Source: Anaerolineae bacterium
GTDB lineage: Bacteria; Chloroflexota; Anaerolineae; Anaerolineales; UBA4823
Direction of reading: 5' to 3'
Length of the DNA stretch: 64,000 nt
NCBI GenBank assembly: GCA_003130835.1
Contig: QEXX01000028.1
Coordinates: forward strand, 1 to 64,000
In this document: positions 1-64,000 of the stretch, piece by piece
Layout: each line of letters begins with the position of its first letter
Numbering within the stretch: the stretch's first letter is position 1
Translations under genes and position numbers: made by a program
Notes under the pieces: model-generated
Told to the model about the DNA's origin: nothing
The model's database searches: none
The model's input: the letters and a program-made list of their open reading frames with translations, nothing else

Positions 1-260
1 CATTCTCATCCGGGTACGGCTTCTCGGCAATGCTGTCGTCCACAATCATGACACCGTCTTCGGATTGCATCTGGCGCACATATGGCTTGACCATCCGCCA
101 CAAGTCGGCGCATGTTTGTGCTTCCCTCGCCAAGAAGCGTTGCACTTGATCATGACTGACTGCTCCGTTCAACAGAGCAGACAAGCCGGTCGCCGTTGTT
201 TGCCAAAGGCACTTATCAAATAATCGCTGTACAGGTCAAGGAGATTGTTGGTTTTCATAC
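1..260 (-). pseudogene. N-terminal part of a DDE transposase, frameshifted and truncated by the window edge
   Basis: Minus-strand translation MKTNNLLDLYSDYLISAFG, then after a 1-nt loss QTTATGLSALLNGAVSHDQVQRFLAREAQTCADLWRMVKPYVRQMQSEDGVMIVDDSIAEKPYPDEN; transposase-like N-terminus and IVDDS motif. Confidence 0.75.
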
Positions 261-281
261 TCCAAGTTTACTCAAAACTGT

Positions 282-308
282 GTAAGGTGAGTTAATAACT
301 CACCTTAC
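282..308. repeat. Perfect 13-bp inverted repeat with 1-nt centre (gtaaggtgagtta-a-taactcaccttac)
   Basis: Read directly; lies just outside the transposase start, possibly an IS end. Confidence 0.8.
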
Positions 309-321
309 GCAGTAGCGGTAG

Positions 322-362
322 CACGAGATTTATCTCGTGGTTTCAGGCGACATGAATGTCGC
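322..362. repeat. Two adjacent short palindromes: cacgagat-tt-atctcgtg and gcgacat-ga-atgtcgc
   Basis: Read directly; both fit CGANATNNATNTCG. Confidence 0.75.
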
Positions 363-537
363 GGCACGAATGAACTGCGTAACGTCAGTTATATAGTGAC
401 TGTTCATCTCATGGTGAAGGCTTAGCTAGGAAAGTCCTTTTTTCTTCCTCGTCATGTTTTTCAAGCTAGGAGCGTTGTCAGGTTCGCACCTGCGGCTGTC
501 CGACCATTGCCTGCCCAAGCCAGCAGGCGATAGACAT

Positions 538-1512
538 TCATGGCAGACAGTTCTCGTTTATAGCTGCGCATGGTGCGGTAGCGCTCCTTGATGTACAGCC
601 GATGCCGCACTCACAAGCATGGTTGTTTCCATCTAAGCGTTCTCCGTTCTGTCCTTGCCAACGGCGATACAGTAGGTCTGGAAATAGCCTTACGGCTGCG
701 CTACTCCTTGCTGCGGTCGTTCTTCGACCAACTTCAGCAAGGTACGCAAATCCGTTTGCGCTTGATCGGGCGAGATGCCCAAAGCTCGTAACGAGCCTTC
801 GGTGTCTCGGGCTAAAAGCGGCAAGAGTTCTTGCACCAAGGCTTGTGTGTTTGTCAGCACATGCTTCTTGCACATTCGATGGCGCAGTCCCAGCTCATCA
901 GCCACGTGCTTGAAGGCATCTGCATCATCGGTGACCAACACTTCTGCCCCCATCGCTTGAGCAATCGCGGCAAGCCATGCTTGCAGTTACTCCGCATCTT
1001 CCGCCAATAAGCCATCGATGCTCAGCACCAGACCATGCAGCGGGTTGCTGGTCAGTCCAAGTTACAGCCAGCGCCCCTTGCAGCGCACGCTGGTCACATC
1101 CGCCCCCAGCACCGCCTTGCACATCCCCCCGAAGACTCCCATCTGTCGCATGCCAGGCACAGGCTGCGCCGCTTCTTGCACCGCCAGATAGACACTCGTC
1201 TTACTCATCCGATACCCCAAAGCCTTTATCGCCAAGGCAACCGCCCCGTAGCTCAGCCCCAGCAGGTACAACAACACCCCAAACCCCCGCAAACGCATCG
1301 TTAGTTACCTGCGCTCCACCCCCTTCGGGTAGCACCGCAACATCCACCGACAGTGCAGACAACAATGCCGCTTCACCTTCACCTGCCTTAACACGGTATC
1401 TCACACCTGCTTCGCTACGACCTCATGGACTTTTACCCCCTTGCTCTGACAATGGGGGCAGCGAACCCCTGCGGCTTCTTGCTTAACGGTGGGCAAAATC
1501 AATTGCAGACGC
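538..1512 (-). pseudogene. Decayed transposase (second IS element)
   Basis: Minus-strand peptide from about 1512: MRLQLILPTVKQEAAGVRCPHCQSKGVKVHEVVAKQV*DTVLRQVKVKRHCCLHC..., then ORFs 1062..1298, 925..1122 and 690..953; coding split over frames and internal stops; zinc-finger-like CPHC/CLHC N-terminus. Confidence 0.65.
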
Positions 1513-1617
1513 ATGGATACTGCTCCATCTCCCAGATTTTCTCTGGATTCCCCCTAAGTTTCACTAAATTCCTAAACAATTACTGATGATCAACCCACTA
1601 ACTTTAAGATACAATTC

Positions 1618-1661
1618 TTGCTAAAAGTTGCATTCTTCATTATACTTACTTAAGGTAAGTA
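1618..1661 (+). promoter_or_regulatory. Predicted promoter TTGCTA-17-TATACT with overlapping inverted repeat tacttac-N5-gtaagta
   Basis: -35 at 1618-1623, -10 at 1641-1646, inverted repeat 1643-1661; 36 nt before the predicted start. Confidence 0.5.
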
Positions 1662-1696
1662 AATAATTGGCCTGGTTTCGATTGAAGGAGTGCCCT

Positions 1697-3043
1697 ATGC
1701 CAACAGCCCTTGTAATCAGCCCTCATGCCGATGATGCCGCAGCCTTTTGCGGCGCCACGCTCGCCAAACGCGCTGCCCAAGGTTGGAAAATCGTCCTCGT
1801 GCGGGTCACCGATGACTCCAAAGACTCAGTGGGATTGAGCGAAGAAGAAACTCGCCGACGCATCACGGCAGAACTGCATCAAGCAGCCTCCATCTTGGGA
1901 ATCGACGAAATTGTGGAGTTGGGATACGAGACGGACCGGCTCTTTGCCGTATCAGAGTTGGAATTGCGTGAGCGGTTTGTCTATCTCATCCGTAAATATC
2001 GTCCTTACGCCGTTTTTTCCTTCGATCCAGATGGTTGGGAAGAAAACAACCAAGATCATAAGCGCGTGGCAGAAGCCATGGACGAAGCTTTATGGGTAGC
2101 TGCGTTTGATAAACACTATCCGGAACACTTCAAAGAAGGTTATCAACCGTATTGTGTGGTCGAACGCTGGTTCTTCGGGCGCAAGTTGCCCAATCCCAAC
2201 CGCGCCGAGGATATCAGCGAGTTCTTAGAAAAGAAAATCGATGCCCTTTGTGCTCACCAAACCCAGATGAAACACCTGTTACACCAATACCAAATGCAAT
2301 TGGCAGCTTGGGGGAGACGTGTGCCTTGGGTGGACGTCTCTTACGAAGGGGATCACAAGGAAATCGTGGCGGTCTTTTTACAGGAGCAGGCAAACGCAGT
2401 GGCGCGCGAATTTGGCTTAGGCGAAGGCAGAATGGGAGAGTTATTCCGTTATGTCCGCTTCGGAGACCTAGAAGAGCTATTCCAGATGATGTCTGAACCC
2501 CTCCAAAGTGCCGAAAGCCTGCCAGAAGCTCAGCCTCAGCCACAACCAACCCTCTCGGCCGCTGAGCAAGAGGACTATCTGCGCCACATTCTTGCCTCAA
2601 ATCTCCATCAGCGCCTTCGCTTGATGGGACATCACCATCTCTGCGCCGGTGCCTTTGAAGAGCTGTTTCAGAGCATCCCGTTTCGCTTGTCTTACCAAAA
2701 CCTGGTCGCTCACTTGAAAGCCAGCCCCGATCTCGAAGTGGAAAGCATCTTTGGCTATGATATTTTTTGCTATCAGTGCGGTTATTGGGACAACGAGCAA
2801 GGACGGTGTAGCACAGGTTGGAAAAACAAAATTAGCAAAGACGCAGCGGTTTTGGACTATTTAGGCATTCGCACTGGCGAAGTGCGGCGGCTGGAGGACC
2901 TGCAGCGTCTGTTAGCGGAGAAAATCACCCCAGAGGTGCTTTACCATTTCTGCGGACCGGGCGAATGGAAATGTGAAAACTACGTGCTAGGGATCTGCCA
3001 AAGGGGTTACGCAAAGCTGCGTCAGCGGTTTGGGTTTGAGTAA
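1697..3043 (+). CDS. PIG-L (LmbE-like) deacetylase with C-terminal DUF1284-like Cys-rich domain
   Basis: N-terminus MPTALVISPHADDAAAFCGATLAKRA (PHxDD); C-terminal HHHLCAGAF...DIFCYQCGYWDNEQGRC...HFCGPGEWKCENYVLGIC resembles DUF1284. Confidence 0.8.
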   Translation: MPTALVISPHADDAAAFCGATLAKRAAQGWKIVLVRVTDDSKDSVGLSEEETRRRITAELHQAASILGIDEIVELGYETDRLFAVSELELRERFVYLIRKYRPYAVFSFDPDGWEENNQDHKRVAEAMDEALWVAAFDKHYPEHFKEGYQPYCVVERWFFGRKLPNPNRAEDISEFLEKKIDALCAHQTQMKHLLHQYQMQLAAWGRRVPWVDVSYEGDHKEIVAVFLQEQANAVAREFGLGEGRMGELFRYVRFGDLEELFQMMSEPLQSAESLPEAQPQPQPTLSAAEQEDYLRHILASNLHQRLRLMGHHHLCAGAFEELFQSIPFRLSYQNLVAHLKASPDLEVESIFGYDIFCYQCGYWDNEQGRCSTGWKNKISKDAAVLDYLGIRTGEVRRLEDLQRLLAEKITPEVLYHFCGPGEWKCENYVLGICQRGYAKLRQRFGFE

Positions 3044-3099
3044 GAACAACCCATGCCCTTGAACCATAAAAAACAGGGATATCCATTGGGGAGGGTCAC

Positions 3100-4431
3100 A
3101 TGACAGCTCAACGAGGCACGCGAGTGCGCTCTTTAGTGGCTTTAGGGTTTGGGTTCTTTATTGACAGCGCAGAAGATTTAGCATTGCCCATGCTCTTTCC
3201 AGCGATTCGCAATTCGCTAGGGTTACTGTATAGTCACCTCGGGCTGATTGACAACATTCGCATTATCTTTCAAACGTTTTCGGGGCCGTTTTGGGGGATG
3301 CTTGCGGATAAGTACAATCGCAAATGGATTTTGGTCATCGGGACAGGGGTGTGGGGAATCTGGACAGCCTTATGTGGTTTGGTGGATAGTTTCTGGCAAT
3401 TAATGGTCTTGCGCATTGTTGCCTGTATTGGCTTGGGATGTCTCTATCCCGCCGCCTTTAGCATCTTAGGAGACATCTTCGGGCCGCGCGATCGAGGCAA
3501 AGCCATGGGGGCAATTAGCGCCATAGGAATGTTCGGAATCGTGGTTGGCGCGCTGGTGTTTGGCGAATTGACCGCTATCCCGGAGATCGGTTGGCGCATC
3601 GGTTTGGTGGGCTTGGGTGCAATGAGTGTTCTCTCCGGTGTGGTGATAGCCATATTGATCAAAAACCCCGTACGCGGCGCGGCGGAGCCAGAACTCAGCG
3701 ATGTCATCACCGAAGAAGCCGAGGTTCAGTTTGCTTTCTCGCTCAAGAAAGTCCGCGAGGTATTGCGCAGTGGCACCTTATGGCTGAATTTCATTCAAGG
3801 GGCGTTTATCATGACCTGCATCAACGCGCTCTCGATTTTCTTCGTCACTTGGTTAGTGGACGACCGGGGATATTCGGAGAGTGAAGCACCCATCTTCTTC
3901 GCTGGGATTGTCATCTCTCTTGCCGTTGGCAGTTTTGTCGCCGGGGTAGTTGCCGATTGGGCAGATGTGCGCTCCCCAAAATATGGACGCATTCTATGCT
4001 CACAAGGCTCGATTGCCATTACGCTCCCCGCCCTTTGGTATCTGTTTACCCGAGCACAAACAGAAATGCAAATCTTAGTTCCGTCTATCTTGGCTGGCTT
4101 CTTCCTCGATTGGACGCGCCGCGGCGTTCAGCAACCCCTCGCCCATGCCGTGACCAAACCCGAGCTTCGCTCAACAGCCATGGCTTTGATGGAGTTTACC
4201 CAAGGCGCCTTTGCCTCGGTGGTGATCATCCTCTTTGGGAATTTCGCCAACCAATATGGCTTGACGACGACGCTGCTGGTGCTGTCCGTAGGCTTTTGGA
4301 GCATTGCGCTGGTGCTCACCACCCTTTACTACTTTATTTACCCGCGGGAAGCGGCAAACTTTCGTCAAGAAATGAAGAATCGCCGCGAGGTTCTGATCGG
4401 TCAAAGTCAAATTGCTAATTTCCCCGAATAA
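3100..4431 (+). CDS. MFS transporter
   Basis: 443 aa, many TM helices, GMLADKYNRKW-type motif. Confidence 0.85.
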   Translation: MTAQRGTRVRSLVALGFGFFIDSAEDLALPMLFPAIRNSLGLLYSHLGLIDNIRIIFQTFSGPFWGMLADKYNRKWILVIGTGVWGIWTALCGLVDSFWQLMVLRIVACIGLGCLYPAAFSILGDIFGPRDRGKAMGAISAIGMFGIVVGALVFGELTAIPEIGWRIGLVGLGAMSVLSGVVIAILIKNPVRGAAEPELSDVITEEAEVQFAFSLKKVREVLRSGTLWLNFIQGAFIMTCINALSIFFVTWLVDDRGYSESEAPIFFAGIVISLAVGSFVAGVVADWADVRSPKYGRILCSQGSIAITLPALWYLFTRAQTEMQILVPSILAGFFLDWTRRGVQQPLAHAVTKPELRSTAMALMEFTQGAFASVVIILFGNFANQYGLTTTLLVLSVGFWSIALVLTTLYYFIYPREAANFRQEMKNRREVLIGQSQIANFPE

Positions 4432-4446
4432 GAAAGGCAGGATGGA

Positions 4447-4848
4447 ATGATCGAAATCCACGAATGGAACGGAGAAGGCTATCAACCCCTGGTTTTTACC
4501 CCCCAATGGATGGCCGCCATTCTCAATTGGCAGCCACTTTACGATTTGGCGAACGCCGATGAAATCGAAGTTCACCAACAAACCGATGAAGTCTTCGTCC
4601 TGTGGCGGGGACGGGGAGCGTTGTACTATCTCACCGAAGAGGGACAGCTCGAAGTGCAGGACTTAAAACCCGGCGTCATCTATAATGTGCCGGCTGGTGT
4701 CTGGCATGGTTGTTTAGGCAGTCGTGATGTGTCTTGGATCATTGTCGAAAACCGCGACACTCACCTGAACGACACCACCGTGCGCAAAATGAGCGACACA
4801 GAGCGAGAGACCCTGCGCCAAAAGGCGCCGGGTTGGTGCAAAGCCTAA
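4447..4848 (+). CDS. Small cupin-like protein
   Basis: DEIEVHQQTDEVFVLWRGRGALYYLTEEG...VIYNVPAGVWHG is cupin-like. Confidence 0.7.
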   Translation: MIEIHEWNGEGYQPLVFTPQWMAAILNWQPLYDLANADEIEVHQQTDEVFVLWRGRGALYYLTEEGQLEVQDLKPGVIYNVPAGVWHGCLGSRDVSWIIVENRDTHLNDTTVRKMSDTERETLRQKAPGWCKA

Positions 4849-4913
4849 GGGGGGCAGTCAGGATGTCCCTAACTCCTTCCTGATCCTCTTCGTGTTTGGA
4901 AGATTAGTTGAGA

Positions 4914-4949
4914 GGAGAAGCAAGGGGCAGATCCTTGCCTTGCTTCTCC
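4914..4949. terminator. Bidirectional terminator-like stem-loop
   Basis: Perfect 12-bp stem ggagaagcaagg/ccttgcttctcc between convergent genes. Confidence 0.6.
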
Positions 4950-5002
4950 TGTTGTTCAGCTAGATGGGTTGCATTTTTGCTGCAGACTTGGCTTAGACGA
5001 AT

Positions 5003-6094
5003 TTATTGACCCAAGAATAAAAAGTGGTTGGTCAAGGTGTAATAGATATAGTTTTGCCAAAGCCGCAGGATATCGTCGCGAACGTAATCATGAGTAGCAA
5101 AAGTCTGCAGCAAGAAACGCCCCTGGTAGCACTCGGTCAATACACCGTGATTGGTTTTATCGGTGCCACTGGTGCCAAGTAGCAGGGTTGCCTTGGATGG
5201 CTCGTCCCCGATTGCTTGGGAGACCTTCATCAAGTCGCCAATATCCCCCCGCCAGTAATTCGCTGTTCCCAAGCTGCGCACCTGGTTGGGTTGATTGAAC
5301 AAAGGATGATCGGGAACGAGGAAAGAGAGCTTGCGCAAACCAGGGTTGTACCAATCTTTATAGAATTCCACGCCGCACTTCTTCAGCAGGGAAGACATCT
5401 TCCCTTGATGGAGACTGTCCACTTCCCACATTTCGAGTACAACAGCAGTACCGCGTTCCAGGTGCTGTTCCAAGTAAGGGAAAAATTCACCTTGGATTTT
5501 GCCATAAGCTTCTGAAGAGACAATGATTAAGTCCCAATCCGAAGAACCCAATAACTGATCTTTAAGCCACCCTTGGGCACTGCCGACATCGATATAGGTA
5601 TAGCCTTCTTGATCGAGAGCGCTTTTGACGTATCGTTCCATCCCATACCGGTGGCCCGAAGTATCCTCAAAAAGTAAAATCCTGGCAGCCTTAATTTGGG
5701 CTTCGAGGTCGGGCTGGGGAGGCTCGGAGGGGATTGGGGGAGGTTCTGTCTCGCCCGTTGAAGGAGCTTCGGTGGATGGGGGTTGTTCGGTCGCAGGAGC
5801 TTCGGCCGTCGTTTGCTGAAGAGCCTCGCTTGTGGCTTGCAAATCCAGTGCCATTTGGGTCGCTTGGGCAGCGACCTGGGTGCCTTGCTCGGCAAGAGCT
5901 TGCATGGTCGCTTCCACCGCATTGCCTTGTCCCGCAGCAGCTAAGGTCGCTTGCCGGGCTAGGGCTTCTACCGTTGCCTGTTGGGCGTTGTTTGAGGTGG
6001 GAAGCAAGGCGATGTTGCAGGCTAAGGCGGCCAGAATCAAGGCAATGATCAAGGTAAGCATGGATAGATTGCGCTTAAAATGAAGTTTACTCAT
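5003..6094 (-). CDS. Predicted lipoprotein with Ala/Gln-rich linker
   Basis: MSKLHFKRNLSMLTLIIALILAALAC lipobox; Pro/Glu-rich linker then globular domain. Confidence 0.6.
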   Translation of the reverse strand: MSKLHFKRNLSMLTLIIALILAALACNIALLPTSNNAQQATVEALARQATLAAAGQGNAVEATMQALAEQGTQVAAQATQMALDLQATSEALQQTTAEAPATEQPPSTEAPSTGETEPPPIPSEPPQPDLEAQIKAARILLFEDTSGHRYGMERYVKSALDQEGYTYIDVGSAQGWLKDQLLGSSDWDLIIVSSEAYGKIQGEFFPYLEQHLERGTAVVLEMWEVDSLHQGKMSSLLKKCGVEFYKDWYNPGLRKLSFLVPDHPLFNQPNQVRSLGTANYWRGDIGDLMKVSQAIGDEPSKATLLLGTSGTDKTNHGVLTECYQGRFLLQTFATHDYVRDDILRLWQNYIYYTLTNHFLFLGQ

Positions 6095-6241
6095 GGGATC
6101 GCCTCCTTCATTACACACTCTAGCAGATCGAATATTCGTCTTTTTTCGGCGGGAAGGGGAAGAAAGACAAAAGACTTAGAAATATTATACAATTAACTCT
6201 CTTGCTAGCCGGGCTGGACGGCGGAGTTTTAACGATGCAAG

Positions 6242-6560
6242 GTGTTTCCTCCTAAAGACGCCTATGCCGCAGGTGCATGGGTTTTTGCCTTGATCGGTGG
6301 GGCTTTTATCTACCTAGGCGTCAAACCGATGCAATCGGTCAAAGTCGCTGTTGCTAAGGGAAAAATGCACCTGGCACGCGTTTGGCGCACCCGACGCAAC
6401 AACAATGTCACTAGCACCTTTCTCATGACCGAATTACACCTAGCAAACAAAATTTTGGCGTGCCAGAGGAGGTCTTCGCAGAATTGGAAGACGGCTCGGT
6501 TTACGCCGTCTATGATGGGGACGGCTTACACAATTACTATCGACTTCTTCCTTGCGTGCG
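6242..6560 (+). pseudogene. Possible frameshifted small membrane-protein remnant
   Basis: Frame 1 KDAYAAGAWVFALIGGAFIYLGVKPM...; from 6460 a different frame reads VPEEVFAELEDGSVYAVYDGDGLHNYYRLLP. Confidence 0.35.
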
Positions 6561-6592
6561 CCCTATTTTTAGAAATATGGGAGCACTTCCCA

Positions 6593-7792
6593 TCAGCGTA
6601 CGCGCACGTTCCAAGCGCTGGCAAAGCCCAGCAAGCTAGCCGGGATCAGCATAAGCCCGGCCAGAAACCAATCGAAACGGACGACAAGCTCGCCGAAAAC
6701 CAATGGTCCGGTCAATTGCCCAAAATATTGCCCAAATAACACCACTGCCAGTCCCAACCCTGCCCATTGCGGCTTGCGCATGACTTCCGGCGCGGCGGCA
6801 AAAGTGGCGGTTGGGAGAGCACCGATCAGCAGGCCTTGGATGCTCATTAGCAGGACGATGCCCATCCCCTGCACACGGAAGGGGAACAGGAGAAGGATAG
6901 CAATCGCCAGAAAGGGCAAAGCAATCAATAAACGGCGTGAGTTGAGGCGATCAGAAAGCCAACCGGCTGCCGGGGCTGAAAACAAAACGACCAACGTGGC
7001 AATGCTCGACAAGAAAGACGCCTGCGGCAGGGGATAACCGCGTACCTCGTGCAAGAAGGTGGGATAGTACGTGCCAATGGACACCATCACGAAATTAAAA
7101 CAGGCAAAAGCTGCCCCTAAGAGCCAAATCTCACGGTTCGCCAGCGCTTTGCGGAAGGAAAGGGAAGACTGAGCAGCCCCCTTTTGAGGTTCGGATTGGG
7201 GAGGCTGACGCACCAGCCAAGCATAGAGCAGAGCAGCCAATAGGGTGAAGGCAGCGCCACCCCACCAGACACTTTGCCATCCGTAGGCAAGGCTAAAGCG
7301 CGGCGCTAAGTTATACATGAGAATACTCCCGACCGGCACCCAGGTCGCCCAAATGCCCATGGCGGCACCTTGACGCTGTGGCGGGAACCATTGCGCGATG
7401 GTCGCCGGAGCAATCACGCCCATCAAGCCAATCCCAATGCCTTCGATGACTCGACTCAAAGCTAAGACCCCAAAAGTAGGCGAGAGCGCGCCCAGCACAG
7501 CTCCCCCCGCCAGGCACCCCAAGGCGATTAAGCCGCTTGTGCGCGAGCCTAGTTTTTGCACGATCAAACCAGCCGGCAAAGCCAGCAGCAATCCTGTCAG
7601 GGCGACGGTGGACATCAAGGATCCGCCTTGAGAAAGGTTGATCCCAAACCGTTCCATTATCATTGGCAGGATCGGCGGTACCTTGAATTGATTGAAGGGT
7701 GCTGCCACACTGGCGAGATAGACTGCCAGCAGGACGAACCAAGCGTAACGGTCAGCAGTAAGCGCAAAGGGGTAGGAGGAAGCTTTTTGCAT
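6593..7792 (-). CDS. MFS transporter
   Basis: 399 aa, about 12 TM helices. Confidence 0.85.
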   Translation of the reverse strand: MQKASSYPFALTADRYAWFVLLAVYLASVAAPFNQFKVPPILPMIMERFGINLSQGGSLMSTVALTGLLLALPAGLIVQKLGSRTSGLIALGCLAGGAVLGALSPTFGVLALSRVIEGIGIGLMGVIAPATIAQWFPPQRQGAAMGIWATWVPVGSILMYNLAPRFSLAYGWQSVWWGGAAFTLLAALLYAWLVRQPPQSEPQKGAAQSSLSFRKALANREIWLLGAAFACFNFVMVSIGTYYPTFLHEVRGYPLPQASFLSSIATLVVLFSAPAAGWLSDRLNSRRLLIALPFLAIAILLLFPFRVQGMGIVLLMSIQGLLIGALPTATFAAAPEVMRKPQWAGLGLAVVLFGQYFGQLTGPLVFGELVVRFDWFLAGLMLIPASLLGFASAWNVRVR

Positions 7793-8290
7793 GGAGTCTC
7801 CGCAGATTCAGGTGTTATGAAGATCAATTTTAGAATTCTATCGCATTTGTATCGTTGTTAACGGATATAGAACCAACTGCAAAGCATGGATTGGGTATGC
7901 TATCGCGGCTTGATCATCTTGGTCACGAAGTTTGTTAATCTCCCTTTTTATTTGGATAGATGTCCATCTCAGCCTGCACGTAGAGCCGATTCCTTGACCT
8001 GCGACTTCGATCCTCTTGCCAGAGCGGGCGTTCTCTTCCGCCCAGTCTTGTAGACGGAGATGAATGCACTGCCAAGCAACTGGCTAGAACGGCTAAGCTC
8101 TTCGTCAATTGGCATAGAAAACCGCACTCTAACTGCCTCGCAGGGAAAACAGGCTTGTCCGCCGCATCGCACAGTTAGAGACGCCTGCACCTCGGTTGCA
8201 GAGATTGGGGATGTGAGCTTCGCTCGTCTTCATCCCCAACCCCTTTCAACAGCAGGACAAAAAAGCCCTCTTGCAAAGTGACGAAAAAGT

Positions 8291-9646
8291 TTATTTGTAA
8301 ACGCCGTATTCCTTGCCGGTTTGGATCAAAGCGTGCAGGTTTTCGGCTTGGGCATCGTCCAGCACAGCTCCATTGGCAAGAATATAGCCACCATCTTGAC
8401 CGACTTCATCAATCAAACGTTTGACATACTCCTCGACATCCTTAGGCGTGCCGGCTTTTAGCAGGGATGAGGGCACATTGCCGCCAAAACAAGCCCAACC
8501 TTGAAAGCGTTTCTTGACCTCTTTCATATCCGTCTGATCGAACATCCAGATCGACTTTCCGGCTGGGATGTCTGGATCGGGGAAGATGTCCAAGCGCTGA
8601 TTATAGCCACCTTCGACGAAGAGATAAGGGACAAGTCCCTCTTCTATCAAACCGATAATCAGGGCTTTTAGGGTTGGCCAGTAGAAGGTCTTGAAGTCCT
8701 TATTGGACATAAAGCCATCAGCGCCTTTATGCAAGGGGATAAAGACGATTAAGTGTTTGTTCCCTGTAGCGGAACGCACGCCCATTTCGATTTGCATCGG
8801 CGTAATGCGCTCAAGCGCTTCGAGCAGTTTCTTGGGTTGGCGGTACATATCCAGCATGATAGCGCGCGTGCCGCGCAGGGTATCACCCAAGACGTCAAAC
8901 GGCGCCTTAGCAAAGCCTCCGATCAAGCCGGGAATGCCTAGAGTGCCCAAAGTCTCCATATCGATTGCCACAGCTTTTTGAATCCATTCCATTGCCATCT
9001 GCCCGGCTTGCAGCAACTTCTTCAAGGTTTCCTGCACGGGCGGAATACCCCACGGCACCAAAAAGCCGCCCATAAACGGCAATTCCAGCACATCGGTAAA
9101 GGGAGGCAACATCTCCCAAGCGCCGAGAGCACCCATGATGCGCGGGAAGTACTTGCGCATAAAGAACGCCGAGGGATCGCGCAGGAACTCATCGTACTCG
9201 TCAGCATGCATGTACTCAGCTTCAATACACTGATAGGGGGTAGTTTCCGGCACACCATGCCCCGGCCAACGATAGAGTTTGTAGTCCATCAGCTCAAAAA
9301 TTGCACCTGGCCCATATATGGGTGCCGCAGACAGCGAATCCGGCACAAAATCGGCATGATATTTCTTGAGGGCATAGCCGAGTTTATCGTAATCGTACAT
9401 TGCTTCCTTTGCGGTGATTCCAGCATAGGCAAAGGGATAGAAACCCACAATTGGGCAGACCGGAATGCGCTTGGGTTTTCTCAATTCAATAACATCCTTG
9501 AGCATCTGGGCGCGTTCTTGAAAAGCCTGTCTGGCTTGCGGGGTGGCAAACGGTACCCCCTCAGCATCCATCCAAGCTTTGAAGCGGGCTTCATACTTCT
9601 CCTGCGGAGAAAGTTTATTCCATTGAACTTCCTGGCTCATATACAC
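8291..9646 (-). CDS. URO-D superfamily (MtaA/MtbA-like) methyltransferase, atypical metal site
   Basis: RPK RIPVCPIVGFYPFAYAG..., FIPLHKGADGFMS, CFGGNVPSSLLKAGTP; next to corrinoid protein genes. Confidence 0.8.
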   Translation of the reverse strand: MYMSQEVQWNKLSPQEKYEARFKAWMDAEGVPFATPQARQAFQERAQMLKDVIELRKPKRIPVCPIVGFYPFAYAGITAKEAMYDYDKLGYALKKYHADFVPDSLSAAPIYGPGAIFELMDYKLYRWPGHGVPETTPYQCIEAEYMHADEYDEFLRDPSAFFMRKYFPRIMGALGAWEMLPPFTDVLELPFMGGFLVPWGIPPVQETLKKLLQAGQMAMEWIQKAVAIDMETLGTLGIPGLIGGFAKAPFDVLGDTLRGTRAIMLDMYRQPKKLLEALERITPMQIEMGVRSATGNKHLIVFIPLHKGADGFMSNKDFKTFYWPTLKALIIGLIEEGLVPYLFVEGGYNQRLDIFPDPDIPAGKSIWMFDQTDMKEVKKRFQGWACFGGNVPSSLLKAGTPKDVEEYVKRLIDEVGQDGGYILANGAVLDDAQAENLHALIQTGKEYGVYK

Positions 9647-9654
9647 TCCTTTCG

Positions 9655-10947
9655 TTAGGCAGAATAAACGCCAAATTCACGGGTGGCATCAGTCCAAACT
9701 TGAATCAAATTCTCATCGCAGCCTTCGAGTTCCATGACATTATTCGCCATGACGAACCCGCCACCTTTTCCAACTTCTTCGCATAAGCGATGGGTTAGCT
9801 CGCGCACTTCAGAGGGACTGCGACCGGGTTTGAGATAGGTCAGCGGCATTCCACCGATGATGCACATCGTTTGTCCGACGACTTCTTTTACCTTGAAGAT
9901 ATTGCTGTCTTGAAAAGATCCAATACTTTTGCCCTTGGGGAGCTCTGCTAGATACTTCAATCGCTGATCCCAGACCCCTTCGTAATATACCCATGGGGTG
10001 ATGCCAGCCTCGATCAATTGCAGCATCATATCCTTGAGTTGCGGCCAATAGAAACGCTCGAACTGCTCTAGAGACATGAAACCATCTGAGCCGCGGTGCA
10101 AGGGGATGAACACAAACGGAATGCCGGTTGCTTTGGAGGTGCTGATGGCGTATTTCAATTGAAAGCGTTTGACCTTTTCTTCGGCAGCCAACAATTTCTC
10201 CGGGATGCGCATCATGTCGAGGAAAATACCCCTCATGCCTCGCAAAGTGTCGGACATGAAATCAAAAGGAGCCTCGACAAGGATGGAAAGCATCGTAAAA
10301 GGTGGAAACCCCAAAGCCGCTAATCGCTTTGCCGACTCCAATGCTTGGTTTAGCCATTCGGATTGATATTGAGCTGCTTTATACAGAGCTTCAAAAGCAG
10401 ACACCACAGGCGGGAGAGTCAGCAATTGATAATTGAGCAGGATGTTGTAATAACCGAAAGCCCACATTCCCAGGGGTGGGAGAAGGGCTAACCCCTGACA
10501 ATTTTGGAAAGCACGCGGGGTATAAACCCGAATTGCCCAGTCGGCCGGGTCTTCGAGGAATTCATCATAATCTTCTGCTTTCATGAATTCCTGCTCGTTG
10601 AATTGGAACGATCCATTCGGAGCTAAGCCGTAGCCTGGCCATTTGGTCATGCGATCCCCAACAGCTATCGAAGGCTTGGGGGTGTGCCAGTGGCCAAAAA
10701 TCAAATCGGGCTTATAGCGCAAGGCAGCCTTTTCCAAAAGTTCTTGGGCTTTTTGGGGGTTTTCGTAGAGTTCTTGCTTGGTAATCCCTCCCATCTCGGC
10801 TAATTTATACCCCATACCCATCATCAGCGGGATACGGTCGGGTTGTTTCAGTTGAATGGCATCTGAGACGCGTTGCTGACGTTCGATAAGCAGTTGTTCG
10901 GGCGTTTTGCCGACATCCACTTCGAACTGGGATTTGGTAGTATCCAT
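9655..10947 (-). CDS. URO-D superfamily methyltransferase, paralogue of preceding gene
   Basis: RIPLMMGMGYKLAEMGGIT..., FIPLHRGSDGFMS, GGMPLTYLKPGRSP; start taken at MDTTKSQ. Confidence 0.8.
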   Translation of the reverse strand: MDTTKSQFEVDVGKTPEQLLIERQQRVSDAIQLKQPDRIPLMMGMGYKLAEMGGITKQELYENPQKAQELLEKAALRYKPDLIFGHWHTPKPSIAVGDRMTKWPGYGLAPNGSFQFNEQEFMKAEDYDEFLEDPADWAIRVYTPRAFQNCQGLALLPPLGMWAFGYYNILLNYQLLTLPPVVSAFEALYKAAQYQSEWLNQALESAKRLAALGFPPFTMLSILVEAPFDFMSDTLRGMRGIFLDMMRIPEKLLAAEEKVKRFQLKYAISTSKATGIPFVFIPLHRGSDGFMSLEQFERFYWPQLKDMMLQLIEAGITPWVYYEGVWDQRLKYLAELPKGKSIGSFQDSNIFKVKEVVGQTMCIIGGMPLTYLKPGRSPSEVRELTHRLCEEVGKGGGFVMANNVMELEGCDENLIQVWTDATREFGVYSA

Positions 10948-10949
10948 CT

Positions 10950-11579
10950 CTAGTTGACTCCGTACCACGCGTTTGCCATCTTGACGGCTGCCATAGCATC
11001 GCGCCCCCAGCCGTCTGCGCCGGTAAACTGGCGGATTTGCTCATCAATCTGTCCGCCGCCGATCATGACCTTGACATCGTTCAGCCCGGCCGCTTTGAGT
11101 GCTTCGACGGTCGCTTTCATCGGGTCATAAGCCAGGGTGAGGAAGCCACTGAGAGCAACCACTTTGGCACCCGTTTCTTTGGTGGCTTCGACAAACTTTG
11201 CCGGGGGCACATCCACGCCAAGGTCGGTGACCTCAAAACCGTTGACATCCAGCATAAAGGCAACGATATCCTTGGCGATGTCGTGAATGTCGCCCTCCAC
11301 AGTGCCGATGACCACTTTGCCGTGTTTCTTCTGCGTAGCTTCCTTCTGCAGGCGAGGCTTGATTAAGTCGGAGACCTGGCGGAGCATTTCGCCGGCCAGA
11401 ATCAACTCGGGGATAAAACAATCCCCGGCTTCAAAGCGTTTCCCGATCACCTCCATGGCTTGGCGGCAGGCTTCTAAGACCTCCAGGGGGTCTTTGCCAG
11501 CATCCAGCATCTGCTGGGTGATCTTGAGCGCGTCTTCCTCGCGCATCTCGGTAATAGCTTGAATTAGTTCTTGGGACAT
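10950..11579 (-). CDS. Corrinoid (B12-binding) methyltransferase protein
   Basis: Helical N-cap plus GTVEGDIHDIAKDIVAFMLDVNGFEVTDLGVDVP. Confidence 0.92.
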   Translation of the reverse strand: MSQELIQAITEMREEDALKITQQMLDAGKDPLEVLEACRQAMEVIGKRFEAGDCFIPELILAGEMLRQVSDLIKPRLQKEATQKKHGKVVIGTVEGDIHDIAKDIVAFMLDVNGFEVTDLGVDVPPAKFVEATKETGAKVVALSGFLTLAYDPMKATVEALKAAGLNDVKVMIGGGQIDEQIRQFTGADGWGRDAMAAVKMANAWYGVN

Positions 11580-11634
11580 GTTTTCTCCTTTCTATTTCAA
11601 TCGGTAGCGGTTTGGTGGTGGTCTGGTGGTTGAC

Positions 11635-12444
11635 TTAAGAGCCGCTGGGCGGCTCGAAAATCCCTTTGCGGTGAGCGCGAATGAAGTTCAGGCAATGTTT
11701 GTCTTTGCCTAACAGCAGTTCGGCGGTGACGATCATGGCTTGAATCTCGCGGTCTAGAGGATCGAGGATGGCGCTATCCAAACCGGCTGCCATTGCCATG
11801 ACCAGAAAGACGCGGTTGATATAGGAGCGAGCCGGCAGGCCAAAGGAAATATTGCTCAAACCGATGGTCAGGTGAGCTTCAGGATATTCTTGGCGGACGC
11901 GGCGCATGGTCTCGAGGGCGATCAGGGCGCTGTCGGTGTTGGTCGAGATGGTCATCGCCAATGGGTCGATGTAAACCCGCTCATCGGGGATACCATAGCG
12001 ACGGGTTTCAGCCATGATTTGGTGGATGACCTCCAGACGTTTTTCACTGCTTTCGGGAATTTTCTTGGCATCCATCGCCAAGGCAATCACATCGCAACCA
12101 TGCTCGGCAACGATTGGCAAAATGCCCTCCAGTCGCTCTGGCTCGCCACTGATCGAGTTGATCAGCGGTATCTTTTGCACAGCGCCGATGGCAGCCCGCA
12201 GTGCCTTGGGGTTGGCACTATCCAAGGAAAGCGGCGTATCGGTCACTGATTGAACGACTTCGATCAGCCATAAAAGATCCTCTGCTTCTTGGCTGGGATG
12301 GGTGCCGGCGTTGACATCCAGCCAGGTTGCGCCGGCTTCGGCTTGCCGCTTGGCAAGATCGGCGATATAGTCTCGGTCGCGCTCGGCAATCGCCTGGGCA
12401 ACGCGCTTGCGGGTTCCGTTGATCTTTTCTGCGATGATTTTCAT
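11635..12444 (-). CDS. Pterin-binding methyltransferase, MtrH/AcsE-like (DHPS fold)
   Basis: MKIIAEKINGTRK...GATWLDVNAGT...PLSLDSANP...LTIGLSNISFGLPAR. Confidence 0.88.
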   Translation of the reverse strand: MKIIAEKINGTRKRVAQAIAERDRDYIADLAKRQAEAGATWLDVNAGTHPSQEAEDLLWLIEVVQSVTDTPLSLDSANPKALRAAIGAVQKIPLINSISGEPERLEGILPIVAEHGCDVIALAMDAKKIPESSEKRLEVIHQIMAETRRYGIPDERVYIDPLAMTISTNTDSALIALETMRRVRQEYPEAHLTIGLSNISFGLPARSYINRVFLVMAMAAGLDSAILDPLDREIQAMIVTAELLLGKDKHCLNFIRAHRKGIFEPPSGS

Positions 12445-12459
12445 CTTTCACTCCAAAAG

Positions 12460-14301
12460 TCAGTTTTTCTCGCTGTGGACTGGGAAGTGCATGGCATGGG
12501 CAAAATAGAGGTTGAATTTGGGCACGGTGCTCAATTCGAGATAGTGCGTGCGGCGGGCGATTTCCTCTGCCCGGCGACGCGCTGATTGCGAAAGGAGCAT
12601 CCACTGCGCGCCGATGGCGGCGGCATTGCCCACCTGTCGGTAACGGGCATGCGGTAGTGGAGGGAACAAACCGATTTGCACCGCACTGGGGAGGCTGATG
12701 TACGAGCCAAACGCCCCTGCCACGATCACCTCTTCCACTGCTTCGGGGGCAATCTGATTGGTTTCCAATAAGATTTTCATGCCGGCATGGATGGCGCCTT
12801 TCGCCAATTGGATTTCGTTGATGTCCTTTTGAGTGAGGGCAATTTCGCGCCCGTTTCCACTCTTATCAGCCGGGACAAAAACAAAGCGCGGTTCGCTATT
12901 TCCCAGCAAGGCAAGCCTCTGGCGGTTAAAGCGCCCGTTGGGTAAGAGATAGCCAGCCCGGTAGAGTTCTGCAATGGCATCTAAAATGCCCGAGCCGCAA
13001 AAGCCAATCGGCGGTTCATGGTCCACCGTCTCGATTTGGACTCCTTGCGGGGTCAGACGCACCTTTTCGATAGCTCCAGATGCGGCGCGCATGCCGTCAC
13101 GGATGTGCGCCCCTTCGAAGGCCGGACCGGAAGCACAGGATACGGCCGTCAGTGTCTCTTTGCCGGGGATGCGCAAGCTGATTTCGGTGTTGGTGCCAAT
13201 ATCAATGCCGATCGCCAGGCGCTCGTTGCGATCGAGTTCGCTCGCCAGCACCATGGCTATATGATCCGAGCCGATATAACCACCGATCGCTGGCGGGATG
13301 TAAACCCGCGCCCCCGGCGCCATACGCAATCCCAGCTCCGAAGCAAGCACTTCCAAAGGTTCACTGCTGGCGGCAACGTAGGGCGAGAGGGCAAGTTGGC
13401 GCACCGGCCAGCCCAGCAGCAGATGAGTCATTGCCGTGTTACCTACGATACAGGCTTCAGCGACTTGCTCGGGTGCTGCGCTCACCTTATTGAGCATTTT
13501 GAGCAATAACTCGTCGATCGTTTGACGGACGAGTTCGGCAAGCTTCTGGCTGCCAGCCGCGTTGCGTTGGGCGTAGGCCAAACGGCTGACGACATCTTCC
13601 CCATAAGAGATTTGGGGGTTGGGAGCACCACTGGTGCTTAGAACTTGTCCGCTTTCTAGTTCCAATAGGGTGGCGGCGATTTTCGTGCTACCCAGATCAA
13701 CAGCTAAGCCGAGGAGTTTCTGGTGTGCAGGGGTAAGGCCGATTACCTCGTTATGGCGCCATAAAATATTCGCACTCCAGCCAAGCTGGCGGATTGCCGT
13801 GGGAAGCTGTTGGAGAAAGGCGTTTGAAGTGGTAATCTCTGTTGAGCCGCTTTGTGCGGTAATGGCTTCTTTGAGGCGCGTCCAATCGGAACGCGGATCG
13901 TGCAGCGTGGGCGGTGGGCAACTCACAGGGATCGCCTGCACCACAGGCTCCGGCGGAATGGGGCGTAGAACGCTCTCGATTTGCAACCGCTGGCCGCTGT
14001 CCAATGAATCAGGCGGAACATGCAAGCGGACATCGCTCCATGCGCGCGTGCAGCAGGCAAGGCGATACCCAGCCTCGATTTCTGCCTCGCCGAGTAAGAA
14101 CCGTTCGTCTTCGGTGAGCGGGGAAACGGAACCGCTGACGACTTGTACCCGACACTGACCGCAGTTGCCCTCCCCGCCGCAGGTGGAGGTCAGGGCAATG
14201 CCAGCCAGCCGAGCGGCTTCGAGTAGATTGGTTTGTGCCGCGACTTGAACGCGCTTTCCAATTGGCTGGAATTGGATGGTTACTTCGGGTTGCTCTTTCA
14301 T
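12460..14301 (-). CDS. RACo-like reductive activator of corrinoid proteins (2Fe-2S plus ASKHA domain)
   Basis: CGGEGNCGQC ferredoxin motif; AVDLGSTKIAATL and GIDIGTNTEISL ASKHA motifs. Confidence 0.9.
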   Translation of the reverse strand: MKEQPEVTIQFQPIGKRVQVAAQTNLLEAARLAGIALTSTCGGEGNCGQCRVQVVSGSVSPLTEDERFLLGEAEIEAGYRLACCTRAWSDVRLHVPPDSLDSGQRLQIESVLRPIPPEPVVQAIPVSCPPPTLHDPRSDWTRLKEAITAQSGSTEITTSNAFLQQLPTAIRQLGWSANILWRHNEVIGLTPAHQKLLGLAVDLGSTKIAATLLELESGQVLSTSGAPNPQISYGEDVVSRLAYAQRNAAGSQKLAELVRQTIDELLLKMLNKVSAAPEQVAEACIVGNTAMTHLLLGWPVRQLALSPYVAASSEPLEVLASELGLRMAPGARVYIPPAIGGYIGSDHIAMVLASELDRNERLAIGIDIGTNTEISLRIPGKETLTAVSCASGPAFEGAHIRDGMRAASGAIEKVRLTPQGVQIETVDHEPPIGFCGSGILDAIAELYRAGYLLPNGRFNRQRLALLGNSEPRFVFVPADKSGNGREIALTQKDINEIQLAKGAIHAGMKILLETNQIAPEAVEEVIVAGAFGSYISLPSAVQIGLFPPLPHARYRQVGNAAAIGAQWMLLSQSARRRAEEIARRTHYLELSTVPKFNLYFAHAMHFPVHSEKN

Positions 14302-15023
14302 TCCTTCTCCGTCGCCGAGGCCGACGCTGCGGGGATGGAATTGGCTTCGATTTTGGGTTGCACCAGCTTGAAATCAAGATAGGAGACCGTTTGACCCGCT
14401 TCGACGACCAGGAAATCATCATCCCATTCGCCCTTAAGCATTTTGACGATCAAAGCGTTCGACCCGCGCACTTCTTCGAAGCGTAAGTTGAATTTCTCGG
14501 CGGTGCGTCGGGCGATCTCAACATAGCCGGCATTGTCCTGGTGCCCAGTGTCGATGTACACCAATCGTTTGTAGTTCTTGAGCATCACGCTCATAATGCG
14601 ATTGGCGCGCTCGACACCATATTGGGCAACTAAGCGTTCGTACTCGTCGAAAGGGGTATCGGCGACCTCAATCCAACCTTTGGTGAGGTAATAGGTGCCG
14701 GCTTCCTGGCGCACTTGTTCGGAGTAGGCAGCCTGAGAGCCGAGAAAGATGCCGATACAATCGTCGGTGCGGGGGATCACCAGCCGACAGCCATTGGCTT
14801 TGAGGCCGATCACCGCCATCGAACACAAGCCATAGCCGAGTAGCAGGGTATCATAGCGAGGAGAGGAGGCATTCACAGCGGCTTGCAGTTTCTCGCGCAG
14901 GTTGGGCGGAGAGAGATGTAAACCGAAATCCAAGACTTCGTAAGCCATGCCCTTGGGGAGAAGAGGAAGCATCTCCTCGATTACGGTGGCACAAGCAATG
15001 ATTTTGGTTCGATTGATATCCAT
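14298..15023 (-). CDS. DUF1638-like protein
   Basis: TKIIACATVIEEM..., YGLCSMAVIGL, RTDDCIGIFLGS, YKRLVYIDTGH. Confidence 0.75.
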   Translation of the reverse strand: MDINRTKIIACATVIEEMLPLLPKGMAYEVLDFGLHLSPPNLREKLQAAVNASSPRYDTLLLGYGLCSMAVIGLKANGCRLVIPRTDDCIGIFLGSQAAYSEQVRQEAGTYYLTKGWIEVADTPFDEYERLVAQYGVERANRIMSVMLKNYKRLVYIDTGHQDNAGYVEIARRTAEKFNLRFEEVRGSNALIVKMLKGEWDDDFLVVEAGQTVSYLDFKLVQPKIEANSIPAASASATEKE

Positions 15024-15067
15024 AGCGCGAGTTTAGTGGTATAGTTATATAGGGAAGTTGTAAGATG

Positions 15068-15096
15068 AGTATACACTTCCCTAGGGAAGTTGTCAA
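15068..15096 (-). promoter_or_regulatory. Predicted minus-strand promoter TTGACA-17-TATACT with a 16-bp palindrome in the spacer
   Basis: + strand agtata(15068)...tgtcaa(15091); palindrome acttccctagggaagt at 15075-15090. Confidence 0.8.
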
Positions 15097-15101
15097 GAGA
15101 G

Positions 15102-15130
15102 TTGCCGAAATGAGAAAATGCAGGCATAAT
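15102..15130 (+). promoter_or_regulatory. Predicted promoter TTGCCG-17-CATAAT for the divergent GntR gene
   Basis: -35 at 15102, -10 at 15125. Confidence 0.5.
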
Positions 15131-15145
15131 TAAGCGCAAAAGATC

Positions 15146-15940
15146 ATGGTCAAAGAACCCCAACCCCTCTTCAACGATCAACTCGAAATTGACCGCGATT
15201 CGTACGAACCGGCCTATATTCAACTCGCCAACATCCTGCGGCGCCAAATTGCTGAAGGAGTCTTTCGACCGGGCGATCAACTCCCCTCTGAGTCGCAATT
15301 GTGCCACCGCTACGGCATCAGTCCGATGACCGTACGCCGCACGATCAACCTGCTCGCTGATGAGGGGTTGATCAGCACCGCCCAGGGGCGCGGCACCTTT
15401 GTCAAAGGCATTGAGTTGAGTGAAGCAACCTTTGGTTTACGGGAGTTAAAAGACCTCTTTAAACCCGATCAACAGGCACACGTTAAACTCTTAGACGCCC
15501 GGGTGGTTTCGGCGGATGAACGGACAGCTCGAAAACTCGAAATTGCCTGTGGCGCGCCAGTCATCTACATTCGCCGTCTCTTCAGCCGCGCCGAGCAGCC
15601 GGTCTTCTATCACCGCGCCTACTTGATTTATGACCCAACCCGCCCGATTGTCGAAGCCGAATTGGATGTCACTTCGCTACAAGGGCTGTTTGCCGGCGGC
15701 AACCATTCGTTGCTAAAGTTTGGCACGCTCAATATCGAAAGCACCTTGCTCACCAACGAGGAAGCCGAACTGCTCAAACGCCCTTACCCTTGTGCTGCCT
15801 TCTATTTGGAGCATCTCTTCTACGACTATGACGATCATCCCCTCAGCTGGGGGTGGTTTATTATCCCTGCCGACTGTCTGCACTTCACTGCCCAAGTGGG
15901 GGTGAGCCCCCGCCAAGCCATTCACTCCGGAGGAAAATGA
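15146..15940 (+). CDS. GntR-family regulator with UTRA domain (HutC type)
   Basis: YIQLANILRRQIAEGVFRPGDQLPSESQLCHRYGISPMTVRRTINLLADEGLI wHTH. Confidence 0.92.
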   Translation: MVKEPQPLFNDQLEIDRDSYEPAYIQLANILRRQIAEGVFRPGDQLPSESQLCHRYGISPMTVRRTINLLADEGLISTAQGRGTFVKGIELSEATFGLRELKDLFKPDQQAHVKLLDARVVSADERTARKLEIACGAPVIYIRRLFSRAEQPVFYHRAYLIYDPTRPIVEAELDVTSLQGLFAGGNHSLLKFGTLNIESTLLTNEEAELLKRPYPCAAFYLEHLFYDYDDHPLSWGWFIIPADCLHFTAQVGVSPRQAIHSGGK

Positions 15941-15943
15941 TCG

Positions 15944-16612
15944 ATGACCCGAATCATGACCATCCCTGAACTCCGTACGGCGCTTATCCAGAATATCGCT
16001 GACCTCAACGAAGCTGCCTCGCTGAGCTTGGTGCAAGCGTTGATCGAAAACCAGACCGAGCCGCTTGAGATCGTGCAAGACTGTCAAGAGGGGATGCGTC
16101 AGGTCGGGGAACGCTATGAGCGCGGCGAATACTTCCTCTCCGCCTTGATCATGGCGGGTGAAATCTTCCGCGAGGTCATGGAGATGGTCACTCCGTTAAT
16201 CAAAGAGCGCTTTCGCGGCAACGAATCGGGAGTCATCCTGCTGGGCACGGTAGAAGGGGATATCCATGATATTGGGAAAAACAATTTGAGCCTGCTGCTG
16301 ACCAGCTACGGTTTTACGGTGCATGATCTCGGTGTGGACGTCCCACCAAGCGAATTTCTGCGCCAAGCCCAAGCGCTTCATCCAGACATTATTGGCTTAT
16401 CCGGGCTGCTCACCAGTTCTTACGATAGCATGAAGCGCACAGTTCAGCTTCTGCGCAACGCCGAAGATGCTAGGGTGGTCAAAACGCCGGTCATCATCGG
16501 CGGCAATCAGTTAAACGAACAGGTTTGCCAGTATGCCGGCGCGGATGCGTGGGTCAACGATGCCATGAGCGGCGTGCGCTGGTGTCAAAGGTTGCTTGGG
16601 CACAGAAGCTAG
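15944..16612 (+). CDS. Second corrinoid (B12-binding) methyltransferase protein
   Basis: GTVEGDIHDIGKNNLSLLLTSYGFTVHDLGVDVP. Confidence 0.92.
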   Translation: MTRIMTIPELRTALIQNIADLNEAASLSLVQALIENQTEPLEIVQDCQEGMRQVGERYERGEYFLSALIMAGEIFREVMEMVTPLIKERFRGNESGVILLGTVEGDIHDIGKNNLSLLLTSYGFTVHDLGVDVPPSEFLRQAQALHPDIIGLSGLLTSSYDSMKRTVQLLRNAEDARVVKTPVIIGGNQLNEQVCQYAGADAWVNDAMSGVRWCQRLLGHRS

Positions 16613-16771
16613 AGGCGCTTTCAGATCGCCCTTGGGTGCTCTATCTTCAGGGGAGTTGCTTGGCGGCAAACGCACAAACCGATCATTCCCTCATCCTCAG
16701 CCCTTCTCCCTAAGGGAGAAGACAGGCGATGTGCTCCTCGCAGGGCTGAGCGCATTCTCCTTGGCGACATT

Positions 16772-16793
16772 GGGTGGATGAGGACGTCCACCC
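16772..16793. repeat. Dispersed palindromic repeat gggtggatgaggacgtccaccc
   Basis: Related copy at 41712-41733 in reverse orientation. Confidence 0.6.
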
Positions 16794-17004
16794 TGTGACA
16801 GGACAGTGGAGCACAGACGCAAACGCCCGCAATGTTGCTTGACAAGGACGCTCACCCGCTGCTAGGACCATACGGGTATTTGCAATGCGGACAGCGGCTC
16901 TTGAGACAGAACGAGATAAAGCCCTCACGCCATCCCGCACCTTCGGGGTAAGAATCAGCTTGTGGAGGGCAGCAAAATTATGAAAGCTCTTCGCTGCAAA
17001 GCGA

Positions 17005-17364
17005 TTATTTGGAAAACAAAATCCGCAAAATTTTCTTCTCGGTGGATTTCTTGGGGGCATTACATGGCGGAAAGATGATTCGAATTTGTTGGCGGATATT
17101 CAATTGGCGGATGACCTTCTTTGTGCCGCAACCCCAGAAGGTGGCTTTGTACAAGGTTGGTTTGACCGAGAAGGTTTCCACCTCCCCTGGGTAGACACTC
17201 AGGTAATAATAGGCTTTTTTGCCTTCCAGTTTGAGATAGACGGTTGTGTAGGTGTTGTTACGTACGGTCAGACGTATCGGGTTGACCAACGGCGAAATGG
17301 ATGAAAGGAAAAAGACTGCCGCCAAGACAAGAAAGAGAAGACGTTTGCGAGCGCTCATCTGCAC
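17005..17364 (-). CDS. Small predicted secreted protein of unknown function
   Basis: Signal-peptide-like N-terminus KRLLFLVLAAVFFLSSISPLV. Confidence 0.5.
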   Translation of the reverse strand: MQMSARKRLLFLVLAAVFFLSSISPLVNPIRLTVRNNTYTTVYLKLEGKKAYYYLSVYPGEVETFSVKPTLYKATFWGCGTKKVIRQLNIRQQIRIIFPPCNAPKKSTEKKILRILFSK

Positions 17365-17514
17365 CTCCTGGAGTTGTTTATTTTATTATGGCACAAATGG
17401 GAGTGCAAAATCAAGAACAGAGACTACACTTTCAGCGGGCTGTCAGGTTTTCTCTACCCAGAGTATAGTAAAATACGCTTCTCACCCGCCATCTCTCGAC
17501 AAAGGAGGTTTTGC

Positions 17515-18435
17515 ATGCCCCATATTGCTTTTACGACCACGAGCCGCCGCTTGGATCGCGATCTGTTCCCCATGCGCTTGTATCAAAAAGCCAAACGCTT
17601 GGGGGTATGGGATCCTGCCAGTATCGATTTTCGTCAGGACCAACAGGATTGGGCGAGCTTTACCGCACAGGAAAAAGACCTGATTTGGCTGCTGTTATCC
17701 CTCTTCATCGCCGGTGAAGAGGCGGTAACGCTGGATTTATTGCCCCTTATCCAAGTCGTTGCCCAAGAAGGGCGGTTAGAGGAAGAGATGTACTTAACCA
17801 CCTTCCTGTTCGAAGAAGCCAAGCACACCGATTTCTTCAGCCGTTTTATCGAGGAAGTTGCTCCGTTTCAGCCTGTAGGGAATGGCGATTCAAGTGCCCC
17901 GCAAAGCCTAGCAGCCTACCACACGGAAAATTACCGCCACATTTTCTATGAAGCGTTGCCTCAAGCTCTACAAGCCTTGCGTTCAGACCCTAGCCCGGCG
18001 GCTCAAATCCGCGCTTCGGTTACCTACAACATGATCGTCGAAGGATTATTGGCAGAGACCGGCTATCACGCTTTTTTCACCATGCTAGAGCGTAATAACC
18101 TCTTGCCGGGCTTGAGGAAGGGCATTGCTTATCTGAAACAAGACGAATCGCGCCACATCGCCTATGGGATTTATCTGCTCTCGCGCCTGGTTGCCGAACA
18201 CCCACAGGAATGGCACACCTTGGAGAGTCAAATGAACAGCTTATTGCCTTTCGCCTTAGGGGTCGTCAGCGATGCCTTTGCTCGCTACGAAGTTGTTCCG
18301 TTCGGCTTGGTGGAGGAAGATTTCATCCATTATGCCATGCACCAATTCTCCAAGCGCTTTGAGCGCCTGGAAAAAGCCCGCTTTGCCAATCTAGACGATC
18401 TGCAACGGCTAGCCCAAGCGGAGTTAGATTCCTAA
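17515..18435 (+). CDS. R2-like ligand-binding oxidase (R2lox)
   Basis: Start with AAAGGAGG RBS; GEEAVTLDLLPLIQVVAQEGRLEEEMYLTTFLFEEAKH; E68/V71/E101/H104/Y171/E176/E211/H214. Confidence 0.88.
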   Translation: MPHIAFTTTSRRLDRDLFPMRLYQKAKRLGVWDPASIDFRQDQQDWASFTAQEKDLIWLLLSLFIAGEEAVTLDLLPLIQVVAQEGRLEEEMYLTTFLFEEAKHTDFFSRFIEEVAPFQPVGNGDSSAPQSLAAYHTENYRHIFYEALPQALQALRSDPSPAAQIRASVTYNMIVEGLLAETGYHAFFTMLERNNLLPGLRKGIAYLKQDESRHIAYGIYLLSRLVAEHPQEWHTLESQMNSLLPFALGVVSDAFARYEVVPFGLVEEDFIHYAMHQFSKRFERLEKARFANLDDLQRLAQAELDS

Positions 18436-18615
18436 TGGCGGACGGCGAGCGTTTACACCGGCACACGGATGGCTATGCCATCCATCCATTGCAGAACTTA
18501 ATTGACCCTTAAGAGGTTGCGGTTGTATTTCTTAAGGATTACAGGTATAATCCAAGCACAAGGCAAAACCGCATCGCAGCCACAGGGGTTTTTTGATTAT
18601 TGACGGGAGAGGCTG

Positions 18616-19269
18616 ATGCAAGGGAGAATTCTCTGGCTGGAAGGAAGACGCGGGGCAAGACAGACTTTTGTCGATCAATTAAAGGCTCGGGGATATGAGA
18701 TCCGCGTCGTCCAGAACGGCAGCTCAGCGCTAGAATTGCTCGAGACACTCGATCCCGATATTATTGTGGTGGATGCAGCCTCCCTGCGATCGAGTGGAAA
18801 ACGCATTTGTCGCTCTATACGCCAAAGAGCCAATGGCGTGCCGATTGTCTTAATTGCCGATGGAAAAAGCACCCCGGATGAAAGCTGTGTAACCGTTGTG
18901 CTGACTTTGCCTTTTACCATTCGCAAACTGCTTAACCGCCTTAAGCCTCTCTTGCCAAGCGAAGGCCAAAAAGTCCTACACCGCGGCCCAATTCGTCTGG
19001 ATTTAGAACAAAGGCGGGTGCGCTGCCATGGGCGGGAAACCCGTTTGACTCCCCGCCTGACGAAAATCCTAAAAATTCTTTTGCTCAACGCCGGCAAAGT
19101 GGTCGAACGGGCGGTGTTGTTCCGCGAAGTATGGGACACGGAATACATTCAGGATATGCGGACGCTGGATGTTCATATCAATTGGTTACGGAAAGCCATT
19201 GAGATCGATCCCAAACATCCCCAATATCTGAAAACCCTGCGTGGCGTGGGGTACCGCTTAGATGTATAG
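18616..19269 (+). CDS. OmpR-type winged-helix response regulator with atypical receiver domain
   Basis: C-terminal LTKILKILLLNAGKVVERAVLFREVWDTEYIQDMRTLDVHINWLRKAIE...LKTLRGVGYRLDV. Confidence 0.85.
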   Translation: MQGRILWLEGRRGARQTFVDQLKARGYEIRVVQNGSSALELLETLDPDIIVVDAASLRSSGKRICRSIRQRANGVPIVLIADGKSTPDESCVTVVLTLPFTIRKLLNRLKPLLPSEGQKVLHRGPIRLDLEQRRVRCHGRETRLTPRLTKILKILLLNAGKVVERAVLFREVWDTEYIQDMRTLDVHINWLRKAIEIDPKHPQYLKTLRGVGYRLDV

Positions 19270-19418
19270 AGGGCTGGCCTCTGATGAGCGGGGGTTCTAT
19301 GGGTTCAGGAGCGCTCTACGCAGCCAAACAGTTTGCTGAGAGTCTGTGAGCCACAGCCTATCTGAAGAAGCCCTTTTGGCAGGCTACTAAGGGGTTGGAT
19401 TGAAGTACCCAAAACGCT

Positions 19419-19559
19419 ATCGAGCTTCACCGCGATTTCAACCGTGAACTGCCCGTTGTTGCTCCGCAACATCGCGAGCTTTGGATCAGCCTCGGTTGTG
19501 CTTTGGAGAATTTACTCCATGCCGCCCGAGCGGCGGGATACGCCGCCGAAGCGCTCTAG
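19419..19559 (+). pseudogene. Nitroreductase-like fragment
   Basis: IELHRDFNRELPVVAPQHRELWISLGCALENLLHAARAAGYAAEAL*; no start or flanking domain. Confidence 0.5.
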
Positions 19560-19636
19560 AAGATTGAGCCCCTGCGAGTCGAATAGGTTGTGCGCGCAGG
19601 TCAAGTAGGGCGTCAGCCCGTACCGAGGCCTAAGCT

Positions 19637-19708
19637 GCGGGTTTCGACAGGCTCAACCCAGCGGGTTTCGACAGGCTCAACCCAGCGAGTTTCGACAGGC
19701 TCAACCCA
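19637..19708. repeat. Three tandem copies of 24-bp unit gcgggtttcgacaggctcaaccca
   Basis: Read directly; one mismatch in third copy. Confidence 0.9.
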
Positions 19709-19915
19709 GCGGGTTTCGGTATGCTGCTGGCGCTCACTACATTTCGACAAACTCAATGCAAGCTCAACCCGCTTTTTGCGCGCAGGCCGAATAGGCGGGT
19801 GTTCTTCCCGCCGCATCGAGACCCAAAGCCTAAACAACTGAGAGCGGAGGTCTCCTCGTCCGCTCTCAGCGACCGCCTCGGGTTTGGCGCTTTTTTCAGA
19901 GCGAAAAAGCGCTGT

Positions 19916-20137
19916 TTATTCAGGTATTTTCAGCTTAACCGTGAAAGAAGGCCCTTCAAAGCCAATTTCTTTATGAGAACCATCGCAGAAGGGTTTATCC
20001 TTCGATGCCCCACAACGGCAGAACGACACCACCGCTTTATCGATCACTCTCTCTTCGCCGTTCTCATCGATGATCACCAATGGCCCCGGAAGTTTCATCG
20101 AGCCGTTCTTGCGCAATTCAAGATTGATCTCTGCCAT
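19916..20137 (-). CDS. CDGSH iron-sulfur domain protein
   Basis: SFCRCGASKDKPFCDGSHKEIGF. Confidence 0.9.
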   Translation of the reverse strand: MAEINLELRKNGSMKLPGPLVIIDENGEERVIDKAVVSFCRCGASKDKPFCDGSHKEIGFEGPSFTVKLKIPE

Positions 20138-20312
20138 ATCGGTTTCCTCCAAATCGTTTTGATGCTGACAATGATGTTCCTATTATACCGAGTCTAAGTG
20201 TTGAAAAGCAATCAGATGTCCAAAAGCCTCAATCCCTAGCTGTTGCACCATGCTGCGGAGAACACGCTTCGCCCTATGGGAAGAGGATCGGGGATGAGGC
20301 AAAAGGCTTGCG

Positions 20313-21320
20313 TTATTCATAGCCCATGGGGTTTTTGGTCTGCCAGCGCCAAGCATCGACGCACATCTCTTCAATGCCCCGTTCGGCGCACCAACCGAGT
20401 TCAAGCTGGGCTAAGCTGGGGTCGGCATAGGCAATGGGAACATCACCAGGGCGCCGCTCCACGATCTGATAGGGGATGGTTTTGCCGGTGGCTTTCTCGA
20501 AAGCTTTGACCACTTCTAAGACGCTGTAGCCGCGCCCGGTGCCTAGATTGTAAACATACAAACCAGGCTGGGTTAATTTCTCCAACGCCCGCAGGTGTCC
20601 GATGGCTAAGTCAACCACGTGAATATAGTCGCGCACGCCGGTACCGTCTGGCGTCGGATAATCGTTACCGAACACGCGCAGGTAAGGCAGGCGTCCCACC
20701 GCCACCTGGGTAATATAGGGAAAGAGATTGTTGGGGATACCGTTGGGGTCCTCTCCAATCAAGCCGCTGGGATGCGCTCCGACCGGATTGAAATAGCGCA
20801 GGAGCGTGACCTGCCAATCGGGTTCGGCAACCACCAAATCACGCAACATCTGCTCGATCATCGCCTTGGTATGCCCATAGGGACTCAGCGGAGCAATGGG
20901 AAAGTCCTCGCGCAGAGGCATTTCCTGGTTGGCACCATAGACGGTGCACGAGGAGCTGAACACCAAGCGATGGACGCCAAATGCCTGCATGGTTTGCAAC
21001 AGCACCAATGTTCCGGTCAGGTTGTTGTGGTAATAGCGCAGAGGGAACGCCACCGACTCGCCCACAGCTTTCAAGCCGGCAAAATGCAAAACGGCTTCAA
21101 AAGCGTGTGCCTCAAAAATGCGGCGCATTTCCGCTTCATCACGCAAATCGGCTTGGTAAAAGAGCGGTGCTTTGCCGGTGATCGCTTCGATGCGCTCCAA
21201 AACTTGGACTTTGCTGTTGCTCAAATTATCCACGATGACCGTTTGATAACCGGACTGTAATAATTCCACCACAGTATGACTGCCAATATAGCCGGTTCCC
21301 CCGGTGACAAGAACTTCCAT
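20313..21320 (-). CDS. galE: UDP-glucose 4-epimerase
   Basis: MEVLVTGGTGYIGSHTVVELL..., YGHTKAMIEQ. Confidence 0.93.
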   Translation of the reverse strand: MEVLVTGGTGYIGSHTVVELLQSGYQTVIVDNLSNSKVQVLERIEAITGKAPLFYQADLRDEAEMRRIFEAHAFEAVLHFAGLKAVGESVAFPLRYYHNNLTGTLVLLQTMQAFGVHRLVFSSSCTVYGANQEMPLREDFPIAPLSPYGHTKAMIEQMLRDLVVAEPDWQVTLLRYFNPVGAHPSGLIGEDPNGIPNNLFPYITQVAVGRLPYLRVFGNDYPTPDGTGVRDYIHVVDLAIGHLRALEKLTQPGLYVYNLGTGRGYSVLEVVKAFEKATGKTIPYQIVERRPGDVPIAYADPSLAQLELGWCAERGIEEMCVDAWRWQTKNPMGYE

Positions 21321-21327
21321 TTTGCTC

Positions 21328-22038
21328 TTAACCTCCATTCTGTAGAATTATCCAAAAAGCAGCCAGAGCGAGAAAGCCAGCACCTACACCCAAGGCCGCC
21401 AGAAAAACCGTTTTAGGTTCCCGCCGGTCGGTCACGGTCAAATTGGGATATATGCCGTCAATCGCCAGCAACGGCCCTCCAAACCAAGTGAACAGCGAAC
21501 CGCCCACCAACCCTCCAACATGTCCCCAATTGTCGATGCCAGGCGAGAGGCCAATGATGAGATTAATGCCTGCTACCGTGATCACATTGATCAAAACGCG
21601 GCGAGCGCCGCTGCCCAATACCCCCTGATTGCGGTAGGAGAAGACCATTTCGGCGCCGAGTAAGCCAAAAATGGCCGTGGAGGAACCTAGCGAAGCAGCC
21701 GAAGAAAAGACGAAAGAGAATATGTTGCCAACCAGACCGCTGATGAGAAAAAGCAGCAAAAAGCGCCCGCGACCAAAACGCCCTTCGAGGGAGGGCCCAA
21801 AGATATACAGCGCATACAGATTGAAAGCAATATGTAAGATCGAACCATGCAGGAACATGGGCGTGAGAAAACGCCAAACCTCCCCGTTGAGGATGGCTTG
21901 GTTGATCTTCATCCCCAGCAGCGCGGGGAGGTCGCTGCCCAAAAGGAATTCACTCGCCATTTGAGCAAGATAAACGAGGATGCAAATCCCCATCAGGATA
22001 TACGTGACCAGCGGTTTGCTTTGGGGGTAACGGATCAT
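21328..22038 (-). CDS. Rhomboid-family intramembrane serine protease
   Basis: HGSILHIAFNLYALYIFGPSLE...GSSTAIFGLLGAE...GHVGGLVGG. Confidence 0.9.
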   Translation of the reverse strand: MIRYPQSKPLVTYILMGICILVYLAQMASEFLLGSDLPALLGMKINQAILNGEVWRFLTPMFLHGSILHIAFNLYALYIFGPSLEGRFGRGRFLLLFLISGLVGNIFSFVFSSAASLGSSTAIFGLLGAEMVFSYRNQGVLGSGARRVLINVITVAGINLIIGLSPGIDNWGHVGGLVGGSLFTWFGGPLLAIDGIYPNLTVTDRREPKTVFLAALGVGAGFLALAAFWIILQNGG

Positions 22039-22193
22039 TACAGATGGAGGAGGCAGTGCCTCACCCCCGTCCCCTCTCCCAAAGGGTGAGGGGAGCTGAG
22101 CCTCATCCCCAACGCTGTGCCGATCGGGCGAGGCAGAATTGCCGATCTCCCCACCCTCTTCAGGGGAATGGTAGGCCGCAACGTTCGGCGGAA

Positions 22194-22802
22194 TCATGGC
22201 AAACCTCGCTGGCGGCAAATGCGATGGTGTTCAGCTTGGATAATGGCGATCAGGATATCCACCGTTTGCTCCAACTGACCGCGCCGATTGACCACCCAAT
22301 AGTCAAAATCGCATAGGTGTTCCATCTCCCATTGAGCGGTATCCAAGCGGCGGCGCAGTTCTTCGGCTTCTTCGGTGGAACGGTTTTCTAATCTTGCCGC
22401 AACTTCTGCTAAGTCTTCAGCACTCAAGAAGATCAGCACCGCTTGCGGAAACTGCTGGCGCAGGGTGAGCGCGCCCTGCACATCGACACGCAAGATAACA
22501 TCCTTGCCGCTGGCGAGGGCATCCATCACTTGCTGACGGGGAACTCCTTTATATTCACCATAGACCGTTGCGTGTTCGATGAGTTCACCCTTGGCGATCA
22601 TCTCTTCAAAGCGTTCGCGGCTGACAAAGAAGTAGTCGATTCCCTCCACTTCATTCGGGCGTTTCGGCCGGCTGGTAGCGGTAACCACAAAATGGATGGG
22701 CAAGCCACGCTGCTGCATGGCTTTGATCACGCTGTCCTTGCCCGCTCCAGAGGTGCCAGAAATGACAATTAATAACGGTTCGCTCTGCGGATGCATTGTC
22801 AA
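22194..22802 (-). CDS. gmk: Guanylate kinase
   Basis: LIVISGTSGAGKDSVIKAM...TATSRPKRPNEVEGIDYFF. Confidence 0.93.
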   Translation of the reverse strand: MTMHPQSEPLLIVISGTSGAGKDSVIKAMQQRGLPIHFVVTATSRPKRPNEVEGIDYFFVSRERFEEMIAKGELIEHATVYGEYKGVPRQQVMDALASGKDVILRVDVQGALTLRQQFPQAVLIFLSAEDLAEVAARLENRSTEEAEELRRRLDTAQWEMEHLCDFDYWVVNRRGQLEQTVDILIAIIQAEHHRICRQRGLP

Positions 22803-22860
22803 ACTTCTCCGAACCTGATTATAATTTCAAAATCAGGATGTGTACCATGGAGGTGAAAAA

Positions 22861-23262
22861 ATGCCCTATTATCCCTACCGGTGTTTGGATTGTCACAAGC
22901 GTTTTGAAATCTTCCTGAGTTACAGTGAATATGGCACTCGGACGGTGCTCTGCCCGTTTTGTAATAGCCAAAATGTACAACGCCGCATTACGCGCGTGCG
23001 GATTGCCAAATCCGAAGAAAGCCGCTTGGAAGAGCTGGCCGATCCGAGCTTGCTAGCCGGTTTGGAAGATGACCCCAAAGCGTTAGGCAAGATGATGCGG
23101 CGCATGGGGAATGAATTAGGGGAAGAACTGCCGCCGGAGTTTGACGAGGTGGTAGACCGCCTCGAGGCGGGGCAAAGCCCCGAGGAAATCGAAAAAGCTT
23201 TGCCCGACCTAGCCGGACCTGAGGATGGCAACGGCAGTGGGGCAGATTTTGAAGACTTCTAA
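22861..23262 (+). CDS. FmdB-type zinc-ribbon protein
   Basis: MPYYPYRCLDCHKRFEIFLSYSEYG...CPFCNSQNVQRRI. Confidence 0.85.
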   Translation: MPYYPYRCLDCHKRFEIFLSYSEYGTRTVLCPFCNSQNVQRRITRVRIAKSEESRLEELADPSLLAGLEDDPKALGKMMRRMGNELGEELPPEFDEVVDRLEAGQSPEEIEKALPDLAGPEDGNGSGADFEDF

Positions 23263-23894
23263 GCCTTTTGTAAACGGGCTAAGACGTGGCGGCGTAGTTC
23301 CGCTTGAACTACCTCGAAGGGTGGCTCAGCGTTGACGATCACCCACCGCTCAGGCTGTTGGCGCGCCATTTCTAAATACCCGTCGCGCACACGTTGGTAG
23401 AAGTCCAGTGCATAGGTGTCCAAACGATTGAGTTCACCCCCGCGGGTGCGGCGGCGCAACCCAATTTCAACCTCTAAGTCCAACAACAAAGTCAGGTGAG
23501 GCTGTAAACCGCCGGTGGCAAATTCCACTAAGGCGCGCACTTGCTCCATCGGAATGCGTTGATAACCATACCCCTGATACGCCAAGGTGGAATCGGCGTA
23601 GCGGTCGCACACCACAATCCCCTGCCGCGCCAGATGGGGACGGATGACCTCTTCGACCAACTGGGCGCGCGAAGCCTGAAACAGCAAGACTTCGGTGCGC
23701 AGATGCATGGCCGTGTTCTGCTGGTCGCCGAGGATGGCGCGAATCTGCTCCCCGATGGCTGTGCCGCCAGGCTCGCGCGTCAGGAGCACATTGTAGCCTT
23801 GCTGTTTGAGAAACTCACCTAAAGCCTGACTTTGGGTAGTCTTGCCACAGCCTTCTGACCCTTCCAGCGTGATAAACAAACCCCGATCACCCAT
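23259..23894 (-). CDS. tmk: Thymidylate kinase
   Basis: GLFITLEGSEGCGKTTQSQALGEFLKQQGY...TREPGGT. Confidence 0.94.
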   Translation of the reverse strand: MGDRGLFITLEGSEGCGKTTQSQALGEFLKQQGYNVLLTREPGGTAIGEQIRAILGDQQNTAMHLRTEVLLFQASRAQLVEEVIRPHLARQGIVVCDRYADSTLAYQGYGYQRIPMEQVRALVEFATGGLQPHLTLLLDLEVEIGLRRRTRGGELNRLDTYALDFYQRVRDGYLEMARQQPERWVIVNAEPPFEVVQAELRRHVLARLQKA

Positions 23895-25494
23895 CGCGGA
23901 AGATGCGCACGCGGCGGTTGGGTTCCTTGCCGTAGGAGTGCGAAACCAGATTGGCTTGGCGCGCCATTTGGTGTTGCAAGCGCCGAATGGCGGCGTTGGC
24001 TGGCGAGAGTTCAACCCACCGTTCGCCGTTTAGCACTGCTTCAATGGCGGCTTGGGTCTCGCGCAGGTAATCCAGCTCGCCGTTGTTCGGGCCGAAATCC
24101 ACTTCCAAGTTGTACAAATCGGAAAGGAACTGCTGCATCTGGTTGACCGTGTTTGCGCGCAGCACGTGGATGGGCATGTTGCGTCGTTCGGCATCCATGA
24201 TGGCGTGTTGCCGTTTGCGGTAATAGGTGCGCAGGGTTACCAACACATCCGCCTGAGAAGGCTCGCTGACCAGCACAGCCGGCACGCCCAGGCGGCGGGC
24301 AGCCTGCGAAAGGCGGTTGCGCGCTACCCCATACGGGTAAATCCGTACGGTAGGCAAGCCATTTTCAGAAGGAAGTTTGGCTTCCGCAGGCGCTTCGGTC
24401 TCTGCCGCGCGGGCGGGTTCGCTCTCGTAGCCGTTGTATTGCCGCCGATACCCCTGCTGAGCGCTCGGACGGCCGGCAAAGGGGCGCGCTGGCGGCGCGG
24501 CTTTCTCAATGTGAATGTCACCGGCTTCATCACGGGAGCGGATTTCAGGCGGCAAGGGATAACCGCGCAACAGGGCATCCACCGCCGCCGCAACATCTTG
24601 ATGCACAGCGACCCGATCGCGGGTTTGGATTTCGATCAAGACGTCAAAGGTTGGCGGAGAGCGCCGCTCTAGGACAGTCTTTTGAGTGCCACGCCGTCGG
24701 GCTTCTTCATCCGAAAGGGTCACCGATTCAATCCCACCCACCAAGTCAGAAAGGGTTGGGTTGAGCAAAAGGTTCTCGAGGGTGTTGCCATGCGCCGTGC
24801 CGATCAATTGCACACCGCGCTCCGCAATGGTGCGAGCGGCAGCAGCCTCCAGTTCGCGTCCGATCTCGTCGATTACGATCGCTTCGGGGTTATGATTTTC
24901 GACTGCCTCGATCATTACTTCGTGTTGCAGGGAAGGCGTGCTGACTTGCATCCGACGCGCCCGTCCTACCGCCGGGTGCGGCACATCCCCATCGCCACCG
25001 ATTTCGTTGGAGGTGTCGACGATCACCACGCGTTTGGTCTCCGCAAGGATGCGGGCGGCTTCGCGCAACATAGTGGTTTTGCCGACACCAGGCCGGCCCA
25101 AGATTAACAAACTGCGCCCACTTTCGATGAGGTCTTTAATGATGTCGGTCGTGCCATATACAGCGCGGCCGACCCGGCAGGTTAGCCCAACGATATGGCC
25201 GCGGCGGTTGCGAATGGCGGAGATGCGGTGCAGGGTGCGCTCGATGCCGGCGCGATTATCCGCATCAAACTCGCCAATGCGCTCGATCACGTAGTCTAGG
25301 TCTGCCCGTTGGACTTCTTGAGAGCGCAAAATGATCTCGCGATCGATAAAGCGTGCTGTAGGCACACGCCCCAAGTCTAAGATCACCTCTAAAAGGTCGT
25401 CGCTGTTATTCGCTTTTTGCACCGCCTCTGCGATCGAAGGCGGTAAAACACTTAAGAGAGCTTGTAAATCGTCGGTAATTTTCAACTGTGTCAT
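23887..25494 (-). CDS. AAA ATPase with R3H-like C-terminus (SpoIIIAA/Ycf45-like)
   Basis: LILGRPGVGKTTMLREAARILAETKRVVIVDTSNEIGGDGD. Confidence 0.88.
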   Translation of the reverse strand: MTQLKITDDLQALLSVLPPSIAEAVQKANNSDDLLEVILDLGRVPTARFIDREIILRSQEVQRADLDYVIERIGEFDADNRAGIERTLHRISAIRNRRGHIVGLTCRVGRAVYGTTDIIKDLIESGRSLLILGRPGVGKTTMLREAARILAETKRVVIVDTSNEIGGDGDVPHPAVGRARRMQVSTPSLQHEVMIEAVENHNPEAIVIDEIGRELEAAAARTIAERGVQLIGTAHGNTLENLLLNPTLSDLVGGIESVTLSDEEARRRGTQKTVLERRSPPTFDVLIEIQTRDRVAVHQDVAAAVDALLRGYPLPPEIRSRDEAGDIHIEKAAPPARPFAGRPSAQQGYRRQYNGYESEPARAAETEAPAEAKLPSENGLPTVRIYPYGVARNRLSQAARRLGVPAVLVSEPSQADVLVTLRTYYRKRQHAIMDAERRNMPIHVLRANTVNQMQQFLSDLYNLEVDFGPNNGELDYLRETQAAIEAVLNGERWVELSPANAAIRRLQHQMARQANLVSHSYGKEPNRRVRIFRDG

Positions 25495-26441
25495 ACGTTC
25501 CGAGCATTCTCCACATTGACGAACGGGGCCGAGATTTCAGGTTGTCCGCTTTCTAAAATGGGCATGGCGATCGGTTGGATAACTCGCCTGGGAAGGCTGA
25601 GATGTTTGACCATCACCGCCTGTTGCGGGCTGGCTTCGGCCCCCAAACTTTCTAACACCGGTTCGAGCCAGGCTTGATAGGAGCGCACACAGACATAAAC
25701 CGGCCGAGCAAAACGATAAGGCACTTGAGCAATGAGATCGCTCCACACAGTTTTCAGGTTTTGTAAATCCGGATGGAACAGCGGTTGCACCCAAATGCCG
25801 CGTTGTCCATATTTTAATTCGACATACGCCAATAAAGCCTCTTGGGTTTGATAGACCAAGCCGCGCAGGGGTTCGGTTGGCGGCGGTTCAACTTGCTGTA
25901 CCAAAGGCGGCACGATGTTGTAATAAAGGCTGCGAATCGCCAGGAGATCCCCTTCGACGGCAAAGCGCCAACTGCTGCCTCTAGCATTCTCGCTTGCGGC
26001 TGTTTCCTTCGGCAATTGCCAAACGCGTTGGCGCGAGTAGACGGCATAGCCCACTTGGCGCAAAGCCTCATAAGCAGGGGATTGCTCGTCAATGTCAGCC
26101 AGAAAGCGCAAGGCACCGCGCGGCGTCACTACGTGAGCAAAATGCTCGTGGAGTCCGGCTAGGCTAACGGCATTCACTGCTTGTGCAGGGGTCAAGAAGA
26201 GCAATTGCGCCCAAGACGAGCCGTTGTTTTGGATTGCCTGACCAATTAAGGGTAAACCACCGTTCTCGGTTTGATAGACAGCCGTGACCAAACCGCCAGC
26301 CGAGGTCAAGCTGGAAAGCATGGCGCCGGGCATGGAAAGTGGGCCACGCGTCAGCACCCAGGCGCTATGCAAGAACACACATTCCCCTCGCCAACGGTGG
26401 AAGGCGAAGATATCACGCCAATCAAAGGGCCGGATGCTCAT
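25491..26441 (-). CDS. Hypothetical protein, possibly GNAT-like
   Basis: MSIRPFDWRDIFAFHRW...; weak acetyltransferase resemblance. Confidence 0.5.
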   Translation of the reverse strand: MSIRPFDWRDIFAFHRWRGECVFLHSAWVLTRGPLSMPGAMLSSLTSAGGLVTAVYQTENGGLPLIGQAIQNNGSSWAQLLFLTPAQAVNAVSLAGLHEHFAHVVTPRGALRFLADIDEQSPAYEALRQVGYAVYSRQRVWQLPKETAASENARGSSWRFAVEGDLLAIRSLYYNIVPPLVQQVEPPPTEPLRGLVYQTQEALLAYVELKYGQRGIWVQPLFHPDLQNLKTVWSDLIAQVPYRFARPVYVCVRSYQAWLEPVLESLGAEASPQQAVMVKHLSLPRRVIQPIAMPILESGQPEISAPFVNVENARNV

Positions 26442-26493
26442 CGTTTACAAGCTGCCTAAGCCGTTCGTGGACGGCTACCCGCTGCTGCGGTGG

Positions 26494-27105
26494 TCATTTT
26501 TGGGCGCTTGCCAGGCGCAGGAAGTATTGATGGAAGCGCGAGTCACCGGTCAGTTCTGGGTGGAAAGAGGTTGCCAACCAGTGTCCTTGCTGCGCGGCAA
26601 CAATCCGCCCATCCTCTAAGCGGGCTAACACTTGCACACCTTCGCCAACGCTCTCAATCAATGGGGCACGGATGAAGATACTGTGAAAAGGAAGGTCTTC
26701 ATCACTGACTTCCTTGAGAGCCGGCACGTCCAAATCGACCTCAAAGCTCGCCACTTGCCGCCCGAACGCATTGCGCTCAACGGTGATGTCCATCAACTCC
26801 AGCAAAGGCTGTGGCCGATGAGCATCCTTGGAGAGGAAGATCGCTCCGGCACAAGTGCCCCACAGCGGCTTTTGCTGTCCGAACTGCCGTAACGGCTCAA
26901 TTAGGCCGAAGTCCTGCGCCAGTTTGCCGAAAGTGGTCGATTCGCCGCCGGGCATGATCAAGCCGTCCAAGCCTTCTAACTGCTTGGCAAGGCGCACTTC
27001 GACAGCTTGCACTCCCAAGCGGCGCAACATGGCGATATGCTCGGCAAAATCTCCTTGTAAGGCAAGAACACCAATGCGTAGCAATTTACCAGCCACGTCC
27101 TGCAA
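26494..27105 (-). CDS. pdxT: Pyridoxal 5'-phosphate synthase glutaminase subunit
   Basis: [21 protein letters not shown]...[15 protein letters not shown]...FHPELTGD. Confidence 0.95.
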
Positions 27106-27973
27106 TCAACTCCGCTTCTGGGATGGATGAGATCTGCCGCCCAACCATCGGCTCACCAAGATTGCGGCTGACCTCGGCAAGGATGTAGGGATCATTGTAG
27201 TGGGTGACGGCTTTGACAATCGCCGCTGCCCGTTTAGCAGGATCGCCTGACTTGAAGATACCCGAGCCAACAAAGACACCGTCCATGCCCAGTTGCATCA
27301 TCAAGGCTGCATCGGCCGGTGTGGCAATGCCACCAGCCGCAAAATTGACCACCGGCAAGCGGCCCAAGCTGCGCGTTTCCATGACCAATTCATACGGCGC
27401 ACCGATCTCTTTGGCATACGCCATCACTTCTTCTTCTGCCATGGTCTGCAGGCGGCGGATTTCGCCCAATACCGCCCGCGCATGGCGCACCGCCTCGACC
27501 ACGTCACCGGTGCCGGCTTCCCCTTTGGTGCGAATCATCGCAGCTCCTTCGCCAATCCGCCGCAACGCTTCACCTAGATTGCGGCAACCGCACACAAACG
27601 GCACCTTGAAGAGATGTTTGTTGATGTGATGCATCTCGTCAGCCGGCGTCAACACCTCGGACTCATCGATATAATCTACACCAATTGCCTCAAGAATTTG
27701 CGCTTCGACAAAATGGCCGATGCGACACTTTGCCATCACCGGGATGGAGACAGCATCCATGATCTTCAAGATCAGCTCTGGGTCGCTCATGCGCGCCACG
27801 CCACCGTGAGCGCGGATGTCAGCCGGCACGCGCTCTAGCGCCATGACCGCCACAGCACCGGCATCCTCGGCGATGCGGGCGTGTTCCGGCGTTACCACAT
27901 CCATGATCACGCCACCTTTCAACATCTGGGCTAGACCCTTCTTAACGGTAAATGTTGCAACTTGTTGTTCCAT
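27086..27973 (-). CDS. pdxS: Pyridoxal 5'-phosphate synthase subunit
   Basis: [53 protein letters not shown]. Confidence 0.96.
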
Positions 27974-28258
27974 TCGTACACCTCCAGAGTCACACGGACT
28001 CGTCATCTTACAGTTGATTTTTCTCCATTCTACCACTACCTAAAATGGTTGACAATCCCGAAACCCAACCCTCGCCAGGCAGATAGGCAGCCGCTCAGCC
28101 TTGTACACGGTGATGAAGCCCCTGCGGGTTCGATGAAGTAGTTACAAGCAGACCTCTTTTCAAAGCAAAAGGCGCATTTTCGCTTGACAATCTCTGCGCT
28201 TCTTTTAAGATTTTAATTAGGGAACAATATCCCAAACCCTATCCCTAAGGAGGTTGTT

Positions 28259-28960
28259 ATGGACTGGAAGGCAATTGCCAATGAGTGGTGGGTGTGGTTT
28301 AGCGGCGGTGTGACAGCCGTACTGGGCTTGTATATGGCTTGGTACTTCCTGCGCACCGCCCTGCGCTTTATGCACTCACAAGGGTTCACCCCCGATCAAA
28401 CCAAAGCCATGATTCGCGGCGCAGCCATCACCGCAATTGGCCCGGTGCTCGCCAATGTCTTCGTCATGATTGCTCTGGCAGTGGCGATCAGCCCGGCTTT
28501 TGCGTGGCAACGTGAAGGGGTGGGCGTCGGTTCGGTGTTCACCGAGTTAGCTCAAGCCTCCAATGCCGCAATTGCAGCCGGCGAAAAGTTCGGTGATCCC
28601 AGCTTCACCATCAAAGGCTTTGCTGCGGCTGTGTTGATCATGAATATTGCCGGTTGGGGTTGGTCTGTCGAAGCCATCTTCACCCGCTATCTCGGAAAGC
28701 TGCGGGAAAAGGTCACTGGCGGAGATCAGGCTTTACTGGCGGTGATCGCGGGAGCCAGTATGGTGGCTATTTTTAGCTATTATTCCATCAGCAACGCCAT
28801 AAAGAGCACCCCACATCTTGTCACTGTGGTGCTGGCGGCAGGTCTATCGATGTTGTTATTCAAACTTGCCGATTGGATCAAAGTGCCGCGCCTGAAGGAA
28901 TGGGCGTTGGGTATTGCCATGTTCGTCGCCATGTTCGTCGGTAAAATCTTGGCCGGATAG
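28259..28960 (+). CDS. DUF5058-like integral membrane protein
   Basis: Multi-TM; GFTPDQTKAMIRGAAITAIGPVLANVFVMIALAVAISPAFAWQR. Confidence 0.65.
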   Translation: MDWKAIANEWWVWFSGGVTAVLGLYMAWYFLRTALRFMHSQGFTPDQTKAMIRGAAITAIGPVLANVFVMIALAVAISPAFAWQREGVGVGSVFTELAQASNAAIAAGEKFGDPSFTIKGFAAAVLIMNIAGWGWSVEAIFTRYLGKLREKVTGGDQALLAVIAGASMVAIFSYYSISNAIKSTPHLVTVVLAAGLSMLLFKLADWIKVPRLKEWALGIAMFVAMFVGKILAG

Positions 28961-28969
28961 GAGGAAAAA

Positions 28970-29659
28970 ATGAGCGCCATCCATGAAATTAAAGTCGATC
29001 CGCAAGCTTTCGAGCAAGATTACCTAAAACCAATCCATCGGGTTGGGACGATCTTCTCAACCGGCATCTTCTTTGCCCTATTTCTACCCTCGATTTTTCT
29101 GTACCTCTTCCATCAAGTTTTTCCAGATTGGCAGACGATCGTCGGCGGCTTTGCTCTAGCGATGACGTATGCGGTTCCTTTTTACTTTAGTGAGCCAATT
29201 GCCTATTACCCAATTTTGGGCAATGCGGGTTGGTACTTGACCGGCACTGTAGGCAACGGTTCGAATTTGCGCGTGCCTTGCGCAGCCGTGGCTCAAGAAG
29301 TGGCTGGGGTGAAGGAGGGAACGCGGGAAGGTGAGTTGGTAGCAGCCATCGGCGTGGCAACCTCGGTTTTAATCAGTATCCCGGCGATTTTAATCGGGGC
29401 TTTGCTGATAAATTACATCCAGCAATATTTTCCAGCTTGGTTGTTGGATGCCTTCAACAAATTCCTCCTGCCAGCCGTGTTTGGGGCTGTCTGGGGTGAA
29501 TTTATCCTGCGCGGTTGGAAGTACTTGCCAATCGCTGTACTCTTGGCGTATATCCCAATGGCGCTCAAGGTGCCTGCCGCTTGGAACATCATTATCTGCG
29601 TTCTCGGTACGATGATCGCCGGTTGGGCAATGTTGCGCTACCTGAAGATTAAAGCATAG
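28970..29659 (+). CDS. Multi-TM membrane protein, likely partner of the preceding gene
   Basis: 229 aa, about 6 TM helices, 9 nt after previous stop. Confidence 0.6.
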   Translation: MSAIHEIKVDPQAFEQDYLKPIHRVGTIFSTGIFFALFLPSIFLYLFHQVFPDWQTIVGGFALAMTYAVPFYFSEPIAYYPILGNAGWYLTGTVGNGSNLRVPCAAVAQEVAGVKEGTREGELVAAIGVATSVLISIPAILIGALLINYIQQYFPAWLLDAFNKFLLPAVFGAVWGEFILRGWKYLPIAVLLAYIPMALKVPAAWNIIICVLGTMIAGWAMLRYLKIKA

Positions 29660-29672
29660 CAGAGACTGGCAG

Positions 29673-29707
29673 AGAGAGGAGAAGGGGCGTGCCCTTTTCT
29701 CCTCTCT
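29673..29707 (+). terminator. Terminator-like stem-loop
   Basis: agagaggagaaggggc / gcccttttctcctctct. Confidence 0.55.
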
Positions 29708-29879
29708 ACGGCTGATTTTCCTTAAACACCACACGGCCGGCAAAGCAGCTTTGCCTGTCCGTTTTTCTTTGCCCGTTTTATAATCCAGGATGGTCAACGC
29801 CTAGTCGTGGACGAGGACGACAGATAAAACTGGCATTGGCATCCGAGCATCAACTTTCACCTCAGAAGGAGCAGGGAAC

Positions 29880-31052
29880 ATGGATCTTCAAGGTATTTTC
29901 GCCAAGATTGCGGCGGATGAAATCGCCCAATGGACGCGCACTTTGGTACGTTTTGATACAACCAACCCGCCCGGCAACGAGCGTCAGGCGGTAGAGTTTA
30001 TTGCCGACATATTAAAGGCGGATGGATTTGAGTGTCAATTCATCGAGCATGAACCGCAGCGGGCTACCTTATGTGCCCGCCTCAAAGGGAGCGGCGAGCG
30101 CGGCGCTTTGGTCTTAAACGGGCATGTGGACGTTGTGCCGGTGGGCGCCGGAGAGTGGCAGCATCCACCATTTGAGGGCGTGATTGAGGCGGGCAAAGTT
30201 TGGGGGCGCGGTTCAGCCGATATGAAAGGCGGCGTAGCCGCCATGATAGCGGCCGCCAAAGCGATTGCCCAAGCCAATTTGCCTTTGAAAGGCGATTTGA
30301 TTCTAGCCGCCACGGCTGGAGAAGAAGTAAACATGATGGGAGCGCGCTCCTTGGCGACGCTGCCCGACGCCGCAAGCTGGCAAGCGGTCATCATTTCCGA
30401 ACCGACATCGAACAAGCTGGGTTTGGCGGAGCGGGGAGTGTTCTGGCCGGAACTCACCACCTACGGCAAGACCGCTCATGGCTCCACTCCCGAGCTGGGA
30501 ATCAACGCCGTGATGATGATGGTCAAGGTGTTGAATGAATTTGAGAAGCTGGAGATTCCTTTCCAACCCCATGCGGTGCTGGGCAACTTCACCCGCAGCG
30601 TCAATACCATCCAAGGCGGGGTGAAGGTAAATGTGGTCCCCGATCGATGCTCGGTGATGATTGATATGCGCACCCTGCCCGGACAAGACCATGGGGAGCT
30701 TTTACGCCGCTTAGAGACCTTTCTAGCCGACTTGGAAAGCCAGATTCCGGGGTTAAAAGCCTCGATCCGCCTAACCTATGATCTGCCGCCGGCAGAAACT
30801 CCGCAAAGCGCAGCGGCTGTCCAACAGTTCTTAGCGGCTGCCAAAAGCCATTGCGGGATGGAAATTCCTATCATCAAGGTGCCATTTGCAACCGAAGCGG
30901 CGATCTTTGTGCCGACTCTCAACGTCCCAACCTTGATTCTCGGTCCGGGCGATGCAGCGCTTGCCCACCAGCCAAACGAATTTGTCGAAATTGCCGAGAT
31001 GGAGAAGGCGGCCAAGCTCTACGCTGCTGCAACGGTCGAGATGCTCCTTTGA
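29880..31052 (+). CDS. M20-family peptidase (ArgE/DapE-like)
   Basis: LNGHVDVVPVG...GRGSADMKGGVAAMIAAA...AGEEVNMMGA. Confidence 0.9.
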   Translation: MDLQGIFAKIAADEIAQWTRTLVRFDTTNPPGNERQAVEFIADILKADGFECQFIEHEPQRATLCARLKGSGERGALVLNGHVDVVPVGAGEWQHPPFEGVIEAGKVWGRGSADMKGGVAAMIAAAKAIAQANLPLKGDLILAATAGEEVNMMGARSLATLPDAASWQAVIISEPTSNKLGLAERGVFWPELTTYGKTAHGSTPELGINAVMMMVKVLNEFEKLEIPFQPHAVLGNFTRSVNTIQGGVKVNVVPDRCSVMIDMRTLPGQDHGELLRRLETFLADLESQIPGLKASIRLTYDLPPAETPQSAAAVQQFLAAAKSHCGMEIPIIKVPFATEAAIFVPTLNVPTLILGPGDAALAHQPNEFVEIAEMEKAAKLYAAATVEMLL

Positions 31053-31309
31053 TGGAAGCGGCCAGGGAAACGAGCGGCTTTGCTGTGCTCTGTGATCCGT
31101 ATCATTGGGCATGCTGCGAATGGTATGCCTGACTGCACTCAAAACCCCTTCGCAGTTCACAGAGTTCACAAACGAAGAGAGGATTTCCAGGCGGCGCTCG
31201 GTTTAGCTTAGGGCGAGAGCAGGGTAGCAAGCCATGCTTGCCCAGTGTAGGCGCGCTGCAAGGCAAAGCGCGCCTATGCTATAATGACGCTACATTGTGA
31301 GGAAGGAAG

Positions 31310-32776
31310 ATGGCATTTCGCGATCTACGGGAATTTATTCAAGCTTTGGAGGAGCGGCAAGAGCTTGTGCGCGTGCGTCTGCCGGTCTCGCCGCACCTTG
31401 AGATCACCGAAATTGTCGACCGCATATGGAAGGGCAAAGCCAAACGCAATGTGGCTTTGTTATTCGAAAAGGTCAGCGGTTATGACATACCGGTTCTGAT
31501 CAACGCCTTTGGCTCTGCCGAACGCATGGCTCTGGCGTTAGGGGTGCAGCATTTGGATGAGCTTGGGCATAACCTGGGAAAGCTCATCGATCCTCGTCTG
31601 CCGAGTTCCCTCGCCGAGATGATTGGGCGCGGACAAGACCTGCTCAAAGCCCTCAAGTCGATTGGCTTAGGTCCCAAAAAAGTCCGCCGTGCAGCGGTGC
31701 AACAGGTGGTATGGCGCGGCGAGCAAGCCAGCCTTAGCCGTCTGCCGATCCTGCGCTGCTGGCCGCAAGACGGGGGCGCCTTTATCACCCTGCCGCAGGT
31801 GATCACCCGCGATCCGCAGAGCGGGGCGCGCAATGTGGGCATGTACCGCTTGCAGGTGGTGGATGAGCGCACCTTGTTGGTGCATTGGCAACGCCATAAG
31901 GGCGGCGCTGAACACCAGCGCGTTGCCCAAGCTCAGCGCAAGGATCACATCCCGGCCGCGGTCGTTTTGGGCGGCGATCCAGCCAGTATGTGGTGTTCCT
32001 CTGCCCCGCTGCCGCCCAATATCGATGAATACCTGCTCGCCGCCTATTTGCGCGGGGCACCAATTGAGTTCGTCAATTGTGTCAGCCAGCCACTCGAAGT
32101 GCCTGCTCAGGCTGAGATCGTGATCGAAGGGTACATTGACCCCAACGATCAACGCCCTGAAGGGCCTTTTGGTGACCACACCGGTTACTATACGCCGGTA
32201 GAATTTTTCCCGGCTTTGCATGTCACTGCGATCACCCATCGCCGTGACCCAATTTACCCTGCCACAGTGGTGGGCATTCCGCCCATGGAAGATGTCTGGA
32301 TGGGAAAGGCAACCGAACGCTTGTTCTTGCCCCTGATGCGCCTTTTCCTACCAGAAATTGTCGATGTGTGTATGCCTGCCGAGGGTGTCTTTCATAACTT
32401 GGTGCTGGTTTCCATTCGGAAGCGCTACCCAGGCCACGCCCGCAAGGTGATCTTTGGCTTGTGGGGCTTGGCGTTGATGTCTCTGGCAAAGGCAATTGTG
32501 GTGGTGGACGAGTGGGTAGATGTGCAAAATCTCTCTCAGGTCGCTTGGCAAGCCTTAGGCAACGTCGATTGGCGCCGCGATGTCGTGATCGTTGATGGCC
32601 CGGTTGATCACCTTGATCATGCCTCTTATCAACACTCCTTTGGTGGCAAAATCGGCATCGATGCCACTGCCAAACTCCCCGAAGAAGGATATCTGCGCGC
32701 CTGGCCACAAGTTGTCCGCATGGATGAAGCGGTGCAGGCGCGCATCGACCAAATTTGGACCAAACTCAATCTGTAG
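31310..32776 (+). CDS. UbiD-family decarboxylase
   Basis: MAFRDLREFIQALEERQELVRV..., EGPFGDHTGYYTPVEFFPALHVTAITHRRDPIYPATVVG. Confidence 0.93.
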   Translation: MAFRDLREFIQALEERQELVRVRLPVSPHLEITEIVDRIWKGKAKRNVALLFEKVSGYDIPVLINAFGSAERMALALGVQHLDELGHNLGKLIDPRLPSSLAEMIGRGQDLLKALKSIGLGPKKVRRAAVQQVVWRGEQASLSRLPILRCWPQDGGAFITLPQVITRDPQSGARNVGMYRLQVVDERTLLVHWQRHKGGAEHQRVAQAQRKDHIPAAVVLGGDPASMWCSSAPLPPNIDEYLLAAYLRGAPIEFVNCVSQPLEVPAQAEIVIEGYIDPNDQRPEGPFGDHTGYYTPVEFFPALHVTAITHRRDPIYPATVVGIPPMEDVWMGKATERLFLPLMRLFLPEIVDVCMPAEGVFHNLVLVSIRKRYPGHARKVIFGLWGLALMSLAKAIVVVDEWVDVQNLSQVAWQALGNVDWRRDVVIVDGPVDHLDHASYQHSFGGKIGIDATAKLPEEGYLRAWPQVVRMDEAVQARIDQIWTKLNL

Positions 32777-32784
32777 GTGAAGAT

Positions 32785-33957
32785 ATGAAGAACAAACTCT
32801 CGGCTTTCTGTTTGCTATTTGTCTTGCTGACCCTGATCACTGCTTGCGCCCCTGCGGCGACAAGCCAACCTCCCGCTGCAGCCGAAACCAGCAGTGTAGC
32901 GATTCCAATGCTGGCCGGTGAAAATCAACCCAGCGGTGAAGCTTATCCGAATCCAATGCAGCCAGTGCCACCCACGCCGCCCGCAGAGCAACCCTACCCT
33001 GCACCCAGTTCACCCGTAGTTCCGCCTGAGCCATCCGGCAGCGCTTATCCGGCGCCAGGGGAGACTGCCCCGCTGGTGCAAGGGGGCGGCGAAACCTTGC
33101 GCATCGCCGTTCTGCCAATTGTGGATAACCTTCCGATGATTGTCGCCCAACGCGAAGGGCTGTTTGCCAAATACGGCGTGCAGGTGGAGTTCATCCCGGT
33201 GGCTTCGGCGGCTGAGCGCGATCAGGTGATCATGGCTGGGCAAGCCGATGGCATGATCAATGAGATCATTTCAACTTTGCTTTACAACAAAGACGGCATC
33301 CAAGTGCAAATTGTGCGTTTTGCCCGCCTTGCCACCCCTCAATCAGCCCAATATCATCTGGTGGTCTCCTCAGCGAGTGGAATCACGGAGCTGAGCCAGC
33401 TCAAAGGCGTGCCGATCGGCATCTCGCAAGGCACCATCATCGAATACATTACCGATCGCCTGCTGGAAAGGGAGGGCTTCCAACCGCAAGAGATTCAAAA
33501 GATCGCTGTGCCCAAGATTCCTGACCGCTTGGCGTTGTTAAGCTCCGGTGAGCTGCAAGCCGCCACCTTGCCGGACCCGTTCTCCTACCTTGCCGTACAG
33601 CAGGGTGGGCGCTTCCTGTTGCAGGATTCAAAATACCCCGAATATGGTCACAGTACTTACGCCTTTCGGAAAGCAGTGATCGACCAAAAGCCCCAAGCCG
33701 TGCGCGCCTTTTTGGCGGCAATCGAAGAAGCTGTGTTGCAGATCAACCTTTCCCCAGCCCAATACAGTGGGGTCTTGGTGGAGGAAAAACTGATCCCAGC
33801 GCCGCTGGCGGGCAGTTATCAAACGCCGCCTTTCCCGCCGAAAAGCATCCCCGATGAGCGGTTGTGGAATGACGTTTTGGCATGGGCAACCGCGAAAGGG
33901 GTGGTGACTACTGCCGTTTCGTATGCCGACTCGGTCAGCAGTGCCTTTTTACCGTGA
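32785..33957 (+). CDS. NitT/TauT-type ABC substrate-binding lipoprotein
   Basis: Lipobox LLTLITACAP; LRIAVLPIVDNLPMIVAQREGLFAKYGVQVEFIPV. Confidence 0.88.
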   Translation: MKNKLSAFCLLFVLLTLITACAPAATSQPPAAAETSSVAIPMLAGENQPSGEAYPNPMQPVPPTPPAEQPYPAPSSPVVPPEPSGSAYPAPGETAPLVQGGGETLRIAVLPIVDNLPMIVAQREGLFAKYGVQVEFIPVASAAERDQVIMAGQADGMINEIISTLLYNKDGIQVQIVRFARLATPQSAQYHLVVSSASGITELSQLKGVPIGISQGTIIEYITDRLLEREGFQPQEIQKIAVPKIPDRLALLSSGELQAATLPDPFSYLAVQQGGRFLLQDSKYPEYGHSTYAFRKAVIDQKPQAVRAFLAAIEEAVLQINLSPAQYSGVLVEEKLIPAPLAGSYQTPPFPPKSIPDERLWNDVLAWATAKGVVTTAVSYADSVSSAFLP

Positions 33958-34104
33958 TGGATTTTGGCAACCCAGCGGGAGCGCCTTCGCCAATCGCCTC
34001 GCAGCGTGGGCGTCCTGGCCGACGAGGTTCGGCGGACACAGACGTCCGCCCTGCGTGGAGGCTTGGGGTGTGAGCTTCCTCCCTGCACTTGAGCTAGGTA
34101 ACTG

Positions 34105-34866
34105 ATGATTGAGGTCGACTCGATCACCTTTGCCTATCCATCCTCATCGCCTATCTTTGTCGATTTCTCGTGGCAGGTCGGGCGCGGTGAGACCTGGACA
34201 GTCCTTGGGCCCTCCGGTTGCGGCAAGAGCACCTTACTTTACCTGCTGGCTGGATTGCAATTCCCGCAAAAAGGGCAAGTTCGCATCGATGGCAAAGCCC
34301 TCACCCGCCCACGCCCGCAGACCGGCCTGATCCTCCAGGACTATGGCTTGTTGCCTTGGGCAACCGTGCGCCAAAACGCCGAGCTAGGGCTAAAAATCCG
34401 TGGCTTTTATGGCCCGGATGGCACCCATGCTCCCACCCAAGTGGACTGGGATAACAGCGTGCTGCCTTGGCTGGAGCGGCTAGGCATTCAAGCCGTTGCC
34501 GACCACTATCCGTCTCAGATTTCGGGCGGACAGCGTCAGCGCACCGCCATTGCGCGCACGTTAGTTCTCCACCCCGACCTTTTGCTCATGGATGAACCCT
34601 TCTCTTCGCTGGATGCGCCCACCCGTGAAGGTTTGCAAACCCTGATCCTGCAATTGCAAGCTGAAAATCAACTGACTCTGGTGATGGTCACCCACAGCAT
34701 TGAAGAGGCCGCCTTTATGGGGAAGAAAATCCTCTTGCTGACTCAACCGCCCATTCACCAGGCGTCGATTATCGAGAATTCACAGGCAGGGTCGGAGGGT
34801 TACCGCAAAAGCGAAGCCTACCTGGCTTTGTGTGAAACCCTGCGCACCAAGCTGGAGCAACGATGA
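34105..34866 (+). CDS. ABC transporter ATP-binding protein (NitT/TauT type)
   Basis: LGPSGCGKSTLLYLLAG; ISGGQRQRTAIARTLVLHPDLLLMDEPFSSLD. Confidence 0.95.
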   Translation: MIEVDSITFAYPSSSPIFVDFSWQVGRGETWTVLGPSGCGKSTLLYLLAGLQFPQKGQVRIDGKALTRPRPQTGLILQDYGLLPWATVRQNAELGLKIRGFYGPDGTHAPTQVDWDNSVLPWLERLGIQAVADHYPSQISGGQRQRTAIARTLVLHPDLLLMDEPFSSLDAPTREGLQTLILQLQAENQLTLVMVTHSIEEAAFMGKKILLLTQPPIHQASIIENSQAGSEGYRKSEAYLALCETLRTKLEQR

Positions 34867-35597
34867 AGCGCAGACTCGACCTTCTGCTGACCTTGCTTGC
34901 CCTAATTGGGCTTTGGCAACTGGCTGCCTGGCTGGTGCATCGCTCGATCCTACCCGACCCTATCACCGTCTTGGTTGCCTTTTGGCGCGAGCTAAGAGAC
35001 GATTTGCCAATGCATTTTGCAGCCAGCTTATGGCGCGTTTTAGCCAGCACAGCCCTAGCCATCTTCACTGCGGCGCCGGCTGGCTTGGTGCTCGGCCAAT
35101 CCAAGCGTTTGAATCGTCTCTTCTCTCCCCTGATCTATCTGCTCTATCCAATTCCGAAAGTCGTCTTTGTGCCCTTAGTGCTGCTCTTTTTGGGGTTAGG
35201 CGATGCGCCAAAGATCCTGATTATCTATCTCATCTTATTTTTCCAAATCTTGGTTTTGGTGCGCGACCAGGCGGCTGCCTTACGTCCCGAACTCCTGCTG
35301 AGCGTGCGCAGTTTGGGCGCCGGGCGGCGGGCATTGTTTCGTTTTGTCTATCTGCCGGCTAGCCTGCCGGCCATCCTGACCGCCCTGCGTCAATCGGTAG
35401 GCACGGCTGTAGCGGTTTTGTATGTAGCCGAACTCTACGCCACCCAACGCGGCTTGGGTTATTACATTTACATCAATGGTAGCACTTTTTTCGACTATCC
35501 TGCCATGTATGTCGGCATCCTCGCCATGAGCCTGTTGGGAGTTGGCTTATATAGCGGCGTGGATTATTTGGAGAAACGCTTGTGTAAGTGGATGTAA
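34863..35597 (+). CDS. ABC transporter permease (NitT/TauT type)
   Basis: Multi-TM; YLPASLPAILTALRQSVGTAVAVLYVAELYAT. Confidence 0.92.
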   Translation: MKRRLDLLLTLLALIGLWQLAAWLVHRSILPDPITVLVAFWRELRDDLPMHFAASLWRVLASTALAIFTAAPAGLVLGQSKRLNRLFSPLIYLLYPIPKVVFVPLVLLFLGLGDAPKILIIYLILFFQILVLVRDQAAALRPELLLSVRSLGAGRRALFRFVYLPASLPAILTALRQSVGTAVAVLYVAELYATQRGLGYYIYINGSTFFDYPAMYVGILAMSLLGVGLYSGVDYLEKRLCKWM

Positions 35598-35606
35598 AGC
35601 GAAAGT

Positions 35607-35633
35607 CCCCTCTCCGTTGATGCAGGAGAGGGG
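35607..35633. terminator. Terminator-like hairpin between convergent genes (cccctctcc/ggagagggg)
   Basis: 9-bp perfect stem. Confidence 0.55.
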
Positions 35634-35676
35634 CTGAGGGGAAAACAACCGCAAATAAAAGGTAGCGTTGGAGAAT

Positions 35677-36900
35677 TTAGGGTTTGTGACCACCCGATCC
35701 GCTGCCGGGGGCAGGGTTGCCACCTGCGTTGCCGGGCTCAGGATTGCCACTCCCGCTGCCGGGATCGGTATTCCCCCCACCGCTGCCGGGCGCAGGGTTG
35801 CCACCTGCGTTGCCGGGCTCAGGATTGCCACTCCCACTGCCGGGCTCAGGGTTTCCACCGCCGCTGCCGGGATCAACGTTGCCCCCATCGCCACCTGAGC
35901 CGGAACCACCTCCACCACCCGAGTCAGGATTGCCGCCGCTGCCGGGTGCCGGATTGCCCTCTCCGCTTCCGGGCGCCGGGTTGCCCCCACTACCAGGCGC
36001 AGGGTTGCCTGTGCCTGTGCCAGGCGCCGGGTTGCCCCCACTGCCAGGCGCAGGGTTGCCTGTGCCTGTGCCGGGCGCCGGGTTGCCGCCGCTGCCGGGC
36101 ATAGGATTGCCGGGTGTTGGATTGCCCTGCGCGGGCGCATTCTGTTGCTCTTGAGTCTGGGTCTGGGTTCGCAGGCGTAAGCGCAGTTGTTGCAGATCGC
36201 CGGCGCATTCTTCCAGCAGGCGTAGGCGGGCTTGAATCATCTGGCGCACGCGTTCCATGACTTGTTGCGCAGACGGACTAGCCTGCTCAGGAAGTTGAAA
36301 GTGGGTTTGGAGCATCTCCTGCAGGCGGGTGCGAACGCGCTCCAATTGCAGATTGGCTTGTTCATCAGGTAAGTTAGCTGCCAAGTCCAGGGCACGCTGC
36401 AGTTGCTGTTGGGCGCGTTCCATAAGGGGTTCAGCAGGCGTTTGACCTTGCCGCAGCAGGGTTTGAATCTCTTCCAGCCTCCGCAGGGTAAATTGAAAGC
36501 TCAGCTCTGCCTGTTGCAGCGGGTCGCCCTGCGCCAAAGAGAGACGGGCATTCTCGCTGGCAAGTTTAAGGCCGTAGAGGGGCTGCTCGGGCAGGCTGTA
36601 CTGCGCAGCAGCCAGGGTTACCCCGCCGCCGCCCAAAACCAGAGAGGCAACCACTAAAATTGTCGTTAGCACACTGAACATCGGTTGAAACTCCTTTCGT
36701 CTCCATAGAGAAATGGGAATCAGATTCCACCCTTTATGACGCTGATCGGAGTCTTTGGATACGGGCGCAGCAAGGGATTTGGCTTGGTTCAAGAAGTGTT
36801 GCTTGGCAGCTTGTGCCCGTTCGGGGGAACGCCGAATTTCCTGTTGACGTAAGGCATCCAACCAGGGAGAAAGATCCTTCTCTTCAAAAGGTTGATTCAT
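35677..36900 (-). CDS. DUF5667-like membrane protein with Gly/Pro/Asn-rich repetitive C-terminus
   Basis: [45 protein letters not shown]; tail of GGNPAPGSG-type repeats. Confidence 0.75.
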
Positions 36901-37408
36901 CGGAAATCTCCTTTTTCAATAACATGCGCCGCAGGGCTTGCAGGCCGCGATGTTGCAAGGCTTTGACCGCCGTTAGCGGTTTCTGCAGGGCTGCTGCAAT
37001 GCTCGCTTGATCCCATCCCTCGATGAAGTGCAACACAATCACCAGGCGTTGCTCGGCGGTTAGATGAGCCAAGGCAGCCCGAGCTTGCTCTTGTAACAGG
37101 CGACGTTCGCTTTCTTCATCCACCGCTTGCCGGGAGTCGGCCAGGCTTTCTTCCAAAATCTCTAACGGTTGACGTCCCTTTTGGCGGTAATAGTCTTGGA
37201 TCCAATTGTGGGCAATGCGGTAGAGATAGGGTTTTAGCTCGCGAATGGATTGATTGCCGTTGCGCAGGGCTTTTAAGTAGCGGAAGAAGGTTTCGGCAAC
37301 ACACTCTTCCGCCAAATCTTCATCGCCTAACAAACGCAAAGCAAAGGCGTAGATCGCCGGGCTATAGGTGTCATAGACCTCCGCCAGGGCTTGCTCGTCA
37401 AAGGTCAT
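36884..37408 (-). CDS. ECF-type RNA polymerase sigma factor
   Basis: sigma-2 LAEECVAETFFRYLKAL; sigma-4 LTAEQRLVIVLHFIEGWDQASIAAALQKPLTAVKALQHRGL. Confidence 0.92.
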   Translation of the reverse strand: MTFDEQALAEVYDTYSPAIYAFALRLLGDEDLAEECVAETFFRYLKALRNGNQSIRELKPYLYRIAHNWIQDYYRQKGRQPLEILEESLADSRQAVDEESERRLLQEQARAALAHLTAEQRLVIVLHFIEGWDQASIAAALQKPLTAVKALQHRGLQALRRMLLKKEISDESTF

Positions 37409-37501
37409 CTGTCGCTCTGGTCGGCGCTCTGTGGTTAGGAGGTGCATCGTTATTTATTATGACGGGAAAAAAGCAAAAAAGATACCCTTGAAGGGCAATG
37501 A

Positions 37502-38578
37502 TTACCCCCAACACACGCGGTTACGCCCTTGCTGTTTGGCGGAATAGAGAGCGGTGTCTGCGCGCTTGATCAGGCTGTTTAGATCGTCACTTTGCTTGAA
37601 CAGCGTGCCACCGATCGAGATAGAGACTCGATCCTCGCCGAACGACATGTTTTCGACTTCAGTGCGCAGCCGCTCGGCTAACTGAACGGCTTGTTCGGTG
37701 GTTGATTTGCCTACTAATACCAGAAATTCTTCACCACCCCAGCGGGCGGCGAAGTCACTGGCGCGCAAATTACTTCGCAGGGTGAAGGCAAGGCGGCTGA
37801 GCAACACATCGCCCACATCGTGCCCATAGGTGTCGTTGAAGCACTTGAAATTGTCCAGGTCGATCAGCAGGACGGCAAAAGAGGTACGCGAGGCGATCCA
37901 ACTTTCGATCAAGTTCGAGAGCATGCGCCGGTTGGGTAACTGGGTCAGGTGGTCGATGTTGGCTTGCCATTCCCAATAACTTTTGGCACTTTGACTCTCC
38001 AGTAGATCGTCTTTGATTTTCGCTAGGATAAAAGCCAATAGCGCAAGGATGACAACACGGGTGTTCAAGCGAATCATCTCAATCAACCGCTCCATCTCAC
38101 CCGGATAGAGTCGCCATAGGCCACCCACGAAGGTTACTCCACTGTAACCGAGCGCAAAGCGCAAGGTGAGATGATGGTTTGCGATAATATACGCCAAGAG
38201 GAAAAGGAGCGCCGTCACCCAGTAGGTGGCTTCAAGCTCTTGCCATTGGGTGGTTAGATCTGTCAAGAACAAGAGGTAAAAATATTTGACCAAGAAGAAC
38301 AAACTTGTTGTAAACAGCATAAAATGTTCAATCCACTTCAGTGGAATCCGCTTCCAGAACAAAGCGATGACCCAGATTAGCGCAGCAGCAATGAGCCATG
38401 GATAACCATAACGAATAAAGAGGTTGGTATCGCGGTAAAAATACCACGCAAAGACTATAGAGGGTAAAGCCACGATTAACGCCAGCTTGTAAAGACGGCG
38501 TTTGCGTTCTTCTAGCTTTATGGTCAGGTCTGGAAAGTCCGCTGCGGATTGACTGGGTGGGGGAACTCTTCTTTCCAT
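37502..38578 (-). CDS. Membrane-bound diguanylate cyclase (GGEEF)
   Basis: Multi-TM N-terminus; DHLTQLPNRRML...DLDNFKCFNDTYGHDVGD...RWGGEEFLVL. Confidence 0.92.
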   Translation of the reverse strand: MERRVPPPSQSAADFPDLTIKLEERKRRLYKLALIVALPSIVFAWYFYRDTNLFIRYGYPWLIAAALIWVIALFWKRIPLKWIEHFMLFTTSLFFLVKYFYLLFLTDLTTQWQELEATYWVTALLFLLAYIIANHHLTLRFALGYSGVTFVGGLWRLYPGEMERLIEMIRLNTRVVILALLAFILAKIKDDLLESQSAKSYWEWQANIDHLTQLPNRRMLSNLIESWIASRTSFAVLLIDLDNFKCFNDTYGHDVGDVLLSRLAFTLRSNLRASDFAARWGGEEFLVLVGKSTTEQAVQLAERLRTEVENMSFGEDRVSISIGGTLFKQSDDLNSLIKRADTALYSAKQQGRNRVCWG

Positions 38579-38937
38579 TTCTCCTTTTGCCAAATGAGTC
38601 GCTATCCTAAGGACAAGCCTTCTTCTGATCACCCTGAACATCCAGGCTATTAAGTTAGCTTCAGTTTGGGGGAAAATTCGCCGAGCGGGATAATGGCGAG
38701 CTGAGCCTAAACGTCTTAAGAACCCGGACAGGCTAAAGGCATTTGGTTCAGTTCGCCTGTCGAAGAGGCAATGCTTTTTCCAGCAAACGGATGCTAAGCG
38801 ATAAGCACGGTTGCTTGGTGTGATCAAATTCTATTGGCAGTGCACATTTTATAATGTTTCTGCTCAGATTTCAATAGCTGGAAACAGATTCTGGGATTAA
38901 AATGGGATAAAAAACCAAACCAAAAGGAACCCCCCTC

Positions 38938-40371
38938 ATGAACCTAACCGCCCAACTCTTGAATGACGATGAGATCCGGCGCGTTCACCAACAGAGCCTG
39001 CGCATCTTGGCAGAGGTTGGCGTGCGCTTTCACGGCGACAAAGCTTTGCCGCTCTTGAAAGCTAACGGAGTGAAAGTTGATCAGGATAGGAGGATTGCCT
39101 ACCTGCCAGCCGAGATGGTAGCCCACGCCCTGCACACGGCTCCAAAGTCCTTTACCCTAGGGGCACGCAATGCAGCCTACAACTTTCCCCTGCCCGCCTC
39201 CGCTTCGCGCTATGCGATGGACGGCACCGGCTCGTTTATGATGGATTTCAACACAGGGGAGCGCCGCTATGGGATTGCCCAAGATATTGCCGATGCCATG
39301 CGCGTCTTTCAAGCTGCCGACCTTGGTGTGCTGGCGTGGCCACCGGTCTGCGCTTCGGATGCTCCGGCCCCTTCACGCCCGCTGCATGAATTTTTTACCA
39401 TGATTCAATACACCTCGAAGCACGCCCAACACGAATTGCATAACGTCCGACAGGTGCCCTATCTGGTCAAAGGTTTGGAAGCTGTGGCAGGCTCGGCCGA
39501 TGCCTTACGGGAGAAGCATTGGTTTTCGTTGATCTACTGCCCGGTTGCGCCGCTTACCCACGATGGCGCCATGCTGGACGCTTATTTGGAGCTGGGCGAA
39601 GCCGGCTTGCCGGTGATGATTATGCCCATGCCGGTCAATGGCACCACCGGGCCGGCTAGCCTGTTTTCCAACATTGCCTTAGCCAACGCCGAAACCCTCT
39701 CGGCGATGGTGGTTTTTCAGTTAGCGCATCCCGGGCGCCCGCTGATCTACAGCAGCGCGACCGGGAACATCGACTTTCGCAGCGGCGCCTACCTAGCCGG
39801 CACACCGGAAATGGGGTTGCAATCGGCAGCCCTAGTGCAAATGGGGCGCTTCTACGGATTGCCGGCCACCTCGGCCGGAATGGTCTCGGATGCCAAGGAG
39901 ATTGGCCCCGAAGCCGTAATTGAGAAGATGCTCACCACATTGCCCAGCTTGTTGGTCGGTTCGGATATCATTGTAGGCTATGGAGAGGTAGAGAGCGATC
40001 AGACTCTGTATTTGGAGCAAATTCTGGTCGATAATGAGATCGCTCACTGGTTAGAACGCTTGGTGCAGGGCGTAGATACTTGCCCGGAAAGAGATTTATT
40101 CGCCGAGATCGCCAATGTCGGACCGGGCGGGCATTTCTTGAAGACCAAAAGCACGCACGCCGCCGCCCGCAGCCGTGAGTTCTACAAGCCCAATTATCTC
40201 TATCGCGCTTCTTACGAAAGTTGGTTAGAGCTTGGCAAGCCGAGCCTATACAGCCAAGCGCGCAGGAAAGTCGCCGAGCTCTTAGCTGCCCCCTTGGTCG
40301 ATCCTTTGCCCGATGAGGTGATCGGTGAACTGCAAGACATCCTGCGCCGCGCCGATGGAGAATTACAATGA
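38938..40371 (+). CDS. MttB-superfamily corrinoid-dependent methyltransferase, no in-frame amber codon
   Basis: RVHQQSLRILAEVGVRFHGDKALPLLKANGVKVD...; full-length without UAG. Confidence 0.88.
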   Translation: MNLTAQLLNDDEIRRVHQQSLRILAEVGVRFHGDKALPLLKANGVKVDQDRRIAYLPAEMVAHALHTAPKSFTLGARNAAYNFPLPASASRYAMDGTGSFMMDFNTGERRYGIAQDIADAMRVFQAADLGVLAWPPVCASDAPAPSRPLHEFFTMIQYTSKHAQHELHNVRQVPYLVKGLEAVAGSADALREKHWFSLIYCPVAPLTHDGAMLDAYLELGEAGLPVMIMPMPVNGTTGPASLFSNIALANAETLSAMVVFQLAHPGRPLIYSSATGNIDFRSGAYLAGTPEMGLQSAALVQMGRFYGLPATSAGMVSDAKEIGPEAVIEKMLTTLPSLLVGSDIIVGYGEVESDQTLYLEQILVDNEIAHWLERLVQGVDTCPERDLFAEIANVGPGGHFLKTKSTHAAARSREFYKPNYLYRASYESWLELGKPSLYSQARRKVAELLAAPLVDPLPDEVIGELQDILRRADGELQ

Positions 40372-40422
40372 GGGCAGGAGTTTATCGATCCTCTCATCCT
40401 TCTCAAAACGAGGACACCGTTC

Positions 40423-41505
40423 ATGCCTGAAATGATGCGTTTAGGAATTATTGGCTTTCCGCAATCGGGTAAGACGACCCTATTCAACGCCTTGACCGGC
40501 GAAAACCGTCCCGTTCACCTGGGTGGCGGCAGATTGGAAACCCAATTGGCAGTGGTAAACGTGCCGGACGACCGCCTCGACCGCTTGGCAGCCTTGTTTC
40601 GCCCGCAAAAGGTCACCCCGGCTAAGGTTGCCTTTACCGACATTGGTGGTTTGGAGAGTGGCGCAGCCCAGAAAGGACTGCCCGGCGCCCTGCTTAACCA
40701 GCTCAGTTCGATGGATGGTTTTGTGCACGTCTTGCGCTGTTTTGAGGAAGCGCGTGTGCCGCACAGTCTAGGCTCGGTGGATGCCCGCCGCGATTGGAAG
40801 CAGATGGAAGCCGAATTCATGCTCTATGATTTGCTGATCATCGAGCGCCGCTTGGAACGCCTGAACGAAGAGTTGCGCAAGGGTGGCGGCCGGCCGCGCA
40901 GTGAAATCGAGCGCGAACAAGGTTTGCTGGAGAGGCTGCGCCAATCCTTAGAAGCGGAGCAGCCCCTGCGCCGTCTGAACTTGGACGATGAGCAGCACCG
41001 CCTGATCAGCAGTTTTGCTTTCCTCTCCCTAAAGCCGACCTTACTCGTGCTCAATTTAGGGGAAGGACAGCCGCCTCCGCCTTGGCAAGCCGAGCATCCC
41101 GCCGAAGCGGTCATCGCCTTGCAGGGCAAGCTGGAAATGGAATTGGCGCAAATGCCGCCCGACGAAGCGCAGGTCTTTCAGGAGATGTACGGCATCCAAG
41201 AGTTGAGCCTGCCGCGCCTGATTCGGCAAGCCTATGCCTTGTTGGGTTTACAAACCTTCTTCACGGTGGGGGAAGACGAAGTGCGCGCCTGGCAGGTGCG
41301 GCGGGGAGCAACAGCTCAAGAAGCCGCCGGCGTGATTCACACCGACTTGATGCGCGGTTTCATTCGCGCCGAAGTGATCGGTTATAAGGAACTGCTCGAA
41401 GCCGGCGGTTGGAACGAAGCGCGGGCAAAGGGCTGGATTCGCCTGGAAGGAAAAGACTATCGCCTGCAAGAAGGGGAGATCATGCACGTGCGCGCCGCAG
41501 CCTAA
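40423..41505 (+). CDS. ychF: YchF-type GTPase with C-terminal TGS domain
   Basis: RLGIIGFPQSGKTTLFNALTG; FTDIGGLESGAAQKGLPGALLNQL; VIHTDLMRGFIRAEVI. Confidence 0.92.
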   Translation: MPEMMRLGIIGFPQSGKTTLFNALTGENRPVHLGGGRLETQLAVVNVPDDRLDRLAALFRPQKVTPAKVAFTDIGGLESGAAQKGLPGALLNQLSSMDGFVHVLRCFEEARVPHSLGSVDARRDWKQMEAEFMLYDLLIIERRLERLNEELRKGGGRPRSEIEREQGLLERLRQSLEAEQPLRRLNLDDEQHRLISSFAFLSLKPTLLVLNLGEGQPPPPWQAEHPAEAVIALQGKLEMELAQMPPDEAQVFQEMYGIQELSLPRLIRQAYALLGLQTFFTVGEDEVRAWQVRRGATAQEAAGVIHTDLMRGFIRAEVIGYKELLEAGGWNEARAKGWIRLEGKDYRLQEGEIMHVRAAA

Positions 41506-41790
41506 GGCGAGGCATCCAGCTAGAGTTCGTTATCTGGCAAATTGAGTCTGTCGAAACCGGCTGGGTGGGTCTCGGTCCGGGCTACCGCCCTACTCGACCC
41601 ACGGGCAAGGCGCGCTTTGAGTAGCGCGCCAGCGAGCGTACTGAAACCCGCCAGGCTCGCCTCTCCCCTCGTTGGAGAGGGGCTGGGGGTGAGGGCATTC
41701 CCCGTAAGCTTGGGTGGACGTCCTTGTCCACCCTGCGCTAGACGGGCAGCGTTATGAATCAGCCTCTCGCTGGACAGCTCTCCTTAACCC

Positions 41791-41819
41791 TTGACAAAAC
41801 GCGTCAGTTTATATACAAT
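41791..41819 (+). promoter_or_regulatory. Predicted promoter TTGACA-17-TACAAT
   Basis: -35 at 41791-41796, -10 at 41814-41819. Confidence 0.75.
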
Positions 41820-41860
41820 GATACAAAGATACAATAATACAATCATACAAAGATACAATC
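41813..41860 (+). promoter_or_regulatory. Six tandem octamers ATACAANN (candidate operator array)
   Basis: atacaatg atacaaag atacaata atacaatc atacaaag atacaatc, overlapping the -10 box. Confidence 0.8.
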
Positions 41861-41872
41861 CGAGGAGGTTGA

Positions 41873-42304
41873 TTGGGAAGGTTATCTGATCTGGTCATCG
41901 ATTTTCGCTCTGGGCAGCCGATCTATCTGCAGATTGTTGAGCAAATCCGCCAAAAGGTTGCCAACGGCGAGCTGAAGCCCGGCGATCAATTGCCCACCGT
42001 GCGCCAACTGGCGGCTGAACTGCGCGTCAACTTTAACACCGTGGCGCGTGCCTACCGCCTGTTGGATGAAGCTGGGCTGATCTCCACCCAACACGGGCGC
42101 GGCACCTACATTTGGGAGACCCCCTCCCCCGAAATGGTGCGGACGATTCGCCGCCAAGGCCTCGAGAGCCTGACCCGGCGCTACTTGGCTGCGGCTGCTC
42201 AGCTCGGCTGTGCGCCCCAAGAGATCGCCGAACAGGTCAACCAGATGTTGCAACAGTGGATAGAAAACGGAGAACTTCCCGACCCCGAACCCCATGAAGC
42301 ATGA
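41873..42304 (+). CDS. GntR-family regulator, YtrA-type (short effector domain), TTG start
   Basis: GQPIYLQIVEQIRQKVANGELKPGDQLPTVRQLAAELRVNFNTVARAYRLLDEAGLI; GGAGG RBS. Confidence 0.9.
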   Translation: MGRLSDLVIDFRSGQPIYLQIVEQIRQKVANGELKPGDQLPTVRQLAAELRVNFNTVARAYRLLDEAGLISTQHGRGTYIWETPSPEMVRTIRRQGLESLTRRYLAAAAQLGCAPQEIAEQVNQMLQQWIENGELPDPEPHEA

Positions 42305-42319
42305 GAGACGAGGTGTAGA

Positions 42320-43246
42320 ATGGAAAGAAAAGGAGAAAAGACCACTCGACTAAATTATTATCGCATTCCCCCCTTTGCCATCGTCATCGCCATAACGGTC
42401 ATGGGCATCGGCATGCTGATTGCCTACCTGCTGGATCGCTTGACCCCGCTCAGTGAGGACGTCAGCGGCGGTGTCTTAGCCCTCTTCGTCTTGCTGGGCA
42501 TCTTTTTGCTCTACGGGATCAAAGTTGCCAATCAGTGGGAAAAGGCGATCGTGCTGCGCTTTGGACGGTTCAAAAAGCTGGCTGGACCCGGCTTGTTCTG
42601 GGTGACGCCGGTGGTTGAGAGCATCGCCAATTGGATTGACCACCGCGTGATGGTCACACCCTTCAGCGCCGAAAAAACGCTGACCAAGGATACCGTGCCG
42701 GTGGATGTGGATGCCGTGTTGTTCTGGATGGTTTGGGATGCCGAAAAGGCTGCCCTAGAAGTGGAAGATTATCGCATGGCGATTGCGTGGGCAGCCCAAA
42801 CCGCCTTGCGCGAGGTGATTGGGCAGATGTACCTAGCTGATATTCTGGTCGGGCGGGCGAAGATGGACGCCGACCTGCAGCGCATCATCGATGAACGCAC
42901 CACCCCCTGGGGGGTCACCGTCCAATCGGTCGAGATCCGTGATATCGTTATCCCGCAAGACCTCGAAGAGGCGATGAGCCGTCAGGCGCAAGCCGAACGC
43001 GAGCGGCAGGCGCGCGTCATCCTCGGCGAATCGGAAAAACAGATTGCCGCCTCCTTTGCCGAAGCCTCGCAGGCGTATCTGAACAACCCAACCGCCCTGC
43101 ACCTGCGCGCCATGAATATGCTCTTCGAGGGCTTGAAAGAAAAAGGCGCCTTGATCATCGTGCCGAGCAGTGCCGTGGACACGATGAACTTGGGCGGGCT
43201 GAGCGGCTTGGCCGCGCTGGCAAAAGACCAGACCAGCCAAGCCTAA
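42320..43246 (+). CDS. SPFH/stomatin-like (slipin) membrane protein
   Basis: NQWEKAIVLRFGRFKKLAGPGLFWVTPVVESIANWIDHR. Confidence 0.93.
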   Translation: MERKGEKTTRLNYYRIPPFAIVIAITVMGIGMLIAYLLDRLTPLSEDVSGGVLALFVLLGIFLLYGIKVANQWEKAIVLRFGRFKKLAGPGLFWVTPVVESIANWIDHRVMVTPFSAEKTLTKDTVPVDVDAVLFWMVWDAEKAALEVEDYRMAIAWAAQTALREVIGQMYLADILVGRAKMDADLQRIIDERTTPWGVTVQSVEIRDIVIPQDLEEAMSRQAQAERERQARVILGESEKQIAASFAEASQAYLNNPTALHLRAMNMLFEGLKEKGALIIVPSSAVDTMNLGGLSGLAALAKDQTSQA

Positions 43247-43282
43247 AGCCGCTCTCCCCATTTGCTCTGGAAGGAGTACAAG

Positions 43283-43960
43283 ATGTCAACCCGTATGACT
43301 TTGATCCTCATCGTCGTCATGCTCTTAGCGGCCATGGTGAGCGGCTGGCTGCTGTGGGATCGCCTGCCTGCTCAAATGGCTTCGCACTGGAACGCCGCCG
43401 ATGAAGTGGATGGATATCTGCCGCGCTTTTGGGGTGTTTTTCTGATGCCGATCCTCACCCTCGTCATGGCAGCTTTGTTTTTGGTCATCCCGCGCATTGA
43501 TCCCCTGCGCGACAATATCGCCCGCTTTCGCGGTGTGTTCAATTGGTTTATTGTGATCGTAATCGCTTTTCTACTCTACGTGTACGCGCTAACCTTGATA
43601 TATAACTTAGGAATTCCCTTTCGCATGAGTCGCATGATGTTGCCGGCCATGGGCGTCTTACTGTACTTTGCCGGCGAATTGGTGCGCCAAGCCAGGCGCA
43701 ACTGGTTCATCGGCATCCGCACACCGTGGACACTCAGCGACGAACGCGTGTGGGCAGAAACCCACCGCTTCGGCAGCCTTTTATTCAAAGCGGCGGGGGT
43801 GTTGATTTTCATTAGCGCCTTCTTGCCCGGCAGTGCGGCTTGGGTGGTGTTGGGGATGGTGTTGCTGATCGCCTTTGTGCCGTTGGGGTATTCTTATTGG
43901 CTCTATGAACGCTACCGCAGAGAAGCGTGCACTCCGCAGGGAAAGGAGGAGAGGGAATGA
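43283..43960 (+). CDS. SdpI-family (DUF1648) membrane protein
   Basis: LPAQMASHWNAADEVDGYLPRFWGVFLMP; RNWFIGIRTPWTLSDERVWAETHRFG. Confidence 0.9.
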   Translation: MSTRMTLILIVVMLLAAMVSGWLLWDRLPAQMASHWNAADEVDGYLPRFWGVFLMPILTLVMAALFLVIPRIDPLRDNIARFRGVFNWFIVIVIAFLLYVYALTLIYNLGIPFRMSRMMLPAMGVLLYFAGELVRQARRNWFIGIRTPWTLSDERVWAETHRFGSLLFKAAGVLIFISAFLPGSAAWVVLGMVLLIAFVPLGYSYWLYERYRREACTPQGKEERE

Positions 43961-44175
43961 ATGAGCCTTCCGCTTGGGAATATCGGGTGCTCAGTTTGGG
44001 GAGTTGGTGGCGTGGTCCGCGCCCTGAGGAGCTGGAAGAAACCCTCAACGAACTCGGCCTGCAGGGCTGGGAAGTGATTTCCATGGCGCACGACTATAGC
44101 AGTAGCAAAGTGCGGGTGGTTGCCAAGCGTCCGCTCACTGATCGTGCCCGCCGCCAACGTTCGTTACCCCGATGA
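43957..44175 (+). CDS. DUF4177-like small protein
   Basis: WEYRVLSLGS...LEETLNELGLQGWEVISM. Confidence 0.7.
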   Translation: MNEPSAWEYRVLSLGSWWRGPRPEELEETLNELGLQGWEVISMAHDYSSSKVRVVAKRPLTDRARRQRSLPR

Positions 44176-44189
44176 AAAGGACAATGTAA

Positions 44190-45080
44190 ATGAACCGCAA
44201 AGCTTTGCTGATCTTTTTTGTCATTACGTTTGGCTTGGCATGGTTTCTCTTTTCGATTCCGCTGGCTTTAGGCGAACCGCAAAGCTCGCTACGGCAAACC
44301 TCGACTCTGATCGCTTGGACAGCGGCGATGTGGGCGCCAGGCATTGGAGCGATTGTGGCGACCGTTTATGGAATGCGTCAGCCCCTTTCTGGGCTGAATC
44401 TGCGCCGCATTGGAGAGTGGAGAGCCTATCTGTGGGCATGGTTGCTGCCCCCGATTCTGGCTATTCTGGCAGGGGTTTTTACTGTGTTGTTTGGCTTCGG
44501 TAAATTAGACCTGCAGTTCACCCAAATCCGACAGGCGCTGGAAAACGCGCCCGGCGGACAGACCGTCCCGGCTTGGCTGGTGGTTCTCATTCAAGCTCTG
44601 CTATCTTTGACACTGGCGCCTCTGTTCAACACACTGTTTGGGTTGGGCGAAGAGTTGGGTTGGAGGGGCTTTTTGCTGCCGCAGTTGTTGCCGTTGGGAC
44701 AGGGGCGGGCGATCTTGCTCAACGGCTTGGTGTGGGGGATTTGGCATGCGCCGGCGATTTTACAGGGACACAACTACCCCTCTCAGCCCGTCTTGGGCGT
44801 ATTTTTGATGATCATCTTCTGTATCTTGATGGGGACGATCTTTGCTTGGCTGTATTTACGCACTCGCTCTCCGTGGGCTCCGGCTTTGGCGCACGGCTCT
44901 TTGAATGCTACGGCTGGCTTACCGATGCTTTTCCTAAAAGACGTGGACACGACCCTCGGTGGAACGGTCTTGAGCTTAGCCGGTTGGATCGGGATGGTTC
45001 TCTTGGTGCTTTGGCTGCTGTGGAGCAAACGTTTGCCGCTTGAAACGGACAGCACCGAAGCCTTGCCCAAGCTGGCTTAG
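44190..45080 (+). CDS. CPBP-family intramembrane metalloprotease
   Basis: FGLGEELGWRGFLLPQL...WGIWHAPAI...HGSLNAT. Confidence 0.92.
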   Translation: MNRKALLIFFVITFGLAWFLFSIPLALGEPQSSLRQTSTLIAWTAAMWAPGIGAIVATVYGMRQPLSGLNLRRIGEWRAYLWAWLLPPILAILAGVFTVLFGFGKLDLQFTQIRQALENAPGGQTVPAWLVVLIQALLSLTLAPLFNTLFGLGEELGWRGFLLPQLLPLGQGRAILLNGLVWGIWHAPAILQGHNYPSQPVLGVFLMIIFCILMGTIFAWLYLRTRSPWAPALAHGSLNATAGLPMLFLKDVDTTLGGTVLSLAGWIGMVLLVLWLLWSKRLPLETDSTEALPKLA

Positions 45081-46348
45081 CTTGCGGATGGCGCCGAGTC
45101 TGCCTCTGCCCGTCCAAAGAAAGCCCAGTAGAGATAGATGGATAGGCAATAGAGCAAAATCGTCCCGATAAAGGGAGGCGTAAAGCCATAGCGCACCTGC
45201 AACCAACCGCTGAGGGTTGGGCTAAATGCCCAGCCAAAGTTCCACGACATGCTCACCAAACTGGAGACAGTCGCTCGTGCCGAAGGTTCAACGCGCTCCA
45301 TCACAAACGCTTGATAAACCGGACTGCTCATGTTCATCAGAGCTAAGCGGATATAGTAGGCAAATGCGCTCAGCCAAAACTGCGGCGCAAAGCCCATTAG
45401 AATCAAAAAGGGGATGGAGAGGGCTTGCGAGCCGATCACCAGATTCATCTTACCCCAGCGGTCGGCTAAGGGGGGCGCCAGCAACAACCCAACGCCCATC
45501 CACAACGAGCCCCAAGCGAACAACGCCCCAATGACCGGATCGCTCTGGTGATAAACCTGGCGGTAGAAGACGTTCATAAAGGGCATAATCAAGCCTGCCC
45601 CGATGGACGTGACGAACATGGGCGCAATCAAGCGTGCCAGCAGAGCGGGTTGTTGGCGAAAATAGGCAAAGGGGGCGAAGAACGTGCGCTCGGAGCGAGC
45701 AGCCTTGTAAGAGCGAATGGCTGCCAGGGGGAGCAGGGAGAGCAACAGCACGGTGCCGATGATCAGCAGCGCCGCGCCATAGGCTCTCGGGCTGGTTGCC
45801 TGGCTGTGCAAAGCGATCGCCAGCCAGCCGGGCAGGTAGCCGCCGATCCAATTGCCCACCGAAGCCATGGTCATCTGCAAGCCGGAGCTGATGCTAAACA
45901 AATACGTCCGCTCCTCAGCCGACGAGTTTTCCATCAGGAAAGGCGACACCGTCACCGCAGCCAGGCTTTGCCCCAGCCCAGAAAGGGCGCTCATGGCGAG
46001 AAAGACGCCCGCGCTTGGGAACGCCACCATAAGGAGGATAGCCAGCGCTTCCAGAAAGATGGCTACCAACAGGGCGCGCTTTCTGCCTAACCAATCGGCG
46101 GTATAGCCCATCGGCAAAGCCGCCAGCAGCGCCACCAAACTGCTGGCAGTTACCAAGTTGCCCAACAGGGCTTCATCATAGCCCAAACTCAAGACGAAGA
46201 AGTTGAACAGCAAGCGAAAGACCCCCATGGCTGCGCCACTGATGACGATATGGAGCAAGAAGTAGCGCGCATTGGGCTGAAAGGCGCTCACTTTGCCGCG
46301 ATACTCAATCACGGCGCGCTGCATGGTCAGGGCAAACGAGGCACGCAT
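45077..46348 (-). CDS. MFS transporter
   Basis: Multi-TM; GYTADWLGRKRALL. Confidence 0.88.
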   Translation of the reverse strand: MRASFALTMQRAVIEYRGKVSAFQPNARYFLLHIVISGAAMGVFRLLFNFFVLSLGYDEALLGNLVTASSLVALLAALPMGYTADWLGRKRALLVAIFLEALAILLMVAFPSAGVFLAMSALSGLGQSLAAVTVSPFLMENSSAEERTYLFSISSGLQMTMASVGNWIGGYLPGWLAIALHSQATSPRAYGAALLIIGTVLLLSLLPLAAIRSYKAARSERTFFAPFAYFRQQPALLARLIAPMFVTSIGAGLIMPFMNVFYRQVYHQSDPVIGALFAWGSLWMGVGLLLAPPLADRWGKMNLVIGSQALSIPFLILMGFAPQFWLSAFAYYIRLALMNMSSPVYQAFVMERVEPSARATVSSLVSMSWNFGWAFSPTLSGWLQVRYGFTPPFIGTILLYCLSIYLYWAFFGRAEADSAPSAS

Positions 46349-46354
46349 GGGCGC

Positions 46355-47437
46355 TTATTCTCCTGAAGGCGGATTTTCGGAACGCAAGAAGTCTTCAAAA
46401 GCTTGGCAAAGCTGCTCCAAATAGCCTTTGCGCGGTGTGTACAGGCGCGTCTCTCCTTTGACGGAGATTTGCACCAAACCCGCCAGGCGCAGCTCGGTCA
46501 GGTGATGGATGACGGTGGGAGCCCGCAGGCGCAACTTGCGCGCCAGTTGGGAGGGGGTGTGCGGCTCTGCTTCGAGATAGCGCAAAATGCGCAGTCGGGT
46601 TGGGTCGGCGAGCGCTTTCAAAGCCTTCGTCAGGCTCTCTGGCACCGTTTCGCCCGCAATCAACGACTCGCCGGGTGGCCGCCCGCCGAAGAGAATCAGA
46701 TGCGTCTTCTCATCTACTTCGAGGTAGATTAACAAAGGCGTTGACCAATAGGCCGGAGCAAGGATCAGGTTGGGCTTGAAGAAGGAACGGTCGAATTCCA
46801 CCCCTTGCGACAGCTCGACAATGAGTTGCTGCAAGGGCAGTTTTTCTGCCAGCGCTTGGGCGCGCTGCAAGGCACGGCGCAAGGGGGCTTCAATGCGCCG
46901 TTCTTCCTCTGCAAAGAAGACTTGGTAGTAAGCTTGTAAAGCTTCCAAATAACGCTCGCCGAACTCCTCCGCCCTGCTCCACCACTGCAACAGGCTCTTG
47001 ATTTGCCCTGTGGAAGGCGTATGCCCCTTGGCTTTCTCGGCCGCCCGCACGGCTTCCACATCAGCCTCGTCATAGGTGCGCCGGGCTTGCACCTCCCGCA
47101 GGCGGGCATGCAGTTCAGGCGGCACCTCTGCCGAGAGGGAGAGAGCCGCCAGACGTTCGGCAGGCGGGATTTGGCGTAAGGTGAAGAGGGCTGTGGCGGC
47201 ATCCTTTGGGTGGGGGAGGCGATAGACCCAAGATAGGGGAAGTTTAAAAAAAGAATAGATGTCCTCTAAAAACTTGCGCTCGCTTTGAGGCAAGCGCGAG
47301 CGTACCCCGGCCGCCCACGATGGCCGCAAGCCCACCCGGGCAGGTTCGTGTAAAACCTTCAAACTGATAAACAGATCATAAGCGCTGCCGAAATCCCACT
47401 GAAGGGCAGGCGGCGTGGTGGACGAAGGCTGGCTCAT
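46355..47437 (-). CDS. ArsR-type winged-helix regulator with long N-terminal domain
   Basis: TKALKALADPTRLRILRYLEAEPHTPSQLARKLRLRAPTVIHHLTELRLAGLV. Confidence 0.85.
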   Translation of the reverse strand: MSQPSSTTPPALQWDFGSAYDLFISLKVLHEPARVGLRPSWAAGVRSRLPQSERKFLEDIYSFFKLPLSWVYRLPHPKDAATALFTLRQIPPAERLAALSLSAEVPPELHARLREVQARRTYDEADVEAVRAAEKAKGHTPSTGQIKSLLQWWSRAEEFGERYLEALQAYYQVFFAEEERRIEAPLRRALQRAQALAEKLPLQQLIVELSQGVEFDRSFFKPNLILAPAYWSTPLLIYLEVDEKTHLILFGGRPPGESLIAGETVPESLTKALKALADPTRLRILRYLEAEPHTPSQLARKLRLRAPTVIHHLTELRLAGLVQISVKGETRLYTPRKGYLEQLCQAFEDFLRSENPPSGE

Positions 47438-47664
47438 GGGTTCTCTTGACTCAAATCCGGCAGGCTGGTGTTGGCAGGCTCACCGATTAGGTCCTTGAAC
47501 AAGCGCGCCAAGCGTGGCAACCAAGCGCGGCCGTGGGATTGCGCAGGGGAGGGCGCCAATTTGTCAGGCACAGGGAGGTTCTCCCTTGGCAATGGTGTGG
47601 TCGCAATGAGAGAGATAGAGGAGCGCTTGAGCTTCCCAGGGGCAGATTCTTTTGCATCCAACAT
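47434..47664 (-). CDS. Small 76-aa protein of unknown function, first in the regulator/MFS operon
   Basis: MLDAKESAPGKLKRSS...; strong RBS AAAGGAGGAG; ATGA overlap with regulator. Confidence 0.5.
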   Translation of the reverse strand: MLDAKESAPGKLKRSSISLIATTPLPRENLPVPDKLAPSPAQSHGRAWLPRLARLFKDLIGEPANTSLPDLSQENP

Positions 47665-47748
47665 GATCGACTCCTCCTTTCTTGCCGATCCATTCGAACC
47701 AGGTTCAAGCCTCTCGGTTAGGCAGACACTGTTGCTCACCGCCACATT

Positions 47749-47796
47749 TAGACATTTGTCTATGGTAGATAAATATCTAATTAGATAATAATCTAA
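47749..47796. promoter_or_regulatory. Cluster of four short inverted repeats (candidate operators)
   Basis: tagacatttgtcta, tagataaatatcta, tatctaattagata, ttagat-aata-atctaa. Confidence 0.7.
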
Positions 47797-47813
47797 TCTC
47801 CTGCTTTTGTCAA
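47785..47813 (-). promoter_or_regulatory. Predicted minus-strand promoter TTGACA-17-TATTAT
   Basis: + strand ataata(47785)...tgtcaa(47808). Confidence 0.7.
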
Positions 47814-47999
47814 GTAGTCTTGCGCATCCAAGCCGCACCCGACAAAGCTCTCCAAGGCACAAACAGCCGCATGTACTAGTATATTGTGAAATTCTATTGA
47901 CATTAAGGTAATAATGTTATAAAATAATAGTAAGCCCACTCACGGTTTCGCAACATCACCGAAACTTCACCCCACGATAGAACAGGAGTTGAACCGCTT

Positions 48000-48695
48000 A
48001 TGAATTCCCCCTCTCGACCAAGGCACAAGGCACAACCAAGCGCCACACAAAACCCACCGCTGCGCTCGTTATTGAGGGAGGGGTGGAACGAGGTCAACGT
48101 GGGCGCAAGTCTAAGGGCACTCCGCAACCAGCAGGGGCTTTCCATGCGCGCTTTGGCTGAGCTGAGCGGTTTGAACGTCAACACCTTGAGCCTGATCGAA
48201 AACAACAAGATCTCCCCCAGCGTGAGCACCTTGCAGCGCTTGGCGGTTGCCTTGCGCGTCCCGATCACCGCCTTCTTCGAGTTCGGGCAAGAACAGCGCT
48301 CGGTGGTTTACCAGCGTGCCGGCCAGCGCCGGCGGGTGGCTTTCGACCAGGGGGTGCTGGAAGATTTAGGCGGCGGGCTTTCGTTGCACGGCGGGGTTCC
48401 CTTAATGGTTTCGCTCGATCCGGGCAGTACCAGCGGTGAGGAGAGGATTGTGCATACCGGTTTGGAGTTCGTCTATTGTTTGGAAGGCTGTTTGACCTAC
48501 TTTATTTCAGAGGATCGCTATGAGTTGAATCCAGGCGATAGTTTGCTCTTTGAAGCCCACCTTCCCCATCGCTGGGGCAATTTCGGCTCGCACCCCTCGC
48601 GCTCGTTGCTCATCCTCTGTCCTACCGACGAGCGCGATCGGCCTCACGAGCGGCATTTCCCATCGGAGAGCTTGACCCGCAGCGCTAGCGGGTAA
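48000..48695 (+). CDS. XRE-family regulator with C-terminal cupin
   Basis: LRALRNQQGLSMRALAELSGLNVNTLSLIENNKISPSVSTLQRLAVAL; cupin GEERIVHTGLEFVYCLEG. Confidence 0.92.
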   Translation: MNSPSRPRHKAQPSATQNPPLRSLLREGWNEVNVGASLRALRNQQGLSMRALAELSGLNVNTLSLIENNKISPSVSTLQRLAVALRVPITAFFEFGQEQRSVVYQRAGQRRRVAFDQGVLEDLGGGLSLHGGVPLMVSLDPGSTSGEERIVHTGLEFVYCLEGCLTYFISEDRYELNPGDSLLFEAHLPHRWGNFGSHPSRSLLILCPTDERDRPHERHFPSESLTRSASG

Positions 48696-48706
48696 GGAGG
48701 TGGCCT

Positions 48707-49267
48707 ATGAAATGGTGGCGCCGCATTTTCATTAGCCTGTGGTTCTTGGGGTGGATTTTCTGGCAAGCAGGGGCTGGGGTGCAAATTGCAGCCGCCCAGA
48801 CGCCCAAGCCCGGCCAAGACGAAAGTTGTTTCAAATGCCATGCCAATCTATACCAGTTGCACGACAGCGGCAAATGGTATTGCCTGTGCGGCACTCGGGC
48901 GCGCTGTTCGTTTTGTCACGGCGGGGTGGTCGGCAGTGTCGATCTGGAACTTGCCCATCAAAACCTGATCGCCAATCCCATCCTGCAGAACCGTGCGGTT
49001 TGTCAGCAGTGTCACCCCCAAGATGCCGAACAGCGCATTGCCACGTTTATCGCCAAAGCGGGGGTCAAAACACCGCCTGCGCACGACCGCGTCGCCGTGG
49101 CGGCGGTGGGCAACGCAGGGGCACTGCCTGCTGCATTGCAGGAAAAGCCACCTTCGCCCTGGAAAACGGTGGCTTGGGTGGTCTTGGGGTTCGCCGCAGT
49201 GGGTGTGCTGGCCTTGGCTTGGCACTGCTACCGCTTAGACTGCTTGCGCAGACAATCCAACCCCTAA
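48707..49267 (+). CDS. Membrane-anchored triheme c-type cytochrome
   Basis: Signal peptide; CFKCH, CSFCH, CQQCH motifs; C-terminal TM helix. Confidence 0.8.
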   Translation: MKWWRRIFISLWFLGWIFWQAGAGVQIAAAQTPKPGQDESCFKCHANLYQLHDSGKWYCLCGTRARCSFCHGGVVGSVDLELAHQNLIANPILQNRAVCQQCHPQDAEQRIATFIAKAGVKTPPAHDRVAVAAVGNAGALPAALQEKPPSPWKTVAWVVLGFAAVGVLALAWHCYRLDCLRRQSNP

Positions 49268-49357
49268 AGGGGGTTTGCCTCTCAAGGGAAGACTGGACTA
49301 CAAGAAGAAAAAACCCTCCCCAAACTGGAGAGGGTGAGAGGAGAAAAAGCTGCTCCG

Positions 49358-50074
49358 CTAACGGGTTTGCAGACGGGCGCCGCCCAGATAGGCTGCCTTC
49401 ACGTGCTCGTTTTCGCGCAGCTCGGCTGCCGGGCCGTGAATAGCAATTTTCCCGGTTTCTAGGATATACCCGTAATTGGCAATGGCAAGCGCTTTACGGG
49501 CATTTTGTTCGACCAACAGGATCGAGACCTTTTCCTCTTCGTGGATTTTTTTGATGACGCGGAAGATCTCCTGCACGAGAATCGGCGCCAACCCCAAGGA
49601 TGGCTCGTCTAACAGCAAAATCTTGGGCTTGGCGATCAGCCCGCGCCCAATGGCAAGCATCTGCTGTTCCCCCCCCGAAAGGGTGCCAGCCAGTTGTTTG
49701 CGGCGCTGTTTCAGGATGGGGAACAGGGTGAAAATCCATTCTTTGGTCTCTTGAATTTGGCGCTCGCTCAATTTGTTGCGCACCCCCCAAGTGCCGATAT
49801 TCAGGTTTTCTTCTACGGTGAGGGTGGCAAAGACGCGCCGCCCTTCGGGGACGTGCGTTATGCCTTGCGATGCCAGTTGATGGGGCGGATATTTGCTTAA
49901 GTCCTGCCCCATCAGGCGCACCACACCGCTCTTGATTGGCACCAAACCCGAAATCACCTTCAACAAGGTGGTCTTACCGGCCCCGTTGGCGCCCAATACG
50001 GCGACGATGTCGCCTTCTTGGATCTCGAGCGAAACGCCTTTCAGCGCCTCCACCGCACCGTAAGCGACAACCAA
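49358..50074 (-). CDS. livF: Branched-chain amino-acid-type ABC ATPase
   Basis: LGANGAGKTTLLKVISGL...LSGGEQQMLAIGRGLIAKPKILLLDEPSLGLAP; true start probably slightly upstream. Confidence 0.9.
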   Translation of the reverse strand: MVVAYGAVEALKGVSLEIQEGDIVAVLGANGAGKTTLLKVISGLVPIKSGVVRLMGQDLSKYPPHQLASQGITHVPEGRRVFATLTVEENLNIGTWGVRNKLSERQIQETKEWIFTLFPILKQRRKQLAGTLSGGEQQMLAIGRGLIAKPKILLLDEPSLGLAPILVQEIFRVIKKIHEEEKVSILLVEQNARKALAIANYGYILETGKIAIHGPAAELRENEHVKAAYLGGARLQTR

Positions 50075-50102
50075 GTTTTCGACTGAAAGCAGTGCGTCTA
50101 TG

Positions 50103-51992
50103 TTACTCCTCCTTTCCCAGATACGCCTCGATGACGCGCGGGTTCTGGTAAATCTCTTGCGGCAACCCTTCGGCGATCTTGGCGCCCATGTCCATCACCG
50201 TCACCCAGTCGGAAATGCCCATCACCACATTCATGTCGTGCTCAATCAGGAACAGGGTAAAGCCCTCGGCGATCAAGGTTTTAAGGAACTCCATCAGTTC
50301 CTCGGTTTCCTTATCGTTCAAACCGGAGGAGGGTTCGTCGAGGATGAGCAGGGTCGGGCTGGTGGCTAAGGCGCGGGCAATTTCTAACAGGCGCTGTTTG
50401 CCGTAGGGCAAATTCTTCGCCAGCTCATTCCGAAATTCCCACAGCCCCACTTGGTGCAGGCGGTAGGCAGCCACCTCCAAGATGTGCCGCTCCTCGCGGC
50501 GCTGCTGTGGGGTGCGCAACACCGACGCCCACGTACCGCTATGCGCGTGGCAGTGCGGGCCCGACATGACATTTTCAATGCAGGTCAGGGACGGGAACAG
50601 GCGGATGTTTTGGAAGGTGCGGGCGATGCCTTTGGCGATCACCGCATGAGGCTTGAGGTTGGTGATGTCTTCGCCTTTGAAGATCACCTTGCCGCTGGTC
50701 GGACGGTAAATGCCAGTGATCACGTTGAACAGGGTAGTCTTCCCGGCTCCGTTGGGCCCGATCAGGGCGGTGATCTTGCCGCTGCGGATTTGCAAATCGA
50801 CGGCATTGACCGCCACCAAGCCGCCGAACTGCATGGTCAGGTTTTGGGTTTCCAGCACCACGCCGTTAGAGCCGTTTCCCGAGGCAGCCTTTACACCCGC
50901 AGCAGGAGAGGCTTTTTCTGTAACCGTCTTTTGGACAACCTCTTCGATAAAGGCATTTTCATCCTCGGGCAAATTCTTGATTCCCAAACCGCGCAGCCCA
51001 ACCCCTTCGCGGCGGCGGGGCAGGATGCCGCCCGGGCGGAAGATCATCATCACCACCAAGGCTGCTCCAAAGAACAGCAAGCGGTAGCTGGCAAATTGGC
51101 GGAAGATCTCCGGGAAGACAACGATGATCGCCGCACCCAAAATGTTGCCAGGAATCGACCCCAACCCGCCGAGCAGGACGATGACGAAGAAGAGCGCCGA
51201 ATCCATGAAGGTGAAGTTGGCCGGCGAGATGGTCATCATCTTAGAAGCATAGATATTGCCGGCTAAACCTGCCAGCGCAGCCCCTAACACAAAGGCAATC
51301 AGCTTATAGGAGCGCACATCGACGCCATTGGCTTCGGCAGCGATCTCATCCTCACGAATAAAATTCCACGCCCGACCGACGCGCGATTTCTGCAAGTTCA
51401 CCAAACCGACGATCACCAATCCAACGATGATCCACACATAGTAATAGAACTGCATTGGACTGCGCAGGGTAAAAAAGCCAAAATCGGGGTTACCGATGCC
51501 GGTGATGCCGTTGGCGCCGTTGGTTAAACCAAAGGGGTTATTCAAGGCTGCCAGACGGACGATCTCGCCGATGCCGATGGTGACGATACACAGATAGTCA
51601 CCGCGCAGATGGATGATCGGCGAGGTGACCAGATAGGCAAATGCGCCGGCCAGGATGGCGCTCAAAGGCAAGAGGACAATGATAGGAACTTTCAACTGGG
51701 TGTAAAGGATGCCGGTGGTATAGGCACCGATGGCGTAAAAGGCAGCGTGACCCAGATCGAACAGTCCCACTTCTCCCAAGACGATGTTCAAGCTCAGCCC
51801 CAGCAGCACATAAATCCCCACAAAAAAGCCAACATCAATCCAATAATTGTTGACAAAGGGCAAGAACGGATAAATCAGCAGAAGCAGGACGATCAATCCG
51901 ATCCAGACGAACGCCAAGCGGCCGGACCGCTCCGCCCTGTTCTGCTGGGCTTTCCAGAGACGTTGGGTGAGTTTCTGAGTGAAATCGCTCAT
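50103..51992 (-). CDS. Fused LivM permease and LivG ATPase
   Basis: N-terminal LivM-type TM domain; C-terminal LIGPNGAGKTTLFNVITGIYRPTSG...LLILDEPSSGLND. Confidence 0.92.
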   Translation of the reverse strand: MSDFTQKLTQRLWKAQQNRAERSGRLAFVWIGLIVLLLLIYPFLPFVNNYWIDVGFFVGIYVLLGLSLNIVLGEVGLFDLGHAAFYAIGAYTTGILYTQLKVPIIVLLPLSAILAGAFAYLVTSPIIHLRGDYLCIVTIGIGEIVRLAALNNPFGLTNGANGITGIGNPDFGFFTLRSPMQFYYYVWIIVGLVIVGLVNLQKSRVGRAWNFIREDEIAAEANGVDVRSYKLIAFVLGAALAGLAGNIYASKMMTISPANFTFMDSALFFVIVLLGGLGSIPGNILGAAIIVVFPEIFRQFASYRLLFFGAALVVMMIFRPGGILPRRREGVGLRGLGIKNLPEDENAFIEEVVQKTVTEKASPAAGVKAASGNGSNGVVLETQNLTMQFGGLVAVNAVDLQIRSGKITALIGPNGAGKTTLFNVITGIYRPTSGKVIFKGEDITNLKPHAVIAKGIARTFQNIRLFPSLTCIENVMSGPHCHAHSGTWASVLRTPQQRREERHILEVAAYRLHQVGLWEFRNELAKNLPYGKQRLLEIARALATSPTLLILDEPSSGLNDKETEELMEFLKTLIAEGFTLFLIEHDMNVVMGISDWVTVMDMGAKIAEGLPQEIYQNPRVIEAYLGKEE

Positions 51993-51995
51993 GGC

Positions 51996-52910
51996 TTACA
52001 CTTTCTCCGCCACTTTTTCTCCGATCAAGCCGGTTGGGCGGACGATCAAAATGATGATCAAGATGAGAAAGACAAAGACGTTCTTCCATGCCCCGGAGAC
52101 GAATCCCTCAAAGAGCGATTCGAGCAGCCCGAGCAGGATGCCGCCGATCATGGCGCCAGGGATATTGCCGATGCCGCCCATGATGGTCGCCGTAAAGGCT
52201 TTCAAGCCATACCCCCAACCCATGGTGAAGATGATGCGGCTGTAATTTAAGCCGGCAAACACCCCTGCCAGGGCGCCCAAGGCCGGACCGACCGAGAAAA
52301 CAAACAAGATGATCGAGCGGAAGTTAATGCCCATCAGGGTTGCCGTCTCGCGGTCCAGCGCCGTAGCGCGCACGGCAGCGCCGAAAAGCGTCTTCTCCAC
52401 GACATAGTAGATCAGCGCCATTAAGGTGAGCGAGACGATCAACGTAACCAGTTTGATGTCGGTCATATAGACCTCACCAAACAACCGAAAGGTGCCGGAC
52501 GGAATGCTGGTTTGGGGATAAGCCTGAAAGCGCGGCCCCCAAACAGCCATAATGCCATTCGAGATGAAGATCGACGCTCCCAGCGCCGAGACCACTAGCG
52601 GCAGGCGGCCGGCTTTGTACACCGGGCGGTAAGCCACCCGCTCGACCAACAAACCACCGATGGCAAGCCCCAGCATGGCGCCCAGAATGGCAACGACAAT
52701 GCCCCCCCACAGCCCAAAGGTGCGCGTCACCCAGCCCGAGCCGATCACCAAAATGGCATAACCAAGGTAACTGCCCAAGGTGAAGAAATCGCCATGGGCA
52801 AAGTTGATCAATTTCATCACCCCATACACCATGGAATAGCCCATGGCAACCAACGCATAGAAAGAGCCAATCGTCAAACCATTGGTGAGTTGCTCAAGGA
52901 GCAATTGCAT
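51996..52910 (-). CDS. livH: Branched-chain amino-acid-type ABC permease
   Basis: LTNGLTIGSFYALVAMGYSMVYGVMKLINFAHGDFFTLG. Confidence 0.93.
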   Translation of the reverse strand: MQLLLEQLTNGLTIGSFYALVAMGYSMVYGVMKLINFAHGDFFTLGSYLGYAILVIGSGWVTRTFGLWGGIVVAILGAMLGLAIGGLLVERVAYRPVYKAGRLPLVVSALGASIFISNGIMAVWGPRFQAYPQTSIPSGTFRLFGEVYMTDIKLVTLIVSLTLMALIYYVVEKTLFGAAVRATALDRETATLMGINFRSIILFVFSVGPALGALAGVFAGLNYSRIIFTMGWGYGLKAFTATIMGGIGNIPGAMIGGILLGLLESLFEGFVSGAWKNVFVFLILIIILIVRPTGLIGEKVAEKV

Positions 52911-52943
52911 CGAAAGCCTCCTTGCCGTTCAGAACCAAGATGG

Positions 52944-53013
52944 GCTCCCCTCTCCCGCAGGAGAGGGGAGCTTGCCCGCCCCGTTGATTCGCCTGAACGA
53001 AATTCGGGGCGGG
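52944..53013. promoter_or_regulatory. Two consecutive strong hairpins between livK and livH
   Basis: gctcccctctcc-cgca-ggagaggggagc (12 bp) and cccgccccg-N21-cggggcggg (9 bp). Confidence 0.65.
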
Positions 53014-53029
53014 AAATCATCGTCACGGT

Positions 53030-54193
53030 TTATTTGGGATAGTACACTTCCAGTTGACCTTGATCGTTGTAGATATAGGCATAGTACGGGATATCCTTGC
53101 GGTCACCGCGCTCGGTGAACATCAAGGGTCCGGTGATGCCTTTGGCGTCGGTCATGGTGCGCATGGCTTGCGCCACGGCATCCGGGTCAATCGTGCCGGC
53201 CTTGGCAATGGCAGCCACCAGGGCGTTCAAAGCATCGGCTGCATAGACAGCCCAGATGGAGCCGGGCAACTCGTTGTATTTCGCCTTGTAGGCATCCATG
53301 AACTCGATCGATTCAGGATAGCTGAGGAACTGCGGCATCGGCTCATTGAGGTGAATCGAGCCTTTAATCACATCCACACCGGCGATCTTCTCGAATTCGG
53401 GGGTTGGCACCGAGTTGTTGCCCACGAACAGCCCGGTGTAGCCAGCTTGGCGAGCTTGCTTCAGCAACAGGGCCGCTTCAGGGTAGTAGGCGGTGAAGAA
53501 CCACACATCGGGGTTGATCTCCTTGATCTGGCTGACCACGGCGGAATAATCGCTCTCGCCAGGGGTGATGGCATCGTAATAGACCAATTCCGCTTTACCG
53601 GCATCGATGTACGGTTGCAGGAATTTCTTGGCGTCTTCGGCAACGCCGCGCCCGTAGTCTTGGTTGTCGTGCATGATGGCAATGCGCTTGGCGCCGAGCA
53701 CCTCAACAGCAAACTTGGCAAAGAACTCGGATTGCGTGTCATCGCGCCCGGCGGTGCGGAAGAAGTAGGGGCGTTGTTTTTCCATGGTCAGGCGCACGGC
53801 CGTGCAGCCATAGCCAACCGAGACGACCTTATTGGCGTCGTACAGGTCGGCGGCCGGCGCGGTGACCGAGGAGCCGTAGGAGGCGATGACCTCTTTCAAA
53901 CCTTGCGAGATCAACTTTTGAGCCGCCAAGGCGCTGTCCTTGGGGTTTGAAGCGTCATCGGCAATGATGATCTCGATTTGTTTGCCCAATACGCCGCCCT
54001 TCTTGTTGATCAGCTCTTGGGCGACCTCCACCGATTGCTTTGCCCACTGACCTTCGGCAGCAAAGTCGCCGGTGAGCGGGGCTTGCAAGCCGATCTGGAT
54101 GGTCTGCGGCTCGGCTGGCTTTTGCTGGCAGGCCGCCAAAGCCATCGAGAGGGTCACAACGAGGACAAACACAAGACTCAATACTCTCTTCAT
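53030..54193 (-). CDS. livK: Branched-chain amino-acid-type ABC substrate-binding protein
   Basis: Lipobox MALAACQ; IQIGLQAPLTGDFAAEGQWAKQSVEVA. Confidence 0.92.
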   Translation of the reverse strand: MKRVLSLVFVLVVTLSMALAACQQKPAEPQTIQIGLQAPLTGDFAAEGQWAKQSVEVAQELINKKGGVLGKQIEIIIADDASNPKDSALAAQKLISQGLKEVIASYGSSVTAPAADLYDANKVVSVGYGCTAVRLTMEKQRPYFFRTAGRDDTQSEFFAKFAVEVLGAKRIAIMHDNQDYGRGVAEDAKKFLQPYIDAGKAELVYYDAITPGESDYSAVVSQIKEINPDVWFFTAYYPEAALLLKQARQAGYTGLFVGNNSVPTPEFEKIAGVDVIKGSIHLNEPMPQFLSYPESIEFMDAYKAKYNELPGSIWAVYAADALNALVAAIAKAGTIDPDAVAQAMRTMTDAKGITGPLMFTERGDRKDIPYYAYIYNDQGQLEVYYPK

Positions 54194-54254
54194 ACTTCTA
54201 CTCCTTTTGAACATTGAGGATAAAATAGAGTTTGTTCATCTGCCGCTTGGATAA

Positions 54255-55295
54255 TTAGCGCAGGATGAAACCATGCCGCAGGGGGTCTTGAGGGTCAATC
54301 AGCCATTCGCACACTCCCACAATGGAGGCACTCCCGCATACTTCGGGGATGACAGCCGGATAGGGCCCATACTGCACGGTCTCCACCACTTTGCCGCTGA
54401 AGGTCGTGCCGAGAATGCTTTCGATGGTGATGGGTTGACCTAAGCCGATCTCTTGCTTGGCATAGTGGAGCGCCAATCTGGCGCTGACGCCGGTGCCGGT
54501 CGGGGAACGGTCTACCTCGCCTTCGGCAAAGATACACACGTTGCGGCTGTGATGGGCGGGATCGTGGGCTTTGCCAACGAAAATCGTCCCGTAAAGGAAG
54601 CTCAGGTCTTCCTCGAAGGGATGCCGAATCGGCACCGCTTCCATGACGGCGTGTTTGATGCGCATGCCTAGGTCGATCAAGGTGCGGAAGTCTTTGGCTT
54701 CCAAGCCCACTCCCACCTCTTCGGCTTGCACAAAGGCGTAGAAGGCGCCGCCAAAGGCAATGTCGTAGCGCACTTCTCCCAAGCCGGGCACTTGCACGGT
54801 CTGATCGCTGAGATATACAAACGAAGGCACATTGTGAAAGGCAACCTCGCGCACGCGCCCATTCTGACGGTGAGCATAAGCGGTGATCAAACCGGCCGGA
54901 GCGTCAATCTTGACCACAGCCGGCTCGGCTTCTTTTTGAAGCAGGCCGCAATCCAGCAGCACGACCGTCATGCCGATGATGCCATGCCCGCACATGGTGC
55001 TGTAGCCCTCATTGTGCATAAAAATCACCCCCACATCGCTCTCCGCCGTGCTTGGTTCGGTGAGCAGCGCCCCGTACATATCGGCATGGCCGCGCGGCTC
55101 CCACATCAACGCCGTGCGCAGGGCATCCAGATTTTCTTTGATGTAACGCCGTTTTTCGAGAATGCTGCCTTTGGGGAGGGGAGGAAAGCCTTCGATGATG
55201 ACGCGCAGGGGTTCGCCGGCGGTGTGGGCATCAATGGTCTTAATGCGCATCCACTCTGCAGAAGGGGTCCATTCCAACTTCATCGGGTCATACAC
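54255..55295 (-). CDS. Proline racemase family, predicted trans-3-hydroxy-L-proline dehydratase (Cys/Thr type)
   Basis: STMCGHGIIG first catalytic Cys; second site DRSPTGTGVSAR has Thr in place of Cys. Confidence 0.82.
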   Translation of the reverse strand: MYDPMKLEWTPSAEWMRIKTIDAHTAGEPLRVIIEGFPPLPKGSILEKRRYIKENLDALRTALMWEPRGHADMYGALLTEPSTAESDVGVIFMHNEGYSTMCGHGIIGMTVVLLDCGLLQKEAEPAVVKIDAPAGLITAYAHRQNGRVREVAFHNVPSFVYLSDQTVQVPGLGEVRYDIAFGGAFYAFVQAEEVGVGLEAKDFRTLIDLGMRIKHAVMEAVPIRHPFEEDLSFLYGTIFVGKAHDPAHHSRNVCIFAEGEVDRSPTGTGVSARLALHYAKQEIGLGQPITIESILGTTFSGKVVETVQYGPYPAVIPEVCGSASIVGVCEWLIDPQDPLRHGFILR

Positions 55296-55674
55296 TCCTA
55301 AGGGAGAAACGGAAAAGTTGACGGTTGACGATCACACCATCAACCCAACCCCCTTGAAACAGCCAGACTGGGCAAGAAACAGGAATCATCAATTCATTGA
55401 CTCAGCCACGAACAGGATGGATAGCGTAGAGCATCCAATTCACGTTTCAGATCGCTTGTTTGAAAAACAGCCCTCCTTTCTGTGTCTTTCCACAAGTCGA
55501 AATGGATATCGTTTTGTCTGCGATACCGCTAAGATGCCGTCGATATCGTTGGTAACGTTGTTTGACCCCTGCCGAACAATCGACCGGTAAGCTGTGCTTA
55601 TTTTACATCGTTACAGGCATCTGTCAATGAAGGATGTCATGCTTCGAATAACGATAATGTGCATATTTTAGGGC

Positions 55675-57840
55675 TTAACGGCGCCCGCGCGGCTGCGGTT
55701 CGGGTCTGCCAGCCAGCTCTTCTGGGCGCGCTTTGCTCACCCGCACCACGGCTGCCTTGTATTCGGGGATTCGGGCTTGGGGGTCAAGCTGATCGTGAGT
55801 GAGCAAATTGGCTGCCGCTTCGCGAAAGTGGAAGGGGATAAAGACCACGCCGCGGTTGGTCTTATCGGTAACCTGGGCGCGCAACACAATGGAGGCGCGC
55901 CGGGAAGTCACCCGCACGGCATCGCCGTTTTCGATGCCCAAAGTGCTGGCATCGTGCGGATGAATCTCCACCAGCGGTTCGGGGTAGAGGTCGTCCATCC
56001 AGGAGTGGCGCGTCATCGTCCCCCCGTGCCAGTGTTCCAGCACCCGCCCGGTGCTGAGCACAAAAGGATACTCTTCGTCCGGCATCTCGGCGTTCGGCGT
56101 GTAGTCCAAGGGGTGGAACTTACCCCGCCCGCGCGGGAAGGTTTCGCTGAACAGGTAGGGCGTGCCCGGATGATTTTCATCCCAAACCGGGGTCTGCAAG
56201 CCCCCTTCGCGGTCGAGGCGCTCGTACGTAATGCCGCGGTATTCGGGCACCCCCTGCCGAATCTCTTCCATAATCTCAGCCGGATGGCGATAGTCCCAAT
56301 AGGCGCTCTGCTGGCGCCCCAATTTGCGTTCGATGCGCTTTGCCAGATCGCACAAGATTTGCCAATCGGGGCGCGCTTGACCGCGCGGCGGCAGGGCGCA
56401 CCGCACGCGCTGCACGCGGCGGTCGGTGTTGGTGAAGGTGCCGTCTTTCTCTGCCCACGAGACCGCCGGCAGAAACACATCCGCAAAAGCCCCCGACTCG
56501 TTGATAAACAAATCTTGGGCGACCAAAAATTCCAACTCGGTCATCTTTTGGCGGGTGTGGTTCAGGTTTGGCTCCGACATCATCGGGTTCTCGCCCATAA
56601 TGTACAGGGCACGCACCCCGTTCTCGCCCACGGCGCTGAGGATTTCGGTGGTGGTCAAGCCCAAGCGGCGGTTCAGCCCGCCCGCTTCCACATGCCACAG
56701 GCGTTCCCAACGACTGGCGTTCTGCTCGTCATCCACGCGCTGATAGCCCGGATAATGCCACGGCATGGCGCCCATGTCCGAAGCCCCTTGCACGTTGTTC
56801 TGCCCGCGCAAGGGATTCAACCCCGTGCCGCGCCGCCCAATGTGCCCGGTCAGCAGAGCCAGGTTGATTAGGCTCAGGGCGTTGGCTGTGCCGTGTGTTG
56901 ATTCGGGGATGCCCAGCGCCCAGTAAATTGCCCCGTTCTTTGCCGTGGCATACAGGCGCGCCGCTTGGATGATTAAGTCTTTGGACACGCCGCTGATCGC
57001 TTCGGCGACTTCGGGGGTGAATTTTTCCATCGAAGCTGCAAAGGCTTCAAAGTTCTCGGTGCGCTGTTCGATGAACTCGCGGTTGTACAAGCCCTCTTTG
57101 AGGATGACATGCGCCATCGCCGAAAAGAGCGGCACATCGGTGCCAGGTTTGAGGGGCAGGTATAAGGTGGCATAATCCACCATTTCGATGCGCCGCGGGT
57201 CCACCACGATCAGCTTGGCGCCGTATTTGCGCACGGCGGCTTTCATCTGTAAAGCGATGATCGGGTGGTTTTCGGTCGGGTTGGAGCCGGTCAGGATGAA
57301 CACATCGTTTTCGATCACTTCGGCGGCGGTGTTGCTCATTGCCGAAGAGCCGATCGCCATTTGCAAGGCGACCACGCTGGCGGCGTGACACAGGCGCGTA
57401 CAGTGATCGACGTTATTGGTGCGGAAGAGGGCGCGGAAGATCTTTTGCAGCAGGTAGTTATCCTCGTTGGTGGCTTTGGCGCAACAGTAAACCGCCAAGG
57501 CATCGCTGCCGTGCTTTTGATAGATGTCCACCAGGCGATCGGAAACCAGCTCCAGCGCTTCGTCCCACGACACGGGTTGCCATTCGTCTAGGTCAAAGGC
57601 TTGGGTGCGCTTGCCGGCGACTTGCGGCGTCTTGCGTATCAGCGGTGTGGTGATGCGGCGCGGGTGATAGAGAAAATCGGTGCCAAAGCGCCCCTTGACA
57701 CACAAATTGCCGTGATTGACCACCGAATCGAACGGGGCAGAAACATGGTAAATAAAATCGTCTTTGACGTGCAGTTCCAAGTTGCAACCAACCCCGCAGA
57801 ACGGGCAAACCGTGGGGACAATTCGATCCGGGCTGAGCAT
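55675..57840 (-). CDS. Formate dehydrogenase catalytic (molybdopterin) subunit
   Basis: CPFCGVGCNLEL...NLCVKGRFG; NNVDHCTRLCHA; molydopterin oxidoreductase fold motifs. Confidence 0.9.
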   Translation of the reverse strand: MLSPDRIVPTVCPFCGVGCNLELHVKDDFIYHVSAPFDSVVNHGNLCVKGRFGTDFLYHPRRITTPLIRKTPQVAGKRTQAFDLDEWQPVSWDEALELVSDRLVDIYQKHGSDALAVYCCAKATNEDNYLLQKIFRALFRTNNVDHCTRLCHAASVVALQMAIGSSAMSNTAAEVIENDVFILTGSNPTENHPIIALQMKAAVRKYGAKLIVVDPRRIEMVDYATLYLPLKPGTDVPLFSAMAHVILKEGLYNREFIEQRTENFEAFAASMEKFTPEVAEAISGVSKDLIIQAARLYATAKNGAIYWALGIPESTHGTANALSLINLALLTGHIGRRGTGLNPLRGQNNVQGASDMGAMPWHYPGYQRVDDEQNASRWERLWHVEAGGLNRRLGLTTTEILSAVGENGVRALYIMGENPMMSEPNLNHTRQKMTELEFLVAQDLFINESGAFADVFLPAVSWAEKDGTFTNTDRRVQRVRCALPPRGQARPDWQILCDLAKRIERKLGRQQSAYWDYRHPAEIMEEIRQGVPEYRGITYERLDREGGLQTPVWDENHPGTPYLFSETFPRGRGKFHPLDYTPNAEMPDEEYPFVLSTGRVLEHWHGGTMTRHSWMDDLYPEPLVEIHPHDASTLGIENGDAVRVTSRRASIVLRAQVTDKTNRGVVFIPFHFREAAANLLTHDQLDPQARIPEYKAAVVRVSKARPEELAGRPEPQPRGRR

Positions 57841-57852
57841 AGCGAAACCTCC

Positions 57853-58575
57853 TCAAACGTTGCGTGGCTCACGGCGACGGCGACCACTGCGTTCCGAACG
57901 CGTCATTTGCAGAATTTCATCGAGGCTATAACCGACTTCTAAGAGATGCTGACGTTTGAATTTCAACGCCCCGGTCGGGCAGACGCCGACACACTGCCCG
58001 CAGAAGACGCAGGTCGATTCGGGCATGGGCACTTCGTAAAAGGTGCTGATCTGCGTTTCATAGCCGCGCCCCTTGAAATTGATGGCATAGGTATATTGGG
58101 CGTCTTCGGCGCACACCTGCACACACCGCCAACACAACACGCATTTGGCGTAATCGCGGATATACATCGGGTTGTCATCAATCAGGGGCGGATGACGGGG
58201 TTCGGCTAAGGGAAAGCGCTGGCGGTCCACCCCATAGGCGGTTGCCATGGCTTCGATCTCAGGGGCTTCGGATAAATCCACCGTGGCGTAGAGCATCTCT
58301 AAAATCGTGCGCCGTGCCCGCTCTACCCGCTCGCTGCGGGTGTTGACCTGCATGTTTTCCTGCACGGTGGCAGTGCAAGCAGGCACTAACAGCCGCGCCC
58401 CTTTCACCTCCACCACGCAAATGCGGCACAAGGCGTTTGCCGTGCAGTAATCGTGGTAACAAATGGTGGGAATCTCGATGCCCACTTGCTGGGCAGCTTT
58501 TAGGATGGTGGTTCCGGCGGGGACATGCACCGGCAGGTTGTCAATGGTGAGATGAACGGTCGTTTGGTTTGTCAT
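57853..58575 (-). CDS. 2Fe-2S/4Fe-4S ferredoxin-type subunit (NuoG N-terminal/HoxU-like)
   Basis: [42 protein letters not shown]. Confidence 0.9.
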
Positions 58576-58656
58576 ACACCTTTCCTCAAAGCGGGGGCTG
58601 AGTTAAGCTCGCCTCTCCCGACGTGGGAGAGGGGTTGGGGGTGAGGGCAACCTGCC

Positions 58657-60387
58657 TCATTGCAACTCCTTTGGTGGGCGAAACAACTGCGGCCAGTGTT
58701 GCATAGCACTCAAGATGGCTGAGGCGGCCGTCTGCCCTAAACCACAAATCGAAGCATCGCTCATGGTCCAGCCCACATCTTGCAGGCGCTCCCAGTCAGT
58801 GGGCAACGGCTTGCCTTCTAAAACGCGTTCCATAATCTCCAATTGGCGTTGCGTCCCAAGCTGGCAGGGATAGCACTTGCCGCACGATTCTTCGGCGAAA
58901 AAGCGCGCCAAGCGAAACAGGGCATCGCGCAAGTCGCGGGTGGAGTCAAACACGGTCACCACCCCGGCGCCAAGCGGAATGCCAACTGCGCGCAGCCCTT
59001 CAAAGCTGAGGGGGACATCGAGGTGCTGCGGGGTGGCAAAGGCGCCAGCCGCCCCACCGATCAAGGCCGCCTGAAAGTCGTTGCCGTGGCGCATGCCCTG
59101 CCCCAAATCTTCGATCAGGTGGCGCAGCGAGGCGCCCATAGACAGCTCATATAAGCCCGGGCGGTTGACATCTCCTGAAAGGCAGAACAGCTTCGAGCCC
59201 GGCGATTGCGGCGTCCCCAAGCGGCGGTAGGCTTCTACCCCAAGGCGCAGGATGAGCGGGATGTTGGCGAGCGTTTCGACATTGTTGATCACGGTCGGCT
59301 TACCGAACAAGCCGTGCGTGGTGGGGAAAGGCGGCTTTAGGCGCGGGAAGCCGCGCTTGCCCTCGATCGACTCGAACAGGGCTGTCTCCTCGCCGCAGAT
59401 ATAAGCCCCTGCCCCGCGGCGGATTTCGATTTCAAATGAAAAATCACTGCCCAAAATGCGTTCACCGAGCAAGCCGGCTGCTTGAGCTTCTTGCACGGCA
59501 GCTTGCATCACCCGATACGGCAGGAGATACTCGCCGCGAATGTAAATGTACCCCTTGCTGGCGCCAATGGCATAAGCGGCGATCAACAAGCCCTCCAGGA
59601 TGGCGTGCGGGTTATCTTCCATCAGCACGCGGTCTTTGAAAGCCCCCGGCTCGGCTTCGTCGGCGTTGCAGACCACAAACTTAGGGCTGCCCGGCGCTTG
59701 CGCGGCGCTTTCCCACTTCAGACCGGTCGGGAAGGCTGCCCCGCCTCGCCCGACCAACCCGGACTGTTTGATGGTTTCAATGATCGACTGTGGCGCCTGT
59801 TCAAAAGCCATTTGCAAGGCTTGGTAGCCGCCGTTGCGGCGATATTCCTGCAAGCTCACGGTGATATGGCGGCCGCACAAGGCGGTCAGCAGGCGCACAT
59901 CCCCGTCCACATAGGTCAACGGGCGGGTTGCTGTGGCTGCCACCAAGTCCTGCCAAGTCTGCGCCGGCGAGGCTTTAGCCGGCAGGCTCTGCACCAGCAC
60001 GGCGGGTGCGTGATCGCACAAGCCCAGGCAGGGCGACTTTTCCACCCGCACGGTTGGCGCTTGTCCTGCGCCGCTGGCTTCGCTCGTTTGAAAGGCTATC
60101 TGTTTGAACACCGTGTCCGCCCCAGCCAGGGCACAAGCTGCATCGTTGCAGATGTGCAACAACACTTCTCCGACCGGCTGGCGGTGAAACAGGGTGTAGA
60201 ACTCGATCACCCCAAACACTTCCGCCAACGGCACCCCCAGCGCCTGTGCGATCTGGGCGGCGACCTGATCGGAGATATACCCAAAGGCTTCCTGGGCGGC
60301 GTGCAGAGCGGGAAGCAGAGCCGTGCGTCCTTGCGGAGCTAAGGAGGATAAGGTTGATTCAAAGGCAGGGGGCGTGGACTGGGTCAT
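58657..60387 (-). CDS. Fused NuoE-NuoF-like NAD(H)-binding diaphorase subunit
   Basis: NuoE-like [30 protein letters not shown]; NuoF-like [51 protein letters not shown]. Confidence 0.92.
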
Positions 60388-60490
60388 GGCAAGCTCGCTC
60401 ACAGAGAATAGATGACCAAAATGGCACCGTAGATTATCCAAATTATAGCAAAAAACTGCCCAGCGGAGGGGTGAATTTTGCCCAAACCCC

Positions 60491-60518
60491 TTGTCAAATC
60501 GAGCCTTTCGGGTATAAT
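60491..60518 (+). promoter_or_regulatory. Predicted promoter TTGTCA-16-TATAAT upstream of the CRISPR array
   Basis: -35 at 60491, -10 at 60513; reads toward the array. Confidence 0.5.
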
Positions 60519-60732
60519 CGAGGACGTAAATCAGTTTTGCGCACCCCCCCTTGAAAAAGGGCGCAAAATGGGCAACTTTGGCAGGGGGGTACGCAAAATG
60601 GAGCGGCACCTTAACAAGTGGGAGAAAAGCAGCGCCCCAAAGGAAAAACCGGCGCCAAAGTGGGGCACGGCAAGCACAGAGAAGGCAAAATTTGGGGCAA
60701 AAGTGGGTCTTGTGAAATTTAGAGCAATCGGA

Positions 60733-61293
60733 GTCAGAATCCCCTTCCGCCCGTCAGGGCATTAAGACAAATTCCATGTCCCCCATTAATGTAAATTAAA
60801 CCGTCCGTCAGAATCCCCTTCCGCCCGTCAGGGCATTAAGACATTCAAAAAATAAATATCATTATCTTTTATAAAAAACAAATCGATTATGGTCAGAATC
60901 CCCTTCCGCCCGTCAGGGCATTAAGACCCAATCGCTTTCCACCGCTTTCACGCCGAGGGCATTGGTCAGAATCCCCTTCCGCCCGTCAGGGCATTAAGAC
61001 GTTATGGCACTGTATCGTACACGATGCGGAGCGATGAGTCAGAATCCCCTTCCGCCCGTCAGGGCATTAAGACCTCAACTTGGCGGGCGCTGCTCGCAGC
61101 CAGCGGCGGTGTCAGAATCCCCTTCCGCCCGTCAGGGCATTAAGACTAATCAAGAATAGCATAGCCATTTTTAGGTTGTGTTATGTCAGAATCCCCTTCC
61201 GCCCGTCAGGGCATTAAGACAGACCCCTTGATCTCGTGAGGCTGTGCACCCGTCTCGGTCAGAATCCCCTTCCGCCCGTCAGGGCATTAAGAC
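60733..61293 (+). CRISPR. CRISPR array, 8 identical 36-bp repeats, 7 spacers
   Basis: Repeat gtcagaatccccttccgcccgtcagggcattaagac at 60733, 60807, 60892, 60965, 61038, 61111, 61185, 61258; spacers 37-38 nt with one of 49. Confidence 0.96.
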
Positions 61294-61332
61294 CTATCGA
61301 TTGGATTGCGATAAACAATCCGATCTGCTCCT

Positions 61333-61590
61333 GTCAGTATCCCCTTCCGCCCGTCAGGGCGTACAACGAAATTTATTTCGTTCCAGTCCCCCTTCCGCCC
61401 GTCAGGGCATTAAGACTATCTTGCATGTGAGCCTCCTGCAGTGTTTTTGGGATGTCAGAATCCCCTTCCGCTCGTCAGGGCATTCAACCAAACCCATTTC
61501 GTTCCAGTCCTCCTATCCGCCCCTTAGGGCGTACAACGAAATTTATTTCGTTCCAATCCCCCTTCCGCCCCTTAGGGCATTCACCCCCCT
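61333..61590 (+). repeat. Degenerate CRISPR-repeat-like tail interleaved with short palindromic sequence
   Basis: Diverged repeats at about 61333, 61385, 61454, 61506 and 61554; aacgaaatttatttcgtt-type spacers of about 18 nt. Confidence 0.75.
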
Positions 61591-61725
61591 TCTCCCACTT
61601 GACCGCTGGGGGACTTCCAGCGCAACCCATAGTTGAACCTCGCTTGCTGCGGCACCCGCCAGCATTAGGAATCGCAGGCACCCCTGCAACCCCTTTTGCT
61701 CCGATTGATGCTTGGGTCGTCCCCT

Positions 61726-61803
61726 CACCCCCAGCCCCTCTCCCACAAAAGGAGAGGGGAGTTGCCCTCACCCCCGGCCCCTCTCCCATAAGGGGAGAGG
61801 GGA
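61726..61803. repeat. Two adjacent copies of dispersed ccctcacccccagcccctctccc-n-ggagagggg repeat
   Basis: Related copies near 22061, 41663, 52944 and 58608. Confidence 0.75.
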
Positions 61804-61808
61804 GTGCG

Positions 61809-62108
61809 GCGGGTTTCGACAAGTGCTTCGACAAGCTCAGCACACTGCTCAACCCAGCGGGTTTCGGCACGCTGCGCTACTCAACCCGCGCCTTCCCCGT
61901 GGGTCGAGTAGGGCGTCAGCCCGTACCGAGACCCTATGATGCGGGTTTCAACAAGCGCTTCGACAAGCTCAGCACACTGCTCAACCCAGCGGGTTTCGAC
62001 AGGCGCTTCGACAAGCTCAGCACACTGCTCAACCCAACGGGTTTCGACAAGTGCTTCGACAAGCTCAGCACACTGCTCAACCCAACGGGTTTCGACAGGC
62101 TCAACCCA
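61809..62108. repeat. 24/48-bp repeats (gcgggtttcgacaagtgcttcgacaagctcagcacactgctcaaccca)
   Basis: 48-mers at 61809, 61941, 61989, 62037; 24-mer at 62085; related to 19637-19708. Confidence 0.9.
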
Positions 62109-62237
62109 ACGGGTTTCGGCACGCTCGCTGGCGCTCGCACTTCAACCCGCAACTTCCCACGAAGGGCGAGGGGAGTTTGCCCTCAGCCAGGGCGTTTACC
62201 CGCTTAACCCCCCAAATCGCGGTAGAATACCCGTTGC

Positions 62238-64000
62238 ATGGATTACCTCAAAGGCCTCAACCCGCAGCAGCAGCAAGCTGTGCTGGCAGCCAGCGGCCCG
62301 GTCTTGGTGATGGCTGGGCCTGGCTCGGGCAAGACGCGCGTGCTCACCCAGCGCGTCGCCTATCTGATCGGCGCCTTGGGGGTGCCGCCCTATGCGATTC
62401 TGGCGGTCACCTTCACCAATAAAGCCGCCCGCGAGATGGAAACGCGCCTGCTGCGCTTGTTGGGAGAGAAAGCGGCGCGCGGCCTGACGCTGGGCACCTT
62501 TCACGCCACCTGTGCCCGCATCCTGCGCCGCGAAGCCCGCCACCTGCCTTTTGACGCCAACTTTGTCATCTATGACACCGATGACCAACTCAGCCTGCTG
62601 CGCCAGGTGCTGGAAGACCTCAACTTGGACGAAAAGCGCTATCGCCCGCAGGCGGTTCATGCCCTCATCTCCTATGCCAAGAACGAGCTGTTGCTGCCCG
62701 ACAACTTCCCCGTGCACGACTATCGCGACGAGGTGGTAGCGCGCATCTATCGCCGTTATCAGGAGCTGTTGCTCGCCAGCAATGCCCTGGACTTTGACGA
62801 CCTGTTGCTCTACACCGTCTATCTGATGGAACAAGTCCCCGAAGCCAAGCAACGCTACGCACGCTTGTTTGAGCATATTTTGGTGGATGAGTTCCAAGAT
62901 ACCAATCCAGCCCAGTATGTCTTGGTGCGCCACCTGAGTTCCTACCACCGCAATTTGTTCGTGGTCGGCGATATTGACCAATCGATCTACCGCTGGCGTG
63001 GCGCAGATTATCGCAATGTGCTGCGCTTTGAACAGGATTTTCCCGATGCCCAAGTGATCTTGCTGGAGCAGAACTACCGCTCCACCCAAGCCATTTTGGA
63101 TGTCGCCATGGCGGTTATCGAACCGCATCCCTATCGCACGGCAAAGCAGTTGTTCACCGAACGCGGCCGCGGCCAAGCGGTGCGCCTGATCGAGGTGCGC
63201 GATGACGTCCACGAAGCCCAATGGGTGGTCGATACCATCGCCGAGCTGATCCGCAACAAGCAGGTTGCGCCGGGCGAGATCGCCATCATGTACCGCACCA
63301 ACGCTCAATCCCGCCTGCTGGAGGAAGCCTTCTTGCAGCGCGGCCTGCGCTACCGCTTGGTGGGCGCGCAGCGCTTCTACGGCCGCCGCGAGATCAAAGA
63401 CCTGATCGCCTACCTGCGCGTGATTCACAACCCGGCGGACGAGGTCAGCTTGCTGCGCATCTTGAACACCCCGCCGCGCGGCATCGGCAATAAGACGGTG
63501 CTTGCCCTGCGCGCCTATGCCCAACAGCTCAAGCTGAGCAGCGGCGATGCCCTGCTTGCCATCGCCGCCGAGCCGCAACATGCCGTTTCGGAGGTCTTCC
63601 CGCAGCGCGCCGTGGTTGCCGTCGCCCGCTTCGGCGAGCTTTTGGCAAATTGGCGTGCCCAAATGGAGCACCTCACGCCCCTGCAACTGTTGGATAGCGT
63701 GATGAGCGAGATTGACTACCGCACCTACTTGGACGATGGCAGCCAAGAAGGGCAGGAGCGCTGGGAGAACGTGATGGAATTGCGCCGCCTGGCGGCCGAG
63801 TTCGAGCAAAGCGGCTTAGCGGCTTTCCTAGAGCGGGTGGCGTTGGTCTCCGATCAGGATACGCTTGCCGAAGGCAACGATGCCCCCACCCTGCTCACCT
63901 TGCACGCCGCCAAAGGCTTGGAGTTTGGGGTGGTGTTCATCGTCGGCTTGAACGAGGGCAGTCTGCCACATGCTCGCTCTCTGGATGATCCAGAAGCCCT
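62238..64000 (+). CDS. UvrD/PcrA-family DNA helicase (3' end beyond window)
   Basis: MDYLKGLNPQQQQAVLAASGPVLVMAGPGSGKTRVLTQRVAYLI; LVDEFQDTNPAQY; VVGDIDQSIYRWRGA; TLHAAKGLEF. Confidence 0.95.
   Translation, partial: MDYLKGLNPQQQQAVLAASGPVLVMAGPGSGKTRVLTQRVAYLIGALGVPPYAILAVTFTNKAAREMETRLLRLLGEKAARGLTLGTFHATCARILRREARHLPFDANFVIYDTDDQLSLLRQVLEDLNLDEKRYRPQAVHALISYAKNELLLPDNFPVHDYRDEVVARIYRRYQELLLASNALDFDDLLLYTVYLMEQVPEAKQRYARLFEHILVDEFQDTNPAQYVLVRHLSSYHRNLFVVGDIDQSIYRWRGADYRNVLRFEQDFPDAQVILLEQNYRSTQAILDVAMAVIEPHPYRTAKQLFTERGRGQAVRLIEVRDDVHEAQWVVDTIAELIRNKQVAPGEIAIMYRTNAQSRLLEEAFLQRGLRYRLVGAQRFYGRREIKDLIAYLRVIHNPADEVSLLRILNTPPRGIGNKTVLALRAYAQQLKLSSGDALLAIAAEPQHAVSEVFPQRAVVAVARFGELLANWRAQMEHLTPLQLLDSVMSEIDYRTYLDDGSQEGQERWENVMELRRLAAEFEQSGLAAFLERVALVSDQDTLAEGNDAPTLLTLHAAKGLEFGVVFIVGLNEGSLPHARSLDDPEA

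Follow-up and report, generated by a model that had tools for sequence, protein, structure and literature searches.

Which kind of methyl-transfer system is encoded by a cluster of corrinoid genes in an uncultured member of the Anaerolineae, which methyl donor does it serve, and why does a second corrinoid protein travel with a GntR regulator? We addressed these questions in a 64,000-nucleotide stretch of contig QEXX01000028.1, hereafter the window, by comparing its genes with those of other genomes and of characterised systems.

Gene content and extent of the locus

The minus strand encodes two UroD-superfamily substrate:corrinoid methyltransferases (MT1s), MTI1 (8291..9646) and MTI2 (9655..10968; both PF01208), the methyl-carrier corrinoid protein CP1 (10950..11579; PF02310/PF02607, motif DIHDIA), the methylcorrinoid:tetrahydrofolate methyltransferase MTII (12444 to 11635; PF00809, PRK07535), a RACo-type ATP-dependent reductive activase of corrinoid proteins (12460..14301; Fer2, RACo linker, middle and C-terminal Pfam domains) and a DUF1638 protein (14298..15023; PF07796). 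On the plus strand are a local regulator of the GntR/UTRA (HutC) type (15146..15940; PF00392 and PF07702) and a second corrinoid protein, CP2 (15944..16612; PF02310/PF02607), with an intact DIHDIG motif. All genes listed in a first-pass annotation of this DNA were recovered at the same positions with scores above the Pfam cut-offs, in line with its view of a complete corrinoid methyl-transfer system whose donor was unproven. Its boundary was drawn too narrowly since it left out a gene for an MFS transporter (6593..7792, minus strand; PF07690) that other genomes also have next to these genes, and the locus thus reaches to 6593.

The same gene set was found repeatedly in many independent genomes in a neighbourhood comparison, which excludes chance as its cause. 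A gene order like that of the window is kept in loci from Anaerolineae and elsewhere (L026, L027, L034, L063, L083 and L103), and in most of the loci L206-L216 the GntR, CP2, DUF1638, RACo, MTII and MFS set is much alike while the MT1s belong to other clades. Using an HMM built from the window MFS protein, we found transporters adjoining the same genes in L018, L025, L026, L028, L050, L051, L068 and L070, and further in L074, L078, L083, the Moorella locus L163 and L206-L208. The MFS protein, only 24% identical to that of the Moorella operon, is probably an importer of the methylated substrate or an exporter of its product. With a stand-alone, two-domain corrinoid protein, an MT2 and a reductive activase in the cluster, the locus is a UroD-superfamily three-component corrinoid methyltransferase system, of the same kind as the Mtv, Odm and Mto O-demethylases and the chloromethane dehalogenase Cdm.

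The methyltransferases and the methyl donor

MTI1 and MTI2 match URO-D alone in Pfam, with no match to the MttB superfamily of the quaternary-amine (MttB/MtgB) systems, and their only strong PDB relative is CdmB (9rui; 2.7e-31 for MTI1 and 2.5e-27 for MTI2). We placed them in an MT1 tree that covered the Moorella MtvB branch and CdmB, with MtoB, OdmB and VdmB outside its sample. MTI1 fell into a clade of 24 sampled rows (support 100/99) and MTI2 into a separate one (support 100/100), where its sister, L063_4364, comes from an operon with the same gene order. Both strongly supported clades are located outside the MtvB and CdmB branches, and neither contained a characterised member among the sequences sampled for the tree. 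The first-pass annotation had named, as evidence against its own proposal, a position of the genes within a characterised demethylase clade that has the same gene set. Half of this holds: the set is that of a characterised O-demethylase locus, but the MT1s lie outside the characterised branches sampled. The subfamily is large, with at least 549 confirmed relatives, including members from Chloroflexota, Acidobacteriota, Bacillota and Asgard archaea, and a plasmid search for MTI1 yielded a single distant match, from Sporomusa (23%).

The pterin enzyme, previously described as MtrH/AcsE-like, proved to be of the AcsE/MeTr type, scoring above the PRK07535 (NCBIfam) cut-off (333.7 bits vs 259), and not of the MtrH type (PF02007). 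It retains the methyl-THF binding residues D75, N96 and D160 and the SN motif when aligned to MeTr 2e7f, and the H-x-C-G-N zinc motif of the thiol (CoM)-type enzymes MtaA/MtbA was found in 0 of 118 MT1s, the aligned residues not being His or Cys. An alternative acceptor had been suggested, but neither observation points to a thiol in that role. The host genome has Wood-Ljungdahl genes (ACS, FTHFS and MTHFR), and its CODH/ACS genes have their own AcsE-like enzyme and activase nearby. The best PDB matches of CP1 and MTII were to components of a Desulfitobacterium hafniense O-demethylase, namely 4jgi (Dhaf_0720; CobDH of a putative O-demethylase) and the MT2 in 4o0q, a comparison that concerns single components. 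A query with the D. hafniense PDB corrinoid protein led to loci L201-L216 and not to a near-identical protein in any sampled genome.

An operon attributed to Moorella thermoacetica has the order MTII-MTI390-CP-MFS-MTI447-DUF1638-GntR-CP2. Its 447-aa MTI is 53% identical to MTI1, its CP2 47% to the window CP2 and its GntR protein 39% to the window GntR. We took the genome to be that of strain DSM 521 and read the operon, from its gene order, as the mtv vanillate locus; the order fits the published vanillate-system tags (c12950 mtvC2, c12980 and c13000 mtvC3). Like the window, it encodes an MT2, a corrinoid protein, a UroD MT1, an MFS protein, the MTI1 orthologue, DUF1638, GntR and CP2. However, the partner MT1 is the 390-aa MtvB, in place of which the window has MTI2, the Moorella stretch showed no RACo gene, and the GntR-CP2 pair of the window is divergent.

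Two tandem UroD MT1s with a corrinoid protein, MT2, activase and MFS gene are also found in Methermicoccus shengliensis, where the published Mto operon comprises MtoC, MtoB1, MtoB2, MtoA, MtoD and MFS and is induced on methoxylated aromatics (PMC8630106). The Mto systems of this species and Archaeoglobus fulgidus share with the window a UroD MT1, a corrinoid protein, a 2Fe-2S activase, an MFS protein and a regulator, but MtoA is MtrH-like with H4MPT as the proposed acceptor, and neither DUF1638 nor a GntR-CP2 pair is mentioned in the available portions of the two descriptions (PMC8630106, PMC8359953). The layout is therefore not undescribed, as had been claimed, given the Methermicoccus operon and the company of MTI1, GntR and CP2 orthologues with MtvB in Moorella. 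In its overall form it has precedents in acetogens and archaea, and the unexplained part is the regulator with its own B12 protein, together with DUF1638.

We consider it fairly probable that the locus is an inducible O-demethylation operon of the Mtv/Mto type, since the families and the best structural relatives (CdmB, the D. hafniense O-demethylase corrinoid protein and MT2, and RACo) fit, since the Moorella vanillate-type operon has the same set, and since the published Mto operon, similar in content, responds to methoxylated aromatics. The methyl donor itself we infer, because both MT1s are located outside the MtvB and CdmB branches; it is reasonably likely to be a methoxylated aromatic, that is, an aryl methyl ether. 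No aromatic-degradation genes were recognised next to the operon, and close UroD relatives are able to use other substrates, as shown by CdmB (PMC13222342). In the proposed mechanism, the MFS protein would bring in a small organic acid bearing a methyl group, with a methoxylated aromatic as the likeliest candidate. MTI1 and MTI2, presumably with different substrate ranges, would transfer its methyl group to Co(I)-CP1 and leave the phenol. MTII would then pass the methyl group from CH3-Co(III)-CP1 to tetrahydrofolate and into the host Wood-Ljungdahl pathway, while CP1 oxidised to Co(II) would be re-reduced with ATP by RACo, with DUF1638 helping. The analysis ties a large uncharacterised MT1 subfamily to Mtv/Mto-like systems and the Wood-Ljungdahl pathway, and thereby makes uncultured Anaerolineae candidate users of lignin-derived methoxy groups.

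A different soluble donor, such as an aliphatic methoxy acid, a methyl glycoside or another O- or S-methyl compound, with MFS uptake, UTRA sensing and an otherwise identical mechanism, seems rather doubtful, although the sampled MT1 clades without characterised members would suit it. Sugars and small acids are common ligands of UTRA regulators, and in one locus (L094) the operator described below is carried by a solute-binding protein gene; yet among loci sharing MTI1, GntR and CP2, a proven substrate can be linked to the Moorella vanillate-type operon alone. Dehalogenation of chloromethane or another haloalkane is very improbable despite the relationship of both MT1s to CdmB. The Cdm system of Acetobacterium dehalogenans does resemble the window in its UroD-fold MT1, corrinoid protein and MT2 (PMC13222342), but CdmB falls outside the MTI1+MTI2 group, albeit on a long branch, an MFS importer would be needless for a volatile gas, and cdmBCA is reported as a cluster of three genes, for MT1, CP and MT2.

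DUF1638 and corrinoid reactivation

The activase matches PDB 3zyy at 3.7e-111, and its gene overlaps that of DUF1638 by 4 nt, a coupling that recurs in L026, L027, L034, L036, L063, L068 and L083. The same coupling, of DUF1638 with a corrinoid protein and an activase like RACo or RamA, defines the reactivation pair of Price 2018. The earlier suggestion of a functional tie to the activase is supported, but the link of DUF1638 to corrinoid reactivation had been published in 2018 (PMC5764234). DUF1638, with conserved residues C11, H36, C67 and D87-D88-C89, is probably a partner in this process, and what it does there is a question that can be tested.

In Phaeobacter inhibens and Ruegeria pomeroyi, DUF1638 and a RamA-like activase likewise act with corrinoid proteins, but in methionine synthesis and betaine demethylation and with no UroD MT1 (PMC5764234, PMC12478193). 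A biosynthetic methyl cycle, whether a split methionine synthase or another one, similar to the Phaeobacter set of MtgC, RamA-like protein and DUF1638, would account for the shared DUF1638, activase, corrinoid and pterin domain proteins. It is nevertheless scarcely credible here, as the operon has no PF02574 homocysteine methyltransferase, the genome contains a separate 1218-aa frame with MetH-like corrinoid and pterin domains, and a local regulator and transporter suit a catabolic system.

The AF2 model of DUF1638 is confident (pLDDT 90.7) and gave no significant match to PDB folds (best E 0.017, TM about 0.2), leaving a fold shared with the MetH reactivation domain unsupported. Loci without DUF1638 often contain a stand-alone MetH-reactivation-domain protein. 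The two occurred in 18 and 14 of 80 named loci, respectively, and never together (hypergeometric p 0.019), a suggestive lead only, as independent contrasts on the tree were too few for significance and truncated contigs score as absences.

The regulator and the second corrinoid protein

A consensus promoter lies upstream of DUF1638, and GntR-type sites (ACTTCCCTATATAAST) overlap it. The promoter of the DUF1638-MTI operon consists of a -35 element, TTGACA (15091..15096, minus strand), and a -10 element, TATACT (15068..15073, minus strand), separated by a 17-bp spacer. One predicted operator, the perfect palindrome ACTTCCCTAGGGAAGT (15075..15090, no strand assigned), is located between these elements and another, ACTTCCCTATATAACT, at 15043..15058 on the minus strand. 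Only two operator matches were found in the host genome, both at this locus, and 10 of 11 matches with at most one mismatch in 1.2 Mb fall 14-128 bp before DUF1638. The divergent GntR/UTRA protein would bind such ACTTCCCTA-type sites and repress the operon.

The first-pass annotation had taken the two enzymes and two corrinoid proteins to suggest two related substrates or an alternative acceptor. Two parallel systems for two related substrates, each with its own MT1 and either CP1 or CP2, would agree with the paired MT1s and corrinoid proteins of the window and with the mere 35% identity of MTI1 to MTI2. We find this improbable since the presence of CP2 follows the GntR gene rather than the number of MT1s. 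Both corrinoid proteins are kept in 12 loci that have one MT1 each, L026, with the same gene order as the window, has both together with a single MT1, and CP2 belongs to a GntR-linked group that requires 4 label changes on the tree, compared to 21 in shuffles.

CP2 would be part of the transcription unit of the regulator and dedicated to the GntR gene. No GntR-CP gene fusions were found among the loci examined. A literature search on GntR and corrinoid proteins returned no such pair among the titles and abstracts listed. The arrangement represents a regulatory novelty that can be tested. It is conceivable, if tentative, that CP2 signals to the GntR/UTRA repressor which state the cobalamin or methyl-corrinoid is in, with DUF1638 acting as a counterpart of the MetH reactivation domain that docks CP1 to RACo. 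If so, CP2 would have no part in catabolic methyl carriage, and GntR and CP2 would form a split functional analogue of CarH.

Gene content and methyl acceptor

All eight genes named in the first-pass annotation were recovered in the window, each above curated cut-offs. Read from right to left, the minus-strand run starts with the DUF1638 protein (14298-15023), which is overlapped by 4 nt by the RACo-type activase gene (12460-14301), and continues with the AcsE-type pterin methyltransferase MTII (11635-12444), the corrinoid protein CP1 (10950-11579) and the URO-D methyltransferases (MT1s) MTI2 (9655-10968) and MTI1 (8291-9646). The GntR/UTRA regulator (15146-15940) and, downstream of it, the corrinoid protein CP2 (15944-16612) are located divergently on the plus strand. 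MTI1 is followed on the minus strand by an MFS transporter (6593-7792) that was absent from the annotation, and which very probably is part of the locus since an HMM built from it matched transporters beside the same gene set in a dozen or more further loci. On the plus strand, about 1.7 kb past the operon end, a different MFS transporter and, after it, a cupin-like protein are encoded (3100-4848).

Methyl transfer to tetrahydrofolate (THF) through CP1 is a firm part of our interpretation. The closest PDB relative of CP1 is 4jgi, a corrinoid protein from a putative O-demethylase of Desulfitobacterium; that of MTII is 4o0q. MTII retains D75, N96 and D160 and also the SN motif, the known folate-binding residues of methyl-THF transferases. 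The MtaA-type zinc motif of thiol-methylating enzymes, H-x-C-G-N, is present in 0 of 118 related MT1s, so the sequences do not indicate a CoM-like acceptor.

The host genome encodes acetyl-CoA synthase, FTHFS and MTHFR. A separate AcsE-like enzyme and an activase are located near its CODH/ACS genes, and MTII is therefore not the housekeeping copy. On host contig C111, close to the CODH/ACS genes, another corrinoid protein is encoded together with a RACo gene of its own (848 bits against the locus RACo profile) and without an MT1 (L021:9093-11685).

Relationship to known O-demethylase systems

The single strong PDB relative of both MTI1 and MTI2 is CdmB, the MT1 for chloromethane in Acetobacterium (PMC13222342). 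A tree of 43 MT1s resolved three separate clades, the MTI1 type (100/99), the MTI2 type (100/100) and the 390-aa MtvB type (100/100), with CdmB outside the MTI1 and MTI2 group, and two other trees gave the same picture. Being separate from the MtvB type and CdmB, MTI1 and MTI2 appear to fall outside the proven branches sampled, a placement that is not final as MtoB, OdmB and VdmB were left out. The MTI1 type is widespread, with at least 549 confirmed relatives of the query, and rare in the phylum of the window (5 of 400 sampled genomes).

The system had been proposed as a candidate undescribed one; its layout has precedents in the Mto and Moorella operons. The Methermicoccus Mto operon, induced by methoxylated aromatics, contains MtoC, the tandem UroD MT1s MtoB1 and MtoB2, MtoA, the activase MtoD, MFS transporters and a regulator (PMC8630106); it shares with the window two tandem UroD MT1s, a corrinoid protein, an activase, MFS and a regulator. 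A cluster of the same kind is described for A. fulgidus (PMC8359953). In one operon of a Moorella genome, assumed to be that of M. thermoacetica DSM 521, the order is MTII, a 390-aa MT1, a corrinoid protein, MFS, a 447-aa MT1, DUF1638, GntR and CP2, in agreement with the published vanillate-system tags c12950 (mtvC2), c12980 (named mtaB2) and c13000 (mtvC3) (PMC13391211). Identities to the window are 53% for MTI1, 47% for CP2 and 39% for GntR, whereas the MFS transporters are just 24% identical.

By gene order, the 447-aa UroD MT1 (L163:6529-7872) appears to be the gene listed as mtaB2 in PMC13391211; this methanol MT1 name is probably a misnaming, and the mtvB2 tag printed as c12020 would probably be c1301x or c1302x. 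In Desulfovirgula thermocuniculi the gene between DUF1638 and an MTI1-type gene (L170:7723-8778) encodes a methyltransferase of the MtrH family (PF02007). In other loci an AcsE-type enzyme occupies this position, and the locus resembles the archaeal Mto system in this respect.

Much of the GntR, CP2, DUF1638, RACo, MTII and MFS set recurs in Bacillota loci (L206-L216) together with MT1s of very different clades (the 384-aa and 453-aa types), and the set therefore looks like a general O-demethylase-type chassis. The window locus belongs to the Mtv/Mto kind of system, and its Chloroflexota host encodes Wood-Ljungdahl genes; the methyl donor would most likely be a methoxylated aromatic.

DUF1638 and corrinoid reactivation

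DUF1638 and a RamA-like activase were previously linked to B12 reactivation (Price et al. 2018, PMC5764234; restated in 2025, PMC12478193). New in the present analysis are the conserved residues (C11, H36, C67 and DDC), a confident DUF1638 model for which no PDB fold match was found, and 14 related loci in which DUF1638 is absent and a stand-alone protein shares its fold with the MetH reactivation domain (1j6r, TM 0.72/0.85). This protein of about 236 aa (L096:2119-2829 and 13 other loci) adjoins corrinoid protein, MT1 or RACo genes and scores below the Pfam PF02965 cut-off. None of the related loci contained both proteins, a pattern suggestive of mutual exclusion and not independent of phylogeny.

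CP2 and the regulator

The layout with two enzymes and two corrinoid proteins had been read as suggesting two related substrates or an alternative acceptor. However, both corrinoid proteins are present in 12 loci with just one MT1, and a corrinoid protein gene follows every complete GntR of this type on the same strand in the loci from the genome scan, a count from which a GntR cut short at the L101 edge and a weak match of 98 aa in L097 are excluded. The two genes also adjoin, mostly in reversed order, in Bacillota loci whose MT1s belong to other clades, and the GntR-linked corrinoid proteins group on the tree (4 label changes versus 21 in shuffles). On these grounds, CP2 accompanies the regulator rather than a second substrate; that it senses the corrinoid state is a tentative and rather doubtful suggestion. 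The D-x-H-x-x-G motif is kept in 23 of 23 GntR-linked corrinoid proteins, whereas 14 of 66 MT1-linked ones show a change as in CP1, which has DIHDIA.

The GntR-DUF1638 intergenic region contains the palindrome ACTTCCCTAGGGAAGT (15075-15090) between TTGACA and TATACT, which are spaced by 17 bp, and a second site of this type at 15043-15058. With up to one mismatch, these two places are the only occurrences of the extended motif in the 3.45-Mb host genome. The core motif has 11 matches in 1.2 Mb of related loci, 10 of which are 14-128 bp upstream of DUF1638, while the eleventh precedes the gene of a neighbouring solute-binding protein. This distribution is good evidence that a dedicated local regulator controls the operon. 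The gene neighbourhood and the overlap of the sites with the promoter suggest that the GntR protein acts at these putative operators and that it may repress the operon.
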